From: Longimicrobium sp.
GTDB lineage: Bacteria > Gemmatimonadota > Gemmatimonadetes > Longimicrobiales > Longimicrobiaceae
Direction of reading: 5' to 3'
Length of the DNA stretch: 32,795 nucleotides
NCBI GenBank assembly: GCA_036387335.1
Contig: DASVTZ010000143.1
Coordinates: forward strand, 1-32,795
The position numbers were made by a program, and so were the translations under genes. Under the pieces are notes generated by a model. The model was not told the origin of the DNA, searched no databases, and saw only the letters and a program-made list of their open reading frames with translations. Shown here in pieces: positions 1 to 32,795 of this stretch (its first letter is position 1; every line of letters begins with the position of its first letter).

Positions 1-30
1 CCGGGGGGGGGGGGCCCATCCGATTTCCGC

Positions 31-84
31 CCCCTCTCTCGATGACAGGAGGGCGCAGCCCTCTCCTGTTATCGGGAGAGGGGG
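31..84. repeat. Long imperfect hairpin next to the stop of the AsmA-like gene
   Basis: Left arm 31-54 and right arm 58-84 are near-perfect reverse complements (CCCTCTCTCGATGACAGG against a right arm containing CCTGTTATCGGGAGAGGG) around a GCA loop. A G/C-rich tail (84-103) runs almost into the stop codon at 104-106. It could act as a terminator for the minus-strand operon, but it has no T-run and looks more like a dispersed REP-type palindrome. Positions 3-14 are a pure G run, so the very edge may be a contig end of lower sequence quality. Confidence 0.7.
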
Positions 85-103
85 CCGGGGGGTGAGGGCC
101 CCC

Positions 104-1345
104 TCAGCGCGCTCCCTTGATCGTCGCCGACCCCAGCACCAGCCCGCGAACCGGGAGCCCCTCCGGCAGCATGCGCTCGATGGTCGACACACGGACCGGC
201 CGCGCCTGCACGTCCACGTTGCTGAAGACGATCGTGTCGCCCACGGTGATGCCGAAGCTGCCGTCGATGCGCGTGCCCGGAGCGTCGAACCGCACGTCGC
301 GGAGGTCGAAGAGGGTGCCCTCCGGGCGCGTCTCCAGGAACATCGACATCTTGCCGTGCGCGTCGCGGGGGAAGCGCGGATACATCCACTGCAGGTCGCG
401 GAACGCCATCGAGTCGCTGCGGAACGCGACGTCGTAGTAGGGGATCGGGACCTGACGGCCGCAGGTCTGGGTGTCGTTCCTCGTGCAGATCACCCCCGAT
501 GTCGCGAGGCGCGAGCCGGGGAGGCGCAGCACCGGCGCATCGAACTCAACGCGGTCGGGGAGGATGGCGATGTTCCCCTGCACGTGACGCACGTCCGCGG
601 GGCGGCGGAAGAACTGCACCTTGCCACGCAGCGAGTCGATGGTGATGCGCGACCCCGACTCCGCGCCCGGGGAGAAGCGGATCTGGCGCAACCTTCCCCC
701 AACCCCCGTCATGTTGATGGTGCGCAGGTATCCGCCCTTCACCCGCCGCACGAGGATCGGCGACGTGTCGCGCAACGCCAGCCGCACCTCCTCGCGCTGG
801 GCGCGGGCGGAGGTGGTGGAGTCCGGCGCCCAGGGGATCTCCACGCGCGTGAAGCCGTTCACCACGCGCAGCGTATCCACGAACGTCACGCGCTGCACGC
901 GGGGCAGGTTGGGATCGCGCACCACGGTGTCCCGGAAGATGGACTGGTAGTTCCAGAGCGAGTCGCCCGGCGAGCGGCGCACGTAGATGTTGGGCTTGTA
1001 CAGCACCAGCCGGTTGATGCGGATGCGCGGCGAGAGCAGCGTGCGCACGTCGTACGTCACGTCCGCACTGTCGGCCAGCACGAACGGCGTGCCATCCTTT
1101 TCGGTGAGCGAAACCCCGTAGAGGCGCGCGCCTTCGAAGAGGTTGCCGCTGATGCGCTGCACGTCCAGCGAGCCCTGCACGTTGCGCGCGAGGGCGTTGA
1201 GCGTGTACTCCAGGATGCGCGCGTGCCCCGCCCGCGTGCGCGCGACCAGGTTGAGGACAAGGAAGGCCAGCGCGACGCCCAGCAGGAGGCCGCCCACACC
1301 CCACGCCGTGTGCCGGAGGGCGCGGCTGCGCCGGGGGCTCGCCAT
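104..1345 (-). CDS. AsmA/TamB-like membrane-anchored protein, apparently N-terminal part only
   Basis: 413 residues. Residues about 14-34 form one membrane anchor (GVGGLLLGVALAFLVLNLVA) after a basic start, so most of the protein lies in the periplasm. The next part (LEYTLNALARNVQGSLDVQRISGNLFEGARLYGVSL) has the AsmA/TamB pattern in which a short helix is followed by long beta-rich repeats with alternating hydrophobic residues. TamB-type proteins, which take part in outer-membrane lipid or protein transport, are usually over 1,000 residues and end in a DUF490 domain. Here the frame stops after GSATIKGAR, directly beside the palindrome at 31-84, and no DUF490 is seen. It may be a truncated gene or a short AsmA-like paralogue. 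The ATG overlaps the upstream phosphoesterase stop by one base (TGATG), so the two are likely co-translated. Confidence 0.7.
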   Translation of the reverse strand: MASPRRSRALRHTAWGVGGLLLGVALAFLVLNLVARTRAGHARILEYTLNALARNVQGSLDVQRISGNLFEGARLYGVSLTEKDGTPFVLADSADVTYDVRTLLSPRIRINRLVLYKPNIYVRRSPGDSLWNYQSIFRDTVVRDPNLPRVQRVTFVDTLRVVNGFTRVEIPWAPDSTTSARAQREEVRLALRDTSPILVRRVKGGYLRTINMTGVGGRLRQIRFSPGAESGSRITIDSLRGKVQFFRRPADVRHVQGNIAILPDRVEFDAPVLRLPGSRLATSGVICTRNDTQTCGRQVPIPYYDVAFRSDSMAFRDLQWMYPRFPRDAHGKMSMFLETRPEGTLFDLRDVRFDAPGTRIDGSFGITVGDTIVFSNVDVQARPVRVSTIERMLPEGLPVRGLVLGSATIKGAR

Positions 1346-2223
1346 CAGCGGTGGTCCTCGCGGAAGATGGCCTCGGCCTCGGCCTGCCCCTCGCGGTCCA
1401 GGGCGGGGCGGCCGCGGCGGAAGAACTGGTGCCGGCTGGTGGGCACGAAGTCCTGCACGTCGTCGAAGTACATGTAGTGCGTCACCCGGATGTGCCGCGC
1501 GTCCACCCGCACCACGTTGAGCGAGTTCTTTTCGCGCTCCCTCGCCCTACCCCTGCGCGACGTGGAGGTGCCGCTCTGCACGATGATGATGCCGTGCTCG
1601 CGGTCCGCCCCGGAGTACACGTCCAGCGAGTTGCCTATGTACGCGCGGTGCAGGTGGCCGCCCATGATCATGTCCACCTTGAAGTGCGTAAAGGCGTCCA
1701 GCGCGCGCTTGGCCTGCGGCATCACGGCCACGCGGTCCCAGTCCGGCGGGGGCGCGAAGTGGTGATGCGACACCAGGATGCGCGCGTCCTCCTCGGGCAC
1801 GCCCTCGAACGCCTCGCGCGCGAAGTCGATCTGCCAGCGGTGGATGCGGCCGTTGACCGTGGCCCGCAGCGGCGCCGTCGAGTTGAGCGCGACGATGGTG
1901 GCGCCGGGGAGCTTCGTGACCGTGTCCAGCTCGGGCAGGATGTGCGCCTTGTACAGGTCGTACGGGTGGAAGACGCGCTCGGCGAAGCGGTAGAGCGCGA
2001 TGTCGTGGTTCCCCGGCGTCACCACGGTCGGCACGGACGGGAGCCGGTCCAGGTACGCGCGCGCCGCCGCGAACTGCTCCGGTAGGGCGCGCTGCGTGAA
2101 GTCGCCGGAGGCCACGATGGCGTCGGGCTCCAGCTGGTGCGCGAAGCGCTGCAGCGACTCGCCCACGCGCTCCTGGAACGGCGGGCCGAAGTGCAGGTCG
2201 GAGATGTGGAGGAGCGTTATCAA
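1345..2223 (-). CDS. Calcineurin-like metallophosphoesterase
   Basis: 292 residues with the complete dimetal phosphoesterase signature: D9-L-H11 near the start, G40-D41, GNHD at about 71-74, a mid-protein SHHH and GGHLH near residue 195. This is the CpdA/Icc-like class, which hydrolyses cyclic nucleotides or other phosphodiesters. The substrate cannot be read from sequence. There is no signal peptide or membrane segment, so it is probably cytoplasmic. The C-terminal ~70 residues (from about QSGTSTSRRGRARERE) are basic and continue past the catalytic core, with a KNSLNVVRV beta-strand pattern. It starts after a repeat-filled gap and overlaps the AsmA-like gene by one base. The family call is secure, the substrate is unknown. 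Confidence 0.9.
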   Translation of the reverse strand: MITLLHISDLHFGPPFQERVGESLQRFAHQLEPDAIVASGDFTQRALPEQFAAARAYLDRLPSVPTVVTPGNHDIALYRFAERVFHPYDLYKAHILPELDTVTKLPGATIVALNSTAPLRATVNGRIHRWQIDFAREAFEGVPEEDARILVSHHHFAPPPDWDRVAVMPQAKRALDAFTHFKVDMIMGGHLHRAYIGNSLDVYSGADREHGIIIVQSGTSTSRRGRAREREKNSLNVVRVDARHIRVTHYMYFDDVQDFVPTSRHQFFRRGRPALDREGQAEAEAIFREDHR

Positions 2224-2294
2224 GCCGGCGCCGGTCTGGTTCGGGTCGTGTGGCCCACGGTCATTCGTTCGCGATGCGACTCGCGTACCATTGT

Positions 2295-2467
2295 CTCACG
2301 CGGAGACGCGGAGACGCGGTGAAGAACAGCGAAAAGCCTCACACAGAGAACACAGAAGGAACTGAAAGCCACAGAGAAAAGCCTCTTGTTTGTTCTCTCT
2401 GTGGCTCTGTGTCTCTGTGTGAGCCATGCAGTTGCGGTTCCTCCGCGTCTCCGCGTCTCCGCGTGAG
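2295..2467. repeat. Nested palindromic repeat, family E copy 1 (GCGGAGAC / ACACAGAG arrays)
   Basis: This fills most of the gap 2224-2478, where no gene is seen. The outer arms are short tandem arrays: CTCACGCGGAGACGCGGAG at 2295-2313 and its reverse complement ending in CCGCGTGAG at 2467. The inner arms are ACACAGAG-type arrays at about 2338-2375 and CTCTGTGT-type arrays at about 2392-2423. The element is thus a palindrome whose arms are themselves octamer repeats. Partial relatives lie at 26326-26456, 28235-28273 and, more degenerate, near 11975, 13665 and 18680. Confidence 0.85.
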
Positions 2468-2478
2468 GCAGCAGTTTT

Positions 2479-3528
2479 TCAGCGCTTGCGCAACCCGGGG
2501 AACGGGAGATCGGCGCGGGCGTTGAGGTCCAGGCCGGAGACCTCGCCGCGGGCGAAGCGGAACTGCGCGGCTCGCGCGATCATCGCCGCGTTGTCGGTGG
2601 CCAGGCGCGGCGAGGGGGCGAAGACGGCGCCGCGCCCGCCCAGCCGCCTCGTCAGCTCCGCACGCAGCGCGCGGCTGTTGGCGACGCCGCCGCCCAGGAC
2701 AACGCGCGGGCAGTTCATCTCGCGAACCGCGCGCATCGTCTTGGTAGCGAGGACGTCGACGGCGGCGTCCTGGAAGGCGGCGGCCAGGTGCGGGACTTCG
2801 GCGTCCAGAGTGCCCTCACGCTCAACCTCGCGCACGCGGTTGCGGAGCGCCGTCTTGAGGCCGCTGAAGGAGAAATCGTAGTACTCGCCGTCTTCCGGGC
2901 GCTGGCCGCGGTTCAGCAACGGGCGCGTGAAGCGGTGGCGCGACGAGTCGCCGCCCTCGGCGACGCGCTGGATGGAGGGGCCGCCCGGGTACGGAAGGCC
3001 CAGGATCTTGGCCGCCTTGTCGAACGCCTCGCCCGCCGCGTCGTCGCGGGTGGCGCCGAGCTGCACGTACTCGCCCCACGCCGGCACCCAGAGGAGGAGC
3101 GTGTGGCCGCCGGAGACGAGGAGCGCGACGAACGGCGGCGTGGCGTCCGGGTGCTCGAGCTGCGTGGCGAAGAGGTGCGCCTCCATGTGATGCACGCCCA
3201 CCACCGGCTTCCCCGCTGCCCACGCGGCGGCCTTGCCCCACGAGACGCCCACCAGCAGCGCCCCGATCAGCCCCGGCCCCGCCGTCACCCCGACGACGTC
3301 CACGTCCTCGAGCCGCACGCCGGCCTCGCGCAGGGCGCCGTCCACCACGTCGTCCAGCGTGCGCAGGTGGGCGCGCGACGCGATCTCCGGCACGACGCCG
3401 CCGTACAGGCGATGCACGTCCTGCGTGAAGATGACGTGCCCCAGCAGCTCGCTCTCACCGCGCAGCACGGCGGCGGATGTCTCGTCGCACGAGGTCTCGA
3501 TGCCGAGCACCAGCGTCGGACGCGTCAT
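2479..3528 (-). CDS. tsaD: tRNA N6-adenosine threonylcarbamoyltransferase TsaD
   Basis: TsaD transfers threonylcarbamoyl from threonylcarbamoyl-AMP to A37 of ANN-decoding tRNAs, together with TsaB and TsaE, which are not in this window. The 349-residue length fits the family. Residues 5-17 (TLVLGIETSCDET) are the ASKHA nucleotide-binding start. H114-M-E-A-H118 is the metal-binding motif. VTAGPGLIGALLVG and LVSGGHT follow, with VLGGGVANSRALR and the C-terminal PSPRLATDNAAMIA. The ATG at 3526-3528 overlaps the stop of the YbbR gene (ATGA). The frame is open further upstream, but that part is a shadow of the YbbR gene. It ends 12 bp from the family E repeat. Confidence 0.97.
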   Translation of the reverse strand: MTRPTLVLGIETSCDETSAAVLRGESELLGHVIFTQDVHRLYGGVVPEIASRAHLRTLDDVVDGALREAGVRLEDVDVVGVTAGPGLIGALLVGVSWGKAAAWAAGKPVVGVHHMEAHLFATQLEHPDATPPFVALLVSGGHTLLLWVPAWGEYVQLGATRDDAAGEAFDKAAKILGLPYPGGPSIQRVAEGGDSSRHRFTRPLLNRGQRPEDGEYYDFSFSGLKTALRNRVREVEREGTLDAEVPHLAAAFQDAAVDVLATKTMRAVREMNCPRVVLGGGVANSRALRAELTRRLGGRGAVFAPSPRLATDNAAMIARAAQFRFARGEVSGLDLNARADLPFPGLRKR

Positions 3529-3944
3529 CGTACGGACGGCGTATCGGGAACCGGCTGCAGCGCCAGCTTCACCAGCCCCGGCCGCACGTCGAGCGCGCGG
3601 ACGTTGCCGCGCGTGCCGTCGGGGAAGCGCACCATGCCTGGCTCCAACACAAAGGTCCGCTGCCGGCCCACGTTGCGCACGTGCAGCACGAGCACCGGCT
3701 TCTCCAGCGCCAGCTCGCCCATCTCGCGCCACTTCCCCGCGAAGCGCACCTGCACCATGCGCGGAGTCGGCGGCGCACTCAGCGTGAACGCCGGATCGAG
3801 CAGATGCGGCTCGACCTTTACCCCGATCCACTGCTCGGTCGGCTGCTCCGCGCGCACCAGCACCCACAGCAGCACCGCCAGCACGAGCGCCGCCAGCTTC
3901 AGCTTCCAGTTGCGCGTCACCCGCCGCACGGAGAAGGGCTTCAT
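3525..3944 (-). CDS. YbbR-like domain protein (CdaR-type)
   Basis: 139 residues. A basic start (MKPFSVRRVTRNWKLK) leads into one membrane segment (LAALVLAVLLWVLVRA, residues about 17-32). A single extracytoplasmic YbbR-like beta domain follows (VEPHLLDPAFTLSAPPTPRMVQVRFAGKW split over several strands). In Firmicutes the YbbR protein CdaR regulates the c-di-AMP cyclase CdaA, and the N-terminal NWKLKLAALVLAVLLW pattern is typical of it. No cdaA is visible, so such a link is only inference. An ATG at 3986 would add 14 residues (starting MWGVAQDD), but those are encoded by the neighbouring repeat. The ATG at 3944 follows a G-rich stretch that may serve as ribosome-binding site and gives the normal N-terminus. 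Its stop overlaps tsaD by four bases. Confidence 0.8.
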   Translation of the reverse strand: MKPFSVRRVTRNWKLKLAALVLAVLLWVLVRAEQPTEQWIGVKVEPHLLDPAFTLSAPPTPRMVQVRFAGKWREMGELALEKPVLVLHVRNVGRQRTFVLEPGMVRFPDGTRGNVRALDVRPGLVKLALQPVPDTPSVR

Positions 3945-3961
3945 CCGCGCACCCCCCCCTC

Positions 3962-4133
3962 TGTCATCCTGAGCGACGCCCCACACCAGCCTCGCCCCGT
4001 CTCCACCCTTTGGCGCGGAGCGAAGGATCTACTGCGCGTGGCCGGACCTCCTGCCTCACCGGCTAGATCCTTCGGTCGCCGCCGGAGTACGGCGCACGGC
4101 AGGCATCCGTTGGGCGGCTCCCTCAGGATGACA
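3962..4133. repeat. Palindromic repeat, family T copy A
   Basis: The element is bounded by TGTCATCCTGAG and its exact reverse complement CTCAGGATGACA. Inside lies a second inverted pair, GAAGGATCTA near 4021 and TAGATCCTTC near 4064. Copy B follows at 4163-4354 in the same orientation. A third copy lies inverted at 20945-21141. The element occupies the gap between the TlpA and YbbR genes and contains no convincing gene. Confidence 0.9.
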
Positions 4134-4162
4134 GAAAAGGGGGCCGGCGCATCCCCCCTTTC

Positions 4163-4354
4163 TGTCATCCTGAGCGACGCGCCACACCGACCTCGCCCCG
4201 TCTCCACCCACTGGCGCGGAGCGAAGGATCTACTGCGCGTGACGAGGGGCCCGGAGTGCAGCGCCGTGCTCCTGCCACGCCGGCTAGATCCTTCGGTCGC
4301 CGCAGAAGTCCAGGGCCCGACCGAGATCAGTGAGGCGGCTCCCTCAGGATGACA
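4163..4354. repeat. Palindromic repeat, family T copy B
   Basis: Same terminal inverted repeats (TGTCATCCTGAG / CTCAGGATGACA) and same internal GAAGGATCTA / TAGATCCTTC pair as copy A. The stretch GCGCGGAGCGAAGGATCTAC is shared with it. The two copies differ most in the central part between the internal arms, suggesting relaxed constraint there. Confidence 0.9.
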
Positions 4355-4386
4355 AAAGGGGTGGACCGTTCGCGAAGAGCGCCGCA

Positions 4387-4959
4387 TCACTGCTTCAGGA
4401 GCCGGCGGATCAGATCCACGTTCGCCTGATCGTCCCATTCGGTGGCGCCGATGACCTTTTTGCGGATGCTGCCGTCGCGGCCGATCACGAACGATTCGGG
4501 GATGCCGGTGGTGCGGTAGGCGCGCTGGATCGCGCCGGTGGGCTCGCGCCACAGGGGGAAGGTGAGCCCGTACTCCTTTCCGAACGCCGCCACGTCGCCA
4601 CCGGGGTTGCCGCCCGCATCGCGCTTCCCGGGCGCGGCGTCCACGCTCACGGCGACCACCTTGAGCCCCTCCCGCCCGAGCTGCTGGTGAAGGCGCTGGA
4701 TCGAGGGCATCTCGTCGCGGCAGGGGCCGCACCACGTCGCCCAGATGTTGAGGAGCACCACCTGGCCGCGCAGATCGGCGAGCGCGACCGGGCGCCCCTG
4801 CAGGTCTGTGGCGCGGAAGGCCGGCGCTTCGCTCCCCACGTCCAGCGGGAGGAAGGAGCCGCGGTTGGCCCAGCCCACCCCCACCAGTGCCGCGAGCAGG
4901 GCGATCACCGCGCCCACGACGATCCACTGCCTCCGCGATTCGGACATGGCCGCGCTCAC
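4387..4959 (-). CDS. TlpA/ResA-type membrane-anchored thioredoxin
   Basis: 190 residues. Membrane anchor at about 13-29 (IVVGAVIALLAALVGVG), then an AhpC/TSA-Redoxin-type thioredoxin domain with the redox site W76-C77-G-P-C80 and the cis-proline region GIPESFVIGRDG. It probably reduces disulfides outside the cytoplasmic membrane, for example in apocytochrome c maturation, which would suit the diheme peroxidase at 23.8 kb. That link is inference. A GTG at 4957-4959 overlaps the stop of the PASTA gene (GTGA). An ATG at 4947 (MSESRRQW) is an equally reasonable start four codons later. It is the last gene of the long tgt-to-TlpA run. Confidence 0.88.
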   Translation of the reverse strand: MSAAMSESRRQWIVVGAVIALLAALVGVGWANRGSFLPLDVGSEAPAFRATDLQGRPVALADLRGQVVLLNIWATWCGPCRDEMPSIQRLHQQLGREGLKVVAVSVDAAPGKRDAGGNPGGDVAAFGKEYGLTFPLWREPTGAIQRAYRTTGIPESFVIGRDGSIRKKVIGATEWDDQANVDLIRRLLKQ

Positions 4960-5873
4960 CGCTCAGCCGGCGGCGGCGCCGGAGGGAACTCCTGCGGCGG
5001 CGGGGCCTGCGGCTCCTCGGGCTTGGGAGCCTCCGCCGAATCGGGCACGGCGGGCTCCTCCGTCACGGGCGGCGGCGGGTTGGGATCGGTGCCGGAGACC
5101 GTCACGTTCACCGCGCCGCCGCGCCGCAGGGAGTCGCCCGCGGCAGGGCGTTGCGACGCGACCCCGCCGAGCGCCTCCGTCGACTCCGGATCGTACGACA
5201 CGTTCCCCAGGCGGAAGCCGGCCGCGCGCAGCCGCTCCTCCGCCTCGGCGAGGGGCAGCGCGACGACCTCGGGGACGGGGAACTTCGGCGGGCCGGCGCT
5301 CAGGGTGATGGTCACGACGCTGGGCACCACGGCCAGAGTGCCCGCGCGCGGCCGCATCCCCACAAAGGTCCCCTCTTCCTGGTCGGCCACCATGCGCTGC
5401 ACCTTGACCGAGAAGCCGAAGCGCTCCAGCAGCGTGCGCGCCTCGCGCAGGGTGAGGCCGGCGATGGGGGGCACGGGGTGCCGCTCCGGGCCGGCGCTCA
5501 GCACCACGCGGATCTCGGCGCCGCGGGTGACCTCCTGGCCGGGGAGCGGGCTCTGCACCAGCACTGCACCGGCGCGGATGCGCGGGTTGGCGAGGCTGCC
5601 GCCGCGGCCCAGCTCCAGCCCCAGGCGGTCCAGCGTCCGCTCCGCCTCGCGCAGCGGCTGCCCGCGCAGGTCGGGGACGGTGACGATGGCGGAGCGGCCG
5701 AAGCCGGGGAAGAAGAGGAGCGTGATGACCAGGTAGCCGAGCGCGAAGGCGCCCAGCCCCGTGCCGATCACCCAGCGCAGCAGGTTCCCCTCGGTGAAGG
5801 GCCCCACCACGCGCTCGGGGATGGCGGGCACCCAGCGGCGCGGCGCGCGCGGCGGCTTCACGGGCGCGCTCAC
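4956..5873 (-). CDS. PASTA-domain membrane protein without kinase domain
   Basis: 305 residues from a GTG at 5871-5873 that overlaps the rsmB stop (GTGA). The short cytoplasmic basic/proline-rich start is followed by one membrane helix at about 33-55 (VIGTGLGAFALGYLVITLLF). Three PASTA repeats follow, beginning VTVPDLRGQPLREAERTL, PVPPIAGLTLREARTLLERF and PVPEVVALPLAEAEERLRAA. The tail is rich in proline and glutamate. PASTA domains bind muropeptides or peptidoglycan and usually belong to Ser/Thr kinases (PknB) or penicillin-binding proteins. Here no catalytic domain is attached, so a wall-sensing or scaffold role is a guess. The open frame continues upstream only as a shadow of rsmB. Confidence 0.85.
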   Translation of the reverse strand: MSAPVKPPRAPRRWVPAIPERVVGPFTEGNLLRWVIGTGLGAFALGYLVITLLFFPGFGRSAIVTVPDLRGQPLREAERTLDRLGLELGRGGSLANPRIRAGAVLVQSPLPGQEVTRGAEIRVVLSAGPERHPVPPIAGLTLREARTLLERFGFSVKVQRMVADQEEGTFVGMRPRAGTLAVVPSVVTITLSAGPPKFPVPEVVALPLAEAEERLRAAGFRLGNVSYDPESTEALGGVASQRPAAGDSLRRGGAVNVTVSGTDPNPPPPVTEEPAVPDSAEAPKPEEPQAPPPQEFPPAPPPAER

Positions 5874-7183
5874 GCGTTCCTCCGCATGCGCGCGGCGAAG
5901 GCGCCGTCCACCCCCTGCCGCTGCGGCAGGACGCAGAGGCGCCCGCGCTCGTCCAGCAACGCGCCGTCCACCGCGCCGGGGGCGGGGCTCATCGACCAAT
6001 CCGGGTGCTCGGCCAGAAAACGCTCCATCCGGTCTTCGTTCTCCTCGCGCTCGAGCGAACAGGTGGAGTACACCAGCACCCCGCCGGGGCGGACGACTTC
6101 CGCCGCCGCGCGCAGGAGCTGGTCCTGCAGCTCGGTGAGTGCCTGCAGGTCGTGCGGGGCGATGCGCCAGCGCCCATCCGGGTGGCGGCGAAAGGTGCCG
6201 GTACCGGTGCAGGGCGCGTCCAGCAGCACGACGTCCGCCGGGCGGAAGGGAGGCATGCGCGCGTCCGCCACCACCGCGGCCACCCGGTCCCGCCACCCGA
6301 TGCGCTCCGCGTTCTCCACCACGCGCCGCATGCGGCGGCGCGACAGGTCGGCGGCGGCCACGCGGGTGCCCGGCTCCGCCAGCCCCAGCGCCTTGCCGCC
6401 CGGAGCCGCGCACAGGTCCAGCACCGTGGCGCCCTCCGGAGCGGCGGCGTAGCGCACCACCAGCGCGGCCGCGGGGTCCTGCACCACCGCGGGGACGACG
6501 GCCAGCGCGTCGGCCGCGGTGCCGGGGGGCGGAATGCGCAGCGAGTCGGGCGCGAAGCTCACCAGCTCCGCCGCGATCCCGGCGGCCGCGAGTCGCTCCG
6601 CCGCCTCCTCGCGCGCCATGCCCAGCGGGCGCAGATAGAGCTCGGGACGGGCGTTGTTCGCCTCGACGAGAGCCCGGACGTCTTCGGCGCCCCAGCGCGC
6701 GATCCATCGGTCGAGCAGCCAGCGCGGGTGCGAGCCCGCCGTGGCCAGGTGCGCCGCGGGATCGAGCTCGAAGCTCGGGAAGCGGAGCTGGTCGCGCCGG
6801 CGGTGCAGGTTCTGGAGAACGCCGTTCACCAGCCCCGCCGCACGCGATGCGCCCGCGTCGCGCGCCAGCTCCACCGACTCGCTGACGGCGGCGTACGGGG
6901 GGACGCTCCCCATCTCCAGGAGCTGGTACGCGCCCAGGCGCAGCACGTCCAGCACCTCCTCCTCCAGCTTCGCCACCCCGTCGCGCACCAGCGCGTCGAG
7001 CACGTGGTCCAGCCGTCCGCGCAGCCGAAAGGTGCCGTACACCAGCTCCTGCGTCCAGGCGCGGTCGCGCGGCTCCAGCCCGCGCGTGGCATGCTCCAGC
7101 GCGCGGTCCGCCAGGTCGCCGGTGCGCACGCGGCGCAGCGTCTCGAGCGCCGCGTGCCGGGTGGGGGTCGCCCGCCCCTTCAT
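5870..7183 (-). CDS. rsmB: 16S rRNA (cytosine-967-C5)-methyltransferase RsmB
   Basis: 437 residues. Residues about 5-130 are the NusB-like RNA-binding domain (TRHAALETLRRVRTGD, QELVYGTFRLRGRLDHVLD). Residues about 180-437 are the RsmB/NOP2/Sun methyltransferase domain. The SAM-binding motif is VLDLCAAPGGKAL (about 254-266). The paired cysteines are in DAPCTGTG (C325) and YSTCSLEREENE (C375), the catalytic and release residues of this family. It methylates C967 of 16S rRNA. It lies 2 bp after thiG and overlaps the PASTA gene by four bases. The genes def, fmt and rsmB occur together in many bacteria, and here thiE, thiS and thiG are inserted between fmt and rsmB. Confidence 0.95.
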   Translation of the reverse strand: MKGRATPTRHAALETLRRVRTGDLADRALEHATRGLEPRDRAWTQELVYGTFRLRGRLDHVLDALVRDGVAKLEEEVLDVLRLGAYQLLEMGSVPPYAAVSESVELARDAGASRAAGLVNGVLQNLHRRRDQLRFPSFELDPAAHLATAGSHPRWLLDRWIARWGAEDVRALVEANNARPELYLRPLGMAREEAAERLAAAGIAAELVSFAPDSLRIPPPGTAADALAVVPAVVQDPAAALVVRYAAAPEGATVLDLCAAPGGKALGLAEPGTRVAAADLSRRRMRRVVENAERIGWRDRVAAVVADARMPPFRPADVVLLDAPCTGTGTFRRHPDGRWRIAPHDLQALTELQDQLLRAAAEVVRPGGVLVYSTCSLEREENEDRMERFLAEHPDWSMSPAPGAVDGALLDERGRLCVLPQRQGVDGAFAARMRRNA

Positions 7184-7185
7184 GC

Positions 7186-7989
7186 TCAGTCGAGCATCCC
7201 CTTGCGCGGCGACGACGGCACCGCGCGCTCGCGGCGCGGCATGCGGCCGGCCAGGAACGCCAGGCGCCCCGCCTCGGTGGCCAGCGCCATCGCGCGCGCC
7301 ATGCGCACCGGCTCCTGCGCCTCGGCGAGGGCGGTGTTCATCAGGATGCCGTCGACGCCCTGCTCCATCGTCACCGCCGCGTCGGACGCCGTGCCGACGC
7401 CCGCGTCCACGATCACCGGCACCTGCAGGCGCGCCTTGATGGTGCGGATGTTGTACGGATTCACCAGCCCCAGCCCGCTGCCGATGGGTGACGCCAGCGG
7501 CATCACCGCCGCGCAGCCTGCGTCTTCGAGACGAAGGGCGGTGATCAGGTCGTCGTTGGTGTACGCCAGGACCTTGAAGCCGTCCGCGACCAGCTCACGC
7601 GCGGCCCGGATGGTCGCGTCCGCGTCGGGCAGGAGCGTCTCCTGGTCGCCGATCACCTCCAGCTTCACCCAGTCGGTGAAGCCGGCGGCGCGCGCCAGGC
7701 GGGCGTAGCGCACCGCGTCCTCCGCCGTGTAGCAGCCGGCGGTGTTGGGAAGGAGGAGGAAGCGCTCCGGGTCCAGATGGAAGAGGACGCCTTCTTCTTT
7801 CGTGCGGTCCAGGTCCACGCGGCGCACGGCGACGGTCACCACCTCGGCGCCGGATGCCTCGATCGCCTGCACCATCTCGTCGTTGTTGCGGTACTTCCCC
7901 GTTCCCACCAGGAGGCGGGAGCGGAGCGGGCGGCCCGCGATCACGAGCGGCTCGTCCATCGTCTGCACGTCCAGCATTGCGGTCGCCAT
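7186..7989 (-). CDS. thiG: Thiazole synthase ThiG
   Basis: 267 residues. ThiG condenses 1-deoxy-D-xylulose 5-phosphate, dehydroglycine and the sulfur of ThiS-thiocarboxylate into the thiazole phosphate of thiamine. Recognisable are LLVGTGKYRNNDEM near the start, VTVAVRRVDL, the Schiff-base lysine in DWVKLEVIGD (K109), VMPLASPIGSGLGL and VIVDAGVGTASDA, all ThiG hallmarks on a (beta/alpha)8 barrel. Start at ATG 7989; M11 (MDEPLVIAGR) is an alternative. It follows thiS by 36 bp and precedes rsmB by 2 bp. No TPP-riboswitch-like fold is evident in the short gap 7990-8025. Confidence 0.97.
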   Translation of the reverse strand: MATAMLDVQTMDEPLVIAGRPLRSRLLVGTGKYRNNDEMVQAIEASGAEVVTVAVRRVDLDRTKEEGVLFHLDPERFLLLPNTAGCYTAEDAVRYARLARAAGFTDWVKLEVIGDQETLLPDADATIRAARELVADGFKVLAYTNDDLITALRLEDAGCAAVMPLASPIGSGLGLVNPYNIRTIKARLQVPVIVDAGVGTASDAAVTMEQGVDGILMNTALAEAQEPVRMARAMALATEAGRLAFLAGRMPRRERAVPSSPRKGMLD

Positions 7990-8025
7990 GTATCCCTTCC
8001 TTCCCGCCTGAAATGCGATTGGTCG

Positions 8026-8244
8026 TCAGCCCCCGCCGACGAAGTGTACCAGCTCGAAGCGGTCGCCGGGCTCCACCGGCGTCGCGTCCAGCGCTTCGCG
8101 GCGCAGGATGTCGCCGTTGCGCTCCACCACCACCATGCGCGGGTGGAGATCGAGGTGCTCCAGCAGCGCGGCGACGTGGAGCCCCGCGGGGACCTCGCGC
8201 TCGTCGCCGTTCACCTGGATCGAAACCGCCGTCATCGTCGTCAT
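8026..8244 (-). CDS. thiS: Sulfur carrier protein ThiS
   Basis: 72 residues, beta-grasp fold of the MoaD/ThiS class: VSIQVNGDEREVPAGLHVAALLEHL, VVVERNGDILRRE, GDRFELVHFVGGG. The C-terminal glycines (VGGG) are the site that is adenylated and converted to a thiocarboxylate. The ATG at 8242-8244 overlaps the thiE stop (ATGA). A second in-frame ATG three codons on (8235) is also possible. Its position between thiE and thiG fits a compact thiamine cluster. Confidence 0.93.
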   Translation of the reverse strand: MTTMTAVSIQVNGDEREVPAGLHVAALLEHLDLHPRMVVVERNGDILRREALDATPVEPGDRFELVHFVGGG

Positions 8245-8876
8245 CCCATCCACTCCTTCAGATAGCTGCGCACCGCCCGTGCCGGGCTCGGCGCGTCCCA
8301 CACGCCGCGGATGGCCGCGACGCCCCGCACCCCCGCCTCCCTGAGCTCCGCCACCCGCTCCGGCGTCACCCCGCCGATGGCGACGAGCGGGAGCCCCTTG
8401 AACCCCGCGAGCGCCCCTACCCCGATCCCCGCGCGCCCCGGATGCGACGCGGTCGCGTAGACGTTGCCCACCAGTACGAAGTCCGCGCCGCCCTCCCGCG
8501 CCTCGTCCACTTCGGGCGATGTGTGCACGGAGACGCCAACCATCCGCTCCGCACCTGCCAGCCTCCGCGCATCCGCCGCGGGGAGGCCGCGCTGTCCGAG
8601 CTGCACGCCGTCCGCGTCCACCGCGAGCGCCACGTCCACGCGATCGTTCACTAGGAGCAGGGCGCCGGCGTCGCGGGTCAGCGTGCGGAGCGCCTCCGCC
8701 CACCTGTACACCGCAAGCCCGTTCGCGGACGGCGCGCGCAGGTGGAGCACGATCGACGGGCCGCCTTCGGCCACCACTTCAGCGGCGGCGCGGAGGAAGT
8801 CCGGACGCGCGGCCGTGGCGTCGTCGGTGACGACGTGGAGGGGCGGAAGCTCAGCCCTCGGCGCCGAAGCGGTCAT
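8241..8876 (-). CDS. thiE: Thiamine phosphate synthase (ThiE/TenI family)
   Basis: 211 residues. ThiE joins HMP-pyrophosphate and thiazole phosphate to thiamine phosphate. Seen are LHVVTDDATA at the start, LLVNDRVDVALAVDADGVQLGQRGLP (phosphate/Mg site of the family), VGVSVHTSPEVDEAREGGADFVLVGNVYATASHPGR and VAIGGVTPERVAEL. The GVQLGQ and IGGV motifs are typical, but TenI-type homologues share them, so the exact activity is inferred mainly from adjacency to thiS and thiG. The start lies 26 bp inside the 3' end of fmt and the stop overlaps thiS. Confidence 0.88.
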   Translation of the reverse strand: MTASAPRAELPPLHVVTDDATAARPDFLRAAAEVVAEGGPSIVLHLRAPSANGLAVYRWAEALRTLTRDAGALLLVNDRVDVALAVDADGVQLGQRGLPAADARRLAGAERMVGVSVHTSPEVDEAREGGADFVLVGNVYATASHPGRAGIGVGALAGFKGLPLVAIGGVTPERVAELREAGVRGVAAIRGVWDAPSPARAVRSYLKEWMG

Positions 8877-9786
8877 CCACCGACACGCCGCGCCCGCGCA
8901 CCCACTCGCCGGCGGCCATGCGCCGCTTCCCCGGCGGCTGCACCTCGCGCACGAGGACGGCGCCCTCCCCGCAGGCGACGAGCACGCCGTCTTCGCCCAC
9001 CGCCATCACCCGCCCCGGCTCTCCCGTGCCGCCGCTGGCGCGCGGGCGAAAGAGCTTCACCGCACCGCGCGCGCCGTGCGGGGTCCACGCGCCCGGCACC
9101 TCGTCCATCGCGCGGACGTGCAGCGACACGCGCTCGGCGGAGAGCGTCCAGTCGATGCGCGCCGTCACGCGGTCGATCTTGGGGGCAAAGGTGGCGCGCG
9201 AGTGATCCTGCACCTCCTCGACGGCCTGGCCGCTCTCCATCAGCGCCAGCGCCTCCACCACCGCCTCGGCCCCGACCGCCGACAGCCGCTCCGCCAGCTC
9301 GCTCGCGGAGTCGTCGGCCAGGATCGGCTCCTCAACGCGGAGGATCATGGGACCGGAATCGAGTCCCGCCTCCATGCGCATGATGGTGACGCCCGTCGTC
9401 TGGTAACCGCGCGCCACCGCCCACTGGATGGGCGCCGCGCCGCGCAGCTCGGGGAGGAGCGACGCGTGGATGTTGATGGAGCCCATCGGCGGCAGCTCCA
9501 GCACCTCCGGCTTCAAGATCTGCCCGTACGCCACGACCACGGAGAGCTCGGGCTCCAGCGCCCTGGCCTGCGCCATGAACTCGTCGCCGCGGGCGCGCTC
9601 CGGCTGCAGGACGGGGACGCCCATCTCCATCGCCTCGCGCTTGACGGCGCTCATGGCGATCCCCCTTCCCCGCCCCGCCGGCCGGTCCGGCTGGGTGACG
9701 ACGCCCACCACGTCGTGCCCCTCGTCCGCGATGGCGCGCAGCGGGGTCACGGCGAACTCGGGCGTTCCCCAGAAGAGGATCCTCAC
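8851..9786 (-). CDS. fmt: Methionyl-tRNA formyltransferase
   Basis: 311 residues from a GTG at 9784-9786 that overlaps the def stop (GTGA). Fmt formylates initiator Met-tRNA. The N-terminal domain carries MRILFWGTPEFA (GTG read as Met), the SLLP motif INIHASLLPELRGAAPIQWA with N105 and H107, and D143 in EAGLDSGPM; these match the catalytic Asn-His-Asp of the family. The C-terminal OB-fold-like domain follows from about residue 205 (KIDRVTARIDWTLSAE). Longer upstream readings are shadows of def. It forms the usual def-fmt pair, so formylation and deformylation genes are co-expressed. Confidence 0.97.
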   Translation of the reverse strand: MRILFWGTPEFAVTPLRAIADEGHDVVGVVTQPDRPAGRGRGIAMSAVKREAMEMGVPVLQPERARGDEFMAQARALEPELSVVVAYGQILKPEVLELPPMGSINIHASLLPELRGAAPIQWAVARGYQTTGVTIMRMEAGLDSGPMILRVEEPILADDSASELAERLSAVGAEAVVEALALMESGQAVEEVQDHSRATFAPKIDRVTARIDWTLSAERVSLHVRAMDEVPGAWTPHGARGAVKLFRPRASGGTGEPGRVMAVGEDGVLVACGEGAVLVREVQPPGKRRMAAGEWVRGRGVSVDDRFGAEG

Positions 9787-10286
9787 GATTCCTGCTTGCG
9801 GTACTTCTTGACGAGCATGTTGCGCTTCAGCGGCGACAGGCGGTCCAGGAAGAGGATGCCGTCCAGGTGGTCGATCTCGTGCTGGAGGCAGCGCGCGAGC
9901 ATCCCGTCCGCCTCGATGCGCACCGCGTTCCCCTTGGGATCGACGCCTTCCACCACCACGGTCGCCGGCCGCTCCACCGCGGCGGAGATGTTGGGGATGC
10001 TGAGGCACCCCTCCTCCCCCTTCTCCCGTGCCTTCCCGGACTCCACGACGCGCGGGTTGAGGAGGGCGAACGGCTCCTCCCCCTCCTCGTTGACGTGCAC
10101 GACGATGAGCCGGCGGGAGATCCCCACCTGCGGCGCGGCGAGGCCGATGCCGTGCGCGTCGTACATCGTCTCGAACATGTCTTCGATGAGGCGGTCCAGC
10201 TCGGGGTCGTCGCCGCTGAACTCGATCTCGTCGGCGCGGCGGCGCAGGACCTCGGCGCCGAGCGTCTCGATCTTCAGAATCGCCAT
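9783..10286 (-). CDS. def: Peptide deformylase
   Basis: 167 residues with all three deformylase motifs: motif 1 HGIGLAAPQVG (45-55), motif 2 EEGCLSIP with the metal-ligand cysteine C94, and motif 3 QHEIDHLDG with metal ligands H136 and H140 and catalytic E137. It removes the N-formyl group from nascent proteins. The C-terminal extension (LSPLKRNMLVKKYRKQES) is basic, as in ribosome-associated deformylases. It lies 7 bp downstream of yajC and overlaps fmt. Confidence 0.97.
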   Translation of the reverse strand: MAILKIETLGAEVLRRRADEIEFSGDDPELDRLIEDMFETMYDAHGIGLAAPQVGISRRLIVVHVNEEGEEPFALLNPRVVESGKAREKGEEGCLSIPNISAAVERPATVVVEGVDPKGNAVRIEADGMLARCLQHEIDHLDGILFLDRLSPLKRNMLVKKYRKQES

Positions 10287-10293
10287 CGCTCGT

Positions 10294-10602
10294 CTACTTG
10301 GCGTCGGCCGGGGCGGTGGCCTTGCGCTGGATGCGCGCCTTTTCCACCACCACCGTCGAGGTACCGGTTCGCAGCGTCACCTGGTCGCCCTTGATCGCCA
10401 CCACGTCGCCGATCAGCCCCCCCGCGGTCACCACCTGGTCGCCCTTCTGGAGCGACGAGATCAGCTCCTGGTGCTGCTTCATCTGCCGCTTCTGCGGGAC
10501 GAAGAGGATGAAGTAAAAGATCGCGAGCATCGCCACGATGGGCAGGAAGCTCACGAACGGGCTCTGGGATGTCGCGGCCTGGGCCAGGATGAGGGAAGGC
10601 AT
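10294..10602 (-). CDS. yajC: Preprotein translocase subunit YajC
   Basis: 102 residues. One membrane helix at about 17-35 (FVSFLPIVAMLAIFYFILF) is followed by the conserved PQKRQMKQHQELISSLQKGDQVVTAGGLIGDV and a small cytoplasmic beta domain. YajC associates with SecDF and SecYEG. The secD and secF genes that often follow it are absent; def follows instead. Upstream lies tgt, the classical partner, but the two are separated by the family R repeat (10626-10722). Confidence 0.95.
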   Translation of the reverse strand: MPSLILAQAATSQSPFVSFLPIVAMLAIFYFILFVPQKRQMKQHQELISSLQKGDQVVTAGGLIGDVVAIKGDQVTLRTGTSTVVVEKARIQRKATAPADAK

Positions 10603-10625
10603 ATGGGTTCAGTTCGGTGTTGGGC

Positions 10626-12372
<1,747 letters not shown>

Positions 12373-13535
12373 ATGAAGGCGACGATTTCCGCTTCGGTGC
12401 TCTGCGAACAGCGTGTGGGCTCTGCACGGCGCTTGGGTGCGGCGCTCATGGTCGCTCTAGGCGCATGCGGGCCGGCTGAGGACGGAGCCACGATGCCGGA
12501 AACCGATCCGCGCGTGGTGTGGTCCGTCGCGATTCCCGCGCCGGGGAACGGCACCCCGATCGCGACGGACGACCGCGTCGTGATCGCGGGCGACTCCGGG
12601 CTCGCGGCGTACGACGCGCGGGGCGGCACTCTGCTCTGGCGCACGCCGGTACGGGTCGCGGGGGCAAACCGCGGGCTGGTTCTACACGGAGCCCGCCTCT
12701 TCTCGGCCGCGGTGGGTGGTGCGCGGGCGTACGACATGGCGACCGGCGCCCTGCTCTGGGAGCGCCTGATGCCGCAGGACGCCGCGCTGGATGCCACGGA
12801 TGCCGCCGCCGACGAGAAGGCGCTCTACATAGGCACACGCGATCTCCGGGTGCTCGCCCTTGACCGCGAGTCGGGCCAGCCGCTGTGGGACGTCCGCGTC
12901 CCGCGCGCTGACTGGCATGCGTCCAGCCGCCAGAGCGTGGCGGGGATCGTTACCTCGGGCGACACTGTGTATGCCGCAGTGAACCGTGACCTGACTGTGG
13001 GAGCTTTCGAGTCGGCGGTTGTATTGATTGCGTTCGACCGCTCCACCGGCCGCGAGCTCTGGCGGTACCAGACGGAGGGAAGGAGACCGGCACGGACGCG
13101 GCGCCCGCACTCGCTGGTTCGATGCTGGTGGCGGGCGGCGCCCGCGATGGGCATTCCGTCGCGGTCGACCGGTTTACACGACGCGAGGTGTGGCGGCGTG
13201 ACCTGTACGGCTTCGTGTGGGAAACACCCGCGGTGCAGGGCGGCCGTATCTTCCTGGGCACGCAAGCGGCCCGCCTCTACGCTTTGGATTCGTCGACGGG
13301 CCAGAGCGTCTGGGAAAGGGCGCTGGAGGGTGGCTCCACCTATCAGGCGGTCTGCGGGGACAAATTGGTCGTGGAGAATACCGCGGTGGAGTTGTTCGAC
13401 GCCGCAACGGGTAAGAGGTCGGGCCGGAAAATCGGTCTTGCGCCCGACGACTTCGTGAGTTCCGGAATCGCGGTATCCGGCAACCGCGCCTTCTTCGCCG
13501 GTGAGCGAAAGCTTTACGCAATCCGCTGCGACTGA
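12373..13535 (+). pseudogene. PQQ-like beta-propeller lipoprotein, split by a frameshift
   Basis: The first part reads from ATG 12373 with a basic region, a short hydrophobic stretch and a lipobox ending at C32 (MVALGAC), so an outer- or inner-membrane lipoprotein is expected. Propeller blades follow with recurring patterns: AYDARGGTLLWRTPV, AYDMATGALLWERLM, ALDRESGQPLWDVRV, AFDRSTGRELWRYQT. After 13077 the blade pattern jumps to the next frame (KETGTDAAPALAGSMLVAGG, ALDSSTGQSVWERAL) and ends in a TGA at 13533-13535. One missing base near the G/A run at 13075-13083 restores a 387-residue protein. It may be a real disruption or a sequencing error. Function is not known; the fold resembles BamB or PQQ-like proteins. 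Confidence 0.8.
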
Positions 13536-13556
13536 CGAAGGTTTTCACGGACAGGG

Positions 13557-13594
13557 CGGGGGTGGTGCACCGGAGTTTGGATGCACCGCCCCCG
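13557..13594 (+). terminator. Hairpin terminator after the propeller gene
   Basis: Stem CGGGGGTGGTGCA (13557-13569) pairs with TGCACCGCCCCCG (13582-13594), with one G-T wobble and a 12-nt loop. TTTCGTT follows. It lies 22 bp after the stop at 13535, in the right place to end plus-strand transcription. Confidence 0.7.
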
Positions 13595-13721
13595 TTTCGT
13601 TGTGGCGCGAAGTGGATAAAAAGCATCAAACCGGGATAGATACGGACGCGGGGGACCGCGCTGGCAGAGAAAATCCTCTGCTGTTCTATCTGTGGCTCTG
13701 CGTGAGATCGCCCTTGCCATA

Positions 13722-13761
13722 CAGCAGCATCGCGTCGCCGGACTAGAAGTAGTGGTACGGG
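13722..13761 (-). pseudogene. Relic of the queA 3' end
   Basis: Bases 13722-13740 (CAGCAGCATCGCGTCGCCG) are identical to 18748-18766, the last codons of queA. The next 21 bases match queA at about 16 positions. On the minus strand it would read YHYF-stop-SGDAMLL against que[14 protein letters not shown]. Orientation and frame are those of queA, and a TAG interrupts it. Similarity ends at about 13761 and just before 13722. It lies in the 13536-13870 gap, which otherwise holds a terminator and a weak family E fragment (about 13665-13705). Confidence 0.7.
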
Positions 13762-13870
13762 ATTCAGGTTCGGAACGGCGTGAGAGCCCCCGGCGGGCTC
13801 CGAAACGTCACATCCCCGCCCCGCGCGATGGCGGGCCGAGGATGCCGAACGTGGAACGCAGGAGCGGTGC

Positions 13871-15733
13871 TCAGCGGGACGCGGCGCGCGACCCGAGCCA
13901 GCTTTCCCGAAGTGCGCGCATCGCCGGGGTGACCGGAAGCCCGGCGCTCTCGCGCGTGACCACCTCGACGGATGGGTTCGCGACCAGGGTGACGGGTACC
14001 GTGAAGCGCATCCCCCGGCCGGACACCTCCATCCGGACCACCTCTCCCGGGCGGCGCCGGGCGAGGATCGCATGGAGCGCCGCGGCGGTCGCGGTCGGCT
14101 CGCCATCCACGCTGTGGATCAGGTCGCCCCCCGTGATCCCGGCCTGAAAGAGCGACCCGTTCTCCTTGGGACCGTTGACGTACACCGCCCCCGGATCGTC
14201 TTCCACCACGGCGCCCAGGTAAACCTTGTCGGCGGCTTTGCGGCGCAGCACCAGGCCCGCCGGCTCCAGGAGGGCGGCGAAGTCGGGCACCTCCCGGCCC
14301 TCCACGTACCGCGCAAAGAACTCGTTGGCGAAGCGCGGGTCACGGGTGACCTCGCCCAGGACGCGGCGCAGCTCCGCGTTCGTGTACGGCCGCTCGGGTG
14401 AGAGCTCCGGAGTCTGGAAGCGGCCGTATTCGCGCCACATCGCGCGCATGTAGTCGTCCAGCGTGAGCCGGTAGCGGGAGCGCAGGTTGAGGTCGAGCGC
14501 GACGGCCAGGGTGTGTCCCCACAGGTAATACGAGACGGACTGGTTCTGGCGGTTCGTCTGGTCCAGCGACAAGGCGCCGTCGGTCAGCGGCGCGTCCAGC
14601 CCCGCCTCCGCCGCGCTATGGTGCGCGCGTCCCGGCGCGTTCGTCACGGCCTCGATGTCCGCGCTGATCAATTCGGTGTACTCGGCGTCCGAGTAGTACC
14701 CGGCACGCCGCACCACCAGGTAGCCGTAGTACCGGGTAAAGCCCTCCACGAACCAGAGTTCCGGGGACTGGTTCTGCGCTTCGAAGTTGAACGGCTCCAG
14801 CGAGCGCGGGCGCAGCCGCTCCCCGTTCCAGGAGTGGAAGAGCTCGTGCGCCAGGGGGGCGAGGTTGGACACCCGGTCCGCGCGGCTCACCAGCGACTTG
14901 CGCGACGTCAGCACGGTGGAGTTCCGGTGCTCCATCGCGTCGCCCGACGCCCAGGGGAGATAGTCGGCCAGCAGGGTATACGTTCCCCCTTCGTACGCGG
15001 GCGGGGCGCCCCAGATGGCCAGCTCCTCGCCGACCACCTTTTGGGCCATCGCGGCGAAGCTGTCGACCTCGGCCTCGCCCGCCGTGTGGTGGACGGCGAG
15101 CCGCCAGGTCACCGTGTCCGCTCCGCGGCCGGTCCGCCAGCTCCGCAGCGAGGTCGGGCCGGCCTCCAGCGGGGAGTCCATGAACCACGCCAGGTTGGGC
15201 GCCGTGAACACGGCCGGATTCGCGGTGGGGAACAGCTGCGTCGTGATTCGCCATCCTGGGCGGGGATGCACGGTGAGCCGGATCGGTGCCGCTTCCATCC
15301 CGCGCGCCCAGATGAAGACCGAGGGGGGGTTCAGGTGCGCATGCGAGCGGTCGATGGCGGCATACGTGCCGTCGACACGGTCGCCCCAGAGCGCGTAGGT
15401 CAGACGAACGGTGCCATCGTGCCCCGCCACCACCCAACCATTGGTGGCGGTCCGCTGAACGGCAAGCGGCCGCCCGCGTCCGTCGGCCGCGCTGACGTCG
15501 AACACGCTTTTCGCGAACTCGTGAAGGGCGTACCGGCCCGGCGAGGAGCGGCTCATCCTCGCCTGGAGCGGCTCGGATGCCGCCAAGCCGCGGAACGTCG
15601 CCGTGACGCTCACCTCATGGTGCTCCGCCCGGGGGAAGCGGAGCTCGTACTCCACGGCTCGCGCCTGCGCGCCCAGCGGTGCCACGGACAGCAGCCCGGC
15701 GACGCCGAGCAGCCGTGTGATCACTAGCCTCAT
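13871..15733 (-). CDS. Secreted M61-family metallopeptidase with PDZ domain
   Basis: 620 residues. A signal peptide (MRLVITRLLGVAGLLSVAPL, cleavage near AQA) is followed by a beta-rich N-terminal domain. The gluzincin core has H296-E-L-F-H300 and the glutamate ligand E330 in ELWFVEGFTRYYG; the HELFHSWNGERLRP context is the M61 (glycyl aminopeptidase-like) signature. A PDZ-like domain lies near the C-terminus (LGAVVEDDPGAVYVNGP, AGITGGDLIHSVDGEP). Of several in-frame ATGs, the one at 15733 lies 6 nt after GGAG and directly begins the signal peptide; an ATG at 15775 is possible but lacks a clear site. The promoter lies on the palindromic operator at 15911-15945, shared with blaI on the other strand, so BlaI control is likely. 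Confidence 0.9.
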   Translation of the reverse strand: MRLVITRLLGVAGLLSVAPLGAQARAVEYELRFPRAEHHEVSVTATFRGLAASEPLQARMSRSSPGRYALHEFAKSVFDVSAADGRGRPLAVQRTATNGWVVAGHDGTVRLTYALWGDRVDGTYAAIDRSHAHLNPPSVFIWARGMEAAPIRLTVHPRPGWRITTQLFPTANPAVFTAPNLAWFMDSPLEAGPTSLRSWRTGRGADTVTWRLAVHHTAGEAEVDSFAAMAQKVVGEELAIWGAPPAYEGGTYTLLADYLPWASGDAMEHRNSTVLTSRKSLVSRADRVSNLAPLAHELFHSWNGERLRPRSLEPFNFEAQNQSPELWFVEGFTRYYGYLVVRRAGYYSDAEYTELISADIEAVTNAPGRAHHSAAEAGLDAPLTDGALSLDQTNRQNQSVSYYLWGHTLAVALDLNLRSRYRLTLDDYMRAMWREYGRFQTPELSPERPYTNAELRRVLGEVTRDPRFANEFFARYVEGREVPDFAALLEPAGLVLRRKAADKVYLGAVVEDDPGAVYVNGPKENGSLFQAGITGGDLIHSVDGEPTATAAALHAILARRRPGEVVRMEVSGRGMRFTVPVTLVANPSVEVVTRESAGLPVTPAMRALRESWLGSRAASR

Positions 15734-15906
15734 CATCATCTCCAGCGAGGGGTGAAGGGCCGAACCGTTGTTCATCCGCCCTGGCGAGAACGCCCGGCCG
15801 GAGCCACGCGAGCCCGGCCCCGATGGCGTCGTACGGCGCCGTGGACACGAGCATCCGGCGGGGATTCTCCATTTGCCTGCCAGCCTCCGCCGGCGCGACT
15901 TCCCCC

Positions 15907-15935
15907 AATATGAAAATGCATTGACACTATGTCAA
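15907..15935 (-). promoter_or_regulatory. Putative promoter of the M61 gene embedded in an operator
   Basis: On the minus strand TTGACA (15935-15930) is followed after exactly 17 bp by CATATT (15912-15907), a good -35 and a 4/6 -10. The -35 is the right half of the palindrome at 15911-15945, so repressor binding would cover the promoter. Confidence 0.55.
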
Positions 15936-15945
15936 TGCATTTTCA
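15911..15945. promoter_or_regulatory. 35-bp perfect palindrome, probable BlaI-family operator O1
   Basis: Arms TGAAAATGCATTGACA (15911-15926) and its exact reverse complement (15930-15945) surround CTA. The core is TTGACA-N3-TGTCAA. BlaI/MecI-type winged-helix repressors bind dyads with ACA-N-TGT cores. The site lies between the divergent M61 and blaI genes and is AT-rich against the background, as expected for a regulatory site. Confidence 0.75.
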
Positions 15946-16052
15946 CTCCAGAGTGACATGTACAGGGGCTAACCGCCCCCGCGCCGCCTCACCCGGCCCC
16001 TACTCCAACATGTCCGTCACTCTGGACGGGGGTGGGGGCAGGTGTTATCCTG

Positions 16053-16067
16053 TTGACAGGATGTCAA
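16053..16067. promoter_or_regulatory. Second operator O2 upstream of blaI
   Basis: TTGACA (16053-16058), GGA, TGTCAA (16062-16067) repeats the core of O1 with the same 3-bp spacing. Its left half would also serve as a -35 box for blaI, whose proposed ATG is at 16094. This is the usual layout of an autoregulated BlaI gene. Confidence 0.72.
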
Positions 16068-16093
16068 TCCATCAACACCATCCACTCCCCTCG

Positions 16094-16483
16094 ATGCCCC
16101 CCCCTGTTTCAGAGCTTGGCCGCCGCGAGCGGCAGATCATGGATGCGCTGTTCCGGCGGGGTCAGGCGACGGCGGCGGAGGTGCTCGCCGATCTGCCCGA
16201 CGCGCCGAGCAATGCCGCGGTCCGCGGGATGCTCCGCCACCTGGAGGACAAGGGATACGTGCGGCACGAGCAGGACGGACCGCGGTACGTGTTCTTTCCA
16301 GCGGTGGAGCGCGACGGGGAGAGCCGATCGGCGCTCGCGCACGTGCTCAAGACGTTCTTTGGCGACTCGCGCGAGAACGCCATGGCCGCGCTGCTCGGAA
16401 TGGGCGAATCGGAGATCTCCGACGAGGAGCACCAGCGCCTCTCCCGGCTACTCGACCAGGCACGCAAGCCGGGCCGCGGCTAG
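16094..16483 (+). CDS. BlaI/MecI/CopY-family transcriptional repressor
   Basis: 129 residues, the normal length for BlaI. The N-terminal winged helix reads ELGRRERQIMDALFRRGQATAAEVLADLPDAPSNAAVRGMLRHLEDKGYVRHEQDGPRYVFFPAV in pieces, with the conserved NAAVRGMLRHLEDKGYV helix-turn-helix and wing. The C-terminal helices (SALAHVLKTFFGDSRENAMAALL) form the dimerisation part that partner proteases cut. The frame is open from 15929, but an ATG at 16061 lies inside operator O2, so I choose 16094. There is no Shine-Dalgarno sequence before it, so it may be leaderless. It precedes the M56 peptidase by 32 bp, the blaI-blaR1 arrangement. Confidence 0.9.
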   Translation: MPPPVSELGRRERQIMDALFRRGQATAAEVLADLPDAPSNAAVRGMLRHLEDKGYVRHEQDGPRYVFFPAVERDGESRSALAHVLKTFFGDSRENAMAALLGMGESEISDEEHQRLSRLLDQARKPGRG

Positions 16484-16515
16484 CACGCACCCGCCCCCAC
16501 AGCACCCCCCCCGCC

Positions 16516-18654
16516 ATGTCCGAAGCCGCTGCCTTCCTCCTCCTCAAGTCTTCCCTCGTTCTGATCGCCGCCTGGGTGGTGGTGGCCGGCCTGCGGCTCA
16601 GGCGAGCATCCTCCGCCGCGCGACACCTGGTTTGGACGCTCGCCGTGTGCGCGCTCCTGCTCCTTCCGCTCCTTTCGGCCGGTATGCCGCGCTGGGACGT
16701 GCGCTGGCTGCGCGGCCTCGCTCCCAGCGCGCTCGCCTCCGCTCCCTGGATTCCGGACGGCCCGCTGCCGCAAACGCCGCCCTCGGAGCCCCTGACCGGC
16801 GCGACACCGGCGCCGGCGGTCGACGGGGCGCTTCCGGAGGTGCGCGCGGCCGAGCGTCCACTCGCTGCTGGCGGATACCTGGCGGCCGGGTACGGGATCG
16901 GCCTCGCGCTTGTGCTCGGATGGATGATGACCGGCTCCGCTCATCTCCGGCGGATGGCGGGGCAGGCGGAGGTCGTCACCGATCCGGAGTGGCTGGAGCT
17001 GATGCGCGAAGTCGAGTGGATCCTGGAGATCCCGCGGCCGGTGCGCCTGCTGCGCAGCCGGGAGGCATCCATGCCGATGGCCACCGGGATCCTGCGTCCG
17101 GCGGTGATCCTTCCCGTCGGCGCGGACGGCTGGGCGGAAGATCGCCGCCGCGTGGTCCTGCTCCACGAGGCCGCCCACATCGCCCGGCGGGACTGCCTGA
17201 CGCAGATGTTCGCCGCCCTCGCGTGCGCCACCTACTGGTTCCACCCCGCCGTCTGGTACGCCGCGCGCCAGCTTCGCGGCGAACGCGAGCTCGCCTGCGA
17301 CGATCGGGTGATCGCGGCTGGCGCAAGGCCGCGGGACTACGCCGAACACCTTCTCGAGATCGCGCGTTCGCTGCGTTCGCCGAGGCTGGTGGGCCCCGCC
17401 ACGGTCAGCATGGCGCGCCCGTCCCAGCTCGAAGGGCGTCTGCTGGCGGTGCTGGACGAGGTCCGTATCCGCCGCACGCTTCCCATCTCGTTGGTGCTCG
17501 GCGCCTGCGCCGTCACGGGCGCCCTGGTGCTCCCGCTGGCGGCCCTCGTCCCGTCCCCGCCGGCATCGGGTGTGGCGGTGGCGGAACAGAGTGCCCTCAC
17601 CACGGACCTCACTGGTGAGTTCGAGCGGATCGTGCCGACCGCTTCCGGAAAGACGCTCGAGCTTGACCTGGGCGCGGCCTCGCGGGTGCGGATCCGGGGA
17701 TGGGACCGGGGCGCGGTGCAGGTGCGGGGCTGGAGCCAGGAGGGGAGCCGCGCTCTCGTCGCGGTCGGCCTGGAGCAGTCGGCGACCGGCGCCCGCCTGG
17801 TGACCCGCGGGGAGAGCCGGGGGGCAGGCGCGCCCGGCACGCACTCCCTGGAGATCCGGGTGCCGACGCGGTACGGCATCCACATCCGCGGAAGTGGCAG
17901 CAGCCTGGAGGTCTCGGATTTGAGCGGTCGGCTGAGCGGGAGCACCGAGGGCGGCGTAGTGCGCCTGGCACAGGTCGGCGGGCGGGTCGATCTCTCCACG
18001 GGCGGCGCGGGCGCGAGCGTGACTGACTCCCGTGTGGACGGACGCCTGCTCACCGGGGGCGGCGCGGCGGACATCCGGTCGAACGTCGGGGACCTGGACC
18101 TCCGCGCCGGCGGCCGCACCCGGGTCGAACCCCGGGGGGCGCCTTCCGCCGCGCGCGAGTTCCGGCGGGGTGTCCGCGCGCTGACGGGGGTGGGCCGTGC
18201 GGCGCTCCACCTGGCCGAAGGCTCCGTCTTCGTCGACGAAGCGGACGAGGGCTTCGACGTGGAGACCGGCCGGGGGGATATTGTCGCCGGCCGCGTGGTG
18301 GGACACGCGGCGGCCCGTACGGCCGCTGGAAACGTGGAGCTGCGCGGAGTCTCCGGGTGGGCCGCGGTCGAGAGCGGACGTGGCGACATCCACGTGGAGA
18401 TGTCCGGGGTACGCGGCGCGAACCTTACGGCGCGGGCTGGAGGCGTCACCATCGTGCTCCCGGCCGCGTTCGCCGGCTCGATCGACGCGACGTCCACCGC
18501 CGGGAGGATCGAGAGCGATTTCACCCTCGCCCAAACCTCGTCCCCTGCCGGCGGAGAGCGGCGCTCGAGAGCAGGCGCGGCCGGCGGGCGCGTGACCATT
18601 TCCGCGACCGGGCCCGTCCGGATTCGACGAGCGAGCGGCGCGCGGACACGCTGA
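16516..18654 (+). CDS. M56 (BlaR1-like) membrane metallopeptidase fused to a DUF4097-like domain
   Basis: 712 residues. Membrane helices at about 5-25, 37-55, 120-137 and 323-345 frame a cytoplasmic gluzincin domain with H217-E-A-A-H221 (VVLLHEAAHIARRD) and ELACDD (258-263), the M56/BlaR1 signature. After the last helix, residues about 365-700 are a long extracytoplasmic beta-rich region of short repeating strands (VRIRGWDRGAVQVRGWS, LEVSDLSGRLSGSTEGGVVRLAQVGGRVDLSTGG in pieces, GFDVETGRGDIVAGRVVGHAAARTAAGNVELRGV). It resembles DUF4097-type adhesin/beta-helix domains. There is no penicillin-binding sensor domain. By analogy with BlaR1, an outside signal would activate the protease to cleave BlaI; the signal is unknown. 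It probably shares a transcript with blaI. Confidence 0.87.
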   Translation: MSEAAAFLLLKSSLVLIAAWVVVAGLRLRRASSAARHLVWTLAVCALLLLPLLSAGMPRWDVRWLRGLAPSALASAPWIPDGPLPQTPPSEPLTGATPAPAVDGALPEVRAAERPLAAGGYLAAGYGIGLALVLGWMMTGSAHLRRMAGQAEVVTDPEWLELMREVEWILEIPRPVRLLRSREASMPMATGILRPAVILPVGADGWAEDRRRVVLLHEAAHIARRDCLTQMFAALACATYWFHPAVWYAARQLRGERELACDDRVIAAGARPRDYAEHLLEIARSLRSPRLVGPATVSMARPSQLEGRLLAVLDEVRIRRTLPISLVLGACAVTGALVLPLAALVPSPPASGVAVAEQSALTTDLTGEFERIVPTASGKTLELDLGAASRVRIRGWDRGAVQVRGWSQEGSRALVAVGLEQSATGARLVTRGESRGAGAPGTHSLEIRVPTRYGIHIRGSGSSLEVSDLSGRLSGSTEGGVVRLAQVGGRVDLSTGGAGASVTDSRVDGRLLTGGGAADIRSNVGDLDLRAGGRTRVEPRGAPSAAREFRRGVRALTGVGRAALHLAEGSVFVDEADEGFDVETGRGDIVAGRVVGHAAARTAAGNVELRGVSGWAAVESGRGDIHVEMSGVRGANLTARAGGVTIVLPAAFAGSIDATSTAGRIESDFTLAQTSSPAGGERRSRAGAAGGRVTISATGPVRIRRASGARTR

Positions 18655-18683
18655 ACGGGCGTCGCGGTACCACGATCTCACAA

Positions 18684-18715
18684 AGAGGCACGGAGAAGAA
18701 ATTCTCCGTGCCTCT
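18684..18715. terminator. Perfect 14-bp hairpin between convergent M56 and queA genes
   Basis: AGAGGCACGGAGAA (18684-18697), loop GAAA, then TTCTCCGTGCCTCT (18702-18715). It is followed by CGTTCTCGTTTGTG. It lies 30 bp after the M56 stop and 26 bp after the queA stop on the other strand, so it may terminate both. The composition (CACAAAGAGGCACGGAG) also links it to the family E repeats. Confidence 0.65.
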
Positions 18716-18741
18716 TCGTTCTCGTTTGTGATTTCCTCTTT

Positions 18742-19782
18742 CTACACCAGCAGCATCGCGTCGCCGTACGAGAAGAAGCGGTACCGCTCCGCCACCGCCT
18801 CGCGATACGTCTCCATCGCCAGGTCGTAGCCGCAGAAGGCGGAGACGAGCATGAGGAGGGTGCTCTTGGGGAGGTGGAAGTTGGTGATGAGGTGGTCGAC
18901 GGCGCGGAAGCGGTAGGGGGGGCGGATGAAGATGTCCGTCCAGCCGGAGCCGGCGGGAACGGCGCCGTCCTCGGTGGCGACGGATTCCAGGGTGCGCGCG
19001 ACGGTGGTGCCCACGGCCCAGATGGAGCCGCCCGCCGCACGGATCTCGGCGAGGACGGCGGCGGACTCCTCCGGCACGCTGTACCACTCGGAGTGCATGC
19101 GGTGCTCGGCGGGGTCGTCCGCCTCGACGGGGCGAAAGGTGCCGACGCCGACGTGGAGGACCAGGCGCACGATGCGCACGCCCTTGGCCTCCAGAGCGGC
19201 CAGCAGCTCGGGGGTGAAGTGCAGGCCGGCGGTGGGGGCCGCGACGGAGCCGCGCTCGCGGGCGAAGACGGTCTGGTAGCGCTCGCGGTCCTCGGGGCCG
19301 GCGGCACGCTCCACGTAGGGCGGAAGCGGGACCTCGCCGTGGAGCTGCAGGGCGTCGTCCACGGGGAGGTCGGTGTCCAGGCGGACGATGCGCTCGCCGG
19401 CGGGGGTGCTTTCGAGGATCTGGACGGTGAAGCCTTCCGCGATCTCCACCGTGCGGCCGGGCTTCAGCTTGGCGCCGGGACGCACCAGCGCGCGCCACGT
19501 CCGCTCGTCGCCGCCCTCGGGGTGCAGGAGGAAGACTTCGGCCTCGGCGCCGCTCGCGCGCTTCCCCAGCAGGCGCGCGGGGAAGACGCGCGTCTCGTTG
19601 AGCACCAGCGCGTCGCCGGCGGGGACGTACTCCAGCAGGTCCGCGAAGCTCCTGTGCGAGCGCCTCCCCGTGGCCCGGTCGACCACGAGGAGGCGGCTTG
19701 CGTCGCGCCGCTCGGCCGGGGCCTGCGCGACGAGCTCGGGGGGAAGGTCGAAGTCGTAGTCCGAGGTCCGGCTCCCCTTCAT
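18742..19782 (-). CDS. queA: S-adenosylmethionine:tRNA ribosyltransferase-isomerase QueA
   Basis: 346 residues. QueA transfers and rearranges the ribosyl part of SAM onto preQ1-34 in tRNA, giving epoxyqueuosine. Motifs: [28 protein letters not shown] at the start (in pieces), [101 protein letters not shown]. The end [14 protein letters not shown] is the usual QueA C-terminus. The ATG overlaps the ruvB stop (ATGA). Tgt, its usual neighbour, is 6.9 kb away beyond an accessory block, and a relic of this gene's 3' end lies at 13722-13761. Confidence 0.97.
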
Positions 19783-20864
19783 GCGTCGAACAGGCTCTGC
19801 TGCGGCGGGGGAGCGGGCGGAAAGGCCTGCACGTTGGCCTGATCTACCGGCGGGGCGTAGCCGAAGCGGCGGTACGCCTGCGCGGTGGCAACGCGGCCGC
19901 GAGGGGTGCGCATCAGGAAGCCGGTCTGGATCAGGAAGGGCTCGTACACCTCCTCCAGCGTCCCCGCATCCTCGCCGATGGCGATGGCGAGCGTGCCGAG
20001 GCCGACCGGGCCGCCGCCGAACTGCTCGATCAGCGAGCGCAGGACGCGCGTGTCCATCTCGTCCAGCCCGAACTCGTCCACGTCCAGCATGTGCAGCGCG
20101 GCGTCGGCGACGTCCTTGGTGATGACGCCCTCGGCGCGCACCTGGGCGTAGTCGCGCACGCGGCGGATCAGGCGGTTGGCCACGCGCGGCGTCCCCCGCG
20201 AGCGCCGGGCGATCTCCAGCGCGCCCGCCGGCTCACAGGTGACGCCAAAGATCTCCGCCGTGCGAGCGACGATGAAGGTGAGCTGGTCCACCGGGTAGTA
20301 GTTGAGCCGCTGCACGATGCCGAAGCGCGCCCTCATCGGCGGGGTCAGCAGGCCGTAGCGCGTGGTGGCGCCGATCAGGGTGAAGCGCTCGATCCCCATC
20401 GAGATCGTCTGCGCGTTCGGGCCCTCGCTGATGCGGATGTCGACGCGGAAGTCCTCCATCGCGGGATAGAGGAACTCCTCGATGATGGGGCGCAGGCGGT
20501 GGATCTCGTCGATGAAGAGGACGTCGCCCTCGCGCAGGTTGGTGAGGGTGCTCACCAGGTCGGCCGGCTTCTCCAGCACCGGGCCCGAGGTGATCTTGAT
20601 GTTCACCCCCATCTCCCGCGCGATCAGCATTCCCAGCGTCGTCTTCCCCAGCCCGGGCGGCCCATACAGCAGCACGTGATCCAGCGGCTCGCGGCGGTTG
20701 AGCGCGGCGTCGATCGCGATCTGGAGCGAGTCCTTGACCTTGGGCTGCCCGATGAACTCGGCGAGCCGCTGCGGCCGCAGGCTGAGCTCCTGCGTCGCGT
20801 CTTCGGAGAGCTGCTCCGGCGTCGTGATCTCCGGTCGCTTCGGCAGATTCGGATCGTTCGACAT
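19779..20864 (-). CDS. ruvB: Holliday junction DNA helicase RuvB
   Basis: 361 residues. AAA+ motor of the RuvABC branch-migration machine. Residues 27-45 ([19 protein letters not shown]) are the typical start; Walker A is GPPGLGKT (68-75), Walker [11 protein letters not shown] (D119-E120), sensor I and arginine finger [18 protein letters not shown]. The C-terminal winged helix follows ([30 protein letters not shown] in pieces; [17 protein letters not shown]). A proline/glutamine tail ends in PPQQSLFDA, longer than in many RuvB proteins and similar to beta-clamp-binding peptides. The gene starts at ATG 20864, after family T repeat copy C, and overlaps queA. Confidence 0.97.
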
Positions 20865-20944
20865 CGCGTCCTCGCGGGAGTGCTACGGGGTATCTTCGGT
20901 GGGTTCGTGCGTGTACACCGTTTCGCGCACTTCGGTCCCCAATC

Positions 20945-21141
20945 TGTCATCCTGAGGGAAGCCGCCCTCCAGACGTCCGCCGTCCCCTGCCCTGCTGTTG
21001 CGGCGACCGAAGGATCTAGCCGGCGCGGCAGGAGGACGGCGCTGCGACGACGAGCCCCTCTGTACGCGCAGTAGATCCTTCGCTCCGCGCCACAGGGCGG
21101 AGCACGGAAGAGGTCGGGGCCGCGCGTCGCTCAGGATGACA
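20945..21141. repeat. Palindromic repeat, family T copy C (inverted)
   Basis: Bounded by TGTCATCCTGAG (20945-20956) and CTCAGGATGACA (21130-21141), with inner GAAGGATCTAG near 21011 and TAGATCCTTC near 21073. Next to the left terminus is GGAAGCCGCC, the complement of the right end of copies A and B, so this copy is inverted relative to them. It separates ruvA from ruvB in the 20865-21170 gap, which holds no gene. Confidence 0.88.
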
Positions 21142-21170
21142 GGATAAGGAGTGGCAAAAGGGTTGGGGCG

Positions 21171-21758
21171 CTACTTGAGGCGGGTGAGGGCCTGGCGGAT
21201 CAGCTCGGGGGCCGGGAGGTTGCCGTGCTCCTGGACGACGGAGCGGATGGCGCGCTCCGCATCGGCCTGGAGGACGCCGAGGGCGCCGAGGGCACGCATC
21301 GCCTCCTCCATGCCCGGAGCGCGGGCGCCGACTCCCGTGGGGGAGAGGAGGACGTCGTCCAGCTTGCCGGTGAGGTCCAGGACGATGCGCTCGGCCGTCT
21401 TCTTCCCCACCCCGCTGACCGAGACGAGGGCGGCGGAGTTGCGCTCGCGGATGGCGCGCACCACGCTCTGCGCACCGAGCGCACCGACGAGCGAGAGAGC
21501 CAGCCGCGGGCCCACGCCGTTGGCGCCGAGCAGCTTTGAGAAGACGACGCGCTCCACGTCTTCCAGGAAGCCGTACAGGATCAGCGCATCCTCGCGCACG
21601 ATCTGGTAGGTGCGGAGCGTGACCTGCTCGCCCAGCTTGGGGAGGCGCTCGAAGACGCTGTTGGGGATGAAGATCTCGTAGCAGACGCCGCCGGGGGTGA
21701 ACACCTCCACCCGCTCCAGCTCGCGCACCACCAGCTCGCCGCGGACCCGCGCGATCAC
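21171..21758 (-). CDS. ruvA: Holliday junction DNA helicase subunit RuvA
   Basis: 195 residues from a GTG at 21756-21758 overlapping the ruvC stop (GTGA). RuvA binds the four-way junction and loads RuvB. N-terminal OB fold: IARVRGELVVRE, GVCYEIFIPNSVFERLP, REDALILYGF. Then helix-hairpin-helix motifs LLGANGVGPRLALSLVGAL and LVSVSGVGKKTAERIVLDLTGKL. The C-terminal RuvB-binding domain is EEAMRALGALGVLQADAERAIRSV in pieces. The frame is open further upstream, but that part is a shadow of ruvC. The repeat between ruvA and ruvB may modulate read-through, but this is not shown. Confidence 0.96.
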   Translation of the reverse strand: MIARVRGELVVRELERVEVFTPGGVCYEIFIPNSVFERLPKLGEQVTLRTYQIVREDALILYGFLEDVERVVFSKLLGANGVGPRLALSLVGALGAQSVVRAIRERNSAALVSVSGVGKKTAERIVLDLTGKLDDVLLSPTGVGARAPGMEEAMRALGALGVLQADAERAIRSVVQEHGNLPAPELIRQALTRLK

Positions 21759-22282
21759 TTCGCCCCCTGGTCGAACAGGCGCAGCTTCAGGCTCATGGGT
21801 GTCTTGGCGCCGGGCCCGAAGCCGCGGAAGCAGTGGCAGAGCGCGACCGCCACGCCGTCCGACGCATCGTGCGGCCTGGGCGGGGCGGTGAGGCGGAGGA
21901 GGCGCTGCACCATGTATCCCACCTGCTCCTTGGTGGCCGTGCCCGTTCCGGCGACGGCGCTCTTGACCTCGGCGGGCGGATACTCGGCCACCTGGATGTC
22001 GCGCAGGGCCGCGGCGAGGAGCACCGCCCCGCGCGCGTGGCCCAGGACGACGGAGGTGCGCACGTTCTTGGAATAGAAGACGCCCTCCACCGCCAGCACG
22101 GCCGGCGAGTGGCGGGCGATGACCTCGGAAAGGCCTTCGTAGATGTCGCGGAGCCGCACGGGGAGCGCGGCCTTGGGAGCGGTGCGGATCACGCCGCACT
22201 CCACCAGCGACAAGGCGCCGTCGCGCGTGCGGGCGACGACGCCGTAGCCGGTGACCGCGGTGCCGGGGTCCACCCCCATCAC
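21755..22282 (-). CDS. ruvC: Holliday junction resolvase RuvC
   Basis: 175 residues from a GTG at 22280-22282. GGAGG at 22295-22291 lies 8 nt before this GTG, and the protein then starts right at MGVDPGTAVTGYGVV, as in E. coli RuvC. An upstream ATG at 22369 would add 29 low-complexity residues and overlap yebC, but has no ribosome-binding site. Catalytic acidic residues are visible in GVDPGT, AVEGVF and PHDASDGVAVALCH. RuvC cuts Holliday junctions symmetrically. It forms the first gene of ruvC-ruvA-ruvB-queA. Confidence 0.95.
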   Translation of the reverse strand: MMGVDPGTAVTGYGVVARTRDGALSLVECGVIRTAPKAALPVRLRDIYEGLSEVIARHSPAVLAVEGVFYSKNVRTSVVLGHARGAVLLAAALRDIQVAEYPPAEVKSAVAGTGTATKEQVGYMVQRLLRLTAPPRPHDASDGVAVALCHCFRGFGPGAKTPMSLKLRLFDQGAK

Positions 22283-22343
22283 CAGCGATACCTCCGGCTG
22301 CAACGGACGGAGCGGCTGCACCGGCGAGGCCGCTGGGGGTGCC

Positions 22344-23087
22344 TCAGACCTCGGCGAGGCTGTCGACATCCACGTCGGCGTTGCTGTACACCTTTTGGAC
22401 GTCGTCCATGTCCTCGATCAGGTCCAGCAGCTTGACGAGCTTGTCCGCGTCCGGCCCCTCGACCTTGACCTCGGTCTTGGGGACCATCGCCAGCTCGGCC
22501 TCCTCCCACACGATCCCCTGCCCGCGCAGCGCGTCCTGCACGGCGTGGAAGTCGCCGACCTCGGTGAGCACGGTGAAGGCGCCTTCCTCCACCTGCACGT
22601 CCATGGCGCCGGCCTCCAGCGCGGCCTCCATCACCTTCTCCTCGTCGTACTTCTCGGAGTCGATGTGGATCTGGCCGCGGCGGTCGAACATCCACGCCAC
22701 CGAGCCCGTGGTGCCCAGGTTGCCGCCGTTGCGCGAGAGCCACTTGCGAAGGTCGGCCACCGTGCGGTTGGCGTTGTCCGTGAGCGTGTCCACCATGATG
22801 GCGACGCCGGCGGGACCGTACGCCTCGTAGGTGACCTCCTCGTACGACACGCCCTCGAGCTCGCCCGTGCCCTTTTTGACGGCGCGGTCGATGTTCTCGT
22901 TGGGCATGTTGGCCGCCTTGGCCGTGTCGATGGCGAGGCGCAGGCGCGGGTTACCGGACGGATCGCCGCCCCCAGCCTTGGCCGCCACGGTGATCTCGCG
23001 GATCAGCTTGGTCCACGCGGCCGCGCGCTTGTTGTCCGTGATCGCCTTCTTGTGCTTGATCTGCTTCCACTTGCTATGCCCGGCCAT
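22344..23087 (-). CDS. YebC/PmpR family protein (TACO1-like)
   Basis: 247 residues, full family length. MAGHSKWKQIKHKKAITDNKRA is the invariant YebC start (in pieces), followed by LIREITVAAKAGGGDPSGNPRLR, NMPNENIDRAVKKGTGE and YEAYGPAGVAIMVDTLTDNANRT. Family members have been described as transcriptional regulators and more recently as translation factors that act on difficult peptide sequences. A GGAGGT lies 6 nt before the ATG. Association with ruvC and ruvA is common in bacteria and supports a shared transcript. A possible -10 (TATATT, 23135-23130 on the minus strand) lies upstream, but no good -35. Confidence 0.95.
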   Translation of the reverse strand: MAGHSKWKQIKHKKAITDNKRAAAWTKLIREITVAAKAGGGDPSGNPRLRLAIDTAKAANMPNENIDRAVKKGTGELEGVSYEEVTYEAYGPAGVAIMVDTLTDNANRTVADLRKWLSRNGGNLGTTGSVAWMFDRRGQIHIDSEKYDEEKVMEAALEAGAMDVQVEEGAFTVLTEVGDFHAVQDALRGQGIVWEEAELAMVPKTEVKVEGPDADKLVKLLDLIEDMDDVQKVYSNADVDVDSLAEV

Positions 23088-23171
23088 CGGGCACCTCCAC
23101 GTACGCTGTAAGGGAATGGATGATCGATGAATATAGCCAGGGGTATGATGCCAAGCGAGTGCTAACGGCTG

Positions 23172-23274
23172 AAGTGCTAAGTGCTAAGTGCTAAGTCCTA
23201 AGTGAAAACGCACTCACGCACTCACGCACTCACGCACTGCTGTTCCAGCACTTAGCACTCAGCACTTAGCACTT
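23172..23274. repeat. Self-complementary heptamer/octamer repeat, family R copy 2
   Basis: AAGTGCT heptamers (23172-23192 and on) lead to about four tandem ACGCACTC octamers (about 23208-23238), then TGCTGTTCC, then AGCACTT heptamers in reverse-complement orientation to the first arm. Its reverse complement aligns with copy 1 at 10626-10722. It lies between yebC (upstream of its start) and the YciI gene, filling the 23088-23279 gap. Confidence 0.88.
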
Positions 23275-23279
23275 CCCCC

Positions 23280-23582
23280 CTACACCCCCGCCGCCTGCGG
23301 CAAAAACGCCGCGAACCGCGGATCGCTCTTCACCGGATTGAACCGCACGATCTCGAACTCGGCGATTCCGTTCTCGAAGTAGGGGTCGTCGCAGATCATC
23401 TTGGTCGCCTCCACCTCGCTGTCGAGCGTGGTGAGGATGACGCCGCCGGTGCGCGGCTCGCGGGGGCCGGAGAAGATCAGCTTCCCCTCGCGGTACAGCC
23501 CGTCCAGGTACGCGCGATGGGCGGCGGTGTGGGCTTCCACTTCATCGATCGGCTTCACGTAGCGCAGCAGGATCAGGATCAT
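23280..23582 (-). CDS. YciI-family protein
   Basis: 100 residues from ATG 23580-23582; a GTG at 23591 would add three. The pattern MILILLRYVKPIDEVEAHTAAHRAYLDGLY, GKLIFSGPREPRTGGVILTT and ICDDPYFENGIAEFEIVRFNP (in pieces) is the YciI alpha-beta ferredoxin-like fold with conserved His, Asp-Pro and Phe. The cellular role of most YciI proteins is not known. It stands alone: repeat family R lies after it, and the 23583-23811 gap before it shows nothing recognisable except room for two divergent promoters. Confidence 0.85.
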   Translation of the reverse strand: MILILLRYVKPIDEVEAHTAAHRAYLDGLYREGKLIFSGPREPRTGGVILTTLDSEVEATKMICDDPYFENGIAEFEIVRFNPVKSDPRFAAFLPQAAGV

Positions 23583-23811
23583 TGGATCCACAAGGCTTGG
23601 GGATGGGGAGCGCGGGGGTGCCGCGGTCGACGTGACGATTCGTGGTTTCGGCTCAATATGGGTGCGGGCTGCCGCAAAGGCCAGTTCCCGGCGCCCGCCA
23701 TGCGATAGGGTGCGAGGGCTCTGGAGTGTCTACCCGTACAGCCGCGTGGGTGATGCAGACCGCGCGGCCGACCCGGACCGGCACCCTCCACGCCTCCACC
23801 CGCGAGCCCCC

Positions 23812-25503
23812 ATGCTCTCCCTCCCCCGCGCCCTGGTTCTACTCGCCTGCGCGGCGGCGGCCGCCTGCACCGACGCGGGCGGCGGCGATCCCCTGCTTCC
23901 CGCACCGGCCGGCGCGCCGGGACTGCTGTCGCCGAACGGCGCGATCGCCGCCGTCGTGGGCACGGCGGTCCGGTACGACGCTACGAAGGCGGGCACCGTC
24001 TTCTCCGACCCGGCCGGCGGCGGGCTCGCCTACGTGGTGACGATCGACGGCGCCGCGGACGGGCTGGTGGTGAGCGGCTCCACCATCACCGGAACTCCGC
24101 CCGCTCCGGGCGTCGTACAGCTCACGGTGACCGCGATGGACGCCCTGGGACGCACCATCAGCGACCGCTTCGCCATCGTCGCGTTCGCGCCGGGCCTCCC
24201 CACGCCCGTGCTGCCCGCAGCATTGGAGCTGTACGCGGACGCCAGCCGGCCGCTCCCCGCGCATTTCGCCTCCGCGCCCGGCGGAGCCAGCGCTCTTTCG
24301 GCGGACAACACCCCCGCCAACAACCCGATCACCAATGCCGGCGCCACGCTGGGCCGGGTACTGTTCTACGACACGCGGCTCTCCGCGAGCGACGGCACGT
24401 CGTGCGCATCGTGCCACGTGCAGTCGCTGGGCTTCGCGGACGCGCCGGCGCGCAGCGTGGGCTTCGCCGGCGGGCTCACCGGGCGCCACTCCCCGTCGCT
24501 CGCGAACGCGCGCTTCTACCGCCCCGGACGCTTCTTCTGGGACGAGCGGGCTGCGACGCTGGAGGCGCAGGTGCTCGTCCCCATCCAGGACCCGGTGGAG
24601 ATGGGGGTGCCGCTCAACCTGCTGGTGCACAAGCTGTCGGCGACGCCGCACTACGCGCCGCTGTTCACGCAGGCGTTCGGCTCTTCGGACGTCACCGGCG
24701 ACCGCATTGCCCGGGCGCTCGCGCAGTACGTCCGCTCGCTGGTCTCGGGCGGGTCGAAGTTCGACCGTGCGTTCACCGGGGTAGGCCCGCCGAACTTCGC
24801 CGGCGTCTTCACGCCCCAGGAGCAGCTCGGCGAGCAGCTTTTCCGCACTTCGGGATGCGCCGCGTGCCACACGACGGCTGCGCACGTGAGCGACGGAACG
24901 CACAACATCGGTCTCGATGCATCCAACACGGACGCGGGGGCGGGAAACGGGGCGTTCAAAGCACCGTCGCTGCGCAACGTAGCGGCGCGCGGCCGCTTCA
25001 TGCACGATGGCCGCTTCACCTCGCTGGCGCAGGTGGTGGACTTCTACGATTCAGGCGTCCAGCCGAATCCCGGGCTCGACCCACGTCTGCGTGCGCCCGA
25101 CGGAAGCCCGCGGCGGCTCGGCCTCACCCCGGCGGAGAAGGCCGCGCTGGTCGCCTTCCTGGGGACGCTCACGGATTCGACGTTCCTGACCGCGACTCGC
25201 TTCTCGAACCCGTTCTCCGGCCCGGCGGCGCCTCCGCCCGTGAGTTCGGGTACGGCGGCGGTGACCATGCAGGGCATCGCGTTCCATCCGCCTACGCTGA
25301 CGGTCGCGCCGGGCACGCGGATCGACTTCAACAATCTGGACAACCAGCGGCACAGCGCGACCTTTGCCGCGGCCCAGATCGTGTCCACGCCGGTGTTCAC
25401 CTCGGGTACCCAGTCCGTGACGATGCCGACGGCCCCGGGCCGGTATGCGTACCAGTGCTCGGTGCACGGCGCCTCCATGAGTGGCACCGTCGTCGTCCAG
25501 TGA
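23812..25503 (+). CDS. Lipoprotein fusing Ig-like, diheme cytochrome c peroxidase and cupredoxin domains
   Basis: 563 residues. A lipoprotein signal (MLSLPRALVLLACAAAAAC, Cys19) sets the start at 23812. Residues about 40-135 look like a putative Ig-like domain (VVTIDGAADGLVVSGSTITG, TVTAMDALGRTISDRFAIV). Residues about 160-465 are a MauG/bacterial cytochrome c peroxidase module with two heme sites, C198-A-S-C-H202 and C349-A-A-C-H353, and LFYDTRLSASDGTSCASCH, HSPSLANARFYRPGRFFWDERA and RNVAARGRFMHDGRF in pieces. Residues about 480-563 form a plastocyanin-like domain with a full type 1 copper set, H514, C549, H552 and M556. It would reduce hydrogen peroxide outside the cytoplasm, with the copper domain possibly feeding electrons. 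No Shine-Dalgarno sequence is seen. It converges on the next gene with 7 bp between stops. Confidence 0.9.
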   Translation: MLSLPRALVLLACAAAAACTDAGGGDPLLPAPAGAPGLLSPNGAIAAVVGTAVRYDATKAGTVFSDPAGGGLAYVVTIDGAADGLVVSGSTITGTPPAPGVVQLTVTAMDALGRTISDRFAIVAFAPGLPTPVLPAALELYADASRPLPAHFASAPGGASALSADNTPANNPITNAGATLGRVLFYDTRLSASDGTSCASCHVQSLGFADAPARSVGFAGGLTGRHSPSLANARFYRPGRFFWDERAATLEAQVLVPIQDPVEMGVPLNLLVHKLSATPHYAPLFTQAFGSSDVTGDRIARALAQYVRSLVSGGSKFDRAFTGVGPPNFAGVFTPQEQLGEQLFRTSGCAACHTTAAHVSDGTHNIGLDASNTDAGAGNGAFKAPSLRNVAARGRFMHDGRFTSLAQVVDFYDSGVQPNPGLDPRLRAPDGSPRRLGLTPAEKAALVAFLGTLTDSTFLTATRFSNPFSGPAAPPPVSSGTAAVTMQGIAFHPPTLTVAPGTRIDFNNLDNQRHSATFAAAQIVSTPVFTSGTQSVTMPTAPGRYAYQCSVHGASMSGTVVVQ

Positions 25504-25510
25504 GCCCGCT

Positions 25511-26293
25511 CTACCGTACTCCCGCCGCCGCGAGCACCGCCTGGTGCACCCGGCCGTTGCTGGCGACGACGCCGGCCCACGACGGATGCGGCTGGTTGTA
25601 GCGGAAGGGCACGCCATCCAGCCCCGTGACGCGCCCGCCCGCCTCGCGCACGATCACCTCGGCGCCGCACACGTCCCACTCGTTCTTGGGGCCGAACGAG
25701 ACGATGGCGTCGCCCGTGCCGTCCGCCACTTTGACCATCCTGTACGCGGTGCTCCCCAGCGGATGCAGCGTGCAGCTCTCCCCGACTCCATCCATCTCCC
25801 CCCGGCGCAGCTCGGAGCGCGAACAGAGGACGCGCGGCATCCCGTCTCCGTCCGAGACGTGGATGGGCGCGCCGTTCAGCCACGCGCCGCCGCCCTCGAT
25901 CGCGTGGTACACCTCGCCGGTGGCGGGATTGCACACCACGCCCAGCACCGCCCGGTCCCCCTCCACCAGCCCGATGCTGATGGCGAACTCGGCGATCCCC
26001 TGCACGAACGAGTTTGTGCCGTCGATGGGGTCCACCACCCAGAGCCGCTCGCGTCCCAGGCGCTCGGGGGAGTCGGCGGTCTCCTCGGAGAGCCACCCGT
26101 ACTCCGGCCGCCCGCCGATCAGCACCTCGCGGATCACGCGGTCCGCCTCCACGTCCGCATCGGTGACGGGCTGGTCGGCGTCCTTGTAGCGCACCTCCAT
26201 TTCCGCGCGGAACGCGCGTCGGATTACCTCCGTCGCCGCCCGTGCGGCGCGGATGGCGAGCTCGAGGTCGGACTGCAGATCGATCGGCTGCAT
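25511..26293 (-). CDS. Inositol-monophosphatase family phosphatase
   Basis: 260 residues. The Mg-dependent, Li-sensitive phosphatase signatures are present: KDADQPVTDADVEADRVI, LSEETAD (metal glutamates), WVVDPIDGTNSFVQGI and EWDVCGAEVIVREAGG. Substrates in the family include inositol phosphates, histidinol phosphate, fructose bisphosphate and PAP. WVVDPIDGTNSFVQGIAEFAISIGL (in pieces) resembles HisN or SuhB types, but I cannot decide. No other histidine or inositol gene is nearby. It starts at ATG 26293 downstream of a family E repeat. Confidence 0.9.
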   Translation of the reverse strand: MQPIDLQSDLELAIRAARAATEVIRRAFRAEMEVRYKDADQPVTDADVEADRVIREVLIGGRPEYGWLSEETADSPERLGRERLWVVDPIDGTNSFVQGIAEFAISIGLVEGDRAVLGVVCNPATGEVYHAIEGGGAWLNGAPIHVSDGDGMPRVLCSRSELRRGEMDGVGESCTLHPLGSTAYRMVKVADGTGDAIVSFGPKNEWDVCGAEVIVREAGGRVTGLDGVPFRYNQPHPSWAGVVASNGRVHQAVLAAAGVR

Positions 26294-26325
26294 CAGCTTT
26301 CGGTGTGTATCCAGGAACAGCAGGG

Positions 26326-26456
26326 CTCACGCGGAGACGCGGAGACGCCGAGGAACTGCAACTGCGGGGCTCACACAGAGACACAGAGACACAGAGGAAG
26401 AACAGCAAGAAAGGGTTCTCTGCGTCTTGCAGGTCCCTCTGTAGCCCTCTGTGTGA
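26326..26456. repeat. Family E repeat copy 2
   Basis: CTCACGCGGAGACGCGGAG at 26326, then GAGGAACTGCAACTGCGG, then three ACACAGAG-type units, and CTCTGTGTGA at the right end (26456). It matches the reverse complement of the right half of copy 1 at 2295-2467, and has only one GCGGAGAC arm. Confidence 0.8.
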
Positions 26457-26477
26457 TGCTTTTCCCGCATCCGCAGA

Positions 26478-26517
26478 AGCGAAAGCGGAGCCAGGTGATC
26501 CCGGCTCCGCCCTCGCT
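26478..26517 (-). terminator. Hairpin downstream of the S8 peptidase gene
   Basis: Inner stem GCGGAGCC (26485-26492) pairs with GGCTCCGC (26503-26510) around a 10-nt loop. An outer pair AGCGA/TCGCT extends it with a small bulge. On the minus strand it is followed by TTTCGCTTCT and lies 25 bp past the S8 stop, so it is probably its terminator. Confidence 0.6.
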
Positions 26518-26541
26518 CCTCAACTCACGATCCGCCAAACG

Positions 26542-28005
26542 TCAGGGGAGTTCGCCGCTGCTGCCGGGGCAGTAGTACGACGTGGAGCCGGTGCCGGTCG
26601 CACCGCTGCTGTCCGTGACCGTGGCCGACACGACTATGTTCCTGGCGATGGTGCCGCAGATGACGTAGGCGTCGCTGAAACCGTTGGCGTCGCTCGCCTC
26701 GCTGGCGCGCGTCCATTCGAAGCTGTACCCGGAGCCGGTGCCGCCGGAAGCGCTGGCCCAGCAGTACCCACTGCCCTCGTCGCACGTGACCGAAACGACC
26801 GGCGCGCCGCCTCCCGGAGGCGTCGTGGTCCCGCCGGTGATGAAGCCCATGTACAGCAGCCGGTTCGGCGAGTTGGAGCCGGGGCTCGACACGTAGTTCT
26901 TGGACGACATGTCGTTGATGGCGTACGCCACGTCCACCGGTAGTGCGCCCGGGTTGTACTCCAGGTACATCGCGGCCACGCCCGCCACGTGCGGCGAAGC
27001 CATGGAGGTGCCGCTGATCGTGTTGGTAGCGTAGTCCCCCGTGCTCCAGGCGGAGGTGATGCTGACACCCGGCGCGAACAGGTCCAGGCAGAGTCCGTAG
27101 TTGGAGGTCGAGGCGCGGGTATCCGACGAGTTAACCGAGCCCACGGTGAGCGCCGCCGTCACGCGCGCCGGCGAGTAGTTACAGGCGTTGGCCCCGTTGT
27201 TCCCCGCGGCCACCACGTAGGTGACGCCCGCGTTGATGGAGTTCTGCACCGCCTGGTCCACCGCGCTGTTCGCCCCGCCGCCCAGGCTCATGTTGGCCAC
27301 CGACCACGTGGTGCGGTTGGCGGTCACCCAGTCCACACCCGCGATCACGCCGCTCCAGCTCCCGGACCCGTTGCAGTCCAGCACGCGCACGGACACCAGG
27401 CTCACGCCCTTCGCGGCGCCGTACGTGCTCCCGCCCGCGGTGCCGGCGACGTGCGTGCCGTGGCCGTTGCAGTCCTGCCCGTTCCACCCGTCGCCGACGG
27501 CGTCGTAGCCCACCGTCGCCCGCCCGCCGAAGTCGGAGTGCGAGGTGCGAATCCCCGTGTCCAGCACGTACAGCGTCACCCCCGCGCCCGTGCGGTTGTA
27601 GGTGTAGTTGCCGTCCAGCGGACGGCTGCGCTGATCAATGCGGTCGAGCCCCCACGGCGCGCCGCTCTGCGTGGCGGTGGCCTCCACCAAGCCGTCCTGC
27701 TCGATGAGCTCGACCTGCGGGTTGTTGCGGAGCGCGTTGAGCTGCGCCGCGTTCAGCTTCGCGGCGAAGCCGTTGAGCGCGGCTTGATACACGAAGCTCG
27801 GCGCCGCGCCCACGGCTCGCGCCGCCGAACGGGCGGATGCGCCCTTTTTGAGGACGACGATGTACTGGTCCTTGATCGGCGCTCCCGCCGGTGCGACGGA
27901 CGCGCTCGGTGCCGGGCTGGCGACCGGCGCGACTGGCGTCTGGTCCGAACAGGCGGCGAGGGCCACGGCCAGGCCTCCCAGCATTACTACGGTACTGCGG
28001 TGCAT
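26542..28005 (-). CDS. Subtilisin-like (S8) serine peptidase lipoprotein
   Basis: 487 residues. A lipoprotein signal ends at C19 (AVALAAC). Residues about 45-110 are an I9-type propeptide (DQYIVVLKKGASARSAARAV, LNGFAAKLNAAQLNAL), which acts as chaperone and inhibitor. The catalytic domain has D149 (YVLDTGI), H182 (NGHGTHVAG), oxyanion N269 (AAGNNG) and S334 (SGTSMASPH), the proteinase K-like arrangement. A Thr/Pro/Gly linker leads to a C-terminal beta domain of about 85 residues with four cysteines (C408, C415, C450, C479). GGAG lies about 9 nt before ATG 28005. It stands alone, with terminator-like hairpin behind it and a short palindrome in its leader. Confidence 0.95.
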   Translation of the reverse strand: MHRSTVVMLGGLAVALAACSDQTPVAPVASPAPSASVAPAGAPIKDQYIVVLKKGASARSAARAVGAAPSFVYQAALNGFAAKLNAAQLNALRNNPQVELIEQDGLVEATATQSGAPWGLDRIDQRSRPLDGNYTYNRTGAGVTLYVLDTGIRTSHSDFGGRATVGYDAVGDGWNGQDCNGHGTHVAGTAGGSTYGAAKGVSLVSVRVLDCNGSGSWSGVIAGVDWVTANRTTWSVANMSLGGGANSAVDQAVQNSINAGVTYVVAAGNNGANACNYSPARVTAALTVGSVNSSDTRASTSNYGLCLDLFAPGVSITSAWSTGDYATNTISGTSMASPHVAGVAAMYLEYNPGALPVDVAYAINDMSSKNYVSSPGSNSPNRLLYMGFITGGTTTPPGGGAPVVSVTCDEGSGYCWASASGGTGSGYSFEWTRASEASDANGFSDAYVICGTIARNIVVSATVTDSSGATGTGSTSYYCPGSSGELP

Positions 28006-28036
28006 TGAGCGTTCTCCAGATGAAAGTGGATGATTC

Positions 28037-28053
28037 CGTGATCCAGGATCACG
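28037..28053. promoter_or_regulatory. 17-bp palindrome upstream of the S8 peptidase gene
   Basis: CGTGATCC-A-GGATCACG is perfectly symmetric around one base, 32-48 bp upstream of the S8 start. It is a candidate operator in the promoter or leader. No known factor is recognised. Confidence 0.4.
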
Positions 28054-28234
28054 AGCCTCGTCCTACGCACAATACAGTTCAAAAACGTACTTTTCCAAAG
28101 CTGTTGAAATATGCGGAGATACACCCACTCCCCAAAAATTCTTCAACGCAGGCGTGCTGCAAACCAGTGCACCTGTCGACCAATTCAGTGCGCAGCTTGT
28201 CACGAAGAGTATGGTCAAGGCCCGTGAGACATTC

Positions 28235-28273
28235 CTCCGTGACCTTGCAGTTCCCTCTGTGCCCTCTGTGTGA
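28235..28273. repeat. Partial family E repeat
   Basis: TCCTCCGTGACCTTGCAG followed by TTCCCTCTGTGCCCTCTGTGTGAC corresponds to one arm of copy 1 (GTTCCTCCGCG, CTCTGTGT). It is the only recognisable part of the 28054-28288 gap, which is locally AT-richer (28070-28200) and shows no gene. Confidence 0.6.
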
Positions 28274-28288
28274 CGGTCTTAAATAAAC

Positions 28289-28321
28289 TCGCCCCCGGCA
28301 CCATGGCGGCACCGGGGGCGA
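28289..28321 (-). terminator. Rho-independent terminator of the TPR/cutA operon
   Basis: TCGCCCCCGG (28289-28298) pairs with CCGGGGGCGA (28312-28321) around a 13-nt loop. On the minus strand the hairpin is followed by GTTTATTTAA, a T-rich tail. It begins 19 bp after the TPR stop at 28341. Confidence 0.85.
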
Positions 28322-28340
28322 AGTCGTGGAGACAACACGG

Positions 28341-28994
28341 TCAGCGGTTCGATGTCTCGCGAGAGAGGCGGTACATCTCGGCGGCGCGCTCCGGGTTGCC
28401 CTTGCGGTCGTACGCGATGCCCATGGCGTAGTAGGCGCGCGAGTTCTCGGGCTGAAGGCGGACGGCTTCCTCCAGCGCCTCGATGGCGGCATCCGATTCG
28501 GCGAGCTGGTTGAGCGCCTCGCCGAGGATCAGGTACGCGGGGACGGAGGTGCCGTCCAGCTCCACCGCGCGGCGAAGGGCGGTGACGGCGGCGGCGTACA
28601 CGCCACGCTTGTAGAGCGCCGTGCCGAGCTGCAGGTGAACCTCGAACGAGTCCGGCGCCAGGCGCTGGGCGCGGCGCAGCTCCTTCTCCGCCGCGTCGAA
28701 CTTGCGCTGCGCGGCGAGGGCGGCGCCCAGCCCCGTCACCGCGCGCACCAGGTCCGGGCTGACGGCGATCACGGCGCTGTACGCCTCGGCGGCCTCGGCG
28801 GCGCTGCCGGCGGCGGCCAGCTCGTCCGCACGGTCCAGCCGGGCGAGGAGGGCGTCGTCCAGCGGCTCGTCTACCACGGCGGCGCGTGCGGGTGCGCGCC
28901 GCGGGCCGCGCGTGGCGCGCGCGGGCCCGGCATCCTGCCCCGTCTCCGGCGGAAGGTCTTCCCCATCTGTGTCTCTGCTATTCCGGACCATCAT
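28341..28994 (-). CDS. Tetratricopeptide-repeat protein
   Basis: 217 residues. A charged, disordered N-terminus (about 1-45) precedes five or so TPR units: LDRADELAAAGSAAEAAEAYSAVIAVSPD, AVTGLGAALAAQRKFDAAEKELRRAQRLAPDS, VHLQLGTALYKRGVYAAAVTALRRAVELDG, AYLILGEALNQLAESDAAIEALEEAVRLQPEN and AYYAMGIAYDRKGNPERAAEMYRLS (shown in part). The W4-L7-G8-Y11-A20-F24-A27-P32 pattern is clear. There is no signal peptide, so it is likely a cytoplasmic protein-interaction scaffold. It starts inside the 3' end of cutA (17-bp overlap; a second ATG lies at 28991). Specific partners are unknown. Confidence 0.85.
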   Translation of the reverse strand: MMVRNSRDTDGEDLPPETGQDAGPARATRGPRRAPARAAVVDEPLDDALLARLDRADELAAAGSAAEAAEAYSAVIAVSPDLVRAVTGLGAALAAQRKFDAAEKELRRAQRLAPDSFEVHLQLGTALYKRGVYAAAVTALRRAVELDGTSVPAYLILGEALNQLAESDAAIEALEEAVRLQPENSRAYYAMGIAYDRKGNPERAAEMYRLSRETSNR

Positions 28995-29364
28995 CCACCC
29001 TGGTTGCGCGGGGGAGCTCCGCCCCTCCCCCCTGCTGGTGCTCCGTCTCTTCCAGCACCCACTTCCGGTACGGCTCGGCCACGTCCGTCAGTGTCGTGGC
29101 GATCAGCTCCGGCACCTCGTACGGGTGAAGCTCGGCCGCCCGGCCGAAGAGGCGCTCCACCAGCGCGCGCCGCGTCTTGAGCAGCACCTGCACCTCGCCA
29201 TCCGCCCTCACCTCCCCCTCCCAGCGGTACACCGACACCACACCCGGCACCACGTTCGCGCACGCGGCGAGCCGCTCCTGAACCAGCGTCCGCCCGATCC
29301 GCTCCCCCGTGGCCGCGTCCGGCGCCGTCATCAGCACCAGTGCCAGTTCCGGACCGCCGCTCAT
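28978..29364 (-). CDS. cutA: Divalent-cation tolerance protein CutA
   Basis: 128 residues. The trimeric ferredoxin-like CutA1 fold is recognised by LALVLMTAPDAATGERIGRTLVQERLAACANVV (in pieces), SVYRWEGEVRADGEVQVLLKTRR and ELHPYEVPELIATTLTDVAEPYRKWV. The HPYEVPE and CxNV elements are family markers. Originally linked to copper tolerance in E. coli, its real role is still unclear. A C-terminal tail (EETEHQQGGGAELPRATRVDDGPE in part) is extra. It starts 4 bp after the next TPR gene and overlaps the previous one. Confidence 0.93.
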   Translation of the reverse strand: MSGGPELALVLMTAPDAATGERIGRTLVQERLAACANVVPGVVSVYRWEGEVRADGEVQVLLKTRRALVERLFGRAAELHPYEVPELIATTLTDVAEPYRKWVLEETEHQQGGGAELPRATRVDDGPE

Positions 29365-29368
29365 GCTG

Positions 29369-29818
29369 CTACGGCTCCGCTCCCACGGGGAGCGGGCCGT
29401 CGTCGCCGGTCAGCTCCGCCAGCGTGGCACGCGCGTGCGAGATGTGCCGCTGCGCGTGGGGCGACGACGGCGGGCGTGCGAGGAATGCCCGCAGGTGCGC
29501 GATCGCCTCGTCCGTCTGCGCCTGCTGGAGGAGGAGGAACGCCAGCCCGTAGTGGGCTCCAGACGCGTGCGGCTTCAGCTCCAGGACGCGGCGGTACGTC
29601 TTCATCGCCTCGTCCGTCATCCCGATGCGGGTGTACGTCACCGCGATCTGCTGCAGGACGTCCGTGTCGTTCGGGCTTTCGCGCAGGGCGAGCCGGAACG
29701 AGGTGAGCGCCTCGTGGAACTTCTCGTCCTGCAGGAGGACGGTCCCCTCCTCGTAGTAGTCCGGATCCCGCGCGTCCGAGCCAGGTCGGCCGTGGATGAT
29801 CTTGTTGAACCAGGACAT
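29369..29818 (-). CDS. Small tetratricopeptide-repeat protein
   Basis: 149 residues from ATG 29816-29818 (MSWFNKIIHGRPG). The frame is open to 29911, but that extension is proline-rich with no family look. Three TPR-like units: YYEEGTVLLQDEKFHEALTSFRLALRESPND, VLQQIAVTYTRIGMTDEAMKTYRRVLELKPHA and AHYGLAFLLLQQAQTDEAIAHLRAFLARPP (in part). Cytoplasmic by appearance. It is first of a three-gene run with cutA and the other TPR protein. No function can be assigned. Confidence 0.8.
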   Translation of the reverse strand: MSWFNKIIHGRPGSDARDPDYYEEGTVLLQDEKFHEALTSFRLALRESPNDTDVLQQIAVTYTRIGMTDEAMKTYRRVLELKPHASGAHYGLAFLLLQQAQTDEAIAHLRAFLARPPSSPHAQRHISHARATLAELTGDDGPLPVGAEP

Positions 29819-29948
29819 TCCGGTTTCGATAAGCGTGTGCTCGGGGACCGGACCGAAGCCAGGTGGAGGGTGCCGCCGGGCCCCGTGGAGCCCATGCGGC
29901 AAGGGTCCCAAGTTACCCGCGAAGGGGTGGGGTGCGCAACCGAATCCG

Positions 29949-30584
29949 TCAGCGCGCCGGTGCCCCCGCCGTGGGGCCGGGCTTCTTCGCCACCACCACT
30001 CCTTCCTGCTCCAGGAGCACCTCCGCGCCCAGCCAGCGGAGCTCCTCCGACGCGCCCTCCGGCGCGGGGTCCAGCACCAGCCGCGTCCCCGGCGCCAGCA
30101 CGCGCACCGCCTCCGTGAGCGGCGTCTCCGCCCCGCCGGTGAGCGCCACGCCGCGCAGCATCCCGCCGCGCACGGGGAGCGCCGGGCCGCCCGCGACGCG
30201 GCTCACCCCGGGCGCGCCGTCTTCGCGGACGGGGTGCGCGGTGAAGGCGATCACCTGCAGCCCCGGCACCAGGGCGGCGATGGCGGGAGCAAGCTCCGCG
30301 CCCGGGCCGGCCAGCAGCACGGTGCCGCCCGCTCCCGCCAGTCCCAGCAGCGCCGCCAGCCGCACCGCCGCGTCCGGGTCGGGCGCGGCCGCGGGCGTGG
30401 GCGCGGATTCGGCGACGCGCAGGTCGACGGTGCCATCCTCGATCGGGTACATCTCGCGGCAGTTGGAGCAGCCCAAGCTTCCCTGCACCACCCGCCGCTC
30501 CTCCAGCCGGTCCGCAAGGAGGATCAGCCCGAGATCAGGGCCGCAGCGCGGGCAGGTGAGGATGTCGGTGAGGAGGATGTGCAT
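29949..30584 (-). CDS. Trm112-like zinc-ribbon protein with a methyltransferase-like C-terminal part
   Basis: 211 residues from ATG 30582-30584. Residues 1-55 are a Trm112/YcaR-like ribbon with C11-P-R-C14 and C39-S-N-C42, then REMYPIEDGTVDL. The rest (about 70-205) is alanine/glycine-rich: GGTVLLAGPGAELAPAIAALVPGLQVIAF resembles the first strand and glycine loop of class I methyltransferases, and VRVLAPGTRLVLDPAPEGASEELRWLGAEVL a later part. The glycine loop is incomplete, so I would not call it an active enzyme. It may be a Trm112-type activator fused to a degenerate methyltransferase. The open frame continues upstream only through repeat DNA. Confidence 0.7.
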   Translation of the reverse strand: MHILLTDILTCPRCGPDLGLILLADRLEERRVVQGSLGCSNCREMYPIEDGTVDLRVAESAPTPAAAPDPDAAVRLAALLGLAGAGGTVLLAGPGAELAPAIAALVPGLQVIAFTAHPVREDGAPGVSRVAGGPALPVRGGMLRGVALTGGAETPLTEAVRVLAPGTRLVLDPAPEGASEELRWLGAEVLLEQEGVVVAKKPGPTAGAPAR

Positions 30585-30677
30585 GGTGGTGGTGGATCGG
30601 CGGTCAGGTGCGGCCGAGGTGGGCCAGGGTGGACTGGGGCGGGCCCGGCGGTTGAAACCGCTGCAACAACCGCGGGA

Positions 30678-31084
30678 AGCCTGCCTTCGCAGGCTCCGCG
30701 CGGGCGGGGTCGGTGCGGGAGGCGGGCACCGGTGCCGCGGCGCGATCGCCGGGGGATGAAAACCGGCGCCGAAACGGGGCGCCGAAAACCGGGGGATGAA
30801 TCCCCCGGCTGGAACCACGGGAAGCCCACTGAAGTGGGCTCGCGCTCCACGACCAGTCCGCGCAGGCGGACTTTGTGAGGTTCCAGCGGCGAGTTCATTC
30901 GCTCGTGGACGCCGGCCTCGGCGCACCACGGGGCACGGGCAGCCACGCGGGGCTGCCCCTACGAGGCACCGGCGCGGGCGGCAAAGATTTGGGGTGGGCG
31001 CGATGAATCGCGCCCCTGCCACGGATCTCGCCCGGGAGTCCGCGCAGGCGGACTTTGCGCTGTTGTAGCCGCGACTTTAGTCGC
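30678..31084. repeat. Array of at least eight short hairpins
   Basis: The 30585-31106 gap has no gene but carries closely spaced perfect stems: 30678-30695 (AGCCTGC/GCAGGCT), 30764-30784 (CGGCGCC/GGCGCCG), 30789-30808 (CCGGGGGAT-GA-ATCCCCCGG), 30823-30840 (AGCCCACT-GA-AGTGGGCT), 30855-30872 (AGTCCGC/GCGGACT), 30937-30958 (GGGCAGCC/GGCTGCCC), 30996-31015 (GGGCGCGAT-GA-ATCGCGCCC), 31037-31054 (same stem as 30855) and 31071-31084 (GCGACT-TT-AGTCGC). Stems differ in sequence but three share the GA loop. Confidence 0.85.
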
Positions 31085-31106
31085 CCTCCGGGCAACCCCG
31101 GGGCCA

Positions 31107-31487
31107 TCACCACATCGGGCGGGGGGAGTACTGGGCCCACTGGTTGGGGGTCTCCCAGACGCGGATGTAGGCGAGGTGCTCGCCGTCGGGGCCGAGGCGG
31201 TCGCGCATCTGCTGGAAGATCCAGCGGGCCTGGTTCTCGGCGCTCGGCTCCAGCTCGGTGAAGGGCGGGAGGTCGTTGATGTTCTCGTGGTCCAGGTGCT
31301 CGGCGATGGCGCGGAGATGGCGCTTGGCCTCCGTGAAGTCGAAGGCCATCCCCCCCTCGCCCACGTCCTCAAAGGCGAGGCCGGCCTCCACGACGTAGTG
31401 GTGGCCGTGCAGCTTCTCGCACTTGCCGCGGTAGTTGCGCAGGAAGTGGGCGGAGTCGTAGTGGGCCTTGACGTTCAGCAGGAACAT
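31107..31487 (-). CDS. queD: 6-carboxy-tetrahydropterin synthase QueD
   Basis: 126 residues from ATG 31485-31487. Zinc ligands H14, H27 and H29 (DSAHFL, KLHGHHY) and catalytic C23 are seen. The spacing C-x3-H-G-H matches QueD, not the C-x5-H-G-H of animal pyruvoyl-tetrahydropterin synthase. Later MAFDFTEAKRHLRAIAEHLDHENIND and ENQARWIFQQMRD are family motifs. QueD turns dihydroneopterin triphosphate, made by FolE two genes upstream, into 6-carboxytetrahydropterin on the way to preQ0. It begins 4 bp after the SDR gene. A reading from 31553 would overlap that gene and lacks family similarity. Confidence 0.92.
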   Translation of the reverse strand: MFLLNVKAHYDSAHFLRNYRGKCEKLHGHHYVVEAGLAFEDVGEGGMAFDFTEAKRHLRAIAEHLDHENINDLPPFTELEPSAENQARWIFQQMRDRLGPDGEHLAYIRVWETPNQWAQYSPRPMW

Positions 31488-31491
31488 GGCG

Positions 31492-32208
31492 CTATGCGGC
31501 GGCCTCCACCGCGATGTAAGGAAGCTGCACGTGGCGCGGCTGCACGGCCGCAAAGAGCACCACGCGCGCCACGTCTTCCGCGCGCAGCATCGCCGCGCGG
31601 TCGGGAAGGTCGGCGCGCGAATCGGGGTCGATCGGGTCCCAGAGCGGGGTGTCGGTGGCGGCGGGCTCCACCAGCGTGGCGCGCACGCCCGTGCCGCGCA
31701 CCTCCTGAAGGAGAACCTCGTGAAGGCCGCGCTGCCCGAACTTCGAAGCCGAGTACGCCCCGTTCTCCGGGTACGCCACGCGCCCCGCCACAGAGCCGAT
31801 CTGGATGATGTGGCCCGACCCCCGCTCCAGCATCAGCGGGAGGAAGGCGCGCACCAGCAGGAAGGGCGCGCGCAGGTTGGCGGCGATCTGCGCGTCGAAG
31901 GAGGCGGGCTCCGTCTCCGCGAGGCGCGCGAGGGCGAAGGCGCCGGCGGCGTTCACCACCAGGTCCGGCGCGTCGCCCAGCAGCTCGCCGACGTAGGTGG
32001 CCAGCGTGTGCACCGCGGACGGGTCGGAGACGTCGGTGGGCATAGCGTGGCCGCCCACCTCCTCGGCGGCGCGGGCGAGGGCGTCGCCGCCGCGCGCGAC
32101 CATCCCGACCCACGCGCCGCTCTCCGCCAGCGCGCGCGCCACCGCGAGCCCGATCCCGCGCGACGCGCCCGTCACCAGCGCCGTCCTCCCCCGCATCGAG
32201 TCGTCCAT
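31492..32208 (-). CDS. Short-chain dehydrogenase/reductase
   Basis: 238 residues. Classical SDR: cofactor loop TGASRGIG (13-20), D59-V structural motif, NAAG (86-89), catalytic S139, Y152 and K156 (GAYSASKFG), then VRATLVEPAATDTPLW. R39 in the GMVARGGD turn suggests NADP(H) preference. Substrate unknown. Its place between folE and queD, 14 and 4 bp from them, suggests a pterin substrate (sepiapterin reductase or dihydropteridine/dihydromonapterin reductase types are SDRs), but that is only inference. Start at ATG 32208; M5 at 32196 is an alternative. Confidence 0.9.
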   Translation of the reverse strand: MDDSMRGRTALVTGASRGIGLAVARALAESGAWVGMVARGGDALARAAEEVGGHAMPTDVSDPSAVHTLATYVGELLGDAPDLVVNAAGAFALARLAETEPASFDAQIAANLRAPFLLVRAFLPLMLERGSGHIIQIGSVAGRVAYPENGAYSASKFGQRGLHEVLLQEVRGTGVRATLVEPAATDTPLWDPIDPDSRADLPDRAAMLRAEDVARVVLFAAVQPRHVQLPYIAVEAAA

Positions 32209-32222
32209 TTCCGTCCCCGTGG

Positions 32223-32795
32223 TCAGACCAGCGTGCCGCCCGTGACCAGCCGCAGGAACTCGTCGCGCGTGCGCAGGTCCTCGCGAAAGATCCCCTTCAT
32301 GGCGCTGGTGACGGTCTTGGAGTTCTGCTTCTCCACCCCGCGCATCATCATGCACAGGTGCGCGGCCTCGATCACCACACCCACTCCCTGCGGGCGCAGC
32401 ACGTCCATGATGGCGGATGCGATCTGCTCGGTCAGCCGCTCCTGCACCTGTAGGCGCCGCGCGAACACCTCCACCACGCGCGGCAGCTTGGAGAGCCCGA
32501 CGATGTGCCCGTCGGGGATGTAGGCGATGTGCACCTTGCCGAAGAAGGGGAGCAGGTGGTGCTCGCAGAGACTGTACATCTCGATGTCGCGCACCATGAC
32601 CATGTTCTCGTGGCTCTCGGCGAAGACCGCATCGCCCACCACCTGCGCCGCCGTCAGCCCGTAGCCCCGCGTCAGCCACGCCATCGCGTTCGCCACGCGC
32701 AGCGGCGTCTTCTTGAGCCCCTCGCGCTCGGCGTCCTCGCCGAGCAGCTCGAGCTGGCGGCGCACCAGGCGCTCGTACTCCTCGCTGTGTACCTC
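32223..32795 (-). CDS. folE: GTP cyclohydrolase I, 5' end cut by window edge
   Basis: FolE converts GTP to dihydroneopterin triphosphate, the entry to folate, biopterin and queuosine. The frame is open to the last base. Upstream of the in-frame GTG at 32765 the reading [10 protein letters not shown] fits the family, so the true start is outside the window. Motifs: [40 protein letters not shown] (zinc Cys and His), [25 protein letters not shown] (in pieces), and [21 protein letters not shown] with the second zinc cysteine. At least 190 residues are present. It leads the folE-SDR-queD run. Confidence 0.96.

Follow-up and report, generated by a model that had tools for sequence, protein, structure and literature searches.

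We consider it reasonably likely that, in the Longimicrobium sp. stretch of 32,795 nt analysed here (the window), a BlaI-family repressor controls a divergent M61 peptidase gene as well as its own operon with an M56 metallopeptidase. Two matching operators, O1 and O2, are both placed on predicted divergent promoters of the region (Table 1). What emerges is a version of the familiar penicillinase switch, not a system of a new kind.

Genes of the module

Pfam confirms the BlaI-family gene (PF03965), the M56 gene (PF05569) and the divergent M61 gene (PF17899/PF05299) that a sequence-only reading of this region had named. The blaI product scores 80.5 bits against a PF03965 cut-off of 22.6, placing it within the family. 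The M56 protein carries the HEXXH motif of BlaR1/MecR1 as HEAAH at residue 217 and ends in a DUF4097 toastrack domain; no penicillin-binding sensor domain was found in it, with Pfam returning only PF05569 and PF13349. Beside its catalytic and N-terminal M61 domains, the M61 protein also possesses an HEXXH motif (HELFH at residue 310), together with a C-terminal PDZ domain. Its start is probably an ATG at about 15733-15739, which would give an N-terminus that resembles a signal peptide by eye. As had been read earlier, the neighbours scanned include no beta-lactamase gene: none was found among the window proteins scanned, and the divergent gene is that for M61 instead. PADLOC models gave no match to the M61, BlaI, M56 or PQQ proteins, and BlaI on plasmids yielded only three weak matches, each below 34% identity.

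Table 1. Features of the module and of its right-hand border, in window coordinates
Feature	Position	Strand	Description
queA 3′-end remnant	13722-13758		37 bp; direct repeat (89%) of 18748-18784; self-comparison E 1e-6
M61 peptidase	13871-15775	-	PF17899 E 6.6e-39; PF05299 E 4.4e-32; PF13180
Predicted M61 promoter	15907-15935	-	-35 TTGACA (15935-15930), 17 bp, -10 CATATT (15912-15907); almost wholly within O1
O1	15911-15945		two 16-bp dyads, 15911-15926 TGAAAATGCATTGACA and 15930-15945 TGTCAATGCATTTTCA, 3 bp between
Predicted blaI promoter	16023-16051	+	-35-like TGGACG (16023-16028), 17 bp, -10 TATCCT (16046-16051); O2 overlaps the -10; position inferred from relatives
O2, full extent	16043-16077		35 bp; dyads 16043-16058 TGTTATCCTGTTGACA and 16062-16077 TGTCAATCCATCAACA
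blaI	16094-16483	+	BlaI/MecI/CopY-family repressor, 129 aa; recognition helix SNAAVRGML; PF03965 E 1.5e-22
M56 (BlaR1-type) membrane metallopeptidase	16516-18654	+	PF05569 E 3.1e-28; PF13349 E 3e-7
queA	18742-19782	-	right border of the insert; PF02547 E 9.8e-135; 3′ end carries the repeat 18748-18784

Architecture of the operators

O1 had been taken for a perfect 35-bp palindrome. Its arms are indeed 16 bp each and 100% complementary across a 3-nt gap, but the CTA in the centre is not self-complementary, so that O1 is strictly 2 × 16 bp. The repeat of TTGACA-N3-TGTCAA that had been reported for O2 is present (TTGACAGGATGTCAA, 16053-16067) and forms the middle of the full operator. Two matching operators therefore stand, but this shared core is best read as the place where two dyads meet and not as the site of one dimer: the operator unit is the 16-bp dyad, because relatives carry it singly or serially. 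Upstream of four repressors from home-family genomes (L070, L072, L073 and L078) there is a single 16-bp dyad, TGCTA-N6-TAGCA, and other repressors of the family have two or three dyads of this type, 2-3 bp apart. The nearest repressors (L066-L068 and L069 of the same genome) show TGCTA-N6-TGACA, 3 bp, TGTCA-N6-TAGCA or something close to it, which is the same 16+3+16 layout as in O1 and O2; in L065 and L071 this operator is partly changed. Dyads of the layout lie upstream of 9/9 Gly-type and 32/34 Ala-type family repressors, and the reversed-sequence control for this repressor set gave 0/49. Half-sites in O1 and O2 are TGTCA, TGAAA and TGTTA, and the TACA/TGTA half-sites used as a test for BlaI/MecI/CopY operators are absent from both.

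Two side observations concern the same layout and region. Upstream of the Gly-type blaI of L149, four 16-bp dyads of the TGCCAATGGGTTAGCA type stand in a row with 3-bp spacers and a 19-bp period. Between O1 and O2 lies a perfect 11-bp inverted repeat, TCCAGAGTGAC and GTCACTCTGGA (15947-15957 and 16016-16026), the right arm of which overlaps the predicted blaI -35.

That O1 and O2 might be functionless chance palindromes is very improbable. With up to three mismatches allowed, the window contains the core no more often than shuffles do (2 against an expected 2.52), which would suit such an origin; against it, no perfect inverted repeat of the window other than O1 has arms of at least 16 and a gap of at most 8, when even arms of at least 12 occur at a mean of only 0.16 per sequence in 100 first-order Markov sequences. 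The 16+3+16 layout shared with relatives, and the position of the exact core at blaI genes described below, likewise speak against it. Judged by these patterns, a chance origin is excluded for practical purposes.

Rarity of the core across the genome

A genome scan for the motif had been proposed as a check, with a common motif unlinked to the repressor as the refuting outcome; the scan found it to be rare and linked to repressors of this type. The exact 15-bp core TTGACA-N3-TGTCAA occurs at two places, O1 and O2, in 5,823,891 bases (reversed-pattern control 0). Of the exact 13-bp core TGACA-N3-TGTCA (TGACANNNTGTCA) the genome has three copies, in 3/3 cases just upstream of a blaI gene and again with a control of 0; the third site, at C157:52277, immediately precedes the blaI gene at C157:52322. 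When the 16-bp pattern was searched with up to two mismatches there were 39 matches against 46 in the control, and therefore only sites with no mismatch (O1 and the C157 operator) are meaningful. Sites with one mismatch on C96, C200 and C214 have no convincing promoter position by inspection. The genome harbours 15 PF03965 genes, and operators differ among its BlaI genes.

Elsewhere in the order, TTGACANNNTGTCAA was found in 14/154 genomes. Outside the home family it is regarded as an unrelated motif, because no BlaI was detectable within the flanks at any of the 14 places fetched (of 18). Separately, genomes of genus g12 share a conserved stretch with TTGACATAATGTCAA in L118-L121 and L129 and TTGACATCATGTCAA in L115; this stretch has no BlaI nearby and resembles coding or otherwise conserved context.

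The C157 site raises the question of ownership. The second Gly-type BlaI (C157:52322) might control or share the M61 side, with cross-talk between the repressors, as the only other exact TGACA-N3-TGTCA core of the genome lies at its gene and both recognition helices contain VRGML. We think this improbable: the outer half-sites differ (TGCTA at C157, TGAAA/TGTTA at O1 and O2), as do the helix residues SYSAV and SNAAV, the latter in the window blaI, and assigning the sites to the local repressor is more economical.

Promoters

On the M61 side, the minus-strand promoter that O1 had been said to cover (TTGACA-17-CATATT, 15935-15907) is present, and it is the sole sigma-70-like match in 15650-16200 (shuffles, mean 0.1). 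The match to the -35 is not independent evidence, because its TTGACA doubles as a half-site of O1, and the promoter departs from the standard geometry of blaI promoters. The predicted M61 5′ leader, about 160 nt long, likewise counts against control of M61.

On the blaI side, O2 had been proposed to supply the -35, and this was rejected on the promoter geometry of relatives. TTGAC lies upstream of the dyad in 41/49 VR-type family repressors, at a distance of 17-20 bp in 35/41, and at that distance the first half-site overlaps the -10. The window blaI has no TTGAC, but TGGAC is present 20 bp before the first dyad, 20 bp being the commonest distance in relatives. By this geometry O2 covers the predicted -10/start of blaI, and its TTGACA is a half-site, not a -35. 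In keeping with this, no plus-strand promoter using O2 as a -35 passes the promoter scan of 15650-16200.

Proposed mechanism and known systems

With operators so placed, BlaI dimers occupying both tandem dyads of O2 would block the blaI-M56 promoter, amounting to autoregulation, and dimers occupying both dyads of O1 would block the M61 promoter. A signal would activate M56, a membrane protease without a beta-lactam sensor domain; the active protease would, by analogy with BlaR1 of S. aureus, inactivate BlaI by cleavage, turning on both divergent sides. The protease cascade that we infer would thus consist of one protease releasing transcription of the gene for another peptidase, and M61 proteolysis is not implied.

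In Staphylococcus and Bacillus the gene order of the bla divergon is blaZ / blaR1-blaI. Repressors of the BlaI/MecI/CopY type are characterised by binding DNA as dimers and by inactivation through proteolysis or metal. Like that divergon, the window combines a BlaI-family repressor with an M56 metallopeptidase, a divergent output and operators in the shared intergenic region; unlike it, it has no beta-lactamase among the proteins scanned, an M56 without a penicillin sensor, M61 as the output, and a half-site of TGTCA instead of TACA. The term 'bla divergon' is used in PMC9834060, which has S. aureus BlaR1 cleaving BlaI directly, at the bond Asn101-Phe102.

From PMC7253601 come the TACA/TGTA half-site consensus and the metal-controlled CopY/CopR operators (RNYKACANNTGTMRNY, a 16-base dyad), of which two per promoter are common, mostly 24-39 bases apart. 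The 16-base dyad and the pairing of operators are shared with the window, in which, unlike those operators, the 16-bp dyads are 3 bp apart (19-bp period). For C. thermocellum, the available part of PMC8457756 describes four-protomer BlaI operators of tandem dyads, autoregulation, regulons of 1-3 targets, and the paralogues BlaI_0696 and BlaI_1845 with different motifs (GTCTAT and GACTAT). Paralogous BlaI with differing motifs, tandem dyads and very small autoregulatory regulons are thus common to both; the half-sites differ, and an M61 gene is not named for C. thermocellum in that part of the source. Closest are the VRGML-type BlaI/M56 pairs (L065-L068, L071 and that on C157 of the same genome), which share the helix type, TGYCA half-sites and the blaI-M56 operon; unlike the window they have a single operator and no M61 neighbour, and the M56 of L067 and L069 is longer than that of the window, with HEAT repeats. 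Among the papers listed for BlaI with M56 and Gemmatimonadota, for M61, for Longimicrobium and for queA/tgt insertion sites, none was relevant.

Conservation of the M61 link

M61 relatives and BlaI/M56 relatives occur separately elsewhere. A BlaI/M56 neighbour was found at 0/30 other M61 loci of the class (a sample from 72 genomes with a match) or 0/14 named loci, as judged with family-type queries that a distant BlaI could escape; conversely, an M61 neighbour was present at 0/20 BlaI loci with wide flanks. Nor is there an O1-like operator upstream of the family M61 relatives L086-L093 (0/8). A conserved M61 divergon was rejected for want of a second case in these class, named and BlaI loci, and since the link is present in one genome only, conservation is no argument for the divergon. 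The earlier claim of one repressor over both M61 and its own operon is made plausible by the overlap of O1 with the predicted M61 promoter and by the three genes standing together between the queA repeats, but is not supported by any M61 link elsewhere. The BlaI/M56 module is real, and its lineage-specific M61 output is probable.

These results also bear on the possibility that only blaI-M56 is regulated, with O1 an auxiliary or relic blaI operator and M61 unrelated, transcribed from an undetected promoter of its own. Such an arrangement would agree with the nearest relatives, which have one 35-bp operator at their own promoter and no adjoining M61, and with the M61 relatives, which stand alone elsewhere. 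It is harder to reconcile with O1 being the better preserved of the two operators and sitting on the M61 side, with a centre-to-centre distance of 132 bp (12.6 turns at 10.5 bp) that is out of phase for simple looping, and with O1 covering the one promoter-like site detected for M61. We regard it as unlikely, though a serious contender, and retain joint control of M61 and blaI-M56 by the local BlaI as the preferred reading.

Recognition helix and operator half-site

The home-family set comprises 75 BlaI loci (71/111 listed BlaI places, the remainder being weaker matches); removal of 6/75 as identical proteins left 69, of which 49 of the VR type were kept for dyad analysis. Sorted by the helix residue that follows VR, TGYCA half-sites are found with Gly in 9/9, Thr in 2/4, Ser in 0/1, Asn in 0/1 and Ala in 0/34, a rule that was formulated after these data had been seen. 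Under an earlier, looser rule the figures were Gly 9/9 and Ala 2/34 (Fisher p 1e-7), a p-value that overstates independence, because helix groups cluster on the tree. On that tree, which excludes L008 and L016, Gly requires at least four changes by parsimony, two of them forced by starred branches, and the sister repressors L071 (Gly) and L074 (Ala), with 100/99 support, have operators that differ accordingly. In the BlaI of B. licheniformis (1p6r; a weak match, E 0.06), a threonine is aligned with the position after VR.

A second family, held out from this analysis, supplied 62 loci from 92 places, 3/62 being removed as duplicates. TGYCA was found in 0/59 of its repressors (Ala 8, Gly 1, Ser 48, Thr 1, VL-type 1), and the looser rule found a changed half-site in 3/8 Ala repressors also. 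All dyads of L231, its sole Gly repressor, are of the TGCTA type; a general rule equating Gly with TGYCA half-sites was rejected on this contradiction, and the link between helix and half-site is therefore taken for an association at the level of the family and not for a code.

Other operators were seen in passing. A VL-type BlaI clade of family f1 (e.g. L004, L158, L159 and L166) has a quite different operator, CTACGGGnnAACCCGTAG, two copies of which flank a TTGACA -35. In family f2 (e.g. L232, L248 and L272), Ser-type BlaI often have one upstream 16-bp dyad, TGTTGA-N4-TCAGCA or TCAACA.

The variable-cargo site between tgt and queA

The tgt-queA gap of the window contains, in order, a PQQ-propeller gene, the 37-bp queA remnant, M61, blaI and M56, followed by intact queA; between the 37-bp repeats stand M61, blaI and M56 alone. 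In sister genomes the site is shorter: from the tgt-side sequence (window up to ~11,900-12,030) to queA there is about 0.7 kb in G010 and G017 and about 1.5 kb in G016, the gap of which holds an MreB-like gene. That of G013 contains a 336-bp copy of the queA 3′ end (92%), an AAA/DUF4276 pair recognised by PADLOC HEC-01 models, and then a Band 7 protein. G013 lacks the window BlaI (best match 62%) and the window M61 (best 34%), and its remaining BlaI proteins share 97-99% identity with those of the window genome. Cargo thus differs per relative (HEC-01-like AAA/DUF4276 pair, Band 7, MreB-like, short gene), and partial queA 3′-end copies occur twice at the junction. As the compared stretches indicate, the tgt-queA junction is a variable-cargo site in the genus (window 11955-18742; L198 9863-13811; L200 10124-11589; L199 3889-4611).

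On the simplest reading, which depends on the 37-bp, 89% repeat, M61-blaI-M56 came to this recurrent cargo site in a single piece, and such an arrival would speak for a working unit. In overall GC the module (0.710) resembles its flanks (0.717 and 0.702), which counts against a recent insertion, although its GC3 of 0.79-0.90 is lower than the 0.93-0.98 of most neighbouring conserved genes.

As a tentative and still doubtful synthesis, a BlaI/M56 switch without beta-lactam sensing may have taken a stand-alone secreted M61 as its output via a bidirectional operator pair, with the whole cassette inserted at the tgt-queA cargo site and the 15 BlaI partly insulated from one another by matched changes of helix (Gly/Ala/Thr) and half-site (TGYCA vs TGCTR). 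If true, one genome would contain a set of insulated membrane-protease switches, and a penicillinase-type switch would serve a purpose other than resistance to beta-lactams, through an identifiable output gene. The paralogous repressors of this genome, each type with operators of its own, are a natural set for the study of helix specificity and insulation, and tight clade-by-clade operators would allow regulon prediction for many unnamed BlaI/M56 pairs.

Short dispersed or inverted repeats of about 100-200 bp also lie in intergenic regions of the window (2295-2470, 26326-26464, 10616-10722, 23171-23286, 3947-4361 and 20944-21142), and these occur in sister genomes too.
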